Of a stretch of DNA of 64,000 nucleotides, positions 1 through 64,000 are shown in pieces. Made by a program: the position numbers and the translations under genes. Under the pieces are notes generated by a model that was not told the origin of the DNA, made no database searches, and saw only the letters and a program-made list of their open reading frames with translations. Location of the stretch: NCBI GenBank assembly GCA_017513905.1, contig JAFWMR010000022.1, positions 1 to 64,000 on the forward strand. The letters are read 5' to 3'. The stretch comes from Candidatus Saccharimonadota bacterium (lineage in GTDB: Bacteria > Patescibacteriota > Saccharimonadia > Saccharimonadales > Saccharimonadaceae). The first letter of the stretch is position 1; each line of letters opens with the position of its first letter.

Positions 1-540
1 AGCAGGAGTAGTAGTATCGGTCTTAGCACCAAAGGTAAGATCGTGAGTATTGGTCTTAGGATCTTCTGCATTAGTAGTAGCAATGACTACACCTTCAGAA
101 GCTGTGTCTGGTACTGGCATGAAGTCAGTAGAGTTAAGACTGTAACCGTAACCTGCAGTAGTAAAGTCGGTGGAAGTAATACTATCTACGCCTTCTGGAA
201 GAGTGATAGTAGGAATAGTGACTTCAGAAGAAGAACTAACGAGATCGGTAGAACTACCGTTAGTAGTCATAGTTAGTGTATAGCCAGTGTAGTTATTAGT
301 AGAAACGTTAATAGTCTCAGTACCAGAAACAAAAGAACCTGGTTCAGCAATCAGGCTTAGAGTGGAGCTTGGAGAAATAGAAAGAGTAGTAGTAGCTTCT
401 ACTCCTGGTTCGGCATGAGAGTGGGAGGGGAGGAATTGAGGAATGAGCGGAAGAGAAAGAAGAAAGATAGCTGCGACAGATAATAAAGCATAAAAAGCTT
501 TGCGTATGGTAGCGACTTTATGAAGCTGACCTAATATCAT
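1..540 (-). CDS. secreted surface protein, N-terminal part (runs off the left edge)
   Basis: An open frame reads leftwards from ATG at 540 to the window edge without a stop (180 codons seen). The N-terminus has basic residues, then a hydrophobic stretch at about residues 15-35 ending in SHSHAEPG, which looks like a signal peptide. The exported part is almost entirely Thr/Ser-rich and predicted beta: it contains NNYTGYTLTM and later HDLTFGAKTDTT, a style common in Ig-like or WxL-like surface proteins of Gram-positive-type bacteria. A TTGACA/TATAAT promoter lies about 130 bases upstream, with a strong hairpin in the leader. There is no obvious Shine-Dalgarno at the right distance, so the exact start is uncertain (TTG at about 567 is in frame). 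Function unknown; probably a surface adhesin or wall protein. Confidence 0.75.
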   Translation of the reverse strand, partial: MILGQLHKVATIRKAFYALLSVAAIFLLSLPLIPQFLPSHSHAEPGVEATTTLSISPSSTLSLIAEPGSFVSGTETINVSTNNYTGYTLTMTTNGSSTDLVSSSSEVTIPTITLPEGVDSITSTDFTTAGYGYSLNSTDFMPVPDTASEGVVIATTNAEDPKTNTHDLTFGAKTDTTTPA

Positions 541-573
541 TTGTGTGTTACTTGATGACCTTCCCAAGTTACG

Positions 574-616
574 TTTTGGCACAAAGCAATCTTAACGACA
601 TTGCTTTATGCCAAAA
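574..616. repeat. strong inverted repeat in the leader of the secreted-protein gene
   Basis: Two 17-base arms (574-590 and 600-616) pair with a single mismatch (C582/A608) around a 9-base loop. The ends of the arms are TTTTGGCA and TGCCAAAA. It lies within the predicted 5' untranslated leader of the gene starting at 540. No T-run follows outside the stem on either strand, so it is not a standard terminator. It may be an RNA regulatory or stabilising hairpin, or an operator. Confidence 0.7.
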
Positions 617-673
617 ACATATCATTTTAGCTTTTATATGTGTTTATTTATAACTCTTTACTCTACGTGTTTT

Positions 674-701
674 ATTATATTTATGTTTATTTTTGTGTCA
701 A
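674..701 (-). promoter_or_regulatory. sigma70-type promoter for the secreted-protein gene
   Basis: On the minus strand a perfect -35 TTGACA (701-696) is separated by 16 bases from a perfect -10 TATAAT (679-674). Transcription would start near 667, leaving a leader of about 130 bases before ATG 540. The region 541-846 holds this promoter, the hairpin at 574-616 and AT-rich sequence; I see no credible gene in it. Confidence 0.75.
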
Positions 702-846
702 GGTGGTTTTGCTATATTTCTGTCAAGCCGACTTTTAAAGATGCTGTTAAAGAAATCGCAATATGGCATCGGGTTGTGAAACATTCTAGTATTAAAAAGT
801 CTCAGTGTGAACAGTTCTATTTTACTGAGACAACGTATTGATAATT

Positions 847-921
847 TGGTCGGGGCTACCAGGATCGAACTGGCGACCTCACGCCCCCCAGGCGTGCGCG
901 CTACCGCTGCGCCAAGCCCCG
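847..921 (-). tRNA. tRNA-Pro (anticodon GGG)
   Basis: Full cloverleaf on the minus strand: acceptor CGGGGCT pairs with AGCCCCG, anticodon stem CACGC/GCGTG around loop CTGGGGG, T-arm GCCAG/CTGGT. Discriminator A is followed by an encoded CCA (849-847). One of three proline isoacceptors in the window. Confidence 0.95.
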
Positions 922-928
922 AAACTAC

Positions 929-945
929 GGCGGAAGCGAGAGGAT
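929..945 (-). repeat. duplicate of the tRNA-Ser 3' end
   Basis: Seventeen bases (929-945) are identical to 1055-1071, the acceptor and T-stem end of the tRNA-Ser gene, including CC of its CCA. The next T-loop bases reappear at 987-995 after an unrelated 41-base stretch, and cctctc at 992-997 could pair with gagagg at 938-943. This resembles a tRNA 3' end broken by an insertion, or an old attachment-site-like duplication. No integrase gene is near. Confidence 0.6.
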
Positions 946-1005
946 CACATGATCGAAAGCTTCACTTTCGATAACGAACCTTAGGCTCGAACCTCTCCTT
1001 CTTTT

Positions 1006-1051
1006 ACAAAAAGTCATCGCAAGTATTCCTCCGGAATACTTTCCATGACTT
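1006..1051 (-). terminator. rho-independent terminator of tRNA-Ser
   Basis: Immediately 3' of the tRNA on the minus strand is a long two-part hairpin: 1045-1051 pairs with 1011-1017, and 1033-1041 pairs with 1021-1029 around a 3-base loop. A T-run on the minus strand (1011-1007) follows. Confidence 0.8.
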
Positions 1052-1053
1052 CC

Positions 1054-1141
1054 TGGCGGAAGCGAGAGGATTCGAACCTCCGAGACCTTTCGGCCCACAC
1101 GATTTCGAGTCGTGCGCCTTCAACCACTCGGCCACGCTTCC
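1054..1141 (-). tRNA. tRNA-Ser (anticodon CGA)
   Basis: Class II tRNA with a long variable arm (GGGCCGAAAGGTCTC). Acceptor GGAAGCG/CGCTTCC, anticodon loop CTCGAAA, discriminator G and encoded CCA at 1056-1054. An extended -10 (TATGATATAAT) lies a few bases upstream of the mature 5' end. Confidence 0.95.
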
Positions 1142-1185
1142 GCGTTACATTATATCATATTTATAATGCTGTTATGACGGATAAA

Positions 1186-2274
1186 CTAAAAGCCGCCGAT
1201 ATCATCATAATCGCCAATATCTGGGCGAGCATTTGGATCATAGCGAAGATCATAGTCCTCTTCTGGGTTGCGCCCTCTTCTCTCTGGACGCAGGATACTG
1301 CGACGCTCTGGCTGGACAGGGGTATAACCTGTAGAAGATTCGCGAAGGACACCGCGACGTCTGAGCTGCTGTTCTTGATCTGAAACTGGGTTTAGGGTCG
1401 ATTCGCGGAGAACGCCACGACGTGGTTGCTCCTCCGGTAGTGTACTATATGGCTGATCGCGAAGGACACCGCGACCATTATTTCTTGCAAAATAATGACC
1501 TCCTTCTGGACCGCTCGCGGAAGGTTCACGAATTACACCGCGCGCTTTTGGCTGCTCTGGGGGAGCAATATTGGTGAATGGTTCGCGGAGAACGCCACGA
1601 CGTGGTTGCTCCTCTGGTAGTGTACTATATGGCTGATCGCGAAGGACACCGCGACCATTATTTCTTGCAAAATAATGACCTCCTTCTGGACGGTTGGCGG
1701 GAGTGGCATCTTTGTAGCGATCAGTAAAATATCTTCTTCTATCGGGTCCAGGAACAGGATTAGGATTGTGATGGTGAGGGATTATACGTTCTTCGTCGGT
1801 CTCTTCTTCAGCCCCTATTTCTAAGCCTAAACCTTCTGAATTCTTATGAAATCTGAGAAAACCTCTTCGTCGTCTAGTCTGTTTCACAGTGCGATAGCCA
1901 GGTTCAGTGCGTTCTGGAGTTACAATTTCCGCTTCAAATGAGACGGGCCTCTTAAATTCAAAATCAGGCCCGGGCTTTATTTGCCGAAATTGTTCCTCTT
2001 GCTCAGATGGAAGAAGTGGCTCATCAAAAGAACTTGACTCGGAATGATTAAGCTCGAAATCTTCTAATGGTAACTCTTGAGCGTCAAAAAGCCTGTCACC
2101 TCTTAATACCGGAAGCGATTTTTTGTCCTCGGTCTCTGCGGGCGGGAGTGTTAATTCTCCACGGTTGCTCCGCCTACGACGAGTTTCTAAAACTTTACGT
2201 CCATTTTCGGCGGTGACCGTACGATCTAGATTTGGCAGACCTTCTGTTATAGGAAATGTTTCTCGACCTTGCAT
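1186..2274 (-). CDS. repeat-rich, probably disordered protein with RGVLRE/D motifs
   Basis: A 362-residue protein with no membrane segment, signal peptide or recognisable fold. The N-terminal half is charged and low in complexity, with clusters such as RRRR. The C-terminal half carries about seven copies of a short motif, RGVLR(E/D), RGVIRE or RSILRP, separated by Pro/Glu/Gln-rich linkers, including an almost exact 60-residue duplication containing GGHYFARNNGRGVLRDQPY. It ends in an acidic, Tyr/Asp-rich tail. The -10 TATAAT ends 8 bases before ATG 2274, so the mRNA is probably leaderless. I do not recognise it. The regularly spaced motifs suggest an unfolded scaffold binding several copies of a partner or nucleic acid, but that is speculation. 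Confidence 0.7.
   Translation of the reverse strand: MQGRETFPITEGLPNLDRTVTAENGRKVLETRRRRSNRGELTLPPAETEDKKSLPVLRGDRLFDAQELPLEDFELNHSESSSFDEPLLPSEQEEQFRQIKPGPDFEFKRPVSFEAEIVTPERTEPGYRTVKQTRRRRGFLRFHKNSEGLGLEIGAEEETDEERIIPHHHNPNPVPGPDRRRYFTDRYKDATPANRPEGGHYFARNNGRGVLRDQPYSTLPEEQPRRGVLREPFTNIAPPEQPKARGVIREPSASGPEGGHYFARNNGRGVLRDQPYSTLPEEQPRRGVLRESTLNPVSDQEQQLRRRGVLRESSTGYTPVQPERRSILRPERRGRNPEEDYDLRYDPNARPDIGDYDDIGGF
1402..1691. repeat. 110-bp direct repeat, period 180 bp, inside the repeat-protein gene
   Basis: 1402-1511 and 1582-1691 are identical apart from one base (C1435 against T1615). Near-identity at the DNA level, including silent sites, points to recent duplication or gene conversion within the coding region. 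Confidence 0.9.
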
Positions 2275-2352
2275 TTGAATAAATTATAACACGCTTGTGG
2301 TTTAAAAATCAAAATAATTTTCTCTAAAATGCCCTACCATTTGAATACATTT

Positions 2353-2363
2353 TATGATATAAT
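2353..2363 (+). promoter_or_regulatory. extended -10 promoter ahead of tRNA-Arg(GCG)
   Basis: TATGATATAAT at 2353-2363, the same extended -10 seen before many genes here. Transcription would begin near 2370, about 83 bases before the mature tRNA. The leader contains a small hairpin (CACG...CGTG); I see no reading frame in it. Confidence 0.6.
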
Positions 2364-2452
2364 ACTCAGGTCACGTACACCGTGATGGACATTAATTTCT
2401 AGGTGGATGTTGTAGTGAAGGTAGATAATAATCTTTACGAAAACACCCACAT

Positions 2453-2529
2453 GTGCCCGTAGCTCAGATGGATAGAGCGTCAGCTTGCGGAGCTGAAGGT
2501 CGCACGTTCGACTCGTGTCGGGCATACCA
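2453..2529 (+). tRNA. tRNA-Arg (anticodon GCG)
   Basis: Acceptor GTGCCCG/CGGGCAT (one G-T pair), D-stem GCTC/GAGC, anticodon stem TCAGC/GCTGA around loop TTGCGGA, T-arm GCACG/CGTGT, discriminator A and encoded CCA at 2527-2529. GCG rather than ACG in the CGN family is somewhat unusual for bacteria. Confidence 0.92.
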
Positions 2530-2553
2530 TTTTAACCTAGAAGTTTAATCTAT

Positions 2554-2580
2554 AAAAAACTCTCCCCAGAGAGTTTTTTT
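2554..2580 (+). terminator. rho-independent terminator after tRNA-Arg(GCG)
   Basis: Hairpin CTCTC (2560-2564) with GAGAG (2569-2573), flanked by an A-run and followed by seven T. It could work in both directions. Confidence 0.85.
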
Positions 2581-2596
2581 GTGTTATAATGACCTC

Positions 2597-3370
2597 ATGA
2601 TGGACAACTCTAAGAACTCCCCGCAACCGAAAACCGAAACGAAAAAGAAACCTTCTGTAAAGTCTAAACTTCAGCGTATCCGGGCAAAGGCGTTGTCGAG
2701 TTACTATGGCAACCCGATTCGTGATATGAAGCTTATTTGTATTACTGGTACATCTGGCAAAGCTACAGTGGCTCATTTTGTCCATGAAATTTTGCGTGCC
2801 GCTGGGCAGCATGCTGCTGTATTAGCTTCAGATAGCCCGATAAAATTAGCAACATTACATAGATTTCTTTCTGAGGCTTGGAAGGCTGGTTCGTCTTATG
2901 TTGTTGTCACGGCTCCAGCGGATTCTCTAGAGAATAATGTCTTCTATGGTTTGCCAGTTTATATGGCAGCGATGACGGATTATCTACCATCTTCCCTTTC
3001 AGCGCCATCGGTTGAAGATTTTGCGGAGTCGGAATCAACGCTATTTAAGATGTCACCCGAAATTGTTGTCTTAAATGAAGATGATTCTAACTTTGCGTAT
3101 TTCTCCCGTTTTACTGGACGTACCGATACTTTGACTTATGGTACAACAAGGTCTTCAACTCTTCGTATTGATGGTGCGAAGCTTTATAAGAAGGGTACCG
3201 AAGCAAGTCTTTCGCTTGGATCTTCGAGGTTCTCGGTAGCAAGCTTCCTTACCGGCGAGCCAGTTGTCTCTTACATGGCCTGTGCAGCAGCAGTTGCGAC
3301 CGCTTTACATGTTGCCAATGATGTAATCGCGGACGGAATCGCAAATTATAATCCTGAAGGTATTGAATAA
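2597..3370 (+). CDS. truncated, degenerate Mur-ligase-like protein
   Basis: A 257-residue protein resembling the central ATP-binding domain of Mur ligases (MurE-like), which normally run 400-500 residues. After a basic N-terminus there is a P-loop-like ITGTSGKAT: the family pattern is GTxGKTT, so the residue after the catalytic lysine is Ala. Later YMACAAAVATALH matches the family segment NxxNxLAAxAxA. The substrate-binding and C-terminal domains are missing. The start is taken at ATG 2597 (or 2600) because a -10 TATAAT at 2585-2590 lies 6 bases upstream, implying a leaderless mRNA. dnaJ follows with its own promoter. Probably not an active ligase; it might bind a wall precursor or regulate. 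Confidence 0.75.
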   Translation: MMDNSKNSPQPKTETKKKPSVKSKLQRIRAKALSSYYGNPIRDMKLICITGTSGKATVAHFVHEILRAAGQHAAVLASDSPIKLATLHRFLSEAWKAGSSYVVVTAPADSLENNVFYGLPVYMAAMTDYLPSSLSAPSVEDFAESESTLFKMSPEIVVLNEDDSNFAYFSRFTGRTDTLTYGTTRSSTLRIDGAKLYKKGTEASLSLGSSRFSVASFLTGEPVVSYMACAAAVATALHVANDVIADGIANYNPEGIE

Positions 3371-3380
3371 TTAGAGGTAT

Positions 3381-3407
3381 TTAGCACTCTTGCTTTTTGA
3401 CTGCTAA
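3381..3407 (+). promoter_or_regulatory. CIRCE element (HrcA operator) of dnaJ
   Basis: TTAGCACTC-N9-GACTGCTAA, one base away from the consensus TTAGCACTC-N9-GAGTGCTAA. It sits just upstream of the dnaJ -10 (TATAAT, 3413-3418), where the repressor HrcA would block polymerase. Confidence 0.9.
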
Positions 3408-3424
3408 TTTTGTATAATTGGCTC

Positions 3425-4357
3425 ATGTCAAAACGCGATTACTATGAAGTGTTGGGCGTTTCTAAAAACGCCTCTGATGATGAAATAAAGAAAGCCTACC
3501 GAAAACTGGCGATTAAATATCATCCTGATAAGAATCCTGGCAACAAAGAAGCTGAGGAGAAGTTTAAGGAAGCAACCGAAGCATACGAAGTTTTGAACGA
3601 TAAGCAGAAACGCGCGCGTTATGATCAGTTCGGTCATGCTGGCGTCGGCGGGGATGCCGGCAATCCATTCGGTGGGAGTAACCCATTTGGACAGGGTGGT
3701 GCGTTTAACTTTAATGGACAAAATATCAGATTTGATTTTGGTGGTGCCGGTGGTGGACTGGACGATATTCTTGGCGATCTCTTTGGGTTCGGGGGCGGCA
3801 GCGCTAGACGCCGACGCGCGATGCGTGGACAAGATTTCGAAACGCAAGTTGTAATTGATTTTAAAGACGCCGTCTTCGGAACGACACGAGAGATTAGCGC
3901 ACCAGAGAGTGGGCATAAACTGAAGGTAAAAATTCCAGCGGGCATTGATGATGGTATGGCAATACGCCTTGCCGGCAAAGGTGGTGAAGCGCCTAAAGGC
4001 GGAGAGCCTGGAGACTTATACGTACGCATACGCGTAAAGCCTGATAAAAATCTTACGCGCGAGGGTAATATTATTCTATCTGAATCCGTAATATCGATGG
4101 TAGACGCCGCGTTGGGATGCGAGCTGGACGTTGAAACCGTAGATGGTAAGGTCACTATGAAAGTCCCAGCTGGGACACAAAGCGGAACGCCATTCCGTCT
4201 GTCTGGGCATGGTGTGCCAATGCGTGCTGATGGGGATCGTGGACCACATATTGTAACGATTATCGTGGAGACTCCAAAGAATCTATCAAAGCACCAGAAA
4301 GAACTGCTCGAAGAGTTTAGAAATCCAAAAAATAAGAAGCGTGGATTTTGGGGATAA
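3425..4357 (+). CDS. dnaJ: DnaJ/CbpA-type J-domain co-chaperone (class B, no zinc finger)
   Basis: A 310-residue Hsp40 that stimulates DnaK ATPase and delivers clients. The J-domain occupies residues 1-70 with the HPD signature (KYHPDKN). A Gly/Phe-rich linker (about 75-125) and an Arg patch (ARRRRAMRG) follow, then the two beta-sandwich client-binding domains (about 130-310). The four CxxCxGxG zinc motifs of class A DnaJ are absent, so it is CbpA/class B-like. Start ATG 3425 gives the family N-terminus [10 protein letters not shown] and lies 6 bases after the -10 TATAAT (leaderless). A CIRCE operator overlaps the promoter, matching dnaK at 34858-36744, so the two form a split heat-shock regulon. 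Confidence 0.95.
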
Positions 4358-4410
4358 TAGTTCTTAGCACTTAAGACAATCGATTAGGCACTTGGATCCG
4401 GCTTGTTTTT

Positions 4411-4442
4411 GTATGTTGTAAAAATTACAACATACTTTTTTT
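4411..4442 (+). terminator. rho-independent terminator downstream of dnaJ
   Basis: Eleven-base stem 4411-4421 with 4425-4435, 3-base loop, then a run of seven T. Confidence 0.9.
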
Positions 4443-4481
4443 CTAAGAGGTGATATACTAGTGAAAACTTGAAGGAGATTT

Positions 4482-4691
4482 ATGGAATTAATCCGGGAAA
4501 TGTTACTAAGAAACGGGCTTATCGCGAATGACGGCAGTTACCTAACCGACGCATTAGTCCGAAATGAAATATGTGTATGCGATCGACATGGCTATGTAAC
4601 ACACCGGATAGAACGCGCCTCAAATGGCGTTGATTTATTAGTGAGAAATATGAAAACGAAATTAGTTGATTGTAGATTAAAGTTTAACTAG
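4482..4691 (+). CDS. small conserved-looking hypothetical protein (69 aa)
   Basis: A short soluble protein with no membrane segment and no family I recognise. It has its own promoter-like TATACT (about 4454-4459) and a good Shine-Dalgarno (GAAGGAG, 4471-4477) close to ATG 4482, which support it as a real gene. Residues 30-60 contain a beta-rich CVCDRHGYVTHRIERASNGV segment. It stands alone between the dnaJ terminator and a minus-strand tRNA. Confidence 0.65.
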   Translation: MELIREMLLRNGLIANDGSYLTDALVRNEICVCDRHGYVTHRIERASNGVDLLVRNMKTKLVDCRLKFN

Positions 4692-4745
4692 TATGTAGAT
4701 CTTCTCGTCTTTCTTTTTTGAACCTAATAGATTTGCTCTGGTATA

Positions 4746-4766
4746 TAAAAAGCGCCTATGTGGCGC
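4746..4766 (-). terminator. rho-independent terminator of tRNA-Met
   Basis: Minus-strand hairpin GCGCC-ACATA-GGCGC (4766-4752) followed by five T, just 3' of the tRNA. Confidence 0.85.
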
Positions 4767-4781
4767 GTATTATAAACAAAC

Positions 4782-4858
4782 TGGTAGTACCGACTGGGAT
4801 CGAACCAGTGACCTTGGGCTTATGAGTCCCACGCTCTAACCATCTGAGCTACGGTACC
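4782..4858 (-). tRNA. tRNA-Met, elongator (anticodon CAT)
   Basis: Acceptor GGTACCG/CGGTACT, D-stem GCTC/GAGC, anticodon loop CTCATAA, encoded CCA at 4784-4782. The body around the anticodon (GTGGGACTCATAA) resembles elongator tRNA-Met, whereas the CAT tRNAs at 41416 and 48157 look like initiator and Ile2. Position 31-39 is an A-G mismatch closing the anticodon loop. Confidence 0.85.
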
Positions 4859-4965
4859 AAGTATCTTAAAATATACGCTTTATTTAGACTTTTGTCAATT
4901 GGCGTATCAGATTATGAAACATAGACACTTTTGTTCTTTTGGCTTGCCTATGATATAATATTATT

Positions 4966-5535
4966 ATGAAATCTTCCCTTGTTCGCATACGTCATGCGCG
5001 GTCAAAAAAGGATTTTCCATTTCTTTCGCTCGAAGAGGGCGAATATGTTGAGCTAGCAATAACTCGTTCTAAAGTAGGATTGATTATGATTTGGGTTTTC
5101 ATCATCCTCGCTATTGTATTGCTTGGCATTGTTGGAGCAAACGTCATTGGTCAAATCTCCCGTACGAATAATATTTCATCTCAGTCGATGAGGTACTTTT
5201 GGTTGTTGCTTGGAGCGCTATTTACATTTTTAATTTTATTAGGATTGGGCCTCAGTAAAGTTTATAATGACAATAAGTTGTTCGTTACCAACAAGCGCTT
5301 ATTCCATTATGATGCGCAGTCGTTGTTTGCTAAGTCAGTCAATATCGTTGACTTGTCGCGCATAGAGGACGTGTCATTTAAACAAAAGACTATTATTGAT
5401 CACGTATTTTCATTTGGTACTATCAGAATGTCCACAGTAGGTGACGAGACAACTTATACTTTTCCGTATGTCGATACCCCTAAAGACGAGATTGAAATAA
5501 TAGCGCACTTAATCCAACAATTAAAGAAGAAGTAG
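4966..5535 (+). CDS. membrane protein with bacterial PH domain
   Basis: A 189-residue protein with two transmembrane helices (about residues 39-62 and 76-98) and a cytoplasmic C-terminal domain in the style of the bacterial PH family (bPH2/DUF304): LFVTNKRLFHYDAQ, then ...IVDLSRIEDVSFKQ. Such proteins are membrane-associated with unknown ligands. The extended -10 TGATATAAT ends 6 bases before ATG 4966, so the transcript should be leaderless. The glycosyltransferase at 5542 begins 6 bases after the stop, so the two are probably co-transcribed. Confidence 0.8.
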   Translation: MKSSLVRIRHARSKKDFPFLSLEEGEYVELAITRSKVGLIMIWVFIILAIVLLGIVGANVIGQISRTNNISSQSMRYFWLLLGALFTFLILLGLGLSKVYNDNKLFVTNKRLFHYDAQSLFAKSVNIVDLSRIEDVSFKQKTIIDHVFSFGTIRMSTVGDETTYTFPYVDTPKDEIEIIAHLIQQLKKK

Positions 5536-5541
5536 CAGAAG

Positions 5542-6693
5542 ATGATTGTTGGGCAATTCTGTGATTCATATCCACCAACGCTAGATGGAGTGGCAAGGGT
5601 AACATTTTCTTATTGTGAAACTTTAGGTAAGATGGGGCACGCTGCGTATTATATAGCGCCGAAGAATCCTGATGCTCCAGAATATCCGTTTTTAAATACG
5701 ATTCTATCGCCTGGTGTCAAAATACCAACCGAGCAATGGCATGTTGGTCTCCCAGCGTTCGGATTCAAATATCGTAAGAATTTGAAAGAAATACCCTTTG
5801 ATATAGTGCACGCGCAGAGTCCATTTATTGCTGGACACGAGGCTCTTCGTATCGCCAAGAAACTTAATGTACCTCTGGTTTCGACGTTCCATTCAAAATA
5901 CTATGACGACTTTCTTCAACGTACGCATTCGAAAAAAATATCTCAGTTATTAACGAATAATCTCATCGAATTCTATAATCGATGCGATGCAGTTTGGGCA
6001 GTGAATGATGGCACAGCAAATGTGCTTCGTGAGTATGGCTTTGGCGGAAAAATTACTGTTATGGAGAATGGCACAGATCTAGAAGAGGTACCGCCGAAAA
6101 CGCTCGAGAGAATGAAGCTGCGAATTAAATATAGCAAAAATATTCCTTTACTAATATTTGTCGGACGACATAACAAACAGAAAAATATCCAGGGCGTACT
6201 TGAATCTTGCAAAATCTTGAAGGATCGAAATGTAGATTTTAGATTGGTGACTGCCGGGGATGGACCAGATTTTGATAAACTAGTAAAACTTTGTTACAAA
6301 CTAGATCTGGATGACAAGGTTCAATTCCTTGGGCATATTGACGACCGCGCAGAAATTATGGCGCTCTATTCGCTTGCTGATTTGCTGGTTTTCCCAAGTT
6401 TATACGATAATGCGCCTATGGTTTTACGCGAGGCGGCCGCAATGGGTACACCGGGATTATTGGTGTCAGGGTCAACTTCGGCTGAAAACTTAGTTGATGG
6501 CAAGAACGCCTTAATAGCAGCCAACGACTCGCCTGAGGCTATTGCAGGCAGAATTCAAAATGGGCTAACCATACTTAAGGAAGTCGGGGCAAACGCGCAA
6601 AAAACTATCCCAGTTTCATGGGATAGAATCATGGAGAAAGTCATAGATGAATATACGGCGCTTATCCGCGAAAAGCAGAGTCGCATTCGCTAA
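5542..6693 (+). CDS. GT4-family glycosyltransferase
   Basis: A 383-residue GT-B enzyme of family GT4, which transfers sugar from a nucleotide donor. The N-terminal acceptor domain begins FCDSYPPTLDGVARV with the Gly-containing loop typical of MgtA/PimB-like lipid glycosyltransferases. The C-terminal donor domain has LIFVGRHNKQKN and the EX7E-type region PSLYDNAPMVLREAAAMG. It is cytosolic or membrane-peripheral. It follows the PH-domain protein by 6 bases with only a weak ribosome site, so translation is probably coupled. Likely role: glycolipid or wall-glycan synthesis; the substrate cannot be read from sequence. Confidence 0.88.
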   Translation: MIVGQFCDSYPPTLDGVARVTFSYCETLGKMGHAAYYIAPKNPDAPEYPFLNTILSPGVKIPTEQWHVGLPAFGFKYRKNLKEIPFDIVHAQSPFIAGHEALRIAKKLNVPLVSTFHSKYYDDFLQRTHSKKISQLLTNNLIEFYNRCDAVWAVNDGTANVLREYGFGGKITVMENGTDLEEVPPKTLERMKLRIKYSKNIPLLIFVGRHNKQKNIQGVLESCKILKDRNVDFRLVTAGDGPDFDKLVKLCYKLDLDDKVQFLGHIDDRAEIMALYSLADLLVFPSLYDNAPMVLREAAAMGTPGLLVSGSTSAENLVDGKNALIAANDSPEAIAGRIQNGLTILKEVGANAQKTIPVSWDRIMEKVIDEYTALIREKQSRIR

Positions 6694-6730
6694 CAGAACG
6701 CCTTACTAGGGTTTATGATATAATGGGGGC

Positions 6731-7555
6731 ATGACTGAGAAGAAGAAAAAAGCAAAAAAGACCGTAGGCAAAACGGAGCCGAAAGAACAATCCGCTAAAG
6801 ACCCTAACCCAGACCATGCCGTTATTGCTGATTATAATGGCTATGATTACAAGAAGATTTTCTGGGAAGATGGTAAACGTGATTACGAAGATCTATGTGA
6901 CAGATTAGCAGTAAGAAAATTATTACCAGACACGATGGATGATTTTGTTGATATTGCTGGTGGATACGGTCGTCTTACTGATGAGTATATATCACGTGCA
7001 AAGAATTCAACCATATTCGATTATTCTAAAACTGAATTGGCCGATGCGAAGAAAACATATGGCGATAGAATCACAACTAAAGAAGGCGACATTTATAACC
7101 TTCCGTTTAAGGATGAAACTTTCGATGGCCTGATGATGGTGCGCGCAACACATCATTTCAAAGATATGCCAAAAGTGATTGAAGAGTTATACAGGGTAAT
7201 GAAGCCTGGTGGAGTCGCAGTAATAGAAATTGCCAGCAAAAAGACTTTGCCAAAGATGTTTAGATATTGGTTCCGCAAGTCAGATATTAATCCTTTTTCG
7301 AAAGAGCCTTCGTATTTGAAAGAGCTCGAGATGTACAATTATCATCCAAAATATATGGAAGATTTGTTCAAAAAACAAGGATTCAAAATTTTGAAAGTGT
7401 TATCGGTGTCGAACTTTCGTTCGCCTAAGCTTAAGAAAATGTTCGGCACAAAATTCTTAGGTAGGTTAGAGAAGGTTGCTCAACCTACGTTAGCGCCAAT
7501 CCGCTTTGCTCCATCAATTTATTATAAGTTGGAGAAGACTCCGAAAAATGCTTGA
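6731..7555 (+). CDS. class I SAM-dependent methyltransferase
   Basis: A 274-residue protein of the Methyltransf_11 type. A Lys-rich N-terminal tail of about 35 residues precedes the Rossmann domain, with motif I DIAGGYGRLT and later GDIYNLPFKDETFDG, then the post-core ELYRVMKPGGVAVIE. The substrate is unknown. The extended -10 TGATATAAT (TATAAT 6719-6724) lies 6 bases before ATG, so the mRNA is probably leaderless. murI overlaps its 3' end by 8 bases, so the two form an operon. Confidence 0.85.
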   Translation: MTEKKKKAKKTVGKTEPKEQSAKDPNPDHAVIADYNGYDYKKIFWEDGKRDYEDLCDRLAVRKLLPDTMDDFVDIAGGYGRLTDEYISRAKNSTIFDYSKTELADAKKTYGDRITTKEGDIYNLPFKDETFDGLMMVRATHHFKDMPKVIEELYRVMKPGGVAVIEIASKKTLPKMFRYWFRKSDINPFSKEPSYLKELEMYNYHPKYMEDLFKKQGFKILKVLSVSNFRSPKLKKMFGTKFLGRLEKVAQPTLAPIRFAPSIYYKLEKTPKNA

Positions 7556-8264
7556 TGCTCCAATAGGCGTTTTCGATTCTGGAATTGGCGGGATTACTAT
7601 TTTGCAAGCAGTACGTGACTTGTTGCCTAATGAAAACTATGTGTATTATGGTGATTCTAGGAATTGTCCGTTTGGAACAAAAAAACTATCTGAATTAAAA
7701 CAGATCGTTTGTGCAGCTACTGAGTTTTTACTAAAAAAACAAGCAAAACTAATAATAGTTGCATGCAATACAGCAACGACTAGGACGATAGAATACTTAC
7801 GCAAATCATTTCCTGAAGTGCAATTCATCGGTACTGAGCCAGCCATAAAATTAGCCTGCGACACTGGAGCGTCGAATATCTTGTTACTGTCCACTGAAGG
7901 CACAGCACATAGCTCGCGGACACAAGAGCTAATTGAAGAGAATATTAGGCCTGGGCAAACCGTAGAGAATATTCCGTGTTTAGGATTAGCTGAAGCAATT
8001 GAGACTCGGGATGAGAAGAAGATTTTAGAAAACCTGATGAAGAACTTTAGCAAAATTGAAGATCGTGAAGAGATTGAAGTTGTGATATTGGGTTGCACTC
8101 ATTACCCGCTTGCGAAGGCGGAAATTCAAAAGTTTTTTCCTAAAGCAAGATTAGTAGATGGAGGTATTGGAGTTGCAAAACAGACTAAAAAAGTATTAGA
8201 AGCGTCTAAGCTTTTGAACAAAAATAACGTTCGTGGCAAAGAAGAATACTTTTTCTCTAAATAA
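7548..8264 (+). CDS. murI: glutamate racemase
   Basis: MurI interconverts L- and D-glutamate in the cytosol, supplying D-Glu for peptidoglycan. The protein is 238 residues, slightly short for the family. It has the N-terminal PIGVFDSGIGG, both catalytic cysteines (C73 in VACNTATT and C183 in LGCTHYPL), and the substrate loop YYGDSRNCPFG. The start is set at ATG 7548, which gives the family N-terminus, lies 11 bases after a GGAGAAG ribosome site and overlaps the upstream stop (ATGCTTGA). Coupled to the methyltransferase gene. Confidence 0.95.
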   Translation: MLDAPIGVFDSGIGGITILQAVRDLLPNENYVYYGDSRNCPFGTKKLSELKQIVCAATEFLLKKQAKLIIVACNTATTRTIEYLRKSFPEVQFIGTEPAIKLACDTGASNILLLSTEGTAHSSRTQELIEENIRPGQTVENIPCLGLAEAIETRDEKKILENLMKNFSKIEDREEIEVVILGCTHYPLAKAEIQKFFPKARLVDGGIGVAKQTKKVLEASKLLNKNNVRGKEEYFFSK

Positions 8265-8361
8265 AAACCAAAATGCCGCAACAAATGCACTTTTGCAGTG
8301 TCTGTGGTAGAGGAGTATATTCCCAAGTATCTAAAAATAGTATATAATATATATACTGTTT

Positions 8362-8436
8362 GGGGCAGTCGTTCAACGGATAGGACATATCCCCTCTAAG
8401 GATACAATGCTGGTTCGATTCCAACCTGCCCTACCA
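8362..8436 (+). tRNA. tRNA-Arg (anticodon TCT)
   Basis: Acceptor GGGGCAG/CTGCCCT, anticodon stem TATCC/GGATA around loop CCTCTAA, T-loop TTCGATT, discriminator A, encoded CCA at 8434-8436. Position 33 before the anticodon is C where U is nearly universal, and the T-stem has a C-A mismatch. TATAAT occurs just upstream. Confidence 0.85.
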
Positions 8437-8442
8437 GAATTT

Positions 8443-8470
8443 AAAATAGCCTGGTGGCTATTTTTATTTT
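8443..8470 (+). terminator. rho-independent terminator of tRNA-Arg(TCT)
   Basis: Stem 8443-8451 with 8456-8464, loop TGGT, followed by a T-rich run. Confidence 0.85.
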
Positions 8471-8518
8471 GATTCCAGGAAGATAAGTGCAAATGTCATA
8501 TATGATATAATCATTGTC

Positions 8519-9376
8519 ATGAAAAAGATTTTGGCGGTGTCTGGTGGAGTGGACTCGATGGTGATGCTAGATATGATGCGCAAGAGATTCCCTGCTGAAG
8601 AGTTGGTAGTGGCGACTTTTGATCATGGAACGCGCAAGAGTTCACGTGTGGATGCTGATTTTGTTTCGAAAATTGGTTCTGGATATAATCTACGAGTGCG
8701 CAAAGGGAAAGCAAATCTTGGCGAAAAAGTCAGTGAAGAAGTTGCACGTAAAAAACGTTATGAATTTTTACGTAAAATTGCAGCCGAAGAAAATGGAGAA
8801 ATTTATACCGCACATCATATAGATGATCTAATAGAATCCGTAGCTATTAATCTGTCCCGAGGAACAGGATTTAGAGGATTATCCGTATTGACGATGCGGG
8901 GCGTTAAGAGACCTTTTTTGGATATGACGTTAGGAAATATATTTGACAAACGCGATATACTAAAATATGCAGCGAAAAATAATGTAATATTTCGCCATGA
9001 TCCGACGAACACGAGTGACAGCTATTTAAGGAATCGTTTGCGTCCGGATGTTTCTGTTTTGACACGTGAAACTAAAAATCAAATTTATCAACTATGGGAA
9101 AAACAAACGCAAGTGGTAAAAGAAATTGACAAAATTGTTAGTGAATTGATCCCGGATGATTTGTGCTTCGAACGAATGTGGTTCAAGAATCTTAATGATG
9201 AGGTATGTCGCGAGATCCTTCGTGCAGCTTTGGCGAGTGTTGGAGTTTTGGCGACGCGTCCGCAGATTAATGATTTCTTGAAAGCGATCCGTGAATATAG
9301 TCCAACAAAAATGTTTAATTTACCGAATGATAAGCTTGTTAGAATAAACCGTAGAGATTTTACATTGAAAATATGA
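8519..9376 (+). CDS. tilS: tRNA(Ile)-lysidine synthetase
   Basis: TilS converts C34 of tRNA-Ile2(CAU) to lysidine so that it reads AUA. This 285-residue protein contains the PP-loop motif SGGVDS (residues 7-12), the TFDHGTR segment and TAHHIDDLIE typical of the N-type ATP pyrophosphatase core. It is short compared with the 430-residue E. coli enzyme and lacks the far C-terminal domain. Its presumed substrate is the Ile2-like tRNA at 48157. The extended -10 TGATATAAT ends 7 bases before the ATG, so the mRNA is probably leaderless. Confidence 0.92.
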   Translation: MKKILAVSGGVDSMVMLDMMRKRFPAEELVVATFDHGTRKSSRVDADFVSKIGSGYNLRVRKGKANLGEKVSEEVARKKRYEFLRKIAAEENGEIYTAHHIDDLIESVAINLSRGTGFRGLSVLTMRGVKRPFLDMTLGNIFDKRDILKYAAKNNVIFRHDPTNTSDSYLRNRLRPDVSVLTRETKNQIYQLWEKQTQVVKEIDKIVSELIPDDLCFERMWFKNLNDEVCREILRAALASVGVLATRPQINDFLKAIREYSPTKMFNLPNDKLVRINRRDFTLKI

Positions 9377-9388
9377 TAGAATGAAATT

Positions 9389-9985
9389 ATGTTAATGAAT
9401 GCTTCGCGTTTAGTTGACTATCCGGTGTTAAGCTTGCATGTTGGTGGGCCGATTGCATGGGTAGATAGTATTATAGTTGATCCGGAAAAGTTGAAAATCA
9501 TTGCCTTTAAAGTAAGCGGCCCAGCGGTCAAGAATGACCCTGAAGCTGGCAATATTTTGGAAACGAGCGATATTCGTGAGTTTGCCGATAGCGGAATGAT
9601 TATTGATTCGATTGAAGATTTTGTTAACCCTGGCGATGTAATAAAACTCGACAAAGTCATGGGGCTAAATTTTGAGCTTAATGGTTTAAAAGTTGAGACA
9701 AAACATAAATCAAAGCTTGGTAAGATTATCGACTATGTGATTGACACGGAAACATTTACCGTGCACCGGCTTGTTGTAAAACGGCCTGCAATGAAGGCAT
9801 TAGTTGATCCAGAGTTAATAATCCCACGTAAGGAAATTGTGGAAGTAAACGATTATAAAATTATTGTGAAAGATGAAGAGGAAAAAATACGCAAACGAAC
9901 CACGCGCGAGGAATTTGTGCCTAATTTTGTTAATCCGTTCCGTGAACCGGATTTCTCGACTAACCGAATGCAAAAGGGAAAATAA
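9389..9985 (+). CDS. PRC-barrel domain protein
   Basis: A 198-residue soluble protein with two PRC-barrel-like halves: about residues 5-80 (RLVDYPVLSLHVGGPIAWVDSIIVDPEKLKI is split by the core turn) and 85-165 (HKSKLGKIIDYVIDTETFTVHRLVV). PRC barrels occur in RimM and in proteins linked to photosynthesis or sporulation, and mediate RNA or protein contacts. A charged Lys/Arg/Glu tail follows. The variant -10 TGATAGAAT ends 6 bases before ATG 9389. Its cellular role is unknown. Confidence 0.8.
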   Translation: MLMNASRLVDYPVLSLHVGGPIAWVDSIIVDPEKLKIIAFKVSGPAVKNDPEAGNILETSDIREFADSGMIIDSIEDFVNPGDVIKLDKVMGLNFELNGLKVETKHKSKLGKIIDYVIDTETFTVHRLVVKRPAMKALVDPELIIPRKEIVEVNDYKIIVKDEEEKIRKRTTREEFVPNFVNPFREPDFSTNRMQKGK

Positions 9986-9991
9986 TAGTTT

Positions 9992-10840
9992 GTGGCAAAA
10001 GAAATAAAAATGGAAAAGAATAGGAAAAGGGCGTGGCTGTGGGTAGTGACGCCAATTCTTTTTTTGGTAATTGGAGCTGGAGTATTTTTTGGATTGAGAC
10101 ATTTTTTGAAAGAAAAGCCCAATGTGCGGATGGAACCAGGAATTGGCGATAGCAGCAAAGTTGACGAAAACCTAGATGGTAATACAACCGAAGAAGACGG
10201 TAGCGAAACGTCCGGTGGTGATGCGGAGGAAAAGCCATCAGTCAAAATCGAGCTTGAACCGTCGCCTTTTAATGACAGTCCGAAAAGTGCAAACGGTACA
10301 ATATCTTCTACGACCTATAACGCCGTGGCTCATGAAATCGATGGAGTAAAATATGTTTATTATAAAACGGCAGTATGGGGGACAGTTGAGGCAGACTTTA
10401 ATGACTTTCGCGTGAAGGTTGCAGAGACACTGAATGACGCGCGAGGGTGGGCACGGGCAGGGTTAAGGTTTGTGGAAGTCTCTGAGGGGCAAGATTTAAA
10501 TATCATATTATCGGATCCAGCAAGTTTGGATGGTTATAATGGATATTGTTCGAATTCTTTGTCTTGTACGTCTGGGTATAACGAAGTAATTATAAATGAT
10601 GTACGTTGGCGACAAGGCACCGATGTCACAACTGGAAGTGGTGCCATGAATATACGCGACTATCAGCACATGGTAGTCAACCATGAGGTTGGACACTGGC
10701 TAGGACATTATCAGCACATCGATACATGTGCAGAGAATGGCGGCGTAGCGCCGATTATGCTGCAACAATCAACTGGACTTAGAAATTGCGGGACGTTTAA
10801 TCCTTGGCCGTTAGATGATGAGCTCTGGATCCTGCGTTGA
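9992..10840 (+). CDS. membrane-anchored zinc metalloprotease (DUF3152-like)
   Basis: A 282-residue type II membrane protein: basic start, one transmembrane helix (about 14-36), acidic linker, then an extracellular domain (about 105-282). The zinc-protease signature HEVGHWLGH spans H231, E232, H235 and H239, with H242 nearby. This matches the DUF3152 family, known mainly from Actinobacteria. Cys186/Cys192 and Cys246/Cys268 could form disulfides. GTG 9992 gives the longest frame; ATG 10010 is an alternative start. It follows the PRC-barrel gene closely. Its last 30 bases overlap the 3' end of recX on the other strand. Confidence 0.85.
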   Translation: MAKEIKMEKNRKRAWLWVVTPILFLVIGAGVFFGLRHFLKEKPNVRMEPGIGDSSKVDENLDGNTTEEDGSETSGGDAEEKPSVKIELEPSPFNDSPKSANGTISSTTYNAVAHEIDGVKYVYYKTAVWGTVEADFNDFRVKVAETLNDARGWARAGLRFVEVSEGQDLNIILSDPASLDGYNGYCSNSLSCTSGYNEVIINDVRWRQGTDVTTGSGAMNIRDYQHMVVNHEVGHWLGHYQHIDTCAENGGVAPIMLQQSTGLRNCGTFNPWPLDDELWILR

Positions 10841-11635
10841 TTCGCTATAGTGTTTTGAAATTAATTCGCGTGATAAATCAAATGAAAATCCGTGACGAAC
10901 AAGATATGCAAGCATTTTTTTTGAATCGAGTTTGTTAGACTTCTTTTGGATGACCTTCTGTATCTCTGCAGCCTCATCGCGTGCGGATTTTTCTAGTAGT
11001 TCATCAACGATATCGCTGCTAATTCCCTTCTTGTGTAGTTCTTGGCGGAGGCGCGTATGAGATACTCCTTTATTAATGAACCGATTCTCAATGAACCATT
11101 CAGCAAATTTATAATCATCGAGATACCCTTTATCGAGAAGTCGTCCGATAGCTCGTTCAATATCGTCTATAGTAAATACTTCGCGTGGAGCCGTTCTGAT
11201 TTTATGGATACGCACGAGCTTTTTGAACTCTGGATCCGTTTGTGCTTTTTCACGGTTATCTTTGCGCTGGCGATTATCAATTTCTAACTTTGCCAGCTTC
11301 TGCTTGAGGTGATCGCGAGTCTCTTTAATAGAACGCGGGCGAATAAGTGCCCATTCTAAGGCCTGGTTGTAGAGCTTACCGAAAGCCGAAGCGCGGCGTA
11401 GGTCGTTTATTTCTTCCGGCGTGAGGGTTTTGCCGATCTTGAGATGATAATCTACAACTTGCGCCAAATCAAGCGAAAAACAGAACTTGTCATCGATGAA
11501 AATATTAACACGGTTTTGGTCGCGGACTCCAGATTTAAGATCGGTGATTTGGTTTTTTTTAGAAATTTTTGTAGCATTTGGTAAATTAGACGATAACTGT
11601 ACTTTGTCGTCGGCTTTTAGATTGATTATTTCCAT
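10811..11635 (-). CDS. recX: RecX regulatory protein
   Basis: RecX binds RecA filaments and restrains their activity. The 274-residue protein has a family-type three-helix repeat architecture, with AFGKLYNQALEWALIRPRS, then GRLLDKGYLDDYKFAEWFIENR and RLRQELHKKGISSDIVDE. It is longer than average owing to an N-terminal beta extension and a charged insert near residues 115-140. It sits in a recA-NUDIX-recX operon: its ATG overlaps the NUDIX stop in TAATG, a coupling arrangement. Its 3' end overlaps the convergent protease gene by 30 bases. Confidence 0.92.
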   Translation of the reverse strand: MEIINLKADDKVQLSSNLPNATKISKKNQITDLKSGVRDQNRVNIFIDDKFCFSLDLAQVVDYHLKIGKTLTPEEINDLRRASAFGKLYNQALEWALIRPRSIKETRDHLKQKLAKLEIDNRQRKDNREKAQTDPEFKKLVRIHKIRTAPREVFTIDDIERAIGRLLDKGYLDDYKFAEWFIENRFINKGVSHTRLRQELHKKGISSDIVDELLEKSARDEAAEIQKVIQKKSNKLDSKKMLAYLVRHGFSFDLSRELISKHYSESTQDPELII

Positions 11636-12138
11636 TATAAGTAATGCTCAATGTAGTAACGCAAGACTGGTAGATGTGGGACTAGTTCACGAAGCGGAGG
11701 CTTGACGCGTGCGCGAACAAACATGTCGAAATCTTCTAGAGAAATCCATTCGACAAGTTCGACCTCTTCTTTGTTTAGGGTAAGTTCATCATCTTTGTCA
11801 GTACGATCGGCAATATAGACACTGATGTATTTTTTGTCGGTAGCATACGTACAGACAAAATTAAGTTCTTCGGGTTTAAGTTTGAGACCGATTTCTTCGC
11901 GCGTCTCACGAAGTGCAGCTGTTAATGAATCTTCTCCCTCGTCGATATGCCCGCCCGCTGATGCATCATAAAATCCACCGTTTTGTACATTTTCTGAACG
12001 TTTTTGAAATAAAATATAAACTTTATCAGCAGTGCGTTTAACGAGCCATACGCACGCCCCACCTTCAAGTGGACCATTAGAATCTGGTACACCTAAACGG
12101 CTAAAGTATTCGTATGGTTTATCTACTACATCTCCCAC
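11635..12138 (-). CDS. NUDIX hydrolase
   Basis: A 167-residue NUDIX protein, cleaving nucleoside diphosphates linked to a moiety X. The Nudix box is GGHIDEGEDSLTAALRETRE followed by EIGL. The style (VWLVKRTADKVYILFQKRS) resembles YfcD/isopentenyl-isomerase-like NUDIX proteins. The start is placed at GTG 12138 because an AGGAG ribosome site lies 7 bases upstream, just after the recA stop; longer frames would run into recA. Located between recA and recX, so a DNA-repair or nucleotide-pool role is plausible, but this is inference from position. Confidence 0.88.
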   Translation of the reverse strand: MGDVVDKPYEYFSRLGVPDSNGPLEGGACVWLVKRTADKVYILFQKRSENVQNGGFYDASAGGHIDEGEDSLTAALRETREEIGLKLKPEELNFVCTYATDKKYISVYIADRTDKDDELTLNKEEVELVEWISLEDFDMFVRARVKPPLRELVPHLPVLRYYIEHYL

Positions 12139-12148
12139 CTTTATACTC

Positions 12149-13207
12149 CTAATTTTCTGCCTCACGGTGTGCGGCTTCTTCGCGGACTTTCTTTTCAATT
12201 TCGTCCATAAACTCCGGCTTCTCGCGGAAAAGCCTTTTGACTGATTCGCGACCTTGACCAATAGTTTCACCGTTATACTTGAGGAATGCTCCGGCTTTGT
12301 CGATAATGCCATACTGAACGGCAAGATCGAGGATATCACCAACCTTAGAGATACCTTCGTTATACATAATGTCGAATTCAGCAGTACGGAATGGTGCAGC
12401 GATCTTGTTTTTGACGACTTTTACCTTGGTTCGATTACCAGTGATGTTATCGCCTTCTTTAATCTGGCCAATACGACGAATATCAAGACGAACGGAGGCA
12501 TAAAACTTTAATGCATTACCGCCGGTAGTAGTTTCTGGGTTACCAAACATGACGCCAATTTTCATGCGAATCTGATTGATAAAGATTACGGTGGCTTTAG
12601 ACTTGCTAATGATGCCAGTAAGCTTGCGCATTGCTTGAGACATTAGTCGTGCTTGAAGGCCCATCTGAGAATCACCCATATCGCCATCAATTTCGGCTTG
12701 CGGTACAAGTGCCGCTACCGAATCAACTACGATAAGATCAACTGCTCCGGAGCGAACTAAAGTCTCGCAGATTTCTAGAGCTTGCTCGCCGTTGTCTGGT
12801 TGAGAAATCAGCAAATTAGAAGTATCAACACCGATACGTTTGGCGTAGGCCGGGTCGAGAGCATGCTCCGCATCGATGAAGGCCGCAGTCCCGCCTTGCT
12901 TTTGAATCTCCGCAATTGCGTGAAGGGTAAGTGTGGTTTTACCAGATGATTCTGGACCGTAAATTTCGATGATGCGCCCTTTAGGGTAACCACCGCCCAG
13001 TGCTAAGTCGAGAGATAGCGACCCAGATGGGATTAGCTGGACATTAATCTTTTTAGCATCACCAAGCTTCATAATAGAGCCATCACCAAATGTCTTGGTG
13101 ATTTGAGCGATAGCGAGGTTGAGTGCCTGTGCGCGTCCGTCGTTCTTCTGATCGCTTTTAGTGTTTTTGTCATCCGTAGCTTTTTCCACCGCTGGTTTCT
13201 TGGTCAT
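12149..13207 (-). CDS. recA: recombinase RecA
   Basis: RecA forms ATP-dependent filaments on single-stranded DNA for homologous recombination and SOS induction. The 352-residue protein has Walker [10 protein letters not shown] (84-92), Walker [11 protein letters not shown], and the MAW/L2 region [15 protein letters not shown]. The N-terminal 24 residues are a charged tail. It has a -10 TATAAT (13242-13237) about 30 bases upstream and a GAGGT ribosome site, so unlike many neighbours it has a short leader. First gene of the recA-NUDIX-recX operon. No LexA box was recognised. Confidence 0.98.
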
Positions 13208-13289
13208 AGTATTACCTCGTTATTTAATGTGTCTCTATTATATCTGGTTTTAAGGAATTCCGAAAGAGGGTTTGTGCTATAATCTTGGT

Positions 13290-13664
13290 ATGGATAACGT
13301 TTTCTCAAAAATCATTCGGGGCGAAATTCCCTGCTACAAAATCTATGAAGACGAAAAGAATCTCGCGTTTCTCGATATCGCGCCAGAGTCAAAAGGACAT
13401 ACTTTAGTTATACCTAAGGCTAATGTAGACAAAGTTTACGAACTTGATGATGAGGATTACGACGCTCTGTTTCATGCCGTAAAAAAGATTGCAAAGCACA
13501 TGGAAGATGTCCTCGGTGTACGGATTTTAATGAAAGTTGTTGGCACAGATGTTCCGCATGCACACGTGCATTTAATGCCACTTGATCCAATGTGGAAGCA
13601 TGGGAGAACTTTGAAGCTTTCGGAAGCGGAATTCAAAGAAATCCAAGATAAATTAGCGTTCTAG
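13290..13664 (+). CDS. HIT-family nucleotide hydrolase
   Basis: A 124-residue histidine-triad protein; relatives (HinT) hydrolyse adenosine phosphoramidates. The triad HAHVH lies at H90/H92/H94, and the N-terminal FSKIIRGEIPCYKIYED is family-typical. The start is ATG 13290, 6 bases after TATAAT (13278-13283), so leaderless. The 3' end overlaps the convergent DUF167 gene by 12 bases. Confidence 0.93.
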   Translation: MDNVFSKIIRGEIPCYKIYEDEKNLAFLDIAPESKGHTLVIPKANVDKVYELDDEDYDALFHAVKKIAKHMEDVLGVRILMKVVGTDVPHAHVHLMPLDPMWKHGRTLKLSEAEFKEIQDKLAF

Positions 13665-13883
13665 CTGTAGCTCAATGGTTTTTATGCGAGATGCGGTGCC
13701 TGATTTGATTTTAATGGAAGTCTTCGGCACATTGAAGTAATCAGCAAGAACTCCTATAAGCGCACTGTTCGCTTCGCCGTCATGAGCACGGGCACGAAGG
13801 TAGATTAGAAAACTGTGCTCGTCAATTTGCTCAACAAGATTACCTTTTTTTGAACCTGGTTTAACTCTTACGGTGATGATCAT
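13653..13883 (-). CDS. DUF167/YggU family protein
   Basis: A 76-residue protein with the family hallmarks VRVKPGSKK at the start, RARAHDGEANSAL in the middle, and KIKSGTASRIKTIEL at the end. The family is widespread and of unknown function. It follows the PilB-like ATPase gene by 8 bases, so it is probably in that operon. Confidence 0.9.
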   Translation of the reverse strand: MIITVRVKPGSKKGNLVEQIDEHSFLIYLRARAHDGEANSALIGVLADYFNVPKTSIKIKSGTASRIKTIELQLER

Positions 13884-13891
13884 ACTAGATA

Positions 13892-15499
13892 TTATACAAC
13901 ACGGGAGATTTCTTCGATGGTAGTAATACCCGATAAAGCCATAAGAAGACCTTTTTGCTCTAGCGTTAGCATGCCGTTTTCGCGAGCGACGATCTCGATT
14001 TTTTTGGCGTTTGCGTCAGCGACAGATCCACGCAAGAAGTCGGATATCTCATCACTAACCACTAATTGTTCCATAATGACAGCACGTCCTGCATAACCGA
14101 ATGGGTTGTCTTCTGTCGGGACAGGATGGAATAGCCGAATATTGTTCGGATCAAATCCATCAACTCCCTCTAGAGTATCGGCAATGTATTTTTTGACCAT
14201 GTCATCAGGCTCATATTCTTCTTTGCTCTCCGTAAGTCGACGTACTAAGCGCTGAGCAACAACTAAGCGTATAGAGTTTGCAAAAATTGGATTGGTGCCA
14301 ATGAGATCAATCATACGTGAAAAGGCGGCCGCGCTGGAATCGGCATGGAAAGAGCTAAGCACGAGATGACCGGTAATAGATGCTTGGATTGCGGTCTTCG
14401 CCGTATCTGCGTCACGAATCTCGCCAACCATTACGACGTCTGGATCAAGGCGCAAGACAGAACGCAGAGCATCAGCAAATGAACCTCCTTCTCCAGTCTT
14501 GATTGGTATTTGAGAAATGCCAGTGATGCCGTATTCGATTGGGTCCTCAAGAGTAATAATCTTTTTGTCAGAAGTATTGAGTGCATTTAGCATGGAATAT
14601 AGGGTAGTAGATTTACCTGAGCCGGTAGGACCAACCATAAGAACAAGACCGCGCGGTTTTCTGATAATTTCATTAATTTCTGCTTTTTCATTATCGGAGA
14701 GGCCCAACAAATCAAGCTGAAGCAAGGACTCATCAAAATTAAACAAGCGGAGCACAGCGTCTTGTCCATACATGGTCGGAACTGTTTCGACGCGAACATT
14801 CAACATGTGAGATACGCCATCGCGGTGGATTTCTGTTTGCAGGTGGCCAGATTGGGACTTTGTGCTAGCCGTAGAAACATTTGCACGAGATGATAGCTCG
14901 CCCATAATAACACGGTAGCGATCTTTACTAAGATTCGCGACTGGGTGAAGTATACCATCTACACGCATGCGAACGCGAATTTCCGTACGGAGGTTTTCTA
15001 TATGGATATCTGAGGCGGTGAGCCTGTCAGCCTGGTCGAGTAAATAATCGAAGATTTTTTCTGAGGATACCGAATTGAGAGTATCAGATACTTCTGCGAT
15101 AGTGTCCGAGTCGCCTTCAGTGGAAATCCTGATATCGTCATAGTGGACTTCTTTGGGTGGATCATAACGCAACATAAGTACGTGATAAGCCGAACCAGAA
15201 ATGAGGAAAAAGTCGACGCGTTCGCCTTCTCTCTCGTAATCAGAACGAATTTGCTGAAGAAGGTGCCGTGGAGTCTGAGATGTAATCATAAACTGGAAGT
15301 GCTGACCATTACCACCTTTGGTCAAAGGAAGGATGTAGTTTTTGTGCATCTCTTCTTTATCTAAGAGGCCATGGAGTAATGGGAGCGAGTCTTCAAAATC
15401 GCGAGTGTCAAGATATGGTAAGCCCAGAATCCGAGCGCGATTTTTCGTTGCTAGCTCTTCATTATCTCGTCTCTTAGATTGGCGTTCTTCTTCGTTCAT
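13892..15499 (-). CDS. type IV pilus assembly ATPase (PilB/GspE family)
   Basis: A 535-residue secretion ATPase that powers pilus extension from the cytosolic face. The N-terminal domain is followed by ATPase motifs: Walker A GPTGSGKSTT (about 292-301), the Asp box TLEDPIEYG, Walker B RLDPDVVMVGEIRDADTA and the His box GHLVLSSFHAD. The CxxC zinc motif common before the C-terminal part of PilB/GspE is missing (PVPTEDNPFGYAGRAV). The -10 TATAAT ends 7 bases before ATG 15499, so leaderless. The pilin operon is elsewhere, at 41553-46527. Confidence 0.92.
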   Translation of the reverse strand: MNEEERQSKRRDNEELATKNRARILGLPYLDTRDFEDSLPLLHGLLDKEEMHKNYILPLTKGGNGQHFQFMITSQTPRHLLQQIRSDYEREGERVDFFLISGSAYHVLMLRYDPPKEVHYDDIRISTEGDSDTIAEVSDTLNSVSSEKIFDYLLDQADRLTASDIHIENLRTEIRVRMRVDGILHPVANLSKDRYRVIMGELSSRANVSTASTKSQSGHLQTEIHRDGVSHMLNVRVETVPTMYGQDAVLRLFNFDESLLQLDLLGLSDNEKAEINEIIRKPRGLVLMVGPTGSGKSTTLYSMLNALNTSDKKIITLEDPIEYGITGISQIPIKTGEGGSFADALRSVLRLDPDVVMVGEIRDADTAKTAIQASITGHLVLSSFHADSSAAAFSRMIDLIGTNPIFANSIRLVVAQRLVRRLTESKEEYEPDDMVKKYIADTLEGVDGFDPNNIRLFHPVPTEDNPFGYAGRAVIMEQLVVSDEISDFLRGSVADANAKKIEIVARENGMLTLEQKGLLMALSGITTIEEISRVV

Positions 15500-15523
15500 G
15501 CTTATGATTATAACACACCGGTG

Positions 15524-18500
15524 TTATTTGTTTAATGTTACATCGACGCTGTTGGAAAGATGGTACTTGCCATCATGAACAAAAATGATTGGCTCTAGCT
15601 CGTAGTTACCGGGTGCTGCTACATAGAGTGGGATTTGGATCTCGTTAGACGTATAGTGTTTGTTTAGATTTAGTTTTACATACTCGTTATTATTGCGAGA
15701 AAGATATAATCCAGTATCGCTAGAGAATGTCGCAGAGAATTTTAGTCCAACCGGGAGTGCGATATTTATTTCTCCATTACGTTCTTCACCCTGAAGATTC
15801 GATATATCAAGAACCAGATTAGCTGTCTGTCCTACCGAAGTCGCCCCGCTTATATGCGCGGAAATATCGGTCGTAGAATCAGCAAGATCGGATATGCGTC
15901 CTTGGTAATAGTAAGTAGCGTAGAGGTCGTTGGAACTTGTCTTAAATTCAAGAGTTGAAAGGCTATCTGACGAGAAAATACGTTTTTCAATTGCTAAGCC
16001 GTTAAACTCAATACGCTCTGTTCCTTCTGGACGAACGATATCTATGGTGTTCTTTTGGGAGAGTTCGGCTTCGTTGTTGTTGAAGAACGAAATGATTGCG
16101 AAGTCGAGATAATCAGCGGCCGGGTTCTCGATGACGACACGATCAATATATGAAGCGGCTTTATTCTTTTCGAGCATGGTTGCAAGAACTGCATACAAAT
16201 CGCCGTGAATATCGGAGTAATCAACGAGCTTATAAAGTGACGATGCCGAATCATAATCGCCAAGGAAAGCATAGGCCAGACCGAGGACGATACGGTCTTG
16301 GTCGCTAAGATCGTCACGATCTATAGCATTCAGGTCGAATAACACTGGTTCTCGGAAGCTTGCGAGCACAAGGAGCTTTTCAAGGGCGATCGACGTCTCG
16401 TCATTTATTTCAACGGAGTAGTTTACGGGTTTCAAATCAAAGTAGTCACGTGCGTAGAAATTTGCGAGTGCCGTAAGTGTATAATCACCTTCAGCATTTA
16501 TAAGTGGTCTCAAAACTCCGTTATCAGTCAGGTATATCGAAAAATCTGGGGCTTTGACGGAGCTAGATTCTTTATAAAGGCTATCGTGGATTTCTCCAGC
16601 CTTGTAGTAAGCGATTTGCGTGTCAAGGCGTTCGGTTAGGTTGCCTTCTAGCTTATCGAGATAATCAATATATTTTTTTGCATCCTTGCTATATAGCTCA
16701 ACAATGATAGGATTCTTTACTGGCGTGATTGATTTAACCTCGGATAAGTCCATGGTTTGTTTGATACTGACTTCTTGTGCCGTTTCGACAATTTCTACTG
16801 GGAACTCCATAGCATCTTCGTTCCCTGCGTCGTCGTGGCCGGAAATGCGTACCGTATAGTTTCCTAATGGCAATTTACCGAGATTCGCATAGACGTTCTC
16901 GCCAAGTTGTCCCGTAGCCTCACCGTGTTTGTCGGTGTCTTTAACTTCAAAAGTATAATGGATAGTATTAGATCCCGAGACAGGTGAAGTCGCGTTCAAA
17001 ACGAGATCGTCTGTGTCTTTAACTTTCTTTGGCATAACGGTCGAGATGGAGAGCGGGAGGAATGAACCGATTTTCTTCGTGCCAACGCCAGCATAGATTA
17101 TGTCGCTTGGGCGAACCACAATTGCCGTGAATCGGAATGACGTAATGATATCATTCAAATCGAACTCAAATTCTGCTTCACCATTTTCAAATGTCTTTTC
17201 GCCGAAGAAGATAGTATCGCCAAAATTAGAACGCGCGCCGCCGGCGGCTCCTTTGCCACCACCAGCTTCGCCCAGCTCGAAATCGCGGAAAGTAGACATC
17301 GAGTAGCCTTTGATTGTCTTGTTTGCATAAATAGAATCAAGAATGCCGGTACTGTCGCTAGCGCCGTTAAATACCGCGTCATTAACTACGGAAAGATTAA
17401 CTTTTCCGGAATCGGCGCGAGAACCATCTGGATAAGTGATAATTACTTTAGCCTTAACATGGTCACCGGGCTCATAGGATTCTTTGTCGGTTTCGATTGA
17501 GACGGATAGGTTTGCATTTGTCGCATCGTAGTCGTAATAGTTCGGAGCGATACGATAGAATTTACCGTCTTTGAAATATGCGCCGATAAACTTTGCTCCA
17601 GGATATAGATTGTAGTCAAAATCATAATCAAATGTGTCACTATCCGAAATGTTCGCCGAGACAATCCTTTCTTTATAGCCGATAGTAAGAACCTTGCCGG
17701 TGTTTTCTACGCTCTCACCATTGGCGTCATATAAGCCGAGGCTTAGCTTGTCGCCGACATTATAATTCGTTATGCCGTTAGTATCACGAAGACCGAAGCG
17801 GTAGAGCGCATAGTGCGCACTGAGATGAATAGAAGTGTCGTTATAATAGTCTTCATAGCCATAACCGTAAAAGTCATCATAGCTATGGACTGCTTTGAAT
17901 CTGCTGCAATTGCAAGACCCGGAACCTGAATAGTAGCCATAGCGATAATAAGTGTTATGAGACGTCGATGGTCGATTCATAGAGTCTGTAGCTGATACTT
18001 GGACAGAATAGGAATAATAAGTATTTTCGGTCGACGGCTTGTAATCAGTAGAGTAATGATAGTCGTATTTGCCGTCTCTAATATCGATAGTTTCCGTAGC
18101 TATTACTTCTGACGTAGTCGTAATATTGTATACTGGAACGTTTTGCTTCGTGTATTGGTCGTACGATGTGCCAGTTTGCACGCGCACGGTTTTGTGTTCG
18201 TAAACCTTCAGTGTGGCAGGTCCAGAATAATTTGATGAATCGAGTGCTCTACTGTAATATCCGTATTCTGCTTCGCGAGTTAGATCAAGATTCTTCGCAG
18301 TGATATTTAAAGTATTGGTGGCTTCATTTTGTTTGATGTTTAAATTGAGATTTGTCTTGAAGATAAAGAAACACGCGGAAGTCGAATACTTATTATATTC
18401 AGCCCCTGCGGACTTAATCTCAAAATAATTGTTTAAATAAACGGACGGCGACGATTCAAGAGAATACGTACGCTCAGTCGGGAGGCTAAAGGAAGCTTCA

Positions 18501-20446
18501 CCGTAGGCGTTAGTAGTTCCATAATAATCATGTTTGTCATAGGTGATAACGAGGTCTTTGTTTGCCGCAGGAAAACCAGTGACGTGAGATACTTTGACTT
18601 TAAAGTTCATAGGTTCACCAGCAATGGTGTAATTCTTTGGCATTATGACTTCATATGTGTAATTTTCAAGAGTGTAATCTTCGATTGAGATATTTCGAGT
18701 TGCTATTGACGCATCATTGTATGTGACTCTTAGATATGCCCATGGCATATCTTTGATATTGTCTAGCGACAGGTCAGCGGAGAATGTACCATCAGAATTA
18801 ATGACGATAGACTGCTTAAATACCACATTCGTGTTGCTCCAGTCAGAATTCAAGGAAAGGCTGAACTTACTCATATCTGGAGCGTCAGCAAAGAAGCTCA
18901 GTGGAATATAGCCCCAGATTTTGACCGTATCGGTGGGCTTGTAGAGTGGGCGGTCAGTGTAAATAAACCCAGTTGGGTATAAGTCATTCTTGTAGTTATT
19001 CAAACCGATGATAAGTGGGTTGCTGTCATCGCCTACTTTGGCATAATCAATATTTTTGGAGAAGTCAGAGAAACCATCGATTCTCAAAAGGCCATTGTCG
19101 TCAGTATAGTAGTCGTTGCCTTTAAAATTGATTTTTGCCCCTTGCTTTAATTCCCCATTTTCGGCAACCCAAAATATAAGATCGCGCTCAGATTCGAAAG
19201 AGTAAGCATCTAGGTTGTTAACCTGAATATTGGCAGTCAAAATATTTGCATCATCAGCGGACTTAAGGCGAAATATATAGTAACCAGCAGGAAGTGTTTC
19301 TTTCAGAATTAATCTTTTGTAATAGTCATAATCACTAGCTGGGATCATTTCGAATTCTTTGCGTCCGAGGGATTCGCCTTGTACAGACTCGCCTTTAAGA
19401 TATTTTATGTATTCATCGGCAGAACTGATTTTTTCAACAGTAAAATGTGACGCGTTGCTAAAATCTGATGCACTAACTACAATGCTTGGGAAATCTGCTG
19501 GGTGGAAAGTTGTGATTTTGTCTAAGGTTATATAGTAGTCACGACTGTCCTGTGAAGAAACAGTGCGGGAATGCGTAGAGAAAGATGAATGGAAATCTTC
19601 GGCCATGGTTTCTTCACCAACGGTTAAGCCGGCAGTGATAGTAATTTCGTAGGTAGTATCAGCGGAAAGTGGGGCCGATGGAGAGAACCGCCAACCGCGG
19701 TCGGTTTTTGCGAATGTTCCGTCAACTGACGGAGAAATCCTGAAGTGGTCTTTAATACCTTCAACTTCTGGGTAAGAGAAATTAATTTCGATTACGGACT
19801 CTTCGGATACGTAGTTAGCGCCATTTGCAGGGTAAACCTTGGATACGGAGAGAGCCTTTTTGGTCTGATAGGCCCATTTGTAAGAAACGATTGGGCCGTT
19901 CATGGAATTAAAGCCAAATACCGTGTTGTCCGCAAGCGTCGAGGTTGGAGTGAGCTCGTATTCGATACCGGGCTTTACTTCTTTCAAATCATAATCAATC
20001 GCCGGATCGAGGACCAAAACTTCTTTGAGTTTCTCGATGGATGCGTTTTCTGTCTTGATTGTAAAATGAGAGTTGTTGGAAAGAATACCATCTTCTATTG
20101 CGGTTGGAGAGATACTAAGGATCTTTGTATGGTCGTCGCCTCCAGGGATGAGAGATAACACACTAGATAAGTCGCCGAATGTCATAAGGCTATAAAGCGC
20201 TCCGCCGATGATTGTAACTAGGATGGCCGTGGCTGCAGAGAAAAGAATGTCGTGGAGATTCTTCTTTTTTGCATCAACTTGATCATCGGAATTTGACGGT
20301 CCTGTGTCGCCCGTGAATGCTGATTCAATTTCTTCTTTGGTTGGTGCCTCGCCAACAAAAGCATCGACAACTTCCTCTTTCGTTGGTTCAGTTTCGTTTG
20401 CCTCCGGCCTATCCTCAGGGACCGGATTGTCTGATTCTAGTTTCAT
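15524..20446 (-). CDS. giant alpha-2-macroglobulin-like surface protein
   Basis: At 1640 residues this is the longest gene here. It has an acidic cytoplasmic tail (1-60) with a repeated PTKEE motif, one transmembrane helix (about 67-90), then a huge extracellular part. The middle holds macroglobulin-type domains: YTDRPLYKPTDTVKIWGY, then a bait-like region and ITSFRFTAIVVRPSD, matching the A2M-domain entry segment. A helical domain resembling the A2M thioester domain and C-terminal beta domains follow. The thioester motif (CxEQ) is not present, so covalent trapping is unlikely. AAAGGAGAG precedes ATG 20446 and TGCTATAAT lies about 50 bases upstream. Inferred role: protease trap or surface scaffold. 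Confidence 0.85.
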   Translation of the reverse strand: MKLESDNPVPEDRPEANETEPTKEEVVDAFVGEAPTKEEIESAFTGDTGPSNSDDQVDAKKKNLHDILFSAATAILVTIIGGALYSLMTFGDLSSVLSLIPGGDDHTKILSISPTAIEDGILSNNSHFTIKTENASIEKLKEVLVLDPAIDYDLKEVKPGIEYELTPTSTLADNTVFGFNSMNGPIVSYKWAYQTKKALSVSKVYPANGANYVSEESVIEINFSYPEVEGIKDHFRISPSVDGTFAKTDRGWRFSPSAPLSADTTYEITITAGLTVGEETMAEDFHSSFSTHSRTVSSQDSRDYYITLDKITTFHPADFPSIVVSASDFSNASHFTVEKISSADEYIKYLKGESVQGESLGRKEFEMIPASDYDYYKRLILKETLPAGYYIFRLKSADDANILTANIQVNNLDAYSFESERDLIFWVAENGELKQGAKINFKGNDYYTDDNGLLRIDGFSDFSKNIDYAKVGDDSNPLIIGLNNYKNDLYPTGFIYTDRPLYKPTDTVKIWGYIPLSFFADAPDMSKFSLSLNSDWSNTNVVFKQSIVINSDGTFSADLSLDNIKDMPWAYLRVTYNDASIATRNISIEDYTLENYTYEVIMPKNYTIAGEPMNFKVKVSHVTGFPAANKDLVITYDKHDYYGTTNAYGEASFSLPTERTYSLESSPSVYLNNYFEIKSAGAEYNKYSTSACFFIFKTNLNLNIKQNEATNTLNITAKNLDLTREAEYGYYSRALDSSNYSGPATLKVYEHKTVRVQTGTSYDQYTKQNVPVYNITTTSEVIATETIDIRDGKYDYHYSTDYKPSTENTYYSYSVQVSATDSMNRPSTSHNTYYRYGYYSGSGSCNCSRFKAVHSYDDFYGYGYEDYYNDTSIHLSAHYALYRFGLRDTNGITNYNVGDKLSLGLYDANGESVENTGKVLTIGYKERIVSANISDSDTFDYDFDYNLYPGAKFIGAYFKDGKFYRIAPNYYDYDATNANLSVSIETDKESYEPGDHVKAKVIITYPDGSRADSGKVNLSVVNDAVFNGASDSTGILDSIYANKTIKGYSMSTFRDFELGEAGGGKGAAGGARSNFGDTIFFGEKTFENGEAEFEFDLNDIITSFRFTAIVVRPSDIIYAGVGTKKIGSFLPLSISTVMPKKVKDTDDLVLNATSPVSGSNTIHYTFEVKDTDKHGEATGQLGENVYANLGKLPLGNYTVRISGHDDAGNEDAMEFPVEIVETAQEVSIKQTMDLSEVKSITPVKNPIIVELYSKDAKKYIDYLDKLEGNLTERLDTQIAYYKAGEIHDSLYKESSSVKAPDFSIYLTDNGVLRPLINAEGDYTLTALANFYARDYFDLKPVNYSVEINDETSIALEKLLVLASFREPVLFDLNAIDRDDLSDQDRIVLGLAYAFLGDYDSASSLYKLVDYSDIHGDLYAVLATMLEKNKAASYIDRVVIENPAADYLDFAIISFFNNNEAELSQKNTIDIVRPEGTERIEFNGLAIEKRIFSSDSLSTLEFKTSSNDLYATYYYQGRISDLADSTTDISAHISGATSVGQTANLVLDISNLQGEERNGEINIALPVGLKFSATFSSDTGLYLSRNNNEYVKLNLNKHYTSNEIQIPLYVAAPGNYELEPIIFVHDGKYHLSNSVDVTLNK

Positions 20447-20569
20447 ATCTCTCCTTTTATGACCTTTGCTTAACCATATCCAAAAATTAAGCTGTTTGTT
20501 TAATTATAGCATAAACGTTTTGGGCTATATATTTTGAATTATAGAGGAAGTGTGATATAATTTGTCATT

Positions 20570-20671
20570 ATGCGAAAGAAGCTCGATAAAGTAATTGCGA
20601 AACTCAATCGCAATAATAATCACAAACACAGCGATAAGCGCAAGCACTTGCGCCACAAAGACGGTCGCTAA
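20570..20671 (+). CDS. very small basic protein (33 aa)
   Basis: ATG 20570 to TAA 20671 encodes 33 residues, about half Lys, Arg or His (MRKKLDKVIAKLNRN...HLRHKDGR). It is bracketed by a full expression unit: extended -10 TGATATAAT ending 8 bases before ATG (leaderless) and a strong terminator 2 bases after the stop. That makes it a convincing gene despite its size. It does not match ribosomal proteins L34, L36 or Thx by eye. Possible nucleic-acid or ribosome binder. Confidence 0.7.
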   Translation: MRKKLDKVIAKLNRNNNHKHSDKRKHLRHKDGR

Positions 20672-20673
20672 TT

Positions 20674-20700
20674 AAAACCCGCCTCGTTAGGCGGGTTTTT
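20674..20700. terminator. rho-independent terminator, probably bidirectional
   Basis: Stem 20674-20683 with 20690-20699 (AAAACCCGCC / GGCGGGTTTT), 6-base loop. It ends the 33-codon gene and also faces the FNT gene on the other strand. Confidence 0.9.
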
Positions 20701-20705
20701 GATGA

Positions 20706-21302
20706 CTATTTTTTCTTGATGGTAACTTTTGTAGTTTTTTCGACTTCGACAGTAATATAACTCGTAATAAGACTGCCAAGAAAATTACCAAGGATAGCTA
20801 GTGTTAGGCTCCACGAGAAGTTTGCGGCAACGCCAAGTGTAATGACGTTTGCAATGCAGTGTTGAAAACCACAAAAGATGAATAGAGGTATGCCAAAGAT
20901 TATCCCGAGTGGAGTCCCCTTTTTGAACATTTTAACGGCGAGATACATGATCACGCCACAAAGAAGTGATTTAATGAAGAAAGCTACCGAGAATTCCCAT
21001 GCATCCACCTTGGTAGTCGCCGCTTCAATGATGGATGGGTCGGCAACACGGAAGAGTAAGCCAACGAGATATCCAAAAATAAGATTGACCGCAAGAATGA
21101 TGACGAGGTCGCGAACTTTTAATTTGTTCTCAAAAAGAAAGCCGCATTTGCCCGTGAATAAGTTGAGCTCTAGATAGCAAACGCCAAGTAAACCAAATGC
21201 AAAGATGACTGGGCCAATGGGGTTGCCTAGTTTAAGTAAGGCGAAATTACCGAGACCAATAAGTAATGCGGCGGCCGCAGATTTCTTGATAAGATTGGGC
21301 AT
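20706..21302 (-). CDS. formate/nitrite-transporter (FNT) family channel, short
   Basis: A 198-residue membrane protein, shorter than the usual 260-290. Family features include LNLFTGKCG (the Omega-loop segment) and FCGFQHCIANV, equivalent to the GFEHxVANM helix break. About five transmembrane helices are visible; the first family helix seems shortened or missing. FNT proteins are pentameric channels for formate, nitrite, hydrosulfide or lactate. It starts directly after the upstream gene's stop with AGGAAG as ribosome site. Confidence 0.85.
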   Translation of the reverse strand: MPNLIKKSAAAALLIGLGNFALLKLGNPIGPVIFAFGLLGVCYLELNLFTGKCGFLFENKLKVRDLVIILAVNLIFGYLVGLLFRVADPSIIEAATTKVDAWEFSVAFFIKSLLCGVIMYLAVKMFKKGTPLGIIFGIPLFIFCGFQHCIANVITLGVAANFSWSLTLAILGNFLGSLITSYITVEVEKTTKVTIKKK

Positions 21303-21303
21303 A

Positions 21304-21804
21304 TTATTCTTCCTTAGATTTCTTGATATCAGAATAGAATGTCTTTAGCGTAAGACAGAGCGGCGGGAGCGGGTCATCGGTTTTCATGTAGTCATAGACA
21401 ATTGACCCGTCTGCAGCGGATATTTTGGCATAATAGCGCCAGAGTAAGCCATGACCAAAACTTTCTAGGTGTTTATCTGGGTTATCAATAGTATCTGAAA
21501 GGAAGTCTTCAAGACGGTTTAGATAACGAGCTTGTTTGACTTTGTAATTCTTAGAGAATATATTCTCCCATAGATTCTTCTGAGCGAAATATTCGAGGAC
21601 TTCTTCATCTTTACCTTCTGGAGAGATTTCGTTCCCAAAGGCATCATGCTTAACGGCAGCCTTAAGTTCGCTCTCTAGCGAGGAGAACTGTCTTTCGATT
21701 TCTTGACGATAATCATTCATTAAGTCTCCGAGGAGCTTCTGAAAGTCCTCATCGAGATCTTTACGCTTCTTATCGTCTTCCTGAGCTTCTTCATCCCAAA
21801 ACAT
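21304..21804 (-). CDS. hypothetical soluble, highly charged protein (166 aa)
   Basis: No family recognised. Residues 1-70 are strongly charged and probably helical or coiled (DKKRKDLDEDFQKLL...RQFSSLESELKAAV); the rest is mixed with aromatic residues (GHGLLWRYYAKISAADG). No signal or membrane segment. The -10 TGATACAAT ends 7 bases before ATG (leaderless), and the promoter diverges from that of the P-type ATPase. First gene of a pair with the FNT channel. Confidence 0.75.
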   Translation of the reverse strand: MFWDEEAQEDDKKRKDLDEDFQKLLGDLMNDYRQEIERQFSSLESELKAAVKHDAFGNEISPEGKDEEVLEYFAQKNLWENIFSKNYKVKQARYLNRLEDFLSDTIDNPDKHLESFGHGLLWRYYAKISAADGSIVYDYMKTDDPLPPLCLTLKTFYSDIKKSKEE

Positions 21805-21851
21805 TGATTCTATTGTATCATAAAATATCCATTTGATGCTATAATTATTCT

Positions 21852-24185
21852 ATGAAATTTCAAGGTCTATCTCGCGAGGAAGTTCGCGAGCGGGTGCTGG
21901 CAGGCCAGGTTAATAAGCCGGTAAAGGCTCCTTCTAAGTCGGTGGCTAGAATTATAATAGATAATACCTTTACCTATTTTAACGGTGTGTTTGCGGCGAT
22001 TGCTACGATTTTGATCTTGGCGGAACTATACCGAGATTTGACTTTTTTGGGTGTAATTATAGCAAACACTCTGATAGGTATTCTTCAGGAGCTGCGTGCA
22101 AAAGATGTACTCGATAGATTGAATATGCTCAATGTCCAAAAAATTGACGTGGTGCGCGACGGAAAGACGATATCTATATCAGTAAATGACTTAGTACTAG
22201 ATGATACGGTGTTATTAAAGGCGGGAGATCAAATTCCGGCGGATGCAAAGGTGCTCGAAGGCGATATAGTGGTGAACGAAGCTCTTCTCACTGGAGAGGC
22301 TGACGAAATACAAAAAAGTCGCGGAGCAGAGTTGCTTTCGGGTAGCTTCGTAATTTCAGGAGAATGTTATGCAATATTGATGAGGGTTGGCGCCGAATCA
22401 TATATTTCTAAACTGACCTTACAGGCAAAGGCGATTAAATCTGGTGAACAGTCAGAAATAATCCGATCGTTAAACCGTATCGTAAAAGTGGCAGGAATTG
22501 CTATTATACCTGTAGGTGTGATAGTCTATGGTCATCAACTATTGGTCGAACATCTACCTTTAGAGACAAGTATCCAAGGTGCAGCGTCAGCGGTACTGGG
22601 CATGATCCCAGAGGGGTTGTTCCTTCTCGCAAGCGTAAGCTTAGCTGTAAGCGTAATGCGCTTGGCCAGAGAAAAGGTGCTAGTGCATGAGATGAAATGT
22701 ATCGAAACACTCGCGAGAGTAGATGTGTTATGCGTAGATAAGACTGGAACAATAACGAGCCCAGACATGAAGGTAAAAGAATGGGTAAAGCTAGACAAAA
22801 AGGAAGACCCAGAGAAAATACTTACTAGTTTTGTTGCGTCCCACAAAGCCGATAACGCTACAATGAAAGCCCTGAAAAAATTCTTTAAACCGTCTGAAAC
22901 TACCACGAAAGCCACACAGGTGTGGGGGTTCTCTTCAAAATACAAGTACAGCGCCGCAAAACTAGGTGGAAAGATATATGTACTAGGAGCACCTGAGTTT
23001 GTATTAAAAGACCACTACGATAAATACAAAAAAGACATCCAACATCATACGCAGAGAGGCTATAGAGTGCTGGTTTTTGGAGAGTATAGTTCCCTATTTG
23101 ACGGACATGAATTAGAAAAACCCATAAAAGCGCTCGCAATGATAACGCTGGAAAACCCACTAAGAAAGACCGCGGCAGAAACATTCCGTTATTTCCGCGA
23201 AGAAGGCGTTGAGATAAAAGTTATTTCTGGGGATAACGCATTGACGGTCTCTGAGGTTGCGCGACAAGCACAGATTGAAGGAGCAAGCAATTATGTTGAT
23301 GCAGCTACATTAACAAACGATGAGCTAATAAGTGCAGCAGCAGAGAAATATACTGTTTTTGGCCGTGTAACGCCGGAGCAAAAACGAAAGCTAGTTAAGG
23401 CTCTCCAGGCACATGGCCACCACGTAGCAATGACCGGTGATGGTGTAAATGATATTCTTGCGCTAAAAGATGCCGACTGTAGCATTGCGATGGCTTCAGG
23501 GAGCGAAGCAGCAGCGCAATCTGCGCAGCTAGTGCTCTTAGAATCTGATTTTTCTAAGATGCTGAAAGTAGTATTAGAGGGGCGAAGGGTAGTAAATAAC
23601 CTAGAACGTTCGGGAAGTTTGTTTATAGTAAAGAATATTTTCTCCTTCTTAGCAGCAGCGCTAACACTAATACTCGGAACGAAATACCCGATGACTCCAT
23701 CACAGGTTTCAATGTTGTCGATTTGGGTGATAGGTCTACCGTCATTCTTCCTAGCCCAAGCACCAAATAAAAATCGTATAGGAGGACGCTTTATGATGAA
23801 TATTCTCGGCAAGGCGATTCCTGCTGGAATCATAAGTGCAGTGATCGTATTCGCGATGATGCTCTTGGGGCAAGCTATGGGGATACCAGAAGCGGAGATA
23901 TCGACAGCTTGCACGCTGGTGTTTGGCATAGTGAGCTTGCTGTATCTGTACCGTATCTGTCAACCGCTTAATGCTTATCGAACGCTAGTATTTTCTGGAT
24001 GTATCATTGGGCTTGCGGCTTGTTTCTGGTGGCTGGGTTTCGTATTTGGTCTTTCTGATATATCTTCTGTAGCATTACTCCTATGTCTTGGGTTTGGGCT
24101 TATAGCTTATCCAGCTTTGATTTATCTGCCTAAATTGATGGGCAATAGAATTGATAAATTCGTTACGAAAATAGAAAAGAAATAA
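21852..24185 (+). CDS. cation-translocating P-type ATPase (CtpE-like)
   Basis: A 777-residue P-type ATPase coupling ATP hydrolysis to ion transport. It has the actuator loop LLTGEADEIQK, the phosphorylation motif DKTGTIT (D296), the hinge GDGVNDILALKDADCSIAMA, and about ten transmembrane helices. PEGLFLLASV before the phosphorylation site and the absence of N-terminal metal-binding domains suggest the CtpE/MgtA-like branch (Ca2+ or Mg2+) rather than heavy-metal pumps. TATAAT ends 6 bases before ATG (leaderless), divergent from the gene at 21804. Confidence 0.9.
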   Translation: MKFQGLSREEVRERVLAGQVNKPVKAPSKSVARIIIDNTFTYFNGVFAAIATILILAELYRDLTFLGVIIANTLIGILQELRAKDVLDRLNMLNVQKIDVVRDGKTISISVNDLVLDDTVLLKAGDQIPADAKVLEGDIVVNEALLTGEADEIQKSRGAELLSGSFVISGECYAILMRVGAESYISKLTLQAKAIKSGEQSEIIRSLNRIVKVAGIAIIPVGVIVYGHQLLVEHLPLETSIQGAASAVLGMIPEGLFLLASVSLAVSVMRLAREKVLVHEMKCIETLARVDVLCVDKTGTITSPDMKVKEWVKLDKKEDPEKILTSFVASHKADNATMKALKKFFKPSETTTKATQVWGFSSKYKYSAAKLGGKIYVLGAPEFVLKDHYDKYKKDIQHHTQRGYRVLVFGEYSSLFDGHELEKPIKALAMITLENPLRKTAAETFRYFREEGVEIKVISGDNALTVSEVARQAQIEGASNYVDAATLTNDELISAAAEKYTVFGRVTPEQKRKLVKALQAHGHHVAMTGDGVNDILALKDADCSIAMASGSEAAAQSAQLVLLESDFSKMLKVVLEGRRVVNNLERSGSLFIVKNIFSFLAAALTLILGTKYPMTPSQVSMLSIWVIGLPSFFLAQAPNKNRIGGRFMMNILGKAIPAGIISAVIVFAMMLLGQAMGIPEAEISTACTLVFGIVSLLYLYRICQPLNAYRTLVFSGCIIGLAACFWWLGFVFGLSDISSVALLLCLGFGLIAYPALIYLPKLMGNRIDKFVTKIEKK

Positions 24186-24239
24186 CAGAGTGGTAAAGTT
24201 GTTTGACGCTCATAATATGAGGATATATAATTTTAGGTG

Positions 24240-25292
24240 ATGGGCGGTTTATTTGAGCAAGTTAAGGCTTTTGCGCAAAGAGACGATCTAGTCGAAACTA
24301 TCGTTTTGTTTTTGCAGGAGCACTACGAGCTAGCTCTGATTGCTATAGCGATTATTTTCATATTCGTGCTAAGTCTTTCGACCATATTGCAGCGACTTCG
24401 TAAATCATCGTGGATTGCTCTGGTTCCAATATATAGATTCGTCGTATTGTTTAAGGCTACCGGTATTAGCCCTTGGTACGCCATATTGATGTTGATACCT
24501 GGAGTAAATCTGATTATGCGGGTAGTATTCTACGTGGCGTTGGTTAGAAAGTTCAATCGTAATTATTTCTTCGTATTCTTGCTGACGGTGCTGCCGTTAA
24601 TATTCTTACCAGTCGTTGCATTTGGTGATGGCCATTATATTTATATCAAGAAAGTAAAGAGGCCGAAGGAGAAGAAGGCAAAATTAGCGCGATCTGTTCG
24701 AAAAGAAAAGGACAGCGCTTCTTCGTCAGCTGTCAAGAATACGCCGGTTGAAAAGGTGGATACCCAAAGCAAGGTTGCGTCAAAAACCCAGCACGAATAT
24801 GTTGCACCTGCGCTATCTATGGCGGAGATTAGGAAGCAGAGAGCAAAGGCTCATATTGATAGGTTAAATGCCAAGCTCGAGTCGTCGCGGAAGATGCAAG
24901 CCCAAACCGCCAATCAAATTCGCGCCAAGAAGCCGGTCCAGGCGAGCAAAACAATGCCAGAAATGCAAATGGGCCCAAAGAGTCGCAATATAAACGCGCA
25001 AGTTAAGAAGGCGAGCGAAATGACGAATGAATATGAAAGACTACTACGAGAGCAGGAGGCTCGACAGAAGCGTAGACAGCAAATGCTACGCCAAGCGCGG
25101 AAGTCAGTTATTAATCCGGCCATAAAAAAGTCTATTGCTATTAATGACGTAGCAAAAAGACCACTCGGAGCCGTAAAGGTGATCCCTAAACAATCTAAAC
25201 CGGTCGCTATAAATAGTCTGGTCAGAAAAGCTACCCCTAAACCTCGAGCAAACCAAACTAATCCGCATGGTATCAAGATAAATTTCAGCTAA
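24240..25292 (+). CDS. membrane protein with DUF5684-like domain and long basic tail
   Basis: A 350-residue protein. The N-terminal 135 residues hold three to four transmembrane helices with SSWIALVPIYRFVVLFKATG and PWYAILMLIPGVNLIMRV, matching the small DUF5684-like membrane domain also seen at 36921 and partly at 34282. The remaining 210 residues are a cytoplasmic, Lys/Arg/Gln-rich, probably coiled or disordered tail (isoelectric point clearly high). TATAAT (24226-24231) ends 8 bases before ATG 24240. Function unknown; the tail could bind nucleic acid or membrane lipids. Confidence 0.75.
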   Translation: MGGLFEQVKAFAQRDDLVETIVLFLQEHYELALIAIAIIFIFVLSLSTILQRLRKSSWIALVPIYRFVVLFKATGISPWYAILMLIPGVNLIMRVVFYVALVRKFNRNYFFVFLLTVLPLIFLPVVAFGDGHYIYIKKVKRPKEKKAKLARSVRKEKDSASSSAVKNTPVEKVDTQSKVASKTQHEYVAPALSMAEIRKQRAKAHIDRLNAKLESSRKMQAQTANQIRAKKPVQASKTMPEMQMGPKSRNINAQVKKASEMTNEYERLLREQEARQKRRQQMLRQARKSVINPAIKKSIAINDVAKRPLGAVKVIPKQSKPVAINSLVRKATPKPRANQTNPHGIKINFS

Positions 25293-25295
25293 ACT

Positions 25296-25325
25296 AAAAA
25301 CTCCTGGAATTATCCAAGAGTTTTG
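25296..25325. terminator. bidirectional terminator between convergent genes
   Basis: Stem AAAACTC/GAGTTTT with an inner TGGA/TCCA helix; A-run on one side and T-run on the other. Confidence 0.8.
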
Positions 25326-25338
25326 TTCTTATAAGAAG

Positions 25339-26250
25339 TTATTCTTTCTTATCTTTTCTGCTGATTATGCCGCTGACGATGCGATAGATAATAATAGCGA
25401 TGATGAGACAGATGACAATAAGTAGCCAGAGCGGGCAAATGATTACTACTTTGGAAAGTTCTTTCTTGACTCCTTCAAACTCAACAATGTAATTGGCGCG
25501 AAATATGCCGATGGACGGCGTGTCATCCCAAGTAACACCAGTATAACGGCTAGCGCCAGGCATGATAATGTTCTCTTGAGGAGTTTCTTCGTTCGTAAAG
25601 AGTTCTTCATCGCCGAAGAGCGGTAAGATCCTTAAAATATGCGAAGTCTTAGCGTGAATGTTGCCATCGTTCTTTACAGAAGCACCTGCGGTGATTTTAC
25701 CACCGAAGAGGAAGCTCGAGAGCTGCAAGCCAGAGATCTCCCCACCGCGGGTGGTTTGACCAGCGACTTCAGCATAGACAAGGTGAGCCATCTGAAAAAC
25801 CTGAGTAATCATACTATTACCACTCTTGGGATGACTTTGGACGACGAAGGCGACATATTGTCCGCCAGCTGGAGCGTCTTCTGGCACATCAACGGTAAAG
25901 GTAACCTCTTTGCTTTCGTTGGGCTTTAGCGTATAGCTAGTTTTATCAATGGTAATCCAATTAGCCATTTGAGAATAGTCTTCTTTTTCAGTAAAGTCGA
26001 CATCATTATTCTCGTCCTGCCAGAAGGGTTGGATTGTGATATCTAGCTCACTTGTTTCTTTGCTGCTACCTGGATTGTAGACAGTAAAAGTCCCTTGAGT
26101 CTTTTTGCCTGGTATCAAAAGCATGTTTTGATACATTGGCGAAATAGCAACGGATTCTTCAGCATGTGCTGGAGCGAAATTAGCAAATATAGTGATAAAT
26201 AGAGCGATTAGGCTAGCAAGAATGGCTCTAATAAATGGTTTTTTGGGCAT
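25339..26250 (-). CDS. DUF916-like cell-surface protein with C-terminal anchor
   Basis: A 303-residue exported protein: signal peptide (1-30, ending in PAHAEE), two Ig-like beta domains, then a C-terminal transmembrane helix (about 268-290) and a basic KDKKE tail. The first domain (ISPMYQNMLLIPGKKTQGTFTVYNP...WITIDKTSYTLKPNESKEVTF...PAGGQYVAFVV) has the layout of DUF916/WxLIP domains, which bind peptidoglycan and WxL proteins in Gram-positive bacteria. It is a paralogue of 47068-48048, sharing WITI, GGQY, GNI and WDD(T/S)P. AGAGG sits just before ATG 26250. Confidence 0.85.
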   Translation of the reverse strand: MPKKPFIRAILASLIALFITIFANFAPAHAEESVAISPMYQNMLLIPGKKTQGTFTVYNPGSSKETSELDITIQPFWQDENNDVDFTEKEDYSQMANWITIDKTSYTLKPNESKEVTFTVDVPEDAPAGGQYVAFVVQSHPKSGNSMITQVFQMAHLVYAEVAGQTTRGGEISGLQLSSFLFGGKITAGASVKNDGNIHAKTSHILRILPLFGDEELFTNEETPQENIIMPGASRYTGVTWDDTPSIGIFRANYIVEFEGVKKELSKVVIICPLWLLIVICLIIAIIIYRIVSGIISRKDKKE

Positions 26251-26292
26251 TACCTCTGTTCCTGTTTATTGATTAATATATATTATAGACGG

Positions 26293-26886
26293 TTATTTGT
26301 CGGTTGTCGAGGTACATTCGAAGCTTTGCTTCTCGTACGCCTTACGAAAATCTTCCAAAGTTTTTGGCACACTCTTTTTAGTATCAAGCATAAAGTAAGA
26401 GGCACGCGCACTAGACTCGAGGTCTGCCGCATCTCCATAGACTGAGACTAATAGTTTGTCTTTGATTAAAGAAAACTTATTATTAAACTCCGTGAAAGAG
26501 AACTTGTCTATACTGAGGTAGTTACTGAACTGTTCTTGCGCAGAAGCCTTGATTGAATCACTGACTGTGGCTGTGTCGAATTTGAGAGTATAGTCGAGTG
26601 AGATTTTATTGAGGCTGGTGGTGCCGTTGAAAATCATTGTAATCGCAATTTCTTGAGACTTGGAGCTGAGAGTGCTAATTTTAGTATAGGCTGCGTTATT
26701 CTTCTTACAAGTTAGTGCTTCATTGGTAACTGGATTAGGGAATTCGCCGGAAACAGTCTCTCTGCCCCTCAATAGAAAGACGAGAATAACAATGATAACA
26801 GCGATGACTATTAAGAAAACACCGAACTGTACGGATAGACTTGAGCGATGTCGCTTGGTTTTTGATTTATTTGAGCTAGATTCCAA
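26293..26886 (-). CDS. hypothetical exported protein with N-terminal anchor
   Basis: A 197-residue protein with a basic cytoplasmic N-terminus, one transmembrane helix (about 22-40), and an extracellular domain with two widely spaced cysteines (CKKNNAAYTK and SFECTSTT). The start is TTG 26886, chosen because a consensus AGGAGG lies 5 bases upstream; no ATG fits. It lies between a WxL-like secreted protein and the DUF916-like protein, so it may belong to the same surface system. Function unknown. Confidence 0.75.
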   Translation of the reverse strand: MESSSNKSKTKRHRSSLSVQFGVFLIVIAVIIVILVFLLRGRETVSGEFPNPVTNEALTCKKNNAAYTKISTLSSKSQEIAITMIFNGTTSLNKISLDYTLKFDTATVSDSIKASAQEQFSNYLSIDKFSFTEFNNKFSLIKDKLLVSVYGDAADLESSARASYFMLDTKKSVPKTLEDFRKAYEKQSFECTSTTDK

Positions 26887-26931
26887 ATTAACCTCCTATT
26901 ATATATAGATAATAGCATAAAATCCTAGGAT

Positions 26932-26965
26932 AAAAAAGAAGACCGCTTCAAATGCGGTCTTCTTT
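26932..26965 (-). terminator. rho-independent terminator of the small secreted protein
   Basis: Twelve-base stem (26935-26946 with 26954-26965) and, on the minus strand, a T-rich run after it. Confidence 0.9.
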
Positions 26966-26979
26966 AGGTCCTGAGCTAA

Positions 26980-27690
26980 TTAAGCTTGTGGAGCGACGAA
27001 GGTGTAGGTAGCAGTACCAGTGTAGGTGTCTGCAGACTGATCAGCAGAAGCACTTACCTTGTAGCTATCAATAGTAACCGTAGCGTCAGCACCGGCTGTA
27101 GAACCGTAGGCAATCACACCAGCGGTGGTTGGCAATGCTTTGTAACCAGATGCATAGGCAGGCACAATTGTGGTATCGCCATTAGTATCGGTCTTAGCGA
27201 GCTTTACGCCCCAACCAGAGGTAGCACCATCAGATGGGTCGGCATTTGGAATCGTGTCGCCAGTAGTACCACCAGTAAGGGCAGTACCAGCGCCCTTGAT
27301 GCTCCAACCATGTCCAGTAGTTGCATCACTTACGGATGTGCCAGTTGGGTAAGCATCGTTACATTGGACGTGGAGTTCGGTCTGAGTAGCACCAGAAAGT
27401 GCTGTTCCACCTGCGTCGGTCCTTTGAGCAGTACCGAGAGTGCGGGCAGAGCCTGCAGGCATGGTAACTTTGTAATAATTCTCAAATGGAGTGTACGCGG
27501 ATTCGTCTGTTCCAGTTGTGTCTGGGTTATCTGCTTGCCCAGAAGTCATTTCACAACCACTTTCGATAACGACGGTGAGATGGTCTACACCGAGGTTAGT
27601 TGTGTCTGCAAAGGTTGCAAGCGGAGCCAATGCAACGCCGAGGCCAGCGACAACGCCGAGGCCAGCCATGATTTTTGTTGATTTGCGCAT
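26980..27690 (-). CDS. small secreted WxL-like surface protein
   Basis: A 236-residue protein with a classical signal peptide (1-28, cleavage near TFADTTN), then a Thr/Gly/Ala-rich all-beta domain without a membrane anchor. Two Trp-containing segments (HGWSIKG and GWGVKLA) and a C-terminal AD-TYTGTATYTFVAP strand resemble the WxL wall-binding fold, though a strict WxL motif is not evident. Two Cys (in SGCEMTSG and VQCNDA) could bridge. AAAGGA precedes ATG 27690; a good promoter lies about 45 bases upstream and the gene has its own terminator, suggesting high, independent expression. Possible partner of the DUF916-like proteins. Confidence 0.8.
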   Translation of the reverse strand: MRKSTKIMAGLGVVAGLGVALAPLATFADTTNLGVDHLTVVIESGCEMTSGQADNPDTTGTDESAYTPFENYYKVTMPAGSARTLGTAQRTDAGGTALSGATQTELHVQCNDAYPTGTSVSDATTGHGWSIKGAGTALTGGTTGDTIPNADPSDGATSGWGVKLAKTDTNGDTTIVPAYASGYKALPTTAGVIAYGSTAGADATVTIDSYKVSASADQSADTYTGTATYTFVAPQA

Positions 27691-27734
27691 AAATATTTTC
27701 CTTTTTATTTGTTAAAAATGACCTTTATGGTTCG

Positions 27735-27763
27735 ATAATATAACAAGCTTGTGTTTATTGCAA
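27735..27763 (-). promoter_or_regulatory. promoter of the small secreted protein
   Basis: Minus-strand -35 TTGCAA (27763-27758), 17-base spacer, -10 TATTAT (27740-27735). Leader of about 40 bases to ATG 27690. Confidence 0.65.
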
Positions 27764-27891
27764 GAATGATTTTTAAATAAAGGCTGTGGAAAACCTGTTT
27801 TTTAAGATAAGGAGCGATTATTGATATGTTGTAAAAAATACATAATTGGAGCATTGTTCTGTTATTAAGGAAAAGTGTTGGCATATTGGAA

Positions 27892-27920
27892 TAAAAAAAT
27901 AAGACCTATAAGGCCCTCTT
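27892..27920 (-). terminator. probable terminator of the tRNA-Arg/Pro cluster
   Basis: Minus-strand imperfect hairpin (AAGA..CC / GG..TCTT with a bulge) followed by a run of seven T. Confidence 0.55.
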
Positions 27921-27929
27921 CTTTATCTT

Positions 27930-28006
27930 TGGTACCGCCTGAGGGATTCGAACCCACGACCCCTTGTTCCGAAGACAAGTGCTCTAATCCACTGAGCTAA
28001 GGCGGC
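27930..28006 (-). tRNA. tRNA-Arg (anticodon TCG)
   Basis: Acceptor GCCGCCT/AGGCGGT, anticodon stem CTTGT/ACAAG around CTTCGGA, T-arm GTGGG/CCCTC with one mismatch, discriminator A and encoded CCA at 27932-27930. Confidence 0.94.
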
Positions 28007-28021
28007 TCGTCGTCTCAGACG

Positions 28022-28097
28022 TGGTCGGGGTTAGCAGACTCGAACTGCTGACCTCGCGCTCCCAAAGCGCGCGCGCTACCAACTGCGCCAAACCCCG
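28022..28097 (-). tRNA. tRNA-Pro (anticodon TGG)
   Basis: Acceptor CGGGGTT/AACCCCG, anticodon stem CGCGC/GCGCG around TTTGGGA, encoded CCA at 28024-28022. Its own extended -10 lies at 28107-28117. Confidence 0.95.
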
Positions 28098-28106
28098 GAT
28101 ATGTAT

Positions 28107-28117
28107 ATTATATCATA
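28107..28117 (-). promoter_or_regulatory. extended -10 promoter of tRNA-Pro(TGG)
   Basis: Minus-strand TATGATATAAT, ending 9 bases before the mature tRNA 5' end, so the primary transcript begins almost at the tRNA itself. A similar TGATAAAAT stands before tRNA-Pro(CGG). Confidence 0.7.
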
Positions 28118-28152
28118 CTTTGGGCTAAAAATGTCTTTATTTAACCTCAAAC

Positions 28153-28228
28153 TGGTCAGGGTGATCGGACTTGAACCGACGACCTCAGCGTCCCGAACGC
28201 TGCGCGCTACCAACTGCGCCACACCCTG
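28153..28228 (-). tRNA. tRNA-Pro (anticodon CGG)
   Basis: Acceptor CAGGGTG/CACCCTG, anticodon stem CAGCG/CGCTG around TTCGGGA, discriminator A and encoded CCA at 28155-28153. Confidence 0.95.
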
Positions 28229-28298
28229 AACTTTACAAATTTTATCATATTTCATCCCAAAAGTCGACAAGCGCCCCAAGAACTGCTACAATGTGATT

Positions 28299-28874
28299 AT
28301 GAAAAAGTTCTTACCTTTTATCTTATCAATAGTTATAGTACTACTTGCTCTTCCCTATCTATCTACTGGGACTTCAGCTTTTATGGCAAAGTGGGCATAC
28401 GATTGGGGAATGCCAGTACCGGTAGTTAAGTTAATTCTTATTCTAGTAGCGGCATTGATTCTTCTTGTATTGTTCAAGCTGATAAAGAAAGCTTTGGTCA
28501 TACTTGTAATAGCGGTACTGGTAATGATAGGATTGAACGCGCTCGGACTTTACAATATGCGAACCGACCCTAGAGATCTCGTTGCACAGGTTTCTAAAGT
28601 TGCAGCCGAAAATAGTGAAACAATCGTGACATCGACAAAGGATTTGTTCTATCAAGCATCGGTGTATGTAACAGAAGTAAATCCAGTGCAAGCTTTGGTA
28701 GACTTCGCATCAGGCGAAGATTCGTATTGGTACATGGCCAAAAAGGACGAAGAAGTAGATTTCTCGCAAGAAGTGTTTGAAGGTTATGAAATTGCCGAAG
28801 AAAAAGAAGTTGGCGAATTTAAAGCATATCGACTAGTTAAAAAACAAGACAAACAAGATAAGTCAGACGATTAG
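28299..28874 (+). CDS. membrane protein of unknown function upstream of a membrane Clp ATPase
   Basis: A 191-residue protein with three hydrophobic segments in the first 85 residues (about 4-22, 42-60, 66-86), followed by a soluble, acidic C-terminal domain of about 100 residues ending in a Lys/Asp-rich tail. No family recognised. The start is ATG 28299: the -10 TACAAT (28287-28292, in TGCTACAAT) ends 6 bases upstream, implying a leaderless mRNA; a GTG six bases earlier is less likely. Next on the same strand are a 125-residue membrane protein and the Clp-type ATPase, with which it may work. Confidence 0.75.
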   Translation: MKKFLPFILSIVIVLLALPYLSTGTSAFMAKWAYDWGMPVPVVKLILILVAALILLVLFKLIKKALVILVIAVLVMIGLNALGLYNMRTDPRDLVAQVSKVAAENSETIVTSTKDLFYQASVYVTEVNPVQALVDFASGEDSYWYMAKKDEEVDFSQEVFEGYEIAEEKEVGEFKAYRLVKKQDKQDKSDD

Positions 28875-28939
28875 TGGCGCTAACTAGTTGTTTATTTTTG
28901 AAGCCGTATAGCCGAAAAAATGTATGATATAATATTCTT

Positions 28940-29317
28940 ATGTTAATCCTTAGTTTTTTTGGATGGTGGTACGGAAGAGGATTTAAGAATTACCTGCTAG
29001 GTTTCGTTGATCGTCTGAAGGATTTGGTAGATTTTTTCTCTATGAGATTATTATTGAGGAATCTGTTTGATCCGTTCAAGCAAATTGGTGTTGAACGGCG
29101 AGCGAATATGCCGCTCAATGAAAGAATACGCGAGTGGGTCGACTTACAAGTTTCCCGTTTGGTAGGCGCGACGGTGCGTTTTATGATATTGATTGCCGGC
29201 ACGATAGTGTTGGTGCTTAGAATAGTGGTAGGGTTAGTACTCGGAATACTCTGGCCATTAATGCCGCTTTTGTTGGTTTACTCAGTGATGCTGTTTTCTA
29301 GAGGAGTAGTGTTCTGA
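28940..29317 (+). CDS. small membrane protein coupled to the Clp-type ATPase
   Basis: A 125-residue protein with a hydrophobic start (LILSFFGWWYGRGFKNYLLG), a basic cytoplasmic-looking middle (FDPFKQIGVERRANMPLNERIREW), and a C-terminal hydrophobic hairpin (about 78-120). The extended -10 TGATATAAT ends 6 bases before ATG 28940. Its TGA overlaps the ATG of the following ATPase (TGATG), a sign of translational coupling and probably of a shared complex. No family recognised. Confidence 0.75.
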   Translation: MLILSFFGWWYGRGFKNYLLGFVDRLKDLVDFFSMRLLLRNLFDPFKQIGVERRANMPLNERIREWVDLQVSRLVGATVRFMILIAGTIVLVLRIVVGLVLGILWPLMPLLLVYSVMLFSRGVVF

Positions 29318-31701
29318 TGGACGAATACAGATACAACAGCGTGCGCGCAAAAAAATCGCGACTTGGTAGATTATTAAAGCCTCGTGCGATACGCGTGTTA
29401 TTAGTAGTGTTGGCGGTTTTGGGCATTGGCGGATTTGGCCTTCTGATTTTTTATTTTAAGAATGCGGCGGGGTGGCTCGGCATAACATTGGCGATAATTT
29501 GCATTGTACTACTGCTTTGGGAAAAGAATGATCTACATAGGGTACCGATTGGCAAAACTGAAGATATAAACGATATTTTGTCGGCAAATGTAATTTGTGC
29601 CTTGGGCAAGAATCCTACACCAGCTAAGTTTATGCAAAACTATTATATTACACGGAGTGGGCGTTTTCTTTCTGCAAGGTTTGGTATAACGAAAGATTTT
29701 CTAGAAATGATTGTTGCGCAAGTTCCAGACGACATGACACCAATCTACAAAATGGCAAGGGAGTTACGTAAAGAACTTAATGCGGAGGTGATAGGTGGAG
29801 CATTGATGGCCGTTGCGATTATAGCTCAGCATCCAGAACATGAACGTTTGCTTAATGAACGAAAACTAAGTCTACAAGATTTAATTAATGGGGTGGATTG
29901 GTACAATCATCTGTACGGCTTGCTTCATACTATGAAGAAAAGGCGCCGCGATGGCGGTATTGCAAGGGATTTTTCTTTTGGCTATACACCACTGCTCAAT
30001 AGATATAGCACTAACGTCTCAGAAGCACGAAGATTCCAAATGAAAACACAGATACATTTGGCCAGTCATCGCGAGATTGTAGGAAAAATGATTGAGGCTT
30101 TCTCTAAAGGTGGCAGACAAAATATTGCCTTGGTTGGTCCAGAAGGTGCTGGTAGAATGACGATTGTAAATGCATTTGCAGAAACGTTAATGGACGCAGA
30201 TGCGAAAATTCCTAGTAGTCTAAAATATCGTCAGGTTATGTCTCTTGATGCAAGTTCGATGATTGCCTCAGCCGGTGAGCGTGGCGAATTGGAGGGCCTA
30301 GTGCAGTCGATAATGGCTGAAGCATATAATGCAAAAAATATCATTCTGTGCCTTAATAATGCACAGCTATTCTTTGAAGAGGGTGTAGGTTCGGTGAATA
30401 TAGCTAACGTATTGATGCCATTTATTGATACCGGTAGACTTCGAATCGTTTTAACAATGGATGATCAAAAATATCTGGAAATTGTCGCAAAGAATAGTAC
30501 ACTTGCAAATAAACTTAATAAGGTAGTGGTAGAGCCGGCGGGTGAAGATGAAACAATGCTAATTATGGAAGACGAGATATTAAGCTTAGAGTCTAAATAT
30601 AAAGTTGTTTATCAATATTTGGCTCTGAAAGAGTCGTATAGGCTCAGTAATAGATATATGCATGACCTCGAAATGCCAGGTAAGGCGTTGAACCTACTTG
30701 AGAGCTCGGCCAACTATGCTAATGGTGGAATAGTGACGATGGAGTCAGTACAAGCGGCAATAGAAAAGACTAAAGGAGTAAAATTATCTAGCGCGAATAA
30801 CGAGAGTGATCGCGAGAAGCTTCTAAACCTTGAGGATATGATCCGCAGACGAATGGTAGGGCAAGATTTTGCCGTAAAGACGGTTTCCGATGCAATGAGA
30901 CGCGCGGCAGCTGGCGTAAGGAACCAAAAGAAGCCAATTGGTACATTCTTATTCCTCGGACCAACCGGCGTTGGAAAAACTGAGCTTTCAAAATCACTCG
31001 CTGAAGTGTACTTCAATGGTGAAGATAATATGATTAGGTTGGATATGAATGAGTTTGTAACGGAAGGTGATGTTAGAAGACTGATTGAAGAAGGAAAAGA
31101 TAATGCGGAAAGCCTAACAGCTCAAGTAATGACACATCCGTTCTCTGTAGTACTCTTGGATGAGATCGAGAAAGCTCATCCAGCCGTGCTTACGACATTA
31201 CTACAGCTTCTTGATGAAGGCGTGTTACGTGATGCAAAGAACCGCGAGGTAAGTTTCCGCGATGCTATTGTGATCGCCACGAGTAACGCTGGGGCTGATA
31301 GAATACGTCAGTATGTGGAAGAAGGTAGGGATCTAGCCCAAGCTAAGGAAGAAATTATTAATGAATTAATTGAGCGGGGAGAATTTAAACCAGAGTTTGT
31401 TAACAGGTTTGACGAAATTTGCGTGTTCGTACCTTTGACGAAGGCGGACTTAGTGCAAATTGTCGAGCTAAACATGAAGACTATTAATAAAACCTTGGAG
31501 CCAAAGAAGATTAGAGTTACGCTCGGCGAAGGCGCTGCTGAAGAATTGGCTGAACAGGGTTATGATCCAAAGATGGGCGCAAGGCCGCTAAAGCGCACGA
31601 TGCAAAAGACCGTGGAAAATATCGTCGCAAGAAAAGTACTTGAAGGCGAAGCGGATAGTGGAGCGGAAATCCTTATTACTAGAGAAATGTTGCTTCAGTA
31701 G
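29317..31701 (+). CDS. membrane-anchored Clp/Hsp100-type AAA+ ATPase
   Basis: A 794-residue protein. Two transmembrane helices (about 27-48 and 51-68) replace the usual Clp N-domain, then a helical region (90-250), two AAA+ modules and a C-terminal small domain (YDPKMGARPLKRT). Module 1 is degenerate: Walker A is GPEGAGRM (274-281, Arg for Lys) and Walker B is ILCLNNAQ (no Asp/Glu). Module 2 is intact: GPTGVGKTE (548-556) and VVLLDEIEKAHP. No IGF/IGL loop for ClpP docking is evident between TSNAGADRI and FKPEFVNRFDE, so it is more like ClpB than ClpA/C. Probably a membrane-tethered unfoldase or disaggregase. Confidence 0.9.
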   Translation: MDEYRYNSVRAKKSRLGRLLKPRAIRVLLVVLAVLGIGGFGLLIFYFKNAAGWLGITLAIICIVLLLWEKNDLHRVPIGKTEDINDILSANVICALGKNPTPAKFMQNYYITRSGRFLSARFGITKDFLEMIVAQVPDDMTPIYKMARELRKELNAEVIGGALMAVAIIAQHPEHERLLNERKLSLQDLINGVDWYNHLYGLLHTMKKRRRDGGIARDFSFGYTPLLNRYSTNVSEARRFQMKTQIHLASHREIVGKMIEAFSKGGRQNIALVGPEGAGRMTIVNAFAETLMDADAKIPSSLKYRQVMSLDASSMIASAGERGELEGLVQSIMAEAYNAKNIILCLNNAQLFFEEGVGSVNIANVLMPFIDTGRLRIVLTMDDQKYLEIVAKNSTLANKLNKVVVEPAGEDETMLIMEDEILSLESKYKVVYQYLALKESYRLSNRYMHDLEMPGKALNLLESSANYANGGIVTMESVQAAIEKTKGVKLSSANNESDREKLLNLEDMIRRRMVGQDFAVKTVSDAMRRAAAGVRNQKKPIGTFLFLGPTGVGKTELSKSLAEVYFNGEDNMIRLDMNEFVTEGDVRRLIEEGKDNAESLTAQVMTHPFSVVLLDEIEKAHPAVLTTLLQLLDEGVLRDAKNREVSFRDAIVIATSNAGADRIRQYVEEGRDLAQAKEEIINELIERGEFKPEFVNRFDEICVFVPLTKADLVQIVELNMKTINKTLEPKKIRVTLGEGAAEELAEQGYDPKMGARPLKRTMQKTVENIVARKVLEGEADSGAEILITREMLLQ

Positions 31702-31702
31702 T

Positions 31703-32278
31703 TTATCTAGTGAGAATAGCGAGTGTGTGTTTTTGGGTTAACCTAAACTCCGGATGTACCCGTAAGAATTCATCGACCGCCTTCGAAGAGCCAGGGAGTT
31801 CTGGATTGTTATAGTCGTGAACAATAATAATTCCCTTCTTGTCTAGCTTTGGGACAACGAGACGAAGCGAAGTCTTAATAGATGCATAAAGATCGCCGTC
31901 GCAAAAGGCAAATGAAATGGCTTCTGGTAAATCGGTTTCTGGATTAAGATCTTCAAAAAAAGCTTTTTTTATGATGGGAATTCTAAAGCCGGCACGCTTG
32001 AACTTTTCTACGACTTCACGTTTGGATACGAATAACTCTCCGGCTTTAAATTGTTCGCCAGCGGTGGAAGAATCTTCCTTAGTTTTTTCAGGAAGACCAG
32101 CGAAGGAATCATAAAGCCACAGCTTTTTATCCGATTTGCATGTTCTTAAAAGCTTCGCGAGAAGGAGCGAAGTATCACCTTTGTAACACCCAAGCTCAAC
32201 GAAATCCCCGCCTGCCGAGACTGCTTGTTCGGCAAGGCGAAGGATTTCTGTTGTTTCTTGTTTGGAAACTTGTTCCAT
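31703..32278 (-). CDS. TylF/macrocin-type O-methyltransferase-like protein
   Basis: A 191-residue class I methyltransferase of the Methyltransf_24/TylF type: FVELGCYKGDTSLLLAKLL (SAM-binding motif I), WLYDSFAGLPEKT, FCDGDLYASIKTSL and IIIVHDYNNPELPG, all typical. These enzymes methylate sugars or other small molecules. Its ATG overlaps the acetate kinase stop (TAATG), so it is the second gene of that operon. It ends 1 base from the convergent Clp-type gene. Confidence 0.88.
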   Translation of the reverse strand: MEQVSKQETTEILRLAEQAVSAGGDFVELGCYKGDTSLLLAKLLRTCKSDKKLWLYDSFAGLPEKTKEDSSTAGEQFKAGELFVSKREVVEKFKRAGFRIPIIKKAFFEDLNPETDLPEAISFAFCDGDLYASIKTSLRLVVPKLDKKGIIIVHDYNNPELPGSSKAVDEFLRVHPEFRLTQKHTLAILTR

Positions 32279-33543
32279 TATTTTTTATTACAATCGCAAT
32301 CTCCGCAATCGCACTCGGATTTGGCGTGACCACAACCACATTCGCATTTTTCGTCGCCATCAAGAATAACTTTAGCGCGGCGAATCATTTCTTCGAACTC
32401 ATCAGTGCGGATGACGTAGATTGGCTTGGAGTTATCGGTAGCAATGTTTTCGTGACGGTTTGGAAGGTCGCCTTCATTCTTTGCGTTGTCAAGTTCAAAT
32501 CCTAAGTAACCAAGCTTTTGTGAGACACAGCGACGGATTTCGTCAGAGCGTTCGCCAATGGTGGCGGTAAAGACAATCGCATCAACTCCACCTAGCGAAG
32601 CCGCCATGCGGCCAATTTCTGATTGAATACGGTAAACGAACATAGCATGTGCAAATGTAGCGCGGTCGTCACCTTCATCGCGTAGGCGAATAATCTCACG
32701 CATGTCGTCTGTTTGACCAGAAACGCCAAGAAGGCCACATTTCTTGTTGAGATATTGCTCAAGATCTTCGTCATCAGTAAACTTCATAGCACGCTTAATG
32801 GCAAGTGCAGCGGCCGCGTCAATGGAGCCTGAACGAGTAGACATCATAAGGCCTTCAAGTGGGGTGTAACCCATGGTGGTATCGAGCGATTGGCCTTTAA
32901 ATACCGCCGTGATAGACGATCCAGAACCAAGATGGCAAACGATGAGTTTCTCTGGCAGAATATCTTCTTTAGTCATGTAGTTCACGATTGAACCAACAGA
33001 AAGACCATGAGCGCCGTAACGCTTGATCTCGTATTTGTCAGCAAGATCTTTATCGATAGCGTAGTATTCGGTAAGGTCTGGACGAGCAGCATGGAATGAT
33101 GAGTCAGAAATAGCAATAACTGGTGTGCCCTTGAATTCTTTAACGAAAGCCTCGATTTCGTTCGCAACAACTGGAACGTGAAGTGGCGTACGTTTCTTGG
33201 CGATTTCTAGCATTTTCAAACATTCTTTGTCGACGAGATGGTCTTCCGTGAAATATTCGCCAGTTGCAACAATGCGGGCGAGGATGGCGTCAATCTTGGA
33301 AACTCCACCGAGATATCCTTCATCGGTCAAAATCTCGTTGAGTGCACCAACAGTCGAATTAAGATCTTTGTAAGTCTTGTCGAGTTTCTTCTTGGTTCCG
33401 TCAGCTTTTTTTAGAGTGCAGACGACTTTGCGACCTTCAAATTCAAAATGGAGCGAGCAAAGTAACTCATCTTCACGATAGAGGGCGTATTTACGAGAAC
33501 TCGATCCCGGGTTAGTAATCAAAATGAGGCGTGGGTTTTTCAT
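32278..33543 (-). CDS. ackA: acetate kinase with cysteine-rich C-terminal tail
   Basis: AckA interconverts acetate plus ATP and acetyl phosphate, giving ATP in fermentation. Family motifs are ITNPGSSSRKYAL at the start, CHLGSGSSITA, TPLEGLMMSTRSGSID, and FTATIGERSDEIRRCV; 421 residues against about 400 usually. The surplus is a tail in which the last 23 residues hold 7 Cys, in a CECGCGH...CDCGDCDC pattern, unlike normal AckA. It could bind metal (Zn or Fe-S) or act as a redox sensor. AAGGAG precedes ATG 33543, with TATAAT about 25 bases upstream. pta is not in the window. Confidence 0.93.
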   Translation of the reverse strand: MKNPRLILITNPGSSSRKYALYREDELLCSLHFEFEGRKVVCTLKKADGTKKKLDKTYKDLNSTVGALNEILTDEGYLGGVSKIDAILARIVATGEYFTEDHLVDKECLKMLEIAKKRTPLHVPVVANEIEAFVKEFKGTPVIAISDSSFHAARPDLTEYYAIDKDLADKYEIKRYGAHGLSVGSIVNYMTKEDILPEKLIVCHLGSGSSITAVFKGQSLDTTMGYTPLEGLMMSTRSGSIDAAAALAIKRAMKFTDDEDLEQYLNKKCGLLGVSGQTDDMREIIRLRDEGDDRATFAHAMFVYRIQSEIGRMAASLGGVDAIVFTATIGERSDEIRRCVSQKLGYLGFELDNAKNEGDLPNRHENIATDNSKPIYVIRTDEFEEMIRRAKVILDGDEKCECGCGHAKSECDCGDCDCNKK

Positions 33544-33574
33544 ATGTCTCCTTATAAACTGTATATATTATATA

Positions 33575-34225
33575 CTATTTCTTTGTTTTTTTCGAGTGGT
33601 GGCGAGACTTAGAATCTTTCGTTTCGACAGTCTCGGCCTCTTTTGCCTCTCTAACAATTACGGCTTCCTCGATTTTGATACGCTCTTTACTAGAGGATGA
33701 TTGTTTGAGGCTAGACTTAAAAATAGAGAAACCAGTCAGATAGACAATTGCGTAAATAATGAGAGCTATACCGGTAAGCCTAGCAAGCTCGTTTGGAATA
33801 ATGAACTGGCCGGAGATGCAAAGAATGCCGATGATAATACCGATTATGGGCCAAAGATAAGAACCGACGGCAAGTCCAGTCTTGTGACGTAAGTTGGAAA
33901 TGTTGAGAATTTGGAATGAGCAAGTCCAGATAATGTAGATACCTATGATAAACGATATGGCTTCTTTAATGAAGCTAGCGCGGGATATCAGAAGAATACC
34001 GACGCAAGCAGAAAGTATAATATAAAAAAGCGAGAGAGAAACGCGTTTCTCCGGAACGATCTTTATGAAAATGATAAATTTAACAATGGCGTAAATGAGC
34101 GCGATGAAACCAAGGATAATTGCAATCCATTCAGTAACTTGATCTGCCCATACAACGAAACAAATACCTATGCATAGAAGTGCAATACAACTAACTATTT
34201 TATCTATAGATGATCCTTTTTCCAT
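33575..34225 (-). CDS. HdeD/DUF308-like multi-pass membrane protein
   Basis: A 216-residue protein with about six transmembrane helices in paired repeats (residues 8-170), in the style of HdeD/DUF308 proteins, then a charged, basic C-terminal tail (SRHHSKKTKK). HdeD relatives are linked to acid stress in enterobacteria, but the function here is unknown. The minus-strand extended -10 TGATATAAT ends 6 bases before ATG (leaderless). The promoter diverges from that of 34282. Confidence 0.7.
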   Translation of the reverse strand: MEKGSSIDKIVSCIALLCIGICFVVWADQVTEWIAIILGFIALIYAIVKFIIFIKIVPEKRVSLSLFYIILSACVGILLISRASFIKEAISFIIGIYIIWTCSFQILNISNLRHKTGLAVGSYLWPIIGIIIGILCISGQFIIPNELARLTGIALIIYAIVYLTGFSIFKSSLKQSSSSKERIKIEEAVIVREAKEAETVETKDSKSRHHSKKTKK

Positions 34226-34281
34226 GGGTTTATTATATCATAGCAAGTATGATATAATACGGTTAAGCTTAAAGGAGGAAA

Positions 34282-34791
34282 ATGGGAACAGAAGACACAA
34301 CAAGCACAACTATGCTTACTACCGACGATGGTATATACGAGTCGGACTATGATTCGGAAGAGTATGATTATTCGGACTTTGAAGAATTGTGGGATAGTTA
34401 TTATAGCAATGAAGACGATGGGACACTTTATTCAACAACTGGTTTAGACAGTTCTTCCCTTTCGGATTTAGGATCAGCAGAAGAATTAATTAGCTCGGAC
34501 GCAATCGCATCGGTTGTAGCGGCGTTCGTTTCGGCTATGCTAGTCGTCAGCATAATATCACTTCTCTACTCTATTTATATGGCTATCGTGAAATTTATGA
34601 TTGCCAAGAAGATGGGGCGCGGAACAGGTTTCGCGGTTGCTTCGATATTCTTCTGGCCAATCATGGCTGGGATTTTGGCTTTTTCCAAAAATAAGGGCGA
34701 AGCTACTACAAAACCAGCGGAGTCAACCAATACGGAAGCACAGGAAGCACAAGTTGTGCCGGGTGCTCCTGTTCAGCCGTCTAAGTCTTAG
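34282..34791 (+). CDS. membrane protein with acidic N-terminus, partial DUF5684-like
   Basis: A 169-residue protein. The first 75 residues are strongly acidic and Tyr/Ser-rich. Two transmembrane helices follow (about 78-102 and 112-134), with AKKMGRGTGFAVASIFFWPIMAGILAF closely resembling the second half of the DUF5684-like protein at 36921 (AKSFGKTTGFAVG...ILAF); the run is interrupted in both by variable residues. A Pro/Glu/Ala-rich tail ends it. A consensus AAGGAGG lies 4 bases before ATG, and TGATATAAT about 25 bases upstream. Function unknown. Confidence 0.75.
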   Translation: MGTEDTTSTTMLTTDDGIYESDYDSEEYDYSDFEELWDSYYSNEDDGTLYSTTGLDSSSLSDLGSAEELISSDAIASVVAAFVSAMLVVSIISLLYSIYMAIVKFMIAKKMGRGTGFAVASIFFWPIMAGILAFSKNKGEATTKPAESTNTEAQEAQVVPGAPVQPSKS

Positions 34792-34803
34792 ATGCTCATT
34801 TAT

Positions 34804-34833
34804 AAAAAACAGCCTTTAAAGAGGCTGTTTTTT
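34804..34833. terminator. bidirectional terminator between 34282-34791 and dnaK
   Basis: Eleven-base stem AAAAAACAGCC/GGCTGTTTTTT with an 8-base loop; A-run and T-run on the two sides serve both convergent genes. Confidence 0.9.
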
Positions 34834-34857
34834 ATAATTTTCTAGGTGGGTATATTT

Positions 34858-36744
34858 TTATTTATCGACTACTTCTCCTTCGACTGCATCGTCAGAATCG
34901 TCGCTCTTTTTTGTATCGCTATTGTCGCTACTATTGTTGTTTTGTTGATAAAGTTTGGCGCCAATTGGCATGATGCGATTGTCGAGATCTTTGGTTGCCT
35001 CCTCAAGTTTATCCTTATCAGCAGTTTCGTCGCTTAAGACTTCTTTGGCTGCTTCGCAAGCCTTCTTGATAGTGTCCTTGTCTTCGTCGGAGATTTTATC
35101 TTTATATTCGTCCGGCATTTTTTCAAATTGGTAAACCTTGTTCTCGAGGACATTGCGAGCATCAGTAGCTTCACGCTTCTTTTTATCTTCATCAGCATGA
35201 AGTTCAGCTTCTTTTTGAGCTTTTTCGATATCTTCCTTGCTCATATTCCCAGAGTTGGTGATAGTGATTGATTGCTCTTTGCCAGTTCCCTTATCTTTGG
35301 CAGTAACGTTTAAAATACCGTTTGCATCGAGATTGAAGGTAACTTCAATCTGGGGGATGCCACGAGGAGCTGGAGCTATACCATCAAGAATAAAACGGCC
35401 GAGGGATTTGTTGTCTTGGGCGAATTCACGTTCGCCTTGAAGAACATGAATTTCTACCTGAGGTTGGTTGTCGGATGCTGTAGAGAAAACTTGGGATTTG
35501 GATGTTGGAATCGTAGTGTTTCTGTCAATAAGTTTGGTGCAAACACCGCCCATAGTCTCTATACCTAGAGAAAGCGGAGTAACATCAAGGAGGAGAACAT
35601 CCTTAACGTCGCCCTGGAGAACGCCGCCTTCGATAGCTGCACCGACAGCGACGACTTCGTCAGGATTGACACCTTGCATTGGGTCTTTGCCGAAAATCTT
35701 CTTAACTTTCTCAACGACGGCCGGCATACGAGTCATGCCACCAACCATAACGATTTCATTAATGTCGGAAGTCTTGAGTTTAGCATCCTTCAAAGCGTTC
35801 TTGACTGGAGCTTCGAGTCGATCAAGGAGGTCAGAGACAAGCTCTTCGAGCTTAGCACGAGTCAAAGTATACTCAAAATGTTTTGGACCATCGGCATCGG
35901 CAGTAAGGAATGGGAGATTGATTTCGACAGAAGTAGTAGAGCTGAGTTCCTTCTTGGCCTTTTCGGCTTCATCCTTAATGCGCTGCATTGCGGATGGCTC
36001 ACTCTTGATATCGATGCCAGATTCTTTCTTGAATTCGTCACAGAGGAAGTTAACAATAATGTTGTCGAAATCTTCGCCACCAAGATGAGTATCACCATTA
36101 GTTGCTTTAACTTCAAAGACACCATCGCCAAGCTCCAGAATGGAAATATCAAATGTACCACCACCAAGGTCGAATACCGCTATCTTCTCGTTGTCTTTTT
36201 TGTTGAGACCATAGGCAAGAGCCGCAGCGGTAGGTTCCGGAATAATACGTTTGACTTCTAGACCCGCGATTTTACCGGCATCTTTGGTCGCTTGACGTTG
36301 GGAATCATCAAAGTAAGCCGGTACCGTAATAATAGCTTCAGTAACTTTCTCGCCCAGAAAAGCTTCGGCATCAGCCTTAATTTTGGAAAGGACCATCGCA
36401 GAGATCTGTTCAGGTGTATATGTCTTGTCATCCATCTCAACAGCAACACCGTGGCCTTTCTCAACTATTTTGTAAGGCATAATGTCGAGGTCTTTTTGAA
36501 CTTCTTTGTCGTTGTATTTACGGCCAATGAGACGTTTGATGCCGTAGATAGTGTTTTTTGGGTTTGTAACGCGTTGACGTTGAGCTACCTTGCCAACTAA
36601 ACGATCGCCTTTTTTAGTAACCGCCACAACTGACGGCGTGGTACGATCGCCTTCGCTATTGGTAATAACTTCTGGTTGGCCAGCAACCATGTATGCAAAA
36701 GCACTGTTTGTAGTGCCTAGGTCAATGCCAATGATTTTAGACAT
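34858..36744 (-). CDS. dnaK: chaperone DnaK (Hsp70)
   Basis: DnaK is the ATP-driven Hsp70 that binds unfolded segments with DnaJ and GrpE. The 628-residue protein shows [43 protein letters not shown] and the substrate-domain [17 protein letters not shown]. The acidic C-terminus ends EGEVVDK, close to the usual EEVDK. AAGGAGG precedes ATG 36744. Two CIRCE elements upstream (36788-36814, overlapping the -35 region, and 36837-36863) show HrcA control. grpE and hrcA are not in the window. Confidence 0.98.
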
Positions 36745-36787
36745 AAAGATTCCTCCTTATATATTATATTGTACTTTTAACTTGTTC

Positions 36788-36814
36788 TTAGCAGTCGTTC
36801 ATTCGGAGTGCTAA
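36788..36814 (-). promoter_or_regulatory. CIRCE element 1 of dnaK
   Basis: TTAGCAGTC-N9-GAGTGCTAA as read on the plus strand, one base off consensus. It lies just upstream of the dnaK -10 (TATAAT 36768-36763, or TACAAT 36773-36768), over the -35 region. Confidence 0.92.
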
Positions 36815-36836
36815 ATTATGTTTCTATGGTAGCAAA

Positions 36837-36863
36837 CTAGCACTCGCTTGTCAAGAGTGCTAG
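36837..36863 (-). promoter_or_regulatory. CIRCE element 2 of dnaK
   Basis: CTAGCACTC-N9-GAGTGCTAG, a perfect palindrome differing from consensus only in the outer base pair. It is 22 bases upstream of element 1, about two helical turns, which would allow cooperative HrcA binding. Confidence 0.92.
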
Positions 36864-36871
36864 AACAGAGG

Positions 36872-36903
36872 AAAAATAAAATCCCCCGTGTTGACGGGGG
36901 ATT
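36872..36903 (-). terminator. rho-independent terminator, minus strand, just upstream of the dnaK CIRCE region
   Basis: Ten-base G/C-rich stem (36880-36889 with 36894-36903), then a T-rich run on the minus strand. It ends transcripts from the genes at 36921 and beyond before the dnaK promoter. Confidence 0.9.
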
Positions 36904-36920
36904 ATATATATCTTCAATTG

Positions 36921-37334
36921 TTATTTGGAAGATGGAAGCTGTTTGTACTTAGCGTCGCTGAAGGCAAGTATCATTTGGAAGATAGGCCCGAGCAAGATAA
37001 GACCAACGGCAAAGCCCGTAGTTTTGCCAAAAGACTTAGCTAGTTTAACATTCATAACAATACCAAGCATGAAGTTGGCAAACGGAATCATGGTAAGAAG
37101 ACAGAGCAAAGGCTCCATGTTTAGGATTTGGAGAAGGGTGTAGGTGTTGTAGATAGGGATAAGAGCCTTCCAACCTTCCTTACCGGCCTTTTTGAAAATC
37201 TTCCATTGAGCGATATAAACAAGAACAACACATGCGATGACGACTAAAATCATGAAGAAGGTGAAGAAGCCGGCGAAAATCCCTGCTCCCGCAGCACTAC
37301 TAGGGTAGTCATAAGTGTAATTATAGCTATACAT
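36921..37334 (-). CDS. DUF5684-like small membrane protein
   Basis: A 137-residue protein with a Tyr-rich N-terminus (MYSYNYTYDYPSS) and three to four transmembrane helices. WKIFKKAGKEGWKALIPIYN and LAKSFGKTTGFAVGLILLGP are hallmark segments of this family of unknown function, often seen near signal peptidases. ATG 37334 is chosen because AAAGGA lies 6 bases upstream; the longer frame from 37397 has no ribosome site. It has its own terminator. Paralogous domains are at 24240 and 34282. Confidence 0.8.
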   Translation of the reverse strand: MYSYNYTYDYPSSAAGAGIFAGFFTFFMILVVIACVVLVYIAQWKIFKKAGKEGWKALIPIYNTYTLLQILNMEPLLCLLTMIPFANFMLGIVMNVKLAKSFGKTTGFAVGLILLGPIFQMILAFSDAKYKQLPSSK

Positions 37335-37400
37335 TTTTAATCCTTTGATTAATGTTATATTTAACTTAATGGTAGCATAAAAAGGTAGCAAAAACAATAT

Positions 37401-38774
37401 TTACTTCGATAGCTTGCGAGAGGCAAGGTGGACTAATTCAGACCATGATGATGAGACGTGTGGCGTAGCGGCAAGATCGGCGACCGTAAGTTTATGGCGT
37501 ATAGCCGTAGCTATTTCCTGGATGATAAGTGCGGATTCTGGGCAAATAATTGTAGCGCCAAGGATTTTGCCTTTAGAATCAGCAAGGAGCTTGATAAAAC
37601 CATTGACGAAATCACTCGTATTTGCAGCAGAGACAGAAGAAAGAGGAAGTAATAATTTCTTATAATTGATGTGTTTATCAATGCAACTGGCCTCCGTAAG
37701 ACCAACGGTAGCAATGGATGGCGATGTGTCAGTAAAGCGAATAAACCCTTCATATTCTGTTTGGGCTTTGGATTTGCCTATCAGGTTTGAAGCCGCCAAG
37801 GTTCCTTCGTAGGCTGATCGTTCAGCCGATGATTCCCCACCTTTGCAATCGCCAGCAGCGTAAATGTGTTTAACTTTGGTCTTAAGATAATCATCAACGA
37901 TGATGCCATCAGAGTCATATTCAACACCTGCGTTCTCTAGTCCAAAATTAGTGACCGGCTTGCTTCCCGTGGCTAAGATAATAGCTGCTACCTCGACAGT
38001 TCTTTCTTGTCCGCCGCGTCGAAAAGTAACTTTTTGAAGACCGGGTTTAGTACTTTGCTCAACGGCAACAACACGCGAATCGGTAAGAACCTTCATATGC
38101 AGATTGCCCTCGAAATAACGCGTAATTAATCTGCTAGCCTCTTCATCTTCACGCGGAAGAATGCGATCGGCAAGCTCACCAATAATAACCTGCGATCCTA
38201 ATTCGGCATAATAATTGGCAAGTTCTACGCCGGTACTACCACCGCCAACTACAAAAACAGATTTTGGAAGGCGAGATACATTAAGTGCATCGGCTGGCGT
38301 AAGGCAACTCGTAGATTCGATACCGGTGATATCGCTAGCGTTAAGCTTGCTCCCTGATGCAATAATGATTTTAGGTGCTGAAATGACGGTGTCTTTTACA
38401 GCTATTTCGTATGGTGAAAGAAAAGATGCGAAACCAGAAAAGCAGGCTATCTTGGCAGACTCAAAGGCTTTTTTGGAATCTGCTCCTGCACGCCGCACGG
38501 CAAGAGACTTCCAGTTCTGGGCCGTTGGATAGTTATAGCGAAGTGTGGAGCTAGATATACCGAATCTAGACCCTTTCACGGCTTTGTGGTAAAGATGCGA
38601 GAACTCGAAGATAGCTCGGGAAGGAATATCTGAGTAATTTAAGCAAGAACCTCCCCATTTGTCTCTCTCAATAATGGCGGTTTTAAGCCCAGCGTTAGCA
38701 GAGAATATAGCTGCTGATGCGCCGGCAGGACCAGAACCGATGACAATTAAATCGTAATCAAATTTCTTGCTCAT
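37401..38774 (-). CDS. flavin-dependent pyridine-nucleotide oxidoreductase (SthA/Lpd-like) lacking the redox disulfide
   Basis: A 457-residue two-dinucleotide-binding flavoprotein: FAD site IGSGPAGASAA (12-22), NAD site FVVGGGSTGVELANYYA, second FAD segment IYAAGDCKGG, and a C-terminal dimer domain. In disulfide reductases the active site is GGTCLNxGCIPSK; here it is GGSCLNYSDIPSR, with Cys44 kept but the second Cys replaced by Asp49. The usual C-terminal HPTxSE is PHVSSSWSE. It cannot be a dithiol reductase; single-Cys enzymes such as SthA (soluble transhydrogenase) are the nearest analogy. It follows the 81-residue gene by 4 bases. Confidence 0.85.
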   Translation of the reverse strand: MSKKFDYDLIVIGSGPAGASAAIFSANAGLKTAIIERDKWGGSCLNYSDIPSRAIFEFSHLYHKAVKGSRFGISSSTLRYNYPTAQNWKSLAVRRAGADSKKAFESAKIACFSGFASFLSPYEIAVKDTVISAPKIIIASGSKLNASDITGIESTSCLTPADALNVSRLPKSVFVVGGGSTGVELANYYAELGSQVIIGELADRILPREDEEASRLITRYFEGNLHMKVLTDSRVVAVEQSTKPGLQKVTFRRGGQERTVEVAAIILATGSKPVTNFGLENAGVEYDSDGIIVDDYLKTKVKHIYAAGDCKGGESSAERSAYEGTLAASNLIGKSKAQTEYEGFIRFTDTSPSIATVGLTEASCIDKHINYKKLLLPLSSVSAANTSDFVNGFIKLLADSKGKILGATIICPESALIIQEIATAIRHKLTVADLAATPHVSSSWSELVHLASRKLSK

Positions 38775-38778
38775 ATTG

Positions 38779-39024
38779 TTAAATTACTTTACCGCGATTT
38801 CGATAAACGAAAGCTAAGTCAGGAGAGTATTTATCGAGTTCGGTGCTTACGACCCTTTCTAAATCGTTTTTAGTTATTATATTTCGTTCCTCAAGCCAAA
38901 TTAATACGGCGTGCATAACGCGTTCAATGATAGGTTCAATCGATCCATCAGGGAGGCCAATAGATTTGGACTCAAACTTGAGCTCGGATACAAGTTCTTC
39001 TGGTGAGAATAATTGATCGGACAT
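38779..39024 (-). CDS. small protein resembling half of an ATP-cone domain
   Basis: An 81-residue soluble protein. SIEPIIERVMHAVLIWLEERN, split by a charged turn, is followed by ITKNDLERVVSTELDKYSPDLAFVYRNRG. The latter resembles the end of ATP-cone domains (as in NrdR), where a Val/Leu-rich helix precedes an AYVRYASVY-like strand. The nucleotide-binding N-terminal part is different, so this is a tentative match. It sits between a membrane protein (its ATG directly follows that stop, with GGAGG inside the upstream gene) and the flavin oxidoreductase in a three-gene operon. It might sense nucleotides for that enzyme. Confidence 0.65.
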   Translation of the reverse strand: MSDQLFSPEELVSELKFESKSIGLPDGSIEPIIERVMHAVLIWLEERNIITKNDLERVVSTELDKYSPDLAFVYRNRGKVI

Positions 39025-39729
39025 TTAAGCGCCTCCTTTCAAAATTACAAAAGTAAGGATAAATATGGCAAGCACAATAAAGCCAATGCTAGTGAAGAAC
39101 CGGAAAAAGGTTTTATTCTTAATACGCCAACGTTGAACTTCGGCAATGTTCCGACCTCTACGAATGAAAAACCGAAGAATGAGAAGCGGAAGAGTACCAA
39201 AGGCCGTAAAGGTAATTAGCCCCAGCGCTTGATAGACTGTCCCAAGATGGAGAATGGCATCTGCGGAGATGATAAGCAGTGGGAGCGTAAAAAGAATTTC
39301 AGAAAGAGGCACTAAAAGACCAAGAGAGAATGCTTCGGAATTATCGTTTGTAACTACCGCGCGTGAACGAATATATCCAGCAAGCTGACGCGGAAGCCAA
39401 AGTTCGGTTGATCCTTTACGACGATAATAGAATAGCCATGCAACAATACCGAGGGCGATTAGTACGCCAAATAAGACAACATATGCAATGTTGGGCAAAA
39501 CTCCTCCAGCAGATAGAGTGAGAACGAGAAAGAGCGTAGTACCGAGCAACATAAAATCCATGAATGTTGACCCCGCTATGTAAGACGAGGCAAGTTCTTT
39601 GGTTTTAATGCGAATATTTTTGCCAAATGAGGCGTGATAAAGCAAGAGGAGTGTACCTAGCGATAACTGCAGAGAGGCCGTAATAAGGCCGCCTAAGATA
39701 ATTATACCGAGTGAGACATAGACCTCCAT
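39025..39729 (-). CDS. multi-pass membrane protein of unknown function
   Basis: A 234-residue protein with about six or seven transmembrane helices and few loops; no convincing family by eye. The layout (paired helices, GIIILGGLITASLQLSLGTLLLLYH is interrupted by a small loop) faintly recalls LysE or CcdA-type transporters. TATAAT (39743-39738) ends 8 bases before ATG, so it is the leaderless first gene of the operon with the ATP-cone-like protein and flavin oxidoreductase. A redox- or transport-related role is possible. Confidence 0.7.
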   Translation of the reverse strand: MEVYVSLGIIILGGLITASLQLSLGTLLLLYHASFGKNIRIKTKELASSYIAGSTFMDFMLLGTTLFLVLTLSAGGVLPNIAYVVLFGVLIALGIVAWLFYYRRKGSTELWLPRQLAGYIRSRAVVTNDNSEAFSLGLLVPLSEILFTLPLLIISADAILHLGTVYQALGLITFTAFGTLPLLILRFFIRRGRNIAEVQRWRIKNKTFFRFFTSIGFIVLAIFILTFVILKGGA

Positions 39730-39813
39730 ATAATATCATTATAACACAAGCGTTTAAAAAACAAATTGTGGATATGCTTGTATTTATAAAGCTTCGCGTG
39801 CTAGAGTGAGGTC

Positions 39814-41349
39814 ATGAGAAGAAAGAGGTGTGCTTATTTAGAAGTTTGTCTGGTATTAATGTCGGTCCTAACACCCACAGCAACTGCATTCGCTAACGCC
39901 ATTGAAGAAAAGCTAGACGATGATATCATAGCGCAAGCCGAGGATATCGATGCGGAATCCGTGGATGGTAGTAACGTTAACGTTTCAGATGCTTCCATGT
40001 CATCATCTGTGGCAGCGTATGAAGGAGAAGATGGACAGTTGTTAACGAATGTGCTGATAAGAAGTTATAATCCTGGGTTTTCTGACCCGTATGAAGGAGA
40101 GTTTTTTGAACTAGTTAAACTCTCCAAAGATTCAATTTTGCTCGCCGGTCTTTCGGTAATATATGAAACTTCTACGGGAAGTGAGTATGCTATATACGAA
40201 TTCTCTGAGGGTCATGAAATGATCGGCGAGTCTCTCCTTTTTAGGTTGGCTAGCTCAAAAGAAGTGATGAGCAAAGATGATGACACTGAGGTAGCAGATG
40301 TGATTTATGCTCGCAATATGTCGCAAAGTGCTGGGAGAATAAAGCTCAAGTATGACGATACGATGATCGATTCTGTATGTTGGGGCATAAAAGAAACTGG
40401 TTGTTATAGTGCTTTCAATTCCAAGAAACCAATGACTTTAGTGCGCGAAATCGATAACGAAGAGATAGGCGATTTTGTCCATGTAACAAATTACAAACCA
40501 ATATTTGATATGAGTGGTCCTGGGTTAAAGTATAATGAACCAGAAGAAGAGCTAATTGAGCCAAAATGTAGGAATGTGGTGTTTTCTGAGCTGCTTTCAT
40601 ATTACGAGAGCACAAGTACGGAGCAATTTATCGAACTATATAATTCCGGAGAAGAAACGACAGAATTGGACGGATGTTTCGTGAGATATAAGAGTAACAG
40701 CTATTTACTCAGTGGTAAAATTGTCGCACATGGGTTTATTGTTTTTTATCCAGCAGTAGACTGGCGAGTGACATTTACGAAGAACCCCGTCTCTTCAAAC
40801 AAATTAGAAATTATTGATGTAGATGGGGAGGTTGTCGATAAATTAGTGTATTATAGTGGGCAAAGAAGAGGCTTAAGTCTAGCTATGGTTGGCTATAAAT
40901 CGGATGGTAGTAAAAGGTGGGAACAAACTTATAATCCAACACCAGGTACAGAAAATATGTACCAACAATTTAAAACATGTCCCGTCGGTAAAGTGATTAA
41001 TCTTGAAACTGGAAATTGCGTAAATGAGTCGCCTATAGAAACAACACTGGCTGCATGCCCCGAAGGCAAGTACAGGAACCCTTTAACTGGACGATGCAAA
41101 AGTTATGCAACGGGCGCCAACACTGAACTTAAGCCATGCGCTGAAGGATATGAGCGCAACCCTGAAACGAATCGATGCCGCAGAATTGCGACAAACACAG
41201 GAGCTGATTACCCAGTAACAACTGGCGTGTATGAAAATAAAAAGGAATTTGCATCTGTTTGGACAATAACGACAATTGTGGTAGCTGGGATTGGCTATAT
41301 TATATTTCAATATAAAGACGAACTGAAGCTCAAGTTTTCCCGAAGATAA
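39814..41349 (+). CDS. lamin-tail-domain surface protein with cysteine repeats and C-terminal anchor
   Basis: A 511-residue exported protein. Signal peptide 1-28 (ending AFANA), an acidic Ser-rich stretch, then two lamin-tail-like domains (about 75-215 and 248-385). The second has the typical FSELLSYYESTSTEQFIELYNSG opening (interrupted by variable residues) and ends in YNPTPGTEN. Then come three cysteine-bounded repeats: CPVGKVINLETGNC, CPEGKYRNPLTGRC, and CAEGYERNPETNRC. A transmembrane helix (about 480-498) and a Lys/Arg tail anchor it. The weak -10 TGCTAGAGT ends 6 bases before ATG. Probably a surface or sortase-free wall protein; the ligand is unknown. Confidence 0.85.
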   Translation: MRRKRCAYLEVCLVLMSVLTPTATAFANAIEEKLDDDIIAQAEDIDAESVDGSNVNVSDASMSSSVAAYEGEDGQLLTNVLIRSYNPGFSDPYEGEFFELVKLSKDSILLAGLSVIYETSTGSEYAIYEFSEGHEMIGESLLFRLASSKEVMSKDDDTEVADVIYARNMSQSAGRIKLKYDDTMIDSVCWGIKETGCYSAFNSKKPMTLVREIDNEEIGDFVHVTNYKPIFDMSGPGLKYNEPEEELIEPKCRNVVFSELLSYYESTSTEQFIELYNSGEETTELDGCFVRYKSNSYLLSGKIVAHGFIVFYPAVDWRVTFTKNPVSSNKLEIIDVDGEVVDKLVYYSGQRRGLSLAMVGYKSDGSKRWEQTYNPTPGTENMYQQFKTCPVGKVINLETGNCVNESPIETTLAACPEGKYRNPLTGRCKSYATGANTELKPCAEGYERNPETNRCRRIATNTGADYPVTTGVYENKKEFASVWTITTIVVAGIGYIIFQYKDELKLKFSRR

Positions 41350-41407
41350 AAAAGAGCCCTAAGGTGACGGTAAATTGGGGGGGCAATTTACCGTCGCCTC
41401 AAGGCTC
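41347..41407 (-). terminator. very stable terminator of initiator tRNA-Met
   Basis: On the minus strand a 15-base helix (one G-T pair, loop of C) is extended by GAGCC/GGCTC and followed by six T. It lies 9 bases 3' of the tRNA. The flanking plus-strand gene stops inside the T-run. Confidence 0.85.
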
Positions 41408-41415
41408 AGAGAACT

Positions 41416-41492
41416 TGGTGGCGGGGGTTAGATTTGAACTAACGACCTTTTGGTTATGAGCCAAACGAGCTACCAGGCTGCTCTACCCCGCG
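41416..41492 (-). tRNA. initiator tRNA-fMet (anticodon CAT)
   Basis: The 5' half CGCGGGGTAGAGCAGCCTGG is classic initiator sequence, and position 1-72 is an unpaired C-C, the hallmark preventing elongation use. The anticodon stem TTTGG/CCAAA has only two of the three conserved G-C pairs (29-41 is T-A). Encoded CCA at 41418-41416. Confidence 0.93.
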
Positions 41493-41552
41493 ATATATAA
41501 TATAAAGGAACGTATAGATTATTATATATCACGAAGTGAGTTTTGTCAACCA

Positions 41553-42917
41553 TTAGTCGTCTACGTCGTCGGTATCTGGGCAAGATTGAATATTATTAGG
41601 GTCGCTTGTATCGATACAGTTACTAGTGACGTAGAAGTTTTTCTTGATGGCGTCGTCGCCATTACTCGTAGCTTGAATAGCAAATTCAGCAAACGGGAAG
41701 TTGTCTTTAAACTCTAGGCGAGCTTCGACGCGCGAATACATATCATTTGCACGACCTGTTGAATCGACGGCGATCTGGGCGTCTTTAAACTCGGCAATAG
41801 AAAGATTACCATTCTCCATACAGTCACCACGACGCTCAATGTCACGGTCTGTACACATCTGAACTGCAAAATCTGTGGTTGGATTCGCATACGGGAGGGT
41901 AAGAACGAGGAAGAAGGTATTGGAATTGCGTTCGGTAACATTTCCGCTTCCGTCTACGCCATTAACTGGTCCAGGAATCTCAATGGAAGCCACGCAGGCG
42001 AATTCATCAGAAAGACCAGTACGGCATTGAATCTTTTGAGGTTGGTTATTAGTAGTGCGGTCGTAGGAATGGTTATTTGAATCGGCGAGTATAGTAAGAC
42101 CAGTAGAATAGTGACCAATATGAGTAATAGCGGTTTCGTCTGTAGGAACAAGGACGACAGTACCACGATCGGTAGTTTTACTGGCAGCATCATAGTTGTT
42201 AAAATCGTCTAGGTGAAATTGACTGGCGGTCTGAATAACTTGTGCGGTTATGGTAGGAGGTGTAGGAATACCGTTAGTGGTCGGTTTGAAATTGCTTTTA
42301 TTTGAATAATTAAGCGCGGAGAAAAGTCCATTATCTTCGGTGTACCAAGAAATGCGAACACCTGTGACTGTTTCTGGATGCTCAGTCTTGAGTGGAATCA
42401 CACGAACGGTGTTGCTTCTATCCAATGTTGACCTATAATCTTCAAGGGTATTATCAATGGTGACACAAGTATAAGCCTGAACAATATTGCCACTATTGTT
42501 ATTGCCGTCTTCCTCCTGAATCAAAACTTCGCCAGTTGGATCTGAGGGGTTTCTGCGAGAGAGTGCTTCAATGATAGCGTCGCAATAGCCATAGTTCGTT
42601 TGGTTAGGTGCTAAGTTAGATGTCTGAAAACCAAATTTGACGCGGTCTTCAATGTGATCACAATCGGTGGGGCGACCTTCTGCTTCCGGAATGGATTGAC
42701 ACTCGTAGAAGCGTTTAAGAGCAGTCTTTGCATCCTCAACTCCAGCAAGGGCAGAGTCGTAAGCGGCCTGAGCGAGCTCATCGCTTGTAGTCTTAGCTGT
42801 TTCATTAATGATAATACGAATGAAACTGACTGTTATCACGCTAAAAAGTAATGTGCCTATAACGACTACATAAATTGAAGTGGCGCCTTTTTTAAGTTTA
42901 TTATTGTGTTTTAACAT
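41553..42917 (-). CDS. PilX-like type IV pilus minor component
   Basis: A 454-residue protein starting with a short basic leader (LKHNNKLKKGATSIYVVVIG) and a hydrophobic helix (about 14-38) like those of pilin-type proteins. KKGA replaces the usual GFTLIE, recalling PilX/GspK-type minor pseudopilins. The large extracellular domain is rich in Thr/Asn with several Cys. It is the last gene of an operon with two prepilins; AGGAGG lies in the 8-base gap before ATG. Probably a minor pilus or tip subunit. Confidence 0.8.
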   Translation of the reverse strand: MLKHNNKLKKGATSIYVVVIGTLLFSVITVSFIRIIINETAKTTSDELAQAAYDSALAGVEDAKTALKRFYECQSIPEAEGRPTDCDHIEDRVKFGFQTSNLAPNQTNYGYCDAIIEALSRRNPSDPTGEVLIQEEDGNNNSGNIVQAYTCVTIDNTLEDYRSTLDRSNTVRVIPLKTEHPETVTGVRISWYTEDNGLFSALNYSNKSNFKPTTNGIPTPPTITAQVIQTASQFHLDDFNNYDAASKTTDRGTVVLVPTDETAITHIGHYSTGLTILADSNNHSYDRTTNNQPQKIQCRTGLSDEFACVASIEIPGPVNGVDGSGNVTERNSNTFFLVLTLPYANPTTDFAVQMCTDRDIERRGDCMENGNLSIAEFKDAQIAVDSTGRANDMYSRVEARLEFKDNFPFAEFAIQATSNGDDAIKKNFYVTSNCIDTSDPNNIQSCPDTDDVDD

Positions 42918-42925
42918 TTTCCTCC

Positions 42926-43906
42926 TTACTTACCTGATGTTTGAAGCGTAAAGTTAAATTTGTTGATAGCGCAATAGCCGAAGTCGGAGCTAATGTAATC
43001 TGGAGTTTTGCAGAATTCGCTGCTAGACATGATATCAACGCCGCTATTGACGGTACCAAGGATAAATGAACCGGAAAAGAGCAAACGCTCGCCGGCGCCT
43101 ATGCGGGCAGGCTCAAACACTACAAGATCATACAACACAAGGTCGGCGTCGGTTTTGTGAAGAAGCTCCTCTGGCTGCGCGCCAAGCATAGAATCAATAT
43201 TAATTGTGAAACCACCTGCATCACCGCCTGGACCAACGACCGCCTGTGCCGCCGATGGATATCTAGTAGCGAGCGTAGATGCGCAAATTGATCCAGATGG
43301 GTCTTCGACCTTGATTAGACGAAAATCATGCAGCGGATCTGTTGCTTGGCTCGAATCGCCAGACACAACGGTCCCATCTTCTTTGCGATACTGATATTTA
43401 ACTTTTATCTTATGCTTATTGCGTAGATCGTGCTGATTACCACCACCTTGAAATTCATAGTGGTCTAAATTATATAAGTAGCCAGTGTTCCATAAGTAGG
43501 TATACTTGCCAGAACAAAATATACCACTAGTCGGAACCTGCTTAGCAGTAGGCGTTCCGCCGCCTGAAGTCACCTTGACCGATGCGTAATATTGCTGGTA
43601 AACGGAATAGAAACCATTGTTGGATGATTCACAATTTTGTCTTTGCGTGTCATCGTTATGATACTTTTCGGAGCAAAAAGTTGAAATTGAAGCTGGTGGA
43701 GACTGAATAACCGACGTCTGGAACTCATCGATAAGATCTCGTCCAACTTGATTGACGGCTTTAAGTGAATAACCTTTGCGATAGATTTGAATTATTTCGT
43801 TAGTGATAACGGTAATAGTAATGAGCAGAATGGAAATAAAAGCGATGGCAAGAGACAGCTCAATAAGGGTAAAACCATTCCTGTTTATTTTACGACCATA
43901 TCTCAT
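42926..43906 (-). CDS. type IV prepilin-like protein
   Basis: A 326-residue protein with a prepilin leader: RKINRNG-FTLIELSLAI, cleavage after Gly11, with the conserved Glu5 of the mature protein. The hydrophobic helix spans about 12-38. The exported domain has paired cysteines (e.g. STFCSEKYHN, FCSGKYTY, SSEFCKTPD) and is longer than a typical major pilin, suggesting a PilW/GspJ-like minor pilin. An internal extended -10 (TGCTAAAAT) ends 8 bases before its ATG, so it may also be transcribed separately. Confidence 0.9.
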   Translation of the reverse strand: MRYGRKINRNGFTLIELSLAIAFISILLITITVITNEIIQIYRKGYSLKAVNQVGRDLIDEFQTSVIQSPPASISTFCSEKYHNDDTQRQNCESSNNGFYSVYQQYYASVKVTSGGGTPTAKQVPTSGIFCSGKYTYLWNTGYLYNLDHYEFQGGGNQHDLRNKHKIKVKYQYRKEDGTVVSGDSSQATDPLHDFRLIKVEDPSGSICASTLATRYPSAAQAVVGPGGDAGGFTINIDSMLGAQPEELLHKTDADLVLYDLVVFEPARIGAGERLLFSGSFILGTVNSGVDIMSSSEFCKTPDYISSDFGYCAINKFNFTLQTSGK

Positions 43907-43944
43907 ATATTGTTATTTTAGCATAAACTTTTTGATTAATAAAG

Positions 43945-44835
43945 TTAAATGTTAGGGCGCCCCAAGCAAGAATTGTCCTGGTCCATTTCGGTCAACATTA
44001 CTCCGGAAGAGTTGCTGGCGCGGGCGTCAATTTTGAGACCGCGACGATTTGCGCCTACATTATCGTCGGACTCAATACAGACCGTTAATTCATTTTGGCC
44101 GTGGTTAGTCGAAGCGTCAACTTTTTCTTTCAAAAACTTGGTAAAATTAGTTTTTGCATTACTGAAAGTTTCATAATTATGGAATAGATATACCGCATCG
44201 TGACTGTTGCCATAGGAAAAAGTATAAGTGCGGATACTGCCAGTAGATGGAGAGCGAACGACTAGGATGGCGCCACGGAATCGGCTGCCGTTCGTAGTGC
44301 CGCTGGTGCCGTTTTTGACCTGTATAATTCCATCCCAAGATACGTGATATTCGTTCTTGCGATAAAACTTTTGACAACCAACTACGGTCGAACAGCCGCT
44401 CGTATCAACAATGCCAGCTTCTACGCCGCCTGATCCAAAACCATTATATAGCATTTGAATGGCACGTTCGCCTCTAACGGACGCGGAGCTCCTCGCAAGG
44501 CCAACAATATCATAAACATAAATGGTGTCGTCTAATGTAGAACAACTCGTATCAGCGCATTCGCCGATAGAAATAAGTTTGCCGTAAACGGCCGTCTTAG
44601 TACGACCGGCTTCTTCGGTAGATTCCTCTGGATTCTTGTCATTTGAAACATTGAGAACGTCAGTATACACACCGCGAATAAACTCAGCAAAATCATTAAC
44701 GGTGTCATTGTAACGTTGACGAGAAATAGAAATGTTGGCGCCAACGATAATACCGACCATCAGAAAGCCGGAGAGGGCTAGGAATAAGGCTATTTCGATT
44801 ATAGTAAATCCTGTTTTTCTGAAATGATGTTTCAT
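43945..44835 (-). CDS. type IV prepilin-like protein
   Basis: A 296-residue protein with the prepilin motif KTG-FTIIEIALFLAL, cleavage expected after Gly9 and Glu at mature position 5. The exported domain has a Cys pair in CADTSCSTLDD and another in SGCSTVVGCQKF. It resembles GspH/FimT or PilV-type minor pilins. Its ATG overlaps the upstream TAA by one base, so translation is coupled to 44835-45305. Confidence 0.9.
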   Translation of the reverse strand: MKHHFRKTGFTIIEIALFLALSGFLMVGIIVGANISISRQRYNDTVNDFAEFIRGVYTDVLNVSNDKNPEESTEEAGRTKTAVYGKLISIGECADTSCSTLDDTIYVYDIVGLARSSASVRGERAIQMLYNGFGSGGVEAGIVDTSGCSTVVGCQKFYRKNEYHVSWDGIIQVKNGTSGTTNGSRFRGAILVVRSPSTGSIRTYTFSYGNSHDAVYLFHNYETFSNAKTNFTKFLKEKVDASTNHGQNELTVCIESDDNVGANRRGLKIDARASNSSGVMLTEMDQDNSCLGRPNI

Positions 44836-45305
44836 TATTCTTCTCCTTTACGAATTGATTTTAGCGTGTCGTCTGCGATGGCAGAATATTTCATAAATAA
44901 ATCTGGTTTGTTTAGATGTTCTTCGGAATAAAGCGCAGTAAGAATTGAGTAGTAGCGATATCTTTGTGCGAGAGTCATATATTCTGGCAAAGTGTAATTT
45001 TTGATGTAATATTCGACACCAACATAATCTTTGACTTCCAAACGTTCTTCGGCCATAGTCATAGCGTTATTAAAGTCTTGTGCATCGTATTTCGAAAGAG
45101 TATCTTCGCTCGTATCTTGGTCTTGTGTAGGTTGATTGGGCTCAGAGCCATTGTGAAGAAGAACAAAGATCAGTGCACCGACAAGACATAAGAAGGCCGC
45201 TGTAGCAACAATAACAATGGCTGTAGTCTTAGATTTTTTGGGCGGTGGCGTTGATTCAACAAAATCTTCGGCGCTAGTCTCAGGCAAGATGAGATCGTCG
45301 TCCAT
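44835..45305 (-). CDS. bitopic protein of the pilin operon (paralogue C)
   Basis: A 156-residue protein: acidic cytoplasmic N-terminus, Lys-rich stop (PPPKKSKT), transmembrane helix (about 27-49), a disordered linker, and a helical extracellular domain (about 70-156). The YMTLAQRYRYYSILTALYSEE stretch (interrupted by variable residues) resembles a TPR-like helix pair, similar to those of the two upstream genes. The family is not recognised. It could replace PilN/PilO/PilP alignment proteins, but this is inference from position and topology. Confidence 0.75.
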   Translation of the reverse strand: MDDDLILPETSAEDFVESTPPPKKSKTTAIVIVATAAFLCLVGALIFVLLHNGSEPNQPTQDQDTSEDTLSKYDAQDFNNAMTMAEERLEVKDYVGVEYYIKNYTLPEYMTLAQRYRYYSILTALYSEEHLNKPDLFMKYSAIADDTLKSIRKGEE

Positions 45306-45877
45306 TATTCAGCTCCTGCATTGTCGCATTTTTCCAGAAGATAATTTAGACGCGACTCGGCGGTGTCACGAGAAATTGTGAAATCTTCAAAGTTATCCGC
45401 AAGGACTACTGCGGCACGATAATATTCATAACGTCCACAAGTGTCTAAATAGTCCGGGAAGATTGTCTCGAATGTTGCATTAGCATACTCCCAATCTTCG
45501 TCGTTAAGGAGCGAAAGCAGTGTATCAATTTTGTTTTGCTCACGAGCTCGTAGCTCTGGGTTGTCTGTGTCGGCCGTATATTCGCTAGTCGCGTCACGCC
45601 CTGTGGGGTTTACGAGTGGATCTTCACTGACGGTAGGGTCTTGGGCTGCAGATTGCGGCAAAAAGATTAGCAGGGCGATAACGCCTAGCAGAACAACGAC
45701 AAGAACGGCTCCAAGAATGATGGTATTGTTTTTTGACTTACCTTCATCTTTTTTCTCAACATTAACAAACGGATCTTTAGAAGAACGGGAACGCGAACTG
45801 CGGATCTCTCGGGTCTGAAAGCGGTCCTCGTTCTCGCCGAATGGATCAAGTTGATTAAACGATTTCCGCGCTGGCAT
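45305..45877 (-). CDS. bitopic protein of the pilin operon (paralogue B)
   Basis: A 190-residue protein with a long basic and Ser-rich cytoplasmic part (1-50), a transmembrane helix (about 51-73), an acidic linker, and a helical extracellular domain (about 110-190) with CGRYEYYRAAVVLADNF. Starts and stops overlap its neighbours by one base, so the three genes are translated as a unit. The shared design with paralogues A and C suggests they form a hetero-oligomer at the pilus base. Confidence 0.75.
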   Translation of the reverse strand: MPARKSFNQLDPFGENEDRFQTREIRSSRSRSSKDPFVNVEKKDEGKSKNNTIILGAVLVVVLLGVIALLIFLPQSAAQDPTVSEDPLVNPTGRDATSEYTADTDNPELRAREQNKIDTLLSLLNDEDWEYANATFETIFPDYLDTCGRYEYYRAAVVLADNFEDFTISRDTAESRLNYLLEKCDNAGAE

Positions 45878-45879
45878 AG

Positions 45880-46527
45880 TTATTCTCCCGTTGTTTCTGA
45901 TGACTTTTCTGACGAATCAGAGTTAGATCCTTCTCCTGGCGTCTCCTCGTCCCAATATATATCAAGGACGTTATTGATGAGTTCTGAATATTCCTTATAG
46001 GCAGTCTCGTTGCCAGAATGTTCATAAAGATATGCGTAGGCACTATAGAGGTTGAACAGTTGTCGGTAGCTTAGGGAATCTCGGTCAATCGCATTGAGCA
46101 TGGCTTCGCCTTCATCGTAAAGCCCGGTTACAGCGTAAAGATTAACTATTTGCAACTGAGCATCAAGTTTTTCATCGTCAGTGGCGTCTGCGCTATTAAT
46201 GGTAGCCTCATGCGCCTCGATATATTCTCGGCTAGGGTCTTTGGAATCTTCGGAAGGAGCCCAGACAATTTCAGCAGGCTCTTCTTCGGGTTGTTCTGTG
46301 GGTTTGTCCGTGGATGGTTGACGAAAGATGAAGAATAACACTGCTGCCACGCCTATAAGCAAGATAGCTCCGATGATAGCTAAAATAAGATGGTGTTTTG
46401 CGGCTTCTTCGTTTGTATTTTTTTCTTTACGAGCGGGCTTGATTGGGCCGGACTCTTTTTTGAGCGAATTAATATTCTCGGGGGTAAGCTCACTCACGGG
46501 AATCTTAGATATCTTATTATTATCCAT
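45880..46527 (-). CDS. bitopic protein, first gene of the pilin operon (paralogue A)
   Basis: A 215-residue protein: cytoplasmic N-terminus (1-45), transmembrane helix (about 46-68), Pro/Glu-rich linker, and an extracellular domain with TPR-like helices (LQIVNLYAVTGLYDEGEAML, then LFNLYSAYAYLYEHSG). The C-terminus is acidic and Ser-rich. The -10 TATACT ends 6 bases before ATG 46527, marking the leaderless start of the operon that runs to 41553. No close family by eye. Confidence 0.75.
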   Translation of the reverse strand: MDNNKISKIPVSELTPENINSLKKESGPIKPARKEKNTNEEAAKHHLILAIIGAILLIGVAAVLFFIFRQPSTDKPTEQPEEEPAEIVWAPSEDSKDPSREYIEAHEATINSADATDDEKLDAQLQIVNLYAVTGLYDEGEAMLNAIDRDSLSYRQLFNLYSAYAYLYEHSGNETAYKEYSELINNVLDIYWDEETPGEGSNSDSSEKSSETTGE

Positions 46528-46568
46528 GATCTAAGTATAAACGGTTTGGATAGTTTTGACAAGCAAAA

Positions 46569-46997
46569 TCAGGTACCAAATAGAAAGGACATCCATTGGG
46601 AAACATTGGAAGGATCTTCTGCTGGGGCATCTTCTTTTTTCGTATCGTTGTATTTTTTGCGCGCGGCTTCCGAGTTTTCTGGGAGATAAACGAGATGCTC
46701 GCCGTCCAACATTTTATTCGCCTTGGCACGCGCAGAAAGTTCTTGATATTCATCAGAACGATAATATTCGTTCTCTAATTCTATGGTCGCAACTTCCAGT
46801 TCGAGAAGCTTTTGTTCCCTTTTTCTGGCAGTAAGCTTCTGGGATAGTTCCCAGTTCTTAGCAGTAGCAGAAAGAGAACTGTAAGTCCAAAAGAAACAGA
46901 CTACTATGGCAACGAAAAAGATAATATTGTCAAATGACAGATAATCGTGTTTGATGCGAAAATAAGATCGACGGAGATGAGCCTTAATATCCTTCAT
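46569..46997 (-). CDS. FtsB/DivIC-like septum protein
   Basis: A 142-residue bitopic protein: basic cytoplasmic N-terminus, transmembrane helix (about 23-42), extracellular coiled coil (about 50-90), and the family-like end SDEYQELSARAKANKMLDGE then HLVYLP, comparable to ARExLGMVxPGE in FtsB/DivIC. These proteins activate septal wall synthesis with FtsL and FtsQ. The start is ATG 46997 because the -10 TATAAT (47010-47005) overlaps the earlier ATG 47006 and ends 7 bases before 46997. Confidence 0.82.
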   Translation of the reverse strand: MKDIKAHLRRSYFRIKHDYLSFDNIIFFVAIVVCFFWTYSSLSATAKNWELSQKLTARKREQKLLELEVATIELENEYYRSDEYQELSARAKANKMLDGEHLVYLPENSEAARKKYNDTKKEDAPAEDPSNVSQWMSFLFGT

Positions 46998-47067
46998 CGT
47001 TTTCATTATACCATAATCGTTATAGTTCTTGGGTAGAAGAGTAATAATTTAACTGGGCTTTTATTAA

Positions 47068-48048
47068 TTAACCGATACAAATAGTGGGTGCGTTTTCGTT
47101 ATTTGCGGCGACCTTGCGTTTTGCAAGATAAATAATGGAGATAATCGCTAAAATAATCAGTGAAATCGCCAAGATCAGGGTTGTCGGTGTTAATACGAGC
47201 ACAAAATGACTACCGCTTGCGGAAATGTCTAGGGCAGAGATGGAATACTCGACGCGATAGACGCCAAATTTTGGCGAATCGTCCCACCCGGCGTAAATTG
47301 TCTTGATGCTTTCTGGGAAAATGGAAGAAATTACGGTGTTTGCATATAGTTGCTTTCCGAATATTGATGATATCTTGATGTCGATTGAAGCCTGAAAGTC
47401 GATATTCCCTTCATTTTTTATACGTGTTTGCGTACTAATTGCTTGATTTAAAATAAGCGAGCCAACGTTTATTCCTTCAATATGGACAGCACGCTTAGGT
47501 TCTCCCGGCATAGTAGCATAGATTGTCATTCCAACTCTAGAGATGGTCTGGATAACATTCTTTGTATTTCCTTCTGGCGGTTCTGCTTCGACAAATAAGA
47601 CTGCATATTGCCCACCTCCTGGTACTTCTTCAGGTGTGCTAATTTTGTAATCTATGGTTTTAGCTTCTTGCGGCGGAATACTGTAAACTGCCTCGGGCTC
47701 ATAGGCGCCACTTTCTGTTTTTATTGTAATCCATCGAGCAATTTGAGTATATGTAGTTTCTGTATCGAAGTTTTGCGTCTCACCATCTTCGCTGGTAGAA
47801 AAAGGCTTAGCATAGATATGGACAGTTACCTCCTCTGAACCAGTGTTGGTTACTTTCATAGTCGAGTCGTGTGTTTCATCTGCGCTTAAAGCTAATCTTT
47901 TGGTGACCGGAGTTATCTCTAGAACGGATTTCCCTCCTGTGGGCACAACCTCTTCTATAACGTCATCTGCATGTGCCGGAGTGGCGCTAATTAAGAGAAA
48001 ACTACAGATCGTGATTACTGCAGTCATAGCCGAATGTCGATGTAGCAT
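47068..48048 (-). CDS. DUF916-like cell-surface protein with C-terminal anchor
   Basis: A 326-residue paralogue of 25339-26250: signal peptide (1-27, ending AHADD), a first Ig-like domain (LEITPVTKRLALSADETHDS, then ARWITIKTESGAYEP), a second with EVPGGGQYAVLFVEAEP, GNIDFQ and GWDDSPKFGVYRVEY, then a transmembrane helix (about 287-309) and a short basic tail. In Firmicutes such proteins hold WxL proteins at the wall. AGGAGG precedes ATG 48048. No WxL-like gene is adjacent here; candidates are at 1-540 and 26980. Confidence 0.85.
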   Translation of the reverse strand: MLHRHSAMTAVITICSFLLISATPAHADDVIEEVVPTGGKSVLEITPVTKRLALSADETHDSTMKVTNTGSEEVTVHIYAKPFSTSEDGETQNFDTETTYTQIARWITIKTESGAYEPEAVYSIPPQEAKTIDYKISTPEEVPGGGQYAVLFVEAEPPEGNTKNVIQTISRVGMTIYATMPGEPKRAVHIEGINVGSLILNQAISTQTRIKNEGNIDFQASIDIKISSIFGKQLYANTVISSIFPESIKTIYAGWDDSPKFGVYRVEYSISALDISASGSHFVLVLTPTTLILAISLIILAIISIIYLAKRKVAANNENAPTICIG

Positions 48049-48120
48049 CTTCCTCCTTTATATCTTTCATAACATTATATACTAAAACGACACGTGCGTA
48101 AATTTATGTCAGTCTAGATA

Positions 48121-48141
48121 CAAAAATAGACCCTGTGGGTC
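48121..48141 (-). terminator. rho-independent terminator of tRNA-Ile2
   Basis: Minus-strand hairpin GACCC-ACA-GGGTC followed by TATTTTTG, 16 bases 3' of the tRNA. Confidence 0.85.
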
Positions 48142-48156
48142 AATTTCTGCGTTTCG

Positions 48157-48232
48157 TGGTGGGGGCGGTTGGGTTCGAACCAACGACCAAGCGGTTATGA
48201 GCCGCCTGCTCTAACCCCTGAGCTACGCCCCC
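48157..48232 (-). tRNA. tRNA-Ile2 (anticodon CAT, lysidine type; could be annotated as Met)
   Basis: Acceptor GGGGGCG/CGCCCCC, encoded CCA at 48159-48157. The anticodon region AGCAGGCGGCTCATAAC and following CGCTTGGTCG closely match E. coli tRNA-Ile2 (ileX/ileY), the TilS substrate, rather than tRNA-Met. tilS is at 8519. A TATGATATATTATA promoter-like stretch lies upstream. Confidence 0.88.
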
Positions 48233-48281
48233 GTTAAAGCCACGGAACTGTATATAATATATCATAAAAAATCAGTTTGGC

Positions 48282-49208
48282 CTAGCTGAAAAGAATCGCA
48301 ATAATAAGTGGAAGAGTAATAATGGAGCAAATAGTTGAAATAACGACGAGTTCTGAAGATTCTTCTACGCGGCCGCCATACTTTTCGGCAAACAGTCCTA
48401 GAGATGTCGCAGTTGGAAGAGATTGAATGAGCGTACAAACAATCACAACTTCTTTAGGAAAGCCCATCAAGAGCAGAAGTCCGTAAGTGACAAAGGGCGC
48501 AAGAAATAGTTGGATGAGCGATATAACAAGAAGACGCCACGAATGCATGACTTTTTTGAGATTGGCCGTTGAAAGCATGAAACCTATACACAAGAGCGAG
48601 AGAGGAGTGGTGGCTCCGGCAACATATTTAATGCTAGAGATGAAGATTTCTGGAAGTTCTGCGTGAACGAGAAACACTATCATGCCAAGTACGACAGCTA
48701 TAATGTTGGGGTTGAGCAGTGTTTTGCGAATGAAATGCCTGGACTCGGCGCGTTTAAATAGCCAGATGCCATAAGAAAATAAAGCAAGATTGAATGCGAT
48801 TATAAAACCACAATACGGAATAATGCCTTGTTCGCCAAAAGTTGTGCTAATAATTGGATAACCCAAAAAGGTCGCATTGTTAAATATGAAAGCAAACTGA
48901 GCTTCGGTAGCAAGTGATTTCTGCCAGAGGTTTTTATTAAAGATGATCTTGGAAATTAGAATAAGTGAAATCATAACAACAAAACCAGCAAGTAGCCCTA
49001 GAAAGAAAAGATTAAGCAACTCTTCATTAGCCGTAGCTGGAAAAGCGGAAAAAAGGGAGGCTGGCATAAAAAGTGAAAGAAGAAGGTTAACAAGGTTTTT
49101 GTTTGTCTCAGCTGATATGAGCTTGCGTCGTCCTAAGAAATAGCCTAGTAAAATTATTAGCGCAATTACGCCAAGCGATGAATAGAAATTGGAAAGATTT
49201 AGCTCCAT
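48282..49208 (-). CDS. AEC-family (auxin efflux carrier-like) permease
   Basis: A 308-residue membrane protein with ten predicted transmembrane helices in two groups of five. Family marks are GYFLGRRKLIS near the start, NNATFLGYPI in the fourth to fifth helix region, and PTATSLGLFAEKYGG in the second half. AEC proteins export or exchange organic acids such as malate. The extended -10 TGCTATAAT ends 8 bases before ATG, so the mRNA is leaderless. Confidence 0.88.
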   Translation of the reverse strand: MELNLSNFYSSLGVIALIILLGYFLGRRKLISAETNKNLVNLLLSLFMPASLFSAFPATANEELLNLFFLGLLAGFVVMISLILISKIIFNKNLWQKSLATEAQFAFIFNNATFLGYPIISTTFGEQGIIPYCGFIIAFNLALFSYGIWLFKRAESRHFIRKTLLNPNIIAVVLGMIVFLVHAELPEIFISSIKYVAGATTPLSLLCIGFMLSTANLKKVMHSWRLLVISLIQLFLAPFVTYGLLLLMGFPKEVVIVCTLIQSLPTATSLGLFAEKYGGRVEESSELVVISTICSIITLPLIIAILFS

Positions 49209-49250
49209 ACGTTTTTATTATAGCATAAGTATAATACAGAATATGGAACA

Positions 49251-49283
49251 AATAAGAAAACCGCTCTGTCTAGAACAGAGCGG
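49251..49283 (-). terminator. rho-independent terminator of the 67-aa gene
   Basis: Nine-base stem (49261-49269 with 49275-49283), then TTTTCTTATTT on the minus strand. Confidence 0.9.
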
Positions 49284-49309
49284 GTCTCCTGTACCTAAAT
49301 AACGGCGAT

Positions 49310-49513
49310 TTATTTCTTCTTGAGGGTCAAGAAGCCGTTGCGAGGATTCTCATTGACTTCGCGATCTGCTGGTAGGTCGCAAGGGGTGCCTTTGCCGCCC
49401 TTCTCGTTCTTAGTGAAGAAGTAGATAGTCTGAGGTTTACCGCCACGGAGCGTAACTTCGGATTTGTGAAGATAGTACTTTACGCCTTTGCTGTTAGTAT
49501 GTTCATAAGCCAT
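49310..49513 (-). CDS. small hypothetical protein (67 aa)
   Basis: A basic, soluble, single-domain protein: NSKGVKYYLHKSEVTLRGG, TIYFFTKNEKGG, then PADREVNENPRNGFLTLKKK. The alternating pattern suggests a small beta-sheet. It has AAGGAGG before ATG and its own terminator, which argue for a real and possibly strongly expressed gene. I do not know the family; similar small proteins seem to occur in TM7-type genomes, but I cannot check. Confidence 0.75.
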   Translation of the reverse strand: MAYEHTNSKGVKYYLHKSEVTLRGGKPQTIYFFTKNEKGGKGTPCDLPADREVNENPRNGFLTLKKK

Positions 49514-49580
49514 TAGCTTAATCCTCCTTTAGTTATTGTATTCTTATCTTATTATTCTTCGACAGGGGTGTCAAGAGGAT

Positions 49581-50285
49581 TTATGACTTTTTCATTAAGT
49601 TTAAGGTAATTTCTAGCATCAACCAGATTAAGAAGCGTATAAAAATTACAACACCTAATAATAGGGTTGCAAGGATGGTAAATCCTGAGATAGTTGGCGC
49701 CCAAATTGGCGAGACGAACTCTCGACGGTAAAGTTCGGTTGATGGAAGCTGAACTTGGACGGTACTACTAGATATAGATTCGGCAGGATATTTGGCAAGT
49801 TCAGTTTGGTAGCATGCAATATGTTCTGGAGAGTTCCAGGCCCAACCATTAGCGATAGCGAGAGGGCGGCACACAGCCGAAGCGAGAGCATAAATATTGC
49901 CATTAGGATTGGAATCGTCAATCTCTGCTTCGGAGGCAATACGAAGAGCCTCGGAAGCGGCCGTGAGGTAACTCTGCTCGAGATAGAAGACCCCGGTGCC
50001 GAGCTCAAGCTTTTTATCACCGTTATTGTCGACAATGTTGACTACTATATTATTGAACGTAAAGTCTCTGAGCGCGTTCAAGCTTTCGGCGAGAGTAACC
50101 TCGTTGCTTTCTTTATCGGCTTCAAGGACCGAGGCGCGAAGATTGGTCATTTTGATGTGATCCAGTCGAAGGAGAGTAGCAGAAATAAAACATAGTAAAA
50201 CGAATATTAAAAATAGTTGCCAGGTCTTGATGGCTTTGAATTTCTTAAGTCGAGATTTGATAGTACGAACGCGTTTGCCACCCAT
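49581..50285 (-). CDS. two-helix membrane protein with extracellular domain
   Basis: A 234-residue protein: basic start (MGGKRVRTIKSRLKKFK), first transmembrane helix (about 22-40), extracellular region of about 150 residues with two Cys (AVCRPLAIANG and IACYQTE), and a C-terminal transmembrane helix (about 203-228). No family recognised. TGGTATAAT lies 13 bases before ATG, so there is a very short leader. It diverges from murC. Confidence 0.7.
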   Translation of the reverse strand: MGGKRVRTIKSRLKKFKAIKTWQLFLIFVLLCFISATLLRLDHIKMTNLRASVLEADKESNEVTLAESLNALRDFTFNNIVVNIVDNNGDKKLELGTGVFYLEQSYLTAASEALRIASEAEIDDSNPNGNIYALASAVCRPLAIANGWAWNSPEHIACYQTELAKYPAESISSSTVQVQLPSTELYRREFVSPIWAPTISGFTILATLLLGVVIFIRFLIWLMLEITLNLMKKS

Positions 50286-50330
50286 AGTAGTTATCGTTAT
50301 TATACCACATAGACGTGATATAATAAAGGA

Positions 50331-51572
50331 ATGAGAATATATATTTCTGGAATATCTGGGGTAGCGATGGGGCCGTTGTCGCTCGGGGCGAAATCTCTTG
50401 GAATGACCGTATTTGGTTCAGACTTGCATGAAGGGCTGGTGACAAAAGAACTGCGCGACAATGGAATTGAAGTATCGATTGGGAAGCAAAATGGGAAATT
50501 CTTGCGAAAAAAGGTTGCAGAAGAAGGTGGAGTGGATTGGTACGTACATACGTCAGCGGTACGGCCAGGGAATAGGGAGCTGGCTGTAGCTCAGGAACTG
50601 GGATTGAAAATTTCTAAGCGTGATGAGTTTATCGAAAAAATCGTGGAAGACTATAATCTGAAGATGATAGGTGTGGCAGGAACACACGGTAAGACCACGA
50701 CTACGGCTGGTATTTTGTGGCTGTCTCTGAAGCTTGACTTACCAGTAAGTTGGTTGGTAGGTTCTACGCTCGGCTTTGCCGGTGCAGGGAAGTTCGTACC
50801 AGGCGCGAAGTATTTAATCTACGAAGCGGATGAATATGACCGTAACTTCCTTACCTATCACCCGTGGCTTTCCGTGATTCCCTCTATAACTTATGATCAT
50901 GCGGATATCTATAAAACTGAGGAAGAATATAAGCAGGCGTTTGAGCAGTATATTAGCCAGAGCCGAAAGGTGATTACGGAGACCAATCTTGCAAAGAGCA
51001 TTAAACTTGCTGGCGAAGTAAGAAGGTTTGATTTGGCATTGGCGGTAGAAGCCGTAAAAGAAATGGCAATAGATACGGGCGTGAAAACTACTGAGGATGA
51101 ATTGATCGGATTAATGAATGAATTCCCGGGCGTAGAGCGCAGAATGGAAAAGTTATGTCCTGGGTTATATACGGATTACGCACATCATCCGGAGGAAGTT
51201 GCAGCTACAATTGAAATTGCTCGCGAAGAAATGGAGCTAACAGGGCGAAAAGGTTTAGTGATTGCTTATTCGCCACTGCAGAATGCAAGGCAATACGATG
51301 TTATTGACAAGTATCATGATCTGTTTACGAATGGCGTAGATAAATTGTTTTGGTTGCCGACCACATTACTTAGGGAAATAGAGGGGCAACGGGTAATTGA
51401 ACCGACGGAATTTATTAAAAAATTAGATAACCCAGAAATAGCCGAAACAGCTGATTATGATGAGAAGTTCTATCTGAGAATAAAAAGCTACTTGGACCAA
51501 AATTACCTCGTAGCGTTCTTAAGTGGTGGCGCTGGCGATGATTGGATGCGCGAGCATTTCAAAAACGCATAA
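50331..51572 (+). CDS. murC: UDP-N-acetylmuramate--L-alanine ligase (MurC)
   Basis: MurC adds L-Ala to UDP-MurNAc, the first step of the peptidoglycan stem peptide; a Mpl-type ligase is a less likely alternative. The 413-residue protein has the three Mur domains: N-terminal UDP-binding IYISGISGVAMGPLS, ATP site GVAGTHGKTTTT, central EADEYDRNFLTYHP, and C-terminal FPGVERRMEK and YTDYAHHPEEVAA. It is shorter than most MurC (about 460). The extended -10 TGATATAAT ends 6 bases before ATG (leaderless), though AAAGGA also lies directly before it. Confidence 0.9.
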   Translation: MRIYISGISGVAMGPLSLGAKSLGMTVFGSDLHEGLVTKELRDNGIEVSIGKQNGKFLRKKVAEEGGVDWYVHTSAVRPGNRELAVAQELGLKISKRDEFIEKIVEDYNLKMIGVAGTHGKTTTTAGILWLSLKLDLPVSWLVGSTLGFAGAGKFVPGAKYLIYEADEYDRNFLTYHPWLSVIPSITYDHADIYKTEEEYKQAFEQYISQSRKVITETNLAKSIKLAGEVRRFDLALAVEAVKEMAIDTGVKTTEDELIGLMNEFPGVERRMEKLCPGLYTDYAHHPEEVAATIEIAREEMELTGRKGLVIAYSPLQNARQYDVIDKYHDLFTNGVDKLFWLPTTLLREIEGQRVIEPTEFIKKLDNPEIAETADYDEKFYLRIKSYLDQNYLVAFLSGGAGDDWMREHFKNA

Positions 51573-51577
51573 AAGTA

Positions 51578-51970
51578 TTAAAAACCAAGGATGCTGTCTG
51601 AGAGCGGCAAGGTGCTAAATGGATTAGATGAGAAATCATCAAGGTGATTGATTTCTTGTTTGAGATTGCCCAGGTACTCTTCGAGAACTTCGGGAGTAAG
51701 CAAACCAGAGTCAGAAAAAACAAAACTATCTGAATCTTCATCCTTTTCGACTTCTTCTTTTTCAGGAAGGAAACCCGGACGCGAACGATCGAGATAAATA
51801 TCACCAGAATCATGATAGATTTTTAGAGAGATAAAAGTCGTAAGGAAAGCAATGGATGTAGCTATTATCCCGAGAAGAAGGAGGTTGCGCCCTCCTTTGG
51901 GAGCGACGACTTGTGACTTATCGGCCTTCTGGGGTTCTGTTGGAGTTCGCGTAGCGGCTTCGAGATTCAT
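51578..51970 (-). CDS. bitopic protein, third gene of the thioredoxin-fold operon
   Basis: A 130-residue protein with a cytoplasmic N-terminus, transmembrane helix (about 30-50), and an acidic, Ser/Asp-rich extracellular tail. Its ATG overlaps the previous stop (ATGA), with AGGAG 9 bases upstream. No family recognised. The operon context suggests a role with the envelope thiol protein at 52472. Confidence 0.7.
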   Translation of the reverse strand: MNLEAATRTPTEPQKADKSQVVAPKGGRNLLLLGIIATSIAFLTTFISLKIYHDSGDIYLDRSRPGFLPEKEEVEKDEDSDSFVFSDSGLLTPEVLEEYLGNLKQEINHLDDFSSNPFSTLPLSDSILGF

Positions 51971-52482
51971 TTAAGAGACTCCTTTAATTGCTCTGTGCTT
52001 TTGATAATTGACGTAAGCAAGCCGTTGAGGACTTTGATATCATAAGCCACCGTGGCGCGTTTTTCCCTTGTGCTGACAAGCTTTTTATAGAATAAATCCG
52101 GTTCAAAGCGACAATCAATAGAGACTAGTTCTTCGAGGGATTTGGAATACTTGATGTAATCTTCGGAGAAGTCCGTACGTGCTTCGGCAAAATCAGATTG
52201 GAGCTTGAGGAGTGTTGCATTCGAAAGATCATTGTCGACAATGCGAAGATTAAGCGGCTTAAGGTATTTGGAGAGGATTGTCTCATAGATCGCACCAAAG
52301 TAGGTACGCGCACGAGCATCAGTACGTTGAAGGTTCTTGAGATCTTGACGGACGGTATTACAATAATTAACGATACTAGCGGATTGTTTCTCTGTGAGCT
52401 CATTATCGACGGCGTAGGCTACTGAGGCAGTTGATAGTGTCGTAAAAGTAAGCACGACGAATATGATGACTTTAGTTTTCAT
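51967..52482 (-). CDS. secreted helical protein, second gene of the thioredoxin-fold operon
   Basis: A 171-residue protein with signal peptide (1-25, ending VAYAVDNEL), then an all-helical region with two Cys (VNYCNTVRQ and SIDCRFEP). The start ATG 52482 is preferred over 52509 because it begins the signal peptide directly and overlaps the preceding stop. The two cysteines are natural substrates for the CxxC protein encoded just upstream. Function unknown. Confidence 0.7.
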   Translation of the reverse strand: MKTKVIIFVVLTFTTLSTASVAYAVDNELTEKQSASIVNYCNTVRQDLKNLQRTDARARTYFGAIYETILSKYLKPLNLRIVDNDLSNATLLKLQSDFAEARTDFSEDYIKYSKSLEELVSIDCRFEPDLFYKKLVSTREKRATVAYDIKVLNGLLTSIIKSTEQLKESLK

Positions 52483-53572
52483 ATAGGCCAAGGTGCTTCT
52501 TTCCATCATATATTAAAGTTGGGATGCCGGTAATTTTGACTTTATTGTCAGCCATGTCTTTGACCTGTTCGATAATAGATTTAACTTCGTCGGATTTTTC
52601 AAGCTTGCTAATCTCTTTTAAATCACTATCAGTTGCGCCGAACTCTTTAAGGTACGACTTAAGAGTTTGCTTAGCTTCATCGTACCCGAGGTTTGCGATG
52701 TAGCTTTGGTTGATTTGGCCACGATCAGTTTTGCCGGTAAATATTTTGTGCATTAATCTCAGGCCATAATTGTGTCGTTCCTCGGGAAGTTCACCCTGAT
52801 CGAGAAGTGCTGAAGCATAAAAGTAGCGAGCGACAAGATCGGAATTAGCGAATTTGTACGTGCCGTCGTCTAGCTGTATTGGATAAACGAGCAGTGCAAC
52901 CTGATGACTCTCAAAGAATCCAGATTCGAGTTGATTTCTAAAGCTCATCATACATGCAGAACAGCCTGGGTCAAGAATATCGATAGCGTAAGGTTTGTCT
53001 TCTTCGAGTGGGGTTTTGGAACTGTCTAAGATTGAGGCGTCAATGAAAGTTGCTGGTTCAATGATATACTCTTTGGCATCCCAGGTGCGGATACGGTCCG
53101 GAATGGCAGAGAAGATATCACCCCATTCGGTAAACCAGCGCTCGGTTTGCTCAAGAATGCTAGCATTATCATCTTCGCCACCAAGAGAGCAAACCTCAGA
53201 GCCGAGAGTGCAAGCAGATGGTTTTGTGACATTACAGGTGCCTAGGGTCCAAATTGCAAGCAAAGATTTGATAGAGGTAAGGACGGCCCAGACAAAGACG
53301 ATAACTATAACAACAGAGAACACTTCGATTATCGCCGAAAGAGGCTTGACGAGCTTTGGCTTCTTTAGGATTATCTTCTTTAAAAGTGTGTTTTTAACAT
53401 CATCTTTAAAGTTAGTGTCGCATTTTTGAAGACGAATCTTTTTACCAACGCAGCCCCACGCTTTTTTCATAGCCTTCCAGTATGCACGCCCAATATCGCG
53501 CTTGAAGATTGAAATAATAGCAACAAATAGACCGATAATGCCCAAAATGATAAAAGCGGCGATGCAAACCAT
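52472..53572 (-). CDS. membrane-anchored thioredoxin-fold (DsbA-like) protein
   Basis: A 366-residue protein with two N-terminal transmembrane helices (about 2-22 and 78-107 from this start), a Cys-containing linker (CNVTKPSACTLGSEVC), and an extracellular thioredoxin-like domain. The active-site motif is DPGCSACMMSF (CxxC at about 204-207), and VKITGIPTLIYDG provides the cis-proline loop. It probably forms or isomerises disulfides in exported proteins. The start is ATG 53572 because TATAAT ends 7 bases before it and overlaps the earlier ATG 53581. First gene of a three-gene operon. Confidence 0.85.
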   Translation of the reverse strand: MVCIAAFIILGIIGLFVAIISIFKRDIGRAYWKAMKKAWGCVGKKIRLQKCDTNFKDDVKNTLLKKIILKKPKLVKPLSAIIEVFSVVIVIVFVWAVLTSIKSLLAIWTLGTCNVTKPSACTLGSEVCSLGGEDDNASILEQTERWFTEWGDIFSAIPDRIRTWDAKEYIIEPATFIDASILDSSKTPLEEDKPYAIDILDPGCSACMMSFRNQLESGFFESHQVALLVYPIQLDDGTYKFANSDLVARYFYASALLDQGELPEERHNYGLRLMHKIFTGKTDRGQINQSYIANLGYDEAKQTLKSYLKEFGATDSDLKEISKLEKSDEVKSIIEQVKDMADNKVKITGIPTLIYDGKKHLGLYEN

Positions 53573-53626
53573 GTATATCATTATAGCACACAGCTCTTTG
53601 GATGATGTCTATGATATAATGAGGGA

Positions 53627-54787
53627 ATGAATGATTTTGATTATCTAGGTGGAGGGGAAGTATATCTTGATGCGGCGTGCCAAAGTCTTAGGCCAACACC
53701 TGTTATAGAGGCTCTTAAAGAGTATTACGTAAAATTTAACTCTTGTGGCGAGAGAGTAAAATACCCTTGGGGTATCGAGACAGATCGGCGCGTTGAAGCA
53801 ACACGCGAGAAAGTTTTAAAATATTTAAAGCTTAGTAAGCATGATTATTTCGTATCGTTCACATTAAATACAACCTACGGAATCAATCTTTTACTCCAGC
53901 AACTTGACGGAAACAAGTTTGATGTTGTAATTACTAGTGACATTGAACATAATTCCCCATTTTTGTCAACGATGACATTTGCGAAGAAATATGACATTCC
54001 TCGAAAAGTCATTTCTAGAGAGGAGGATGGAAGTTTACCTGTGGACGAAATCCCGGAAAGAGCGGTTGTAGTGGTGAACGCCGCATCGAATATTGATGGA
54101 CGTAAGCTCGCGAACATAAAAGACGTAATAAAGCGAGTTCATAAGACCGATGGAGTGATAATTATAGATGCGGCGCAAGCAATGGCGCACTCATCTGAGG
54201 TGCTATATAAAACTGAGGCTGATGCGATATGTTTTTCTGCGCACAAAATGTATGCTCCAAGTCTAGGCGCGATCGTGGTTAGAAAAGATCTGCTAAGGTA
54301 CATCGATACTAGCTTCATTGGGGGAGGAATGGTGGACGATGTTGATCGTGAATCGTATCTGTTGTCTAGTGAGAAAAATCCAGATCACTTATATACCAAG
54401 TTTGAGTCTGGATTGCAAGCATGGGGAGAAATTATTGCGCTAGGTGCAGCAATAGATTGGTTAGAGAATCTTTCTAAAAGCGATCATAAGAATTTAGAAG
54501 AGAATTATACCGAGCTGTTTGATTTTTTGAATAATAGCAATAAAGTTACACTCGTGAACAAAGAGCCAAACCCAACGATGAGTTTCTATATTAACGAGGT
54601 AGACTCACATTTGTTAGGGGAGGCTCTCGGAGCAGAAAAGATAATGGCAAGGACAGGGTATTTCTGTGCACACTATTATCTTGATAAGGTACGGAAATTC
54701 CCACCGCTCGTTAGGTTCTCGCTAGGATATCATAATAGGCCAGAAGATATCGAAAAGGTAAAGAAGGCAATGGAGAAGATCGTCTAA
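53627..54787 (+). CDS. cysteine desulfurase-like class V aminotransferase (SufS/CsdA-like)
   Basis: A 386-residue PLP enzyme; SufS-type proteins take sulfur from cysteine for Fe-S clusters or thiolation. The N-terminus VYLDAACQSLRP, PLP-binding Lys in CFSAHKMYAPS, Asp in IIIDAAQAMAH, and catalytic Cys in RTGYFCAHYYL are all in place. Divergent from typical SufS (DNAATTQKP replaced by DAACQSLRP), so it may be a related lyase. The extended -10 TGATATAAT ends 6 bases before ATG (leaderless). GtrA follows by 1 base. No sufBCD is nearby. Confidence 0.85.
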   Translation: MNDFDYLGGGEVYLDAACQSLRPTPVIEALKEYYVKFNSCGERVKYPWGIETDRRVEATREKVLKYLKLSKHDYFVSFTLNTTYGINLLLQQLDGNKFDVVITSDIEHNSPFLSTMTFAKKYDIPRKVISREEDGSLPVDEIPERAVVVVNAASNIDGRKLANIKDVIKRVHKTDGVIIIDAAQAMAHSSEVLYKTEADAICFSAHKMYAPSLGAIVVRKDLLRYIDTSFIGGGMVDDVDRESYLLSSEKNPDHLYTKFESGLQAWGEIIALGAAIDWLENLSKSDHKNLEENYTELFDFLNNSNKVTLVNKEPNPTMSFYINEVDSHLLGEALGAEKIMARTGYFCAHYYLDKVRKFPPLVRFSLGYHNRPEDIEKVKKAMEKIV

Positions 54788-54788
54788 T

Positions 54789-55322
54789 ATGGCCAAACGA
54801 ATTAGCGACAAGACGAAACAAAAGGGGAAATACTTTGTTTTTGGTTTGCTGAATACAGTAATCAACTACGGAATATATGAAATACTGGCTTTGCTGGTGT
54901 TTAAGTCGGAAAATCAACTATGGATTGCGACTTTGATTTCGGGCGCAATATCGATTTTTGTTGGTTATTATTTGCATTCACAATTCACTTGGAAAGATCG
55001 TAAAGTCGGAAAGAAACAGCTTGGAAAGTTCTTTATATGGAACGTCATAATGAACATCGCGGTGAGACCACTTTTGACAATGTTTTTCGGGCTATTTGGA
55101 TTCTTGTACAAATTTGCATTCGATATTTGTCAGGGTATAGGGATTGGTTTCAGCTACGAGTTCGTGGAAAGTACTGGGAACTATGTACTGATGACGGCAG
55201 TAGTGATGGTAATTAACTTCCTGGTATATGACAGATTCGTGTTCGAAGAATCTAAGAAGAAGACTATTTCCGAGAGGTCGTCTGAGAAAGACGGTGATTC
55301 GGACGCAGGTACGGAAGACTAG
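54789..55322 (+). CDS. GtrA-family membrane protein
   Basis: A 177-residue protein with four transmembrane helices: KYFVFGLLNTVINYGIYEIL, then FVGYYLHSQFTW, typical of GtrA proteins, which are thought to flip polyprenyl-phosphate-linked sugars. The C-terminal 20 residues are hydrophilic. It starts 1 base after the SufS-like stop. Its last 59 bases overlap the end of the O-antigen-ligase gene on the other strand. Confidence 0.88.
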   Translation: MAKRISDKTKQKGKYFVFGLLNTVINYGIYEILALLVFKSENQLWIATLISGAISIFVGYYLHSQFTWKDRKVGKKQLGKFFIWNVIMNIAVRPLLTMFFGLFGFLYKFAFDICQGIGIGFSYEFVESTGNYVLMTAVVMVINFLVYDRFVFEESKKKTISERSSEKDGDSDAGTED

Positions 55323-56721
55323 CTGCTAAGAAAACGGGGAAGAGATAGGCATGGGTGGCGTTTGGTAGCCCAGAGAAGAAAAGAAGTGAGATAAGAAAAC
55401 TCAAAACAACACATATGAGCAAACAACGGTCTGGACGAGTGAGCTTTTTGAGACCTGTTAGGATTGTCGCAATAAAAAACGTTGCTAGAACGAGCCCCAA
55501 AAGACCGGTTTCAAGAAGAAGTGAAAGATATTCGTTTTGGATAATTTCAAATGGAGTGGTAGTTTTTCCCTCTTGATACATTATTTCGCCGGCAGAACCA
55601 AGTCCGTATCCGAAAATCAAAGACGTTGGGGTTTTAGGCGAGAGTTCTAGAGCAATCTGATTGAATTTCATACGAGTGTTAGTAGACTCTTCAACATAAC
55701 CATCAAAGACCGGTGTATCTGGAACACCATCGGCCGTTTCGTCATTATTCGATTCATACAACCCTAGATTTATCTTGCCAAGAGAGAGTTGCGAGATGGA
55801 ACGATCTACGCCAGAAGCAAAGTTGCTGTCTGTGTAAGATATCTCTGAAAAAAGCCCTTGCATGCAAAGTGTGAAAATAAAACTTATTAATAGGATAGGC
55901 AATGTTCTCCAAAAGACTTTATTGTGGAGTTTCACTACGGCAAAGATTAATAGTGCTATGAAGGCTATAATAAAAGCATAGATGGCGCCTCGAGAGAATG
56001 TTAAAAAGAGCGTACTGCAGAAGAGGAAAGACATACAGAGAAGCGTTTTTGAATCAAAGATACTTTCGCTGTCTCGGTCCGATTTGGATTTCGCCCAAAG
56101 ATAAAGTACGGTTAGCGTGGGCGTAAGAAGAAGATTGCCCATAAACTGCGGTTCAATTGCAAAGCCAGATGGATGGGGAAAGCCGAATGAATAAGAAGTG
56201 CATCCTGGACACAGAAGCGTGATACTGCGATCAACTTCTAGGCAATCGAAAATAGACTGAATCCAACAGATCGCACAGAATGCCGTCGTAGATATTAGAA
56301 AAGTTTTGAGGAATTTAACCTTATCAAATAGTTTAGTTGGTGCGAATGTCTTAAGGAGCGTAACGCTAGTGATAATTAGGCACCATAAGATCCCAGCAGT
56401 CATGATAGCCCGAATAGGATTTGTACTCCAAAAGGCTGTAGCTGATAAATAGAGAGGAAAAAGCAAAAGCAAGAGAAGTCTGCGGCGTTTGTTGTATATA
56501 TCATGTATTGTGTTCAGAAAATCTTTAAGAGATAAAATAGAGAAGAGAAGAAGCCAAATAAGGGGTAAAGACAATTCGTAATTGGTGGAACTAGTCGAGG
56601 CAATTGGGATAACAGGATAATAAGAGCAAAAGAGAACAACTGGTAGGGAATAGAGAAGAAAAAGACGACCTTTAATTAGAATAGATTGATTGTTTTTTTC
56701 AGGATATGCTTTTCGAGACAT
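55264..56721 (-). CDS. O-antigen ligase/polymerase-family membrane protein
   Basis: A 485-residue protein with about 11-12 transmembrane helices and a large extracellular loop (about 290-380) before the conserved SLIFGYGLGSAGE...NEYLSLLLETGLLGL segment, as in the Wzy_C/WaaL family. Such enzymes ligate or polymerise lipid-linked glycans outside the membrane. It belongs to the minus-strand glycan cluster with the GT4 and phosphosugar transferase. Its 3' end overlaps GtrA by 59 bases. Confidence 0.88.
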   Translation of the reverse strand: MSRKAYPEKNNQSILIKGRLFLLYSLPVVLFCSYYPVIPIASTSSTNYELSLPLIWLLLFSILSLKDFLNTIHDIYNKRRRLLLLLLFPLYLSATAFWSTNPIRAIMTAGILWCLIITSVTLLKTFAPTKLFDKVKFLKTFLISTTAFCAICWIQSIFDCLEVDRSITLLCPGCTSYSFGFPHPSGFAIEPQFMGNLLLTPTLTVLYLWAKSKSDRDSESIFDSKTLLCMSFLFCSTLFLTFSRGAIYAFIIAFIALLIFAVVKLHNKVFWRTLPILLISFIFTLCMQGLFSEISYTDSNFASGVDRSISQLSLGKINLGLYESNNDETADGVPDTPVFDGYVEESTNTRMKFNQIALELSPKTPTSLIFGYGLGSAGEIMYQEGKTTTPFEIIQNEYLSLLLETGLLGLVLATFFIATILTGLKKLTRPDRCLLICVVLSFLISLLFFSGLPNATHAYLFPVFLAASLPYLRPNHRLSQTTSRK

Positions 56722-56729
56722 ACTTTGGC

Positions 56730-57935
56730 CTACTTAGCTTTTTTAAGAATAAAGCTTTTTAATTTGTCCTTAAAGCGTTCCTCAGAAAAAGGTCTGGCAG
56801 TCTCTCGAATTTTAGCTTCATTAAATTTCAATGTCTGAAAATGTTTGATTGCTTTGCATAGCGAGGCAACGGATTGTTTATCAAAGAGAACCCCATTTTT
56901 GCCGTCATGTATATAGTCGAGTGCTCCGCCATTGCCATAGGCGATGACTGGGCAGCCGCAAGCGAGAGCTTCAACGGGCGCAATCCCAAATGGCTCAAGT
57001 GAGGGAAAAATGAATCCTTCAGATTGCTCGAGGTATTGTTTAATAGTTTTTTGGTCAGCGAGTGGGACAAATTTGATGTATTCAGAATTTCCAGCAAGTT
57101 TTACTAAATTATTGTGTTCGGGACCTTCGCCAATAATAGTAAGTGGCACTTTTAGCTCGAGACAGGCTTTAACGGCTAAATCAAGTCGTTTCCAGGTAAC
57201 TTGACGAGAAGTTGTGATAAAACCGCAACGATAAGCTTCTCTAACAGAGGCCGATGACATTATTTCTTGACTTTTTTTGGTTTTATGTTTTTTATGTTCG
57301 GTTTTGTACTCTTGACTTTTTTGCTTGTTTATTGTTTCCCTGCTTGTGGAAAAGTCCTCTGTGGAAAACTTTTCCACTGCCACTGGTGGGAAAATAATGG
57401 TTGATTCCCTGCCATAGGCGTTTTTGATTTGTTCTTGGGCGTAAGAGGAAATAGTGATAAATTCATCTGGGCGTTGTGCTGATGCATAATCCGCTTTTTT
57501 AAGTGGAGGCAGAAGTATTTTAAATGCAAGCCTGACAATTGGATTTAGAATCCCAAAGCCTGGGTTCTCGAGATAATCCTCTTTTAGTCCCCAGTAATAC
57601 TGAGTCGGGACATGGCAATAGCAAAAATGCTTGGCTTTTCCCTTCTTTACTGCCTTCGCTTCAGCTCCAGTGACGGATATAATCACATCATAGTCGGACA
57701 GATCAAGATGGCTAAAATAGCTTTGTCTCAATGGGCCTATAAAGCGGCGAAGACAAGTTGGAAAAATTTGAAGCCAACCAACATGGACTTCATGATCTTT
57801 GAACCAATCTATTTTCTTTTGATTGTATTGTGATGTATAGATAGGAGCGTCTGGATAGAGATCACAAACAGAGCGTAAGACTCGCTCGGCACCCCCAACG
57901 GAGACGAGCCAATCGCAGACAATGGCTACTTTCAC
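56730..57935 (-). CDS. GT4-family glycosyltransferase with Lys-rich insertion
   Basis: A 401-residue GT-B glycosyltransferase: VCDWLVSVGGAERVL at the start, VTWKRLDLAVKACLEL in the donor domain, and the EX7E-type PSLEPFGIAPVEALACG. Between the domains, at about residues 190-230, is a low-complexity segment with KSQE repeats (KQKSQEYKTEHKKHKTKKSQ), not normal for the family. It is probably a recent expansion or a surface loop. The gene overlaps the following 57935 start by one base, so it is translationally coupled to the phosphosugar transferase. Likely acts in surface glycan assembly. Confidence 0.88.
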   Translation of the reverse strand: MKVAIVCDWLVSVGGAERVLRSVCDLYPDAPIYTSQYNQKKIDWFKDHEVHVGWLQIFPTCLRRFIGPLRQSYFSHLDLSDYDVIISVTGAEAKAVKKGKAKHFCYCHVPTQYYWGLKEDYLENPGFGILNPIVRLAFKILLPPLKKADYASAQRPDEFITISSYAQEQIKNAYGRESTIIFPPVAVEKFSTEDFSTSRETINKQKSQEYKTEHKKHKTKKSQEIMSSASVREAYRCGFITTSRQVTWKRLDLAVKACLELKVPLTIIGEGPEHNNLVKLAGNSEYIKFVPLADQKTIKQYLEQSEGFIFPSLEPFGIAPVEALACGCPVIAYGNGGALDYIHDGKNGVLFDKQSVASLCKAIKHFQTLKFNEAKIRETARPFSEERFKDKLKSFILKKAK

Positions 57936-59359
57936 TATTTGGCTCCCTCGTGGCGAAAAACGGCTTTGACTGTGCGGAGAAGTATTTGAAAATCAAGGCT
58001 AAGAGACCAGTTCTTGATATAGTACAGGTCGAGAGAGCGGCGCTCTTCGAAGGAAATATTGCGTCGTCCGGAGACCTGGGCTAGTCCGGTAAGGCCGGAT
58101 TTGACGGTTAGAAGGAGCGAGCGATCCCCGTAAGTTTTTAGCTCGCCAGGCACAAGTGCGCGCGGTCCAACAAGAGAAATATCGCCGCGAATAACATTCC
58201 AGAGTTGCGGAAGTTCATCGAGCGAAGTTTTACGAATAAAGCTACCCACCCTCGTAATACGTGGATCTTTTTTGAGATAGTCGCCATTTTTACGATACTT
58301 CTTGATTAGCTCTGGGCGCCCCATTTTCTTGAAAGCTTCTTCTGGAGACATGCCAGAGTACTCTGGTCTCATAGAACGGAATTTGTATATTTTGAACTTG
58401 CGGTTGAACTCTGAAAGGCGAAATTCTGAATATATAGCCGAGTGACGAATGTCGGAGGCTTTGACGATAAGCCAAACTAATAACATAGGGATTAAGGCAA
58501 TAATAAAGAAGATCGAACCAAGGACAATGTCAAAGAAACGTTTAATATATCGTGAATTGCCGGTTAAAGGAGTAGCATTGACACGAAGCGCCGGAGTGTT
58601 CCCTACTAGTTCGAGCTCGCCGAGCTGAGACGAAAGAGCGGACTCGCTAGGTACATAATAATAAATTGCATGACGATTAACGGATTGTTGATAAACATAT
58701 TCCGTCTGACGTTCATCTGTTTGAAAAATAACGTCTGGCTTTGTATGACGAAGAGCGTCTTTTAGTGATGCATATTGTTTGCCAACTAGATCCTTGGGGA
58801 AAAATCTACGGGCGGCAACAATGCCAACTAACTGATAACCAGATTCTGGTGTGGCGGAAATATAATCAGTCAAATAATCAGTATTTTTGTTGTTCCCTAT
58901 CACAATAGCACGAAGGGTACCGCGGCCGTGGCGGAAGCGGAGATCGCGGACGAAACGAAAAAGCGTTCGGTTAAGCGTTAAGAATAAGAAGCAAAAGACA
59001 AAGGTATAGATTGCAATTGTGCGCACCGGGAAAAGGTCACCGGAGCCGAAGAAATCGATGGTAATAATGGACATTATGCCAACAAGTGACGCAACAAAAA
59101 GACGTCCGATCTCTTTACCGCGCGTATGACGTGCAAGAACACTTTTGGAATATAAACCAAGAGATGCAAGAATAATTATCCAAATAGGAATTAGGAAGGC
59201 GATTTCGAAAATAAATCCAGATACGTTCGCCTCGAAGAAATACGGACGTTTATCAAAGTGAATACGAAAATAGTAAGCAAAAAAGAAAGAAAAGACGATA
59301 GCAAGCAGATCACCTAAAACTAACAACACCCTAGAGAGGAATGTAGAGTCCTTTTTCAT
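57935..59359 (-). CDS. polyprenyl-phosphate glycosyl-1-phosphate transferase (WbaP/WcaJ-like)
   Basis: A 474-residue integral membrane protein that starts glycan synthesis by moving a sugar-1-phosphate onto undecaprenyl phosphate. It has four N-terminal transmembrane helices (1-120), a CoA-binding-like cytoplasmic domain (about 140-260), a re-entrant helix, and the catalytic C-terminus with [28 protein letters not shown], and [19 protein letters not shown] stands 10 bases before ATG. First gene of the minus-strand glycan operon. Confidence 0.93.
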
Positions 59360-59413
59360 ATATGCTATAATTATACCATATATATTATATCGTGGGGTAA
59401 AAGGAGGATTGGG

Positions 59414-60754
59414 ATGAGCAGGTACTTCGGAACGGATGGGATTCGCGGAAAAGCCGAAATGTTTACAGGTGAATTTTTGGAGCGAATCGTAAGAGGTCTA
59501 GATGTTGGAAACAAACGAGTTTTAATTGGTGGAGATACGAGAGAATCGACTAAACATATTCTGGAGAATTTAGAACTCTCACTTATAAACAACGGTGCAA
59601 GAGAAATTGGAAATATCGGTGTTTTCCCTACTCCAGGATTGAATTATGTGATGTACTCATTGGTTTACGATTATGCGATAGATGTAACGGCCTCGCATAA
59701 CCCATATACTGATAACGGCATAAAGATTTTCAAGTATACAGATGATGGTGGCATAAAACTTGACGAGGAAGAGCGAGAACGAATTGAGCAGCTTTTAGAA
59801 GACGACGCACCTTTAAATCTTTTTGAGCCGCACGAAGAAACAATGGTGTACGACGAAAAGGAACGTGCTTTGCAATATTATGCGAAACATTTGATGGCTG
59901 GCTTTGGAGAAAAAGCAGATTTAGCTGGGCTAAAGATAGCTTTGGATTGCGCTAATGGAGCGACCGGGATAATTAGCGAGCGAGCATTTAGGAAATTAAG
60001 GGCCGATATAACAATAATAAATAACGATGTCACGTTTGGCCGAAAAATTAATGATGGCGTAGGAAGCACCCATATAGAAGGACTACAAGCTTTGGTACGC
60101 AATGGCGATTTTGACTTCGGAGCAGCATTTGATGGAGACGGCGACAGATGTATATTAGTTGATGAGAGTGGAGCGATAGTGGATGGCGACCAGATATTGG
60201 CAATCATAGCGAAACATTTCGGGCTAGCTAGACTCGTCACAACGGTAATGGCTAACCAGGGTTTATTGAACTGGGGCGCATCAAACGGCGTAGAAATATC
60301 GATGACGGACGTTGGGGACCAAAATGTCTCACAGGAGATGCGTGCGCATGACATCAAACTAGGCGGTGAACAAAGTGGGCATATTATTTTACCAGGCGAA
60401 GCAATGGGGGATGGCGTCCTGACAGCATTGACAGTAGCAAGAATAATGAAAGAAACTGGGAAAACATTGAGTGAGTTGGCTAGAGAAATGAAAAAACTGC
60501 CACAGGTGCTAGTAAATCTACCAGTAACAGATGAGGAAAAAGCTAAACTGGCGGGATCGGAAGCCGCACAAGAAGTGACGGCACGATACTCGGAAAAGTT
60601 AGAAAAAGTACGAGGGCGAGTGTTGGTTCGCCCTAGTGGTACAGAAAACCTGATTAGGATTACGATGTGGGGCGAAGAACAAGATGTAATAAATATGCTA
60701 GCGGATGAGCTAGCGGATGAGCTAAAGGAGGCTCTTAGAAATGGTAACGATTAG
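59414..60754 (+). CDS. glmM: phosphoglucosamine mutase
   Basis: GlmM converts glucosamine-6-phosphate to glucosamine-1-phosphate for UDP-GlcNAc. The 446-residue protein has MSRYFGTDGIRG, the active-site Ser94 in TASHNP, the metal loop DGDGDR, the sugar loop GGEQSGHI, and the phosphate loop RPSGTEN. AAAGGAGG precedes ATG 59414. The 3' end includes a 12-base tandem repeat encoding ADELADELKEAL. It overlaps the GNAT gene by 14 bases. Confidence 0.96.
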   Translation: MSRYFGTDGIRGKAEMFTGEFLERIVRGLDVGNKRVLIGGDTRESTKHILENLELSLINNGAREIGNIGVFPTPGLNYVMYSLVYDYAIDVTASHNPYTDNGIKIFKYTDDGGIKLDEEERERIEQLLEDDAPLNLFEPHEETMVYDEKERALQYYAKHLMAGFGEKADLAGLKIALDCANGATGIISERAFRKLRADITIINNDVTFGRKINDGVGSTHIEGLQALVRNGDFDFGAAFDGDGDRCILVDESGAIVDGDQILAIIAKHFGLARLVTTVMANQGLLNWGASNGVEISMTDVGDQNVSQEMRAHDIKLGGEQSGHIILPGEAMGDGVLTALTVARIMKETGKTLSELAREMKKLPQVLVNLPVTDEEKAKLAGSEAAQEVTARYSEKLEKVRGRVLVRPSGTENLIRITMWGEEQDVINMLADELADELKEALRNGND

Positions 60755-61187
60755 ACGTCTTGATGAATATACTCCGAAAATTGCAAAATCTGTTAGAGAA
60801 TTACTTGTTGAATTATCTAGGAGCGGGAAAGATAAGGGCGAAATTTCCAAAGAATGGTTTGAAGATATTATTAATTCGCCGTGGCACGATCTGCTTATTG
60901 CCGAAGAAAATGGAGAATTAATCGGAATGGCAGGGTTATCAATTATGATGGGTCCAGGAATTCAAAAAAATGCTTATCTTGAAGACTTTGTAGTGAGTAG
61001 CAAGTTGCGCGGAAGGGGTGTTGGAGGTATGCTATGGGACGAAATTATAAAATGGGCACAACGAAAAGGAGCTAAGAGATTAGAATTTACTTGTGGCGAC
61101 GGGCGCGAGGCTGCGCACATGTTCTATCATAAGCATGGTGCAGAAATATATGAGACAGATTTCTTTAGATTGGAACTCTCTAAATAA
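60741..61187 (+). CDS. GNAT-family N-acetyltransferase
   Basis: A 148-residue acetyltransferase. The acetyl-CoA motif RGRGVGGMLWDE and YLEDFVVSSKLRG are typical GNAT, and the end FYHKHGAEIYETDFFRLEL matches the fold's last strands. It overlaps glmM by 14 bases and converges with glmS. The setting suggests it could acetylate glucosamine phosphate, as GNA1 does in eukaryotes, but an unrelated substrate is equally possible. Confidence 0.85.
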   Translation: MVTIRRLDEYTPKIAKSVRELLVELSRSGKDKGEISKEWFEDIINSPWHDLLIAEENGELIGMAGLSIMMGPGIQKNAYLEDFVVSSKLRGRGVGGMLWDEIIKWAQRKGAKRLEFTCGDGREAAHMFYHKHGAEIYETDFFRLELSK

Positions 61188-61191
61188 ATTT

Positions 61192-63021
61192 CTATTCTAC
61201 GGTGACTGATTTCGCAAGGTTGCGTGGCTGGTCCACGTTAAGGCCTTTGGCTGTAGTAATGTAGTAAGCAAATAATTGAGAAACAAGATTCATAAGAATT
61301 GGGGTAAGTAATTTGAGTTTTGTCGTGATAAATACGGTGTTTTCTACTGGTAGAGAAAAATCTGTTGAATCAGTGACGACAATAATATGGCCGCCACGAG
61401 CGAGGACTTCTTGGACCCCGGAGATAGATTTGTCGTAGAGGCCGTCTTCCGGTAAAAGAATAAATTCGAAAAAGCGATCGTCGATTAGGGCAAGAGGGCC
61501 ATGTTTGAGCTCGCCGGTTGGATAGGCGTTCGCATCGATGTAGGATATTTCTTTAAGCTTCAGGGCGCCTTCTAGCGCCGTTGGATATGCCACATCGCGC
61601 CCTAAATAAATAGCATGGTCGTATTTTTTGTATTGCTCGGCAAGAGTTTTAATAGTCTCTTGGAGGGATTGAAGCAGGTTGTCAATTTCGTTCGGAAGCT
61701 TTGCGATGTCATCAACATATGGAGCAATAAAAGAGTTTTTGATTCCCTTCGCCTCGGCGATGGTGAGACCAAACATAATCATAGCGACCGCTTGAGATGT
61801 GAATGCTTTGGTAGAAGCTACGGATATTTCTGGACCGACATGGATATAAGTACCGCCGTCAACTTCGCGGGCAATGGTGGAGCCAATGGCATTGACTATG
61901 CCGATGGTCTTAACTCCTTGAGATTTAAGATCGCGAAGACACGCGAGAGTATCGGCGGTTTCTCCAGACTGAGAGACAATGAGCGCAACTGAGTGATCAG
62001 GAACATGAGCATGACGGTAGCGATACTCGGAAGCCATTACTGGCTCGATAGTGATATCGTTAGTGAATTGCTCGATATAGTAACTAGCAAGTAGGCCAGC
62101 GTTGTATGCCGTACCACATCCAACGATAATAACATGTTTAATAGCCTTTAGTTCCTTTTCAGAAAGATTCGGTCCTCCAAGATGAACGGTCTTCTCATTG
62201 AGGTCAATACGGCCACGAAGGGTTTCGGTGAGAGAAGTGGGCTGTTCCATAATTTCTTTAAGGAGGAAATGGTCGTAACCTCCTTTTTGAATGGCGGTGA
62301 GATCAGTCTTAATAGTTTCAACTTTGGCTGAGACTGGTTGAGAATCTAGTGTTTTAATCTCTACGGACTTTGCAGTGATAGTAGCTACTTCACCATCGTT
62401 AAGATAAATAGCTTTTCTTGTATGGCCAATAAGGGCAGAGGCGTCGGAAGCGATAAGAGTTTCGCCATGGCCAATACCAATGACGAGCGGTGAGCCAGAG
62501 CGGGCAACAACAATTTCGTTTGGATTAAGCTCCGAAACAACGGCTATGCCGTAGGTGCCATGAATAAGTTTCAATGCCTGAACGACAGCATTAGTAAGAG
62601 GATATTCACCGTCAAGATAGAAGTGATCTATAAGCGCTGTTAAAACTTCAGAGTCTGTATCCGAGGTAAACTTGTGAAATTTCTCTAATTTTGTTTTGAG
62701 AACCTTGTAGTTTTCGATAATACCATTATGAACAAGATAGATCTTACCGGAGCGATGAGGGTGAGCATTTCTCTCGCTAGGTTCGCCGTGAGTAGCCCAA
62801 CGAGTGTGACCAATACCGATAGAATCAGAGCGTTTGTTTTTGGAAATTTTAGCTTCTAACCCAGCGATTTTGCCTTTAGACTTTAGGCAGGTTGTTTTTC
62901 CGTTTTTATCTAATGTAACAATCCCGGAAGAATCATACCCACGATATTCGAGACGCTTGAGCCCACTGATTAAAAAATCTTGCGCATTCTTTTCCCCAAC
63001 GTAGCCTACGATTCCACACAT
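61192..63021 (-). CDS. glmS: glutamine--fructose-6-phosphate aminotransferase
   Basis: GlmS makes glucosamine-6-phosphate from fructose-6-phosphate and glutamine. The 609-residue protein has the nucleophile Cys2 (MCGIVGYVG), GHTRWATHGEPS and the glutaminase domain (1-240), two SIS sugar domains with SQSGETADTLA and EGALKLKEISYI, and the conserved end LAKSVTVE. AGGAGG precedes ATG 63021. No glmS ribozyme-like leader was recognised in the short upstream region. Confidence 0.97.
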   Translation of the reverse strand: MCGIVGYVGEKNAQDFLISGLKRLEYRGYDSSGIVTLDKNGKTTCLKSKGKIAGLEAKISKNKRSDSIGIGHTRWATHGEPSERNAHPHRSGKIYLVHNGIIENYKVLKTKLEKFHKFTSDTDSEVLTALIDHFYLDGEYPLTNAVVQALKLIHGTYGIAVVSELNPNEIVVARSGSPLVIGIGHGETLIASDASALIGHTRKAIYLNDGEVATITAKSVEIKTLDSQPVSAKVETIKTDLTAIQKGGYDHFLLKEIMEQPTSLTETLRGRIDLNEKTVHLGGPNLSEKELKAIKHVIIVGCGTAYNAGLLASYYIEQFTNDITIEPVMASEYRYRHAHVPDHSVALIVSQSGETADTLACLRDLKSQGVKTIGIVNAIGSTIAREVDGGTYIHVGPEISVASTKAFTSQAVAMIMFGLTIAEAKGIKNSFIAPYVDDIAKLPNEIDNLLQSLQETIKTLAEQYKKYDHAIYLGRDVAYPTALEGALKLKEISYIDANAYPTGELKHGPLALIDDRFFEFILLPEDGLYDKSISGVQEVLARGGHIIVVTDSTDFSLPVENTVFITTKLKLLTPILMNLVSQLFAYYITTAKGLNVDQPRNLAKSVTVE

Positions 63022-63105
63022 ATATCCTCCTAAGTATTATATTATTGTCATTATACCATCTTATATACAATTGGCTAAAGAGTTGCATGTTATAATAGGA
63101 ACATT

Positions 63106-64000
63106 ATGAATATACTGACAACTGGCGGACTGGGGTATATCGGTTCTCATACGGTAGTCGAACTTATAAAATCCGGTTATACGGTCGAGATTATCGATAA
63201 CTTGTTTAATTCCAAAATCGAAGTTTTGGATAAGATACAAAAAATAACTGGCGTTAGACCTGTTTTCCATAAAGTAGACCTACTTGATTATGAAGCAACT
63301 TTGAATGCACTAAAATGCACTAAATTTGACGCAGTGATTCATTTTGCCGGTATGAAGGCAGTAGGTGAAAGCGTGGAAAAACCCTTGGTTTATTATGAAA
63401 ATAATATTCAAGGCTCTATTAACTTGTTGAAAGCAATGGCTGAGGTCGGTGTAAAGAAATTGGTGTTTTCTTCCTCCGCAACTGTTTATGGAGATAAAGG
63501 CGATGAAAGTGGTAGGTTAATCGAGACAATGATTACCGGCGTTGAAATCGCCAATCCCTACGGTTGGACTAAGGCTATGATTGAACAAATAATCCGTGAC
63601 GTTTCTGTATCCGATCCAGAATTTGAAGCGACCATCCTTCGGTACTTTAACCCGATTGGGGCAGACAAATCTGGTCTAATCGGAGAAGACCCGAATGGCA
63701 TCCCGAATAATTTGATGCCAATTATAACAAATGTTTATCTTGGGAAAATTTCAGAACTAACAATATATGGTGATGATTATCCAACAAAGGATGGTAGTTG
63801 CGAGCGTGATTTTATTCATGTGACGGATCTTGCCAAGGGCCATTTATCGGCATTAAGACATATCAAACCAGGTGTTTCTGTATATAATCTTGGCACTAGT
63901 AAGGCGACATCGGTATTTGGGCTTGTAGATGCTTTTGAAAGTATATCTAAAAGAAAGTTACCAAAAAAAATCGGAAAAAGACGAGCCGGCGATCTTGCTG
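63106..64000 (+). CDS. galE: UDP-glucose 4-epimerase (5' part, runs off the right edge)
   Basis: GalE interconverts UDP-glucose and UDP-galactose (or the GlcNAc forms). The 298 codons seen hold TGGLGYIGSHT (NAD site, 5-15), FSSSATVYG (121-129), and the catalytic pair Tyr152/Lys156 in NPYGWTKAM; the rest matches the family up to the edge. The extended -10 TGTTATAAT ends 9 bases before ATG 63106, with AGGA between. Likely feeds the glycan cluster at 54.8-59.4 kb. Confidence 0.95.
   Translation, partial: MNILTTGGLGYIGSHTVVELIKSGYTVEIIDNLFNSKIEVLDKIQKITGVRPVFHKVDLLDYEATLNALKCTKFDAVIHFAGMKAVGESVEKPLVYYENNIQGSINLLKAMAEVGVKKLVFSSSATVYGDKGDESGRLIETMITGVEIANPYGWTKAMIEQIIRDVSVSDPEFEATILRYFNPIGADKSGLIGEDPNGIPNNLMPIITNVYLGKISELTIYGDDYPTKDGSCERDFIHVTDLAKGHLSALRHIKPGVSVYNLGTSKATSVFGLVDAFESISKRKLPKKIGKRRAGDLA

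Follow-up and report, generated by a model that had tools for sequence, protein, structure and literature searches.

PilY1 is a large secreted adhesin with a variable N-terminal and a conserved C-terminal part, and it is encoded with minor pilins. Proteins of the PilN and PilO type carry a ferredoxin-like extracytoplasmic domain, and the bitopic protein YfgM is a membrane-anchored chaperone on the exit side of Sec. In Saccharibacteria, type IV pili take part in the interaction with host cells, according to two accounts (PMC12206443, PMC10633639). The first of these gives locus one of Nanosynbacter lyticus TM7x as pilM1-N1-O1, pilB1, pilT, pilC1, pilD and five pilins and describes PilX-type proteins with extra domains, of which PilX2 was proposed to be an adhesin (PMC12206443).

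The locus studied here lies in a 64,000-nucleotide stretch of DNA, called the window below. An ORF check of the window gave the order O0-A-B-C-pilin1-pilin2-PilX, with all genes on the minus strand (Table 1). In contrast to locus one of TM7x, the minor pilins of the window's species are kept apart from the machinery genes. An earlier note on this DNA had placed three bitopic proteins of one design, with overlapping starts and stops, ahead of two prepilins and a PilX-like protein. The positions and the strand agree with this description, and overlaps of 1 nt exist between B and C and between C and pilin1; A and B, however, are separated by a gap of 2 nt. Further gaps are 38 nt (pilin1/pilin2) and 8 nt (pilin2/PilX). 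Each protein of the trio has a single hydrophobic segment, starting at residue 47 in A, 53 in B and 30 in C. All three are kept in order in genome G062, with dN/dS of 0.24/2.96 for A and 0.24/1.37 for C; for B, dN is 0.25 and synonymous sites are saturated. Because of the conserved order and the low dN/dS, A, B and C are real genes under purifying selection.

Table 1. Genes of the minor-pilin run in the window and segments of the A and B proteins
Feature	Position	Strand	Description	Basis
O0	46569..47006	-	145 aa small bitopic protein, first gene of the minor-pilin run	
A	45880..46527	-	215 aa; bitopic member of the TPR-partner family	
A segments			Membrane helix about 41-68; predicted TPR helices 98-195	AlphaFold and family profile
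B	45305..45877	-	190 aa; paralogue of A and C	Homology
B segments			Membrane helix about 51-72; helices 107-189	Model
C	44835..45305	-	156 aa; paralogue of A and B	Homology
pilin1	43945..44835	-	296 aa; minor prepilin 1, GFTIIE motif	
pilin2	42926..43906	-	326 aa; minor prepilin 2, GFTLIE motif	
PilX-like protein	41553..42917	-	454 aa; last pilin-type gene of the operon	

Among the neighbouring genes, pilin2 matched TIGR02532 with 18.4 bits, exceeding the cut-off of 16.3, and PF07963 at 0.0041, which is below the cut-off. Pilin1 matched PF07963 at 0.12 only, and its homologue occupies the equivalent position in relatives. Homologues of pilin2 were found in 54 of 61 family genomes, and homologues of PilX in 91 of 100 genus genomes. 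Loci L069 and L075 gave no pilin2 match. The PilX-like protein had no match in a Pfam search; a search of genome contigs with it gave a single named relative, RGIG7994, from water-buffalo rumen. O0 matched nothing in Pfam or NCBIfam, and its homologues precede pilin1 or the minor pilins in most loci of the genus. By eye only, O0 resembles septum proteins of the FtsB/DivIC type.

The trio A, B and C consists of tandem paralogues that belong to a single membrane-anchored family. Iterated profiles started from each of them separately gathered nearly the same set of ∼40 proteins. When the membrane helix and the tail were removed from a B+C profile, A-family proteins filled the first 11 places in a 1155-protein database, the profile's own rows being left out of the ranking (top E 0.0008). 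Links between single families are weak once the membrane helix is omitted (A profile to C, 3e-4; to B, 0.025). The full-length family profile, of which all three are rows, gave 3.5e-54 for A, 1.6e-37 for B and 1.0e-31 for C, and the window's genome has four full-length members, namely the trio and a further protein, A2. The family is visible only by profiles, since single-protein searches of 61 family genomes gave few and mostly weak matches (A in six genomes, B in three, own genome included).

The domain of A is predicted to adopt a TPR fold, with antiparallel helix pairs like those of solved TPR proteins. Its AlphaFold model has a pLDDT over 93 across residues 91-190 and VIA Z scores of 10-13 to TPR and PCI/proteasome-lid domains over about 100 residues (rmsd mostly 2.4-4). 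The sequence of A matched TPR_19 weakly (0.036), and another member of the family alignment matched TPR_1 at 1e-8. The model of B is a similar helix bundle with the same helix order. Its resemblance to TPR proteins is weak: the best VIA Z, 9.2, was to mixed helical repeats, for which Z means little, and IpgC and like TPR chaperone domains occur among its structure matches. Foldseek found no match to either model at E<=0.001. Both the common design of the trio, seen in its homology and in the helix order of the A and B models, and the TPR-like helical extracellular domain proposed by the earlier note were thus upheld.

In type IV pilus clusters of relatives, members of this family usually adjoin a large secreted protein, here called the giant. 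Giants range from about 650 to 1900 aa; their N-terminal part is variable, and a conserved C-terminal domain of ∼330 residues ends in E-L-A/P-P-R-Y/F at the extreme C terminus. In the tails of 67 giants, R occupies position -2 in 66, P position -3 in 61, and Y or F position -1 in 63. The domain was present in 64/64 near-complete genomes of the genus sample and in 40/42 of the family sample. It matched no Pfam or NCBIfam family, that of PilY1 included, and no PDB sequence. It was also considered as a relative of PilX, and profile comparison with PilX shows no relation. Eight proteins were scanned for the content of their N-terminal parts: two have InlB/Listeria-type repeats, one of them a prepilin-type protein, and the only other adhesin family detected in the eight was Fib_succ_major, in that same prepilin-type protein.

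As profile A1 holds members found beside giants, pairing was counted only in sets outside A1 (L192-L210, L220-L239 and L252-L259), fetched by the giant alone and with a cut-off of E<1e-3. A family member lies directly upstream of 31 of the 47 giants in these sets. The distance is at most 150 nt for 11/19 giants in the genus set, 12/20 in the family set (13/20 at the looser E<0.05) and 8/8 in the pilin-locus set; control ORFs have a member likewise upstream in 2/58, 1/73 and 2/41 cases, respectively. The genus count becomes 9/17 without G121 and G080 (L201, L207), whose A matches near a giant were known beforehand. Loci L252-L259 were chosen for a giant near pilX, so that these loci inform only on whether the partner is present, and because loci and clades are mutually related, Fisher values do not equal independent-sample probabilities. 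Counted from the other side, 35 of 37 member hits adjoin a giant. At E<1e-3 no recognisable member stands upstream of 8/19 genus and 8/20 family giants, the 1893-aa giant of the window's genome among them. Some members lie beside large prepilin-type proteins that have no such tail (L149, L151), and others near neither kind of protein.

By its position, the pair forms part of the type IV pilus genes in this Saccharibacteria family. Nineteen of 20 family giants are located 9-61 nt before pilM, and in many species of the genus the pair stands directly upstream of the minor pilins. The link to pilus genes drawn in the earlier note is supported. Of 57 pilin loci in the genus, 20 have a giant and a member, four a member alone and 32 neither; the single giant without a member is at a locus cut by a contig end. 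Pilus genes are general in the genus; the complete trio occurs in just three of the 57 loci (window, G062 and G119) and any member in 24, and the trio was therefore rejected as a general pilus feature. In G119 the order is A-B-fourth member-1638 aa giant-C-pilins, and no giant adjoins the trio in the window operon. The PilX tree nests the window, G062 and G146 beside G119 (100/98), in a group that includes further giant-bearing loci; in G146 the trio is missing as well. The most economical reading of this tree is that the giant was lost from the pilin locus in the window lineage and that three partners were left.

Since the relatives' members usually adjoin a giant in type IV pilus clusters, the trio probably comprises partners (receptor, chaperone or anchor) of PilY1-like pilus adhesins. 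The fuller proposal, in which A, B and C are TPR partners of giants within the type IV pilus gene set and serve as helpers of PilY1-like adhesins, has in our estimate an even chance of being correct. We infer the topology, the contact between partner and giant, the role of the tail and the adhesin function of the giant as follows. The giant would be exported by Sec, and the TPR domain, exposed on the outside of the membrane, would hold it, perhaps via the C-terminal tail. The TPR protein would then pass the giant to the minor-pilin complex or anchor it there, and the giant would be a pilus-tip or surface adhesin, like PilY1 elsewhere. In the window's genome, A, B and C may act on the minor pilins or, in trans, on giants whose genes lie elsewhere. 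A dedicated membrane-anchored TPR receptor could recognise E-L-[AP]-P-R-[YF] as a sorting signal at the C terminus of large secreted adhesins, much as peptides of this kind are bound by cytosolic TPR proteins, and deliver the adhesins to the type IV pilus, the receptor having been amplified to three copies in the window; we regard this extension as unlikely.

It is conceivable, if doubtful, that the family members are secretion accessories, that is, membrane-anchored chaperones on the exit side of Sec that, like YfgM, guard against misfolding, here of the giants, and have no direct role in the pilus. In the window's genome and in close relatives, A2 indeed sits after a trigger-factor-like gene and before a giant (in the former, 5 nt ahead of the gene for a secreted protein that is cut by the end of contig C21 and has at least 923 aa), and the TPR chaperone domains among the matches of B would suit such a function. 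However, the placement before pilM and the minor pilins exceeds the needs of a general chaperone, and the examined neighbours of other large secreted proteins in the same genome gave no match to A, B, C or A2. The occurrence of member-giant pairs outside pilus loci and the conserved C-terminal tail would fit TPR domains that only tether giants to the monoderm cell surface or wall, independently of the filament, but pilus-cluster placement recurs and makes this improbable. The trio may also be an adaptor of the pilus base for the thick monoderm wall, as the earlier note suggested. A further reading has the trio persisting after the loss of the giant with no pilus function or with another one; the giant is absent at the window locus and present in the sister G119, and G146 has lost the trio too. 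This is nevertheless very improbable, as purifying selection has kept all three genes intact in two species whose PilX proteins are 75% identical.

The earlier note had also reported no PilM/N/O/P genes, which is correct within the window. Elsewhere in the same genome, where by its own account PilNOP genes would count against its proposal, contig C22 carries pilM (PF11104, 1.4e-37), a pilN-like and a pilO-like gene, followed by pilB-pilT-pilC-pilD. The order pilM-N-O-pilB is conserved in 8/8 relatives examined, and the naming of PilN and PilO is based on position and on homology to these relatives; no Pfam or PDB profile recognised either protein, and PDB comparison gave chance matches only. 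No PilP was identified in the genomes examined. Like the trio, PilN, PilO and PilP have a short cytoplasmic tail, one membrane helix and an extracytoplasmic domain, but this domain is predicted to be of the helical TPR type in A and is ferredoxin-like in PilN and PilO. When the profile of the trio family was compared by hhalign with those of PilN and PilO, the alignments covered the membrane helix and nothing beyond it (17 columns at a probability of 9% for PilN, 21 columns at 17% for PilO). That the trio is a lineage-specific substitute for the PilN/O/P alignment complex, for which its bitopic design and its position in a pilin operon had spoken, is rejected as hardly credible because the genes on contig C22 exist and only the membrane helix is shared; the all-helical model of the A domain and the many pilin loci of the genus that have no trio also argue against it.

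The giant and its TPR partner apparently form a widespread gene pair of pilus clusters that has had no name so far. No description of such a pair was found in the literature searched, supplementary files excepted, and the accessible text on TM7x does not mention a TPR partner family or a large protein encoded ahead of pilM (PMC12206443). The pair bears on the means by which ultrasmall Saccharibacteria recognise their host cells and stay attached to them, and the variable N-terminal parts of the giants are candidates for deciding which host is bound. Among envelope scaffolds, the N-domain of LpoA and LapB share a TPR-type helical domain with the trio family, and YfgM resembles A in being bitopic with such a domain; Foldseek E for LpoA and LapB is only 0.02 or worse, and the sequence families and gene contexts of these three scaffolds differ from those of the trio. 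A paired bitopic TPR protein is not known as a feature of PilY1, and the giants give no match to the PilY1 C-terminal domain in Pfam or NCBIfam. Like PilY1, however, they are secreted, combine a variable N-terminal with a conserved C-terminal part and have minor pilins as neighbours.

The earlier note's minus-strand pilin operon with three bitopic proteins (A, B and C) was confirmed, in the order O0-A-B-C-pilin1-pilin2-PilX-like, and packing from A to pilin1 is tight (one 2-nt gap and two 1-nt overlaps). O0, the small bitopic gene at the head, stands 5′ of the minor pilins in most loci of the genus; it matched no family, and its C-terminal pattern recalls FtsB/DivIC. The window is one of 23 contigs (C10) in an assembly of 919,513 bases with 98.95% completeness; the closest named relative to emerge was a rumen isolate (water buffalo) of Saccharibacteria.

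Features of the window operon, its surroundings and related loci
Feature	Location	Strand	Length	Remark
O0	window 46569-47006	-	145 aa	
A		-	215 aa	
B		-	190 aa	
C		-	156 aa	
pilin1		-	296 aa	
pilin2		-	326 aa	
PilX-like protein		-	454 aa	
tRNA-Met	after PilX-like gene			on minus strand
WxLIP-like secreted protein	window 47068-48048	-		flanks operon; PF06030 5.7e-5, below cut-off
Lamin-tail-domain secreted protein	window 39814-41349	+		flanks operon; PF00932 2.4e-10
1640-aa protein, directly followed by second PilB-type ATPase	window 13892-20446	-		ATPase, PF00437 match; 1640-aa protein, tail, membrane helix, Ig/alpha-2-macroglobulin-like look (by eye)
pilM	contig C22			PF11104, 1.4e-37
pilN-like gene	contig C22		384 aa	named by position and homology to same-place genes in relatives
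pilO-like gene	contig C22		301 aa	named likewise
pilB, pilT	contig C22			T2SSE, 5.7e-120 and 5.9e-51
pilC	contig C22			T2SSF, 2.7e-56
pilD	contig C22			A24, 6.5e-22
GDT-type prepilin	contig C19, L173:6009-7837	-	267 aa	behind 316-aa bitopic protein
GDT-type prepilin	contig C18, L174:6484-8871	+	795 aa	big extra C-terminal part
Prepilin-type protein	G062, L149:4281-7607	-	1108 aa	InlB repeats and Fib_succ_major domain; adjoins TPR-partner member
PilX	G066 contig C6 16480-17802			within 1433-aa open frame

The proposal that the trio replaces the PilMNOP alignment complex is refuted, because alignment-complex genes lie elsewhere in the same genome: contig C22 carries pilM, pilN-like, pilO-like, a small bitopic gene (168 aa), pilB, pilT, pilC and pilD in that order. 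The pilN- and pilO-like genes were unrecognised by Pfam and PDB profiles. The order pilM-N-O-pilB recurs in 8/8 relatives, with pilB there recognised by eye, and PMC12206443 reports pilM1, pilN1 and pilO1 at locus one of TM7x.

By sequence comparison, A, B and C belong to a single family. Pairwise similarity is low (phmmer E values: B-C, 1.5e-5; A-B, 6e-5 to 7.5e-5; A with A2, a further member on contig C21, 4e-16); iterated profiles started from A, B or C each gather nearly the same ∼40 proteins. Since a common helix can mimic homology, the membrane helix and tail were cut from the profiles. The trimmed A/A2 profile still found the C protein of relative G119 at 3.4e-4 and the B protein at 0.025, and A-family proteins took places 1-11 with the trimmed B+C profile. 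For A, AlphaFold predicts one helix at 41-68 and five more at 98-195; pLDDT exceeds 93 across 91-190, and the tail is modelled with low confidence. VIA-align matched this model to TPR proteins and proteasome-lid/PCI domains (Z 10-13). The model of B keeps the helix order but lacks one of the helices, and its structural matches are weaker. The trio, which is under purifying selection, represents a TPR-partner family that is associated with pili and triplicated at this locus; no description of the family was found in the literature searched. Together with A2, which lies behind what we take to be a trigger-factor-like gene, the trio makes up the four full-length members of this genome.

Genes of the family pair with genes for large secreted proteins, here called giants. 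When loci were fetched by the giant alone and a member counted if ≤150 nt upstream, one was present in 11/19, 12/20 and 8/8 cases in three sets (controls 2/58, 1/73 and 2/41); conversely, 35/37 family matches adjoin a giant. In 19/20 family loci pilM begins 9-61 nt after the end of the giant gene, so that, with members upstream, the family's usual arrangement is member-giant-pilM-pilN-pilO. Within the genus of the window, member and giant instead precede the minor pilins (many loci), follow trigger factor or precede a presumably RadA-like gene. At two loci (L108 in G082, L110 in G068) genes resembling rpsL and rpsG by eye separate pilin1 from the TPR-partner gene; relatives have these two genes after the giant at their trigger-factor locus, as though the loci had recombined.

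Giants combine a hydrophobic segment and a variable part on the N-terminal side with a common C-terminal domain of ∼330 residues, and their sequences end in the tail E-L-A/P-P-R-Y/F. Among 67 giants, found with a profile that itself contains the tail, position -2 is R in 66, position -3 is P in 61 and position -1 is Y/F in 63. The domain occurs in 93/100 genus genomes (64/64 near-complete), 53/61 family genomes (40/42 near-complete) and 42/192 phylum genomes; among the matches listed in the phylum search, those outside the family end short of the tail.

Of 57 pilin loci in the genus, 20 have both giant and member, 1 has a giant alone (cut by a contig end), 4 have a member alone (window, G062, G082, G132) and 32 have neither. 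G119, with A, B and C homologues, reads A-B-fourth member-1638 aa secreted protein-C-pilin1-pilin2-PilX. A tree of PilX places the window, G062 and G146 next to G119 (support 100/98); the group that contains them also includes three other loci with a giant. The simplest account is that giant and fourth member were lost from between B and C before the window/G062 split, and the remaining members in G146; alternatively, the giant could have been gained in G119. Besides this inferred loss, giants persist elsewhere in the genome: C21 encodes one of 1893 aa with no adjacent partner and another, behind A2, that runs off the contig. C18 opens with the C-terminal piece of a giant, which could be the end of that truncated gene or part of a different one.

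Other secreted and pilin proteins were also seen. The GDT-type minor prepilin is absent from the window operon and present elsewhere in the genome. Secreted proteins of one large family, with repeats and stretches resembling Fib_succ_major, are encoded on contigs C2, C5, C13, C14, C18, C19 and C22 (L174-L182); several of their genes stand in tandem or are truncated by a contig end. The 1433-aa frame of G066 may encode a PilX much enlarged by additional sequence.

A paired TPR domain on the outer face of the membrane would fit the role of receptor, chaperone or anchor for the giant. Clients of TPR domains are commonly bound through their final residues, and it is these residues that vary least in the giants; hence a membrane-anchored TPR receptor might read the tail E-L-[AP]-P-R-[YF] and deliver the giant to the pilus, although such C-terminal sorting seems rather unlikely. 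Two members adjoin large prepilin-type proteins, not giants (L149, L151), which keeps the pilus link and weakens a strict tail-receptor rule. The L149 protein is a modular pilin; of eight large proteins scanned, two had InlB-type repeats, and one of these two is of the prepilin type. In plan, with a variable N-terminal part, a conserved C-terminal domain and adjoining pilus genes, the giants resemble PilY1-type adhesins, but they differ in sequence and are not a PilY1 by that measure.
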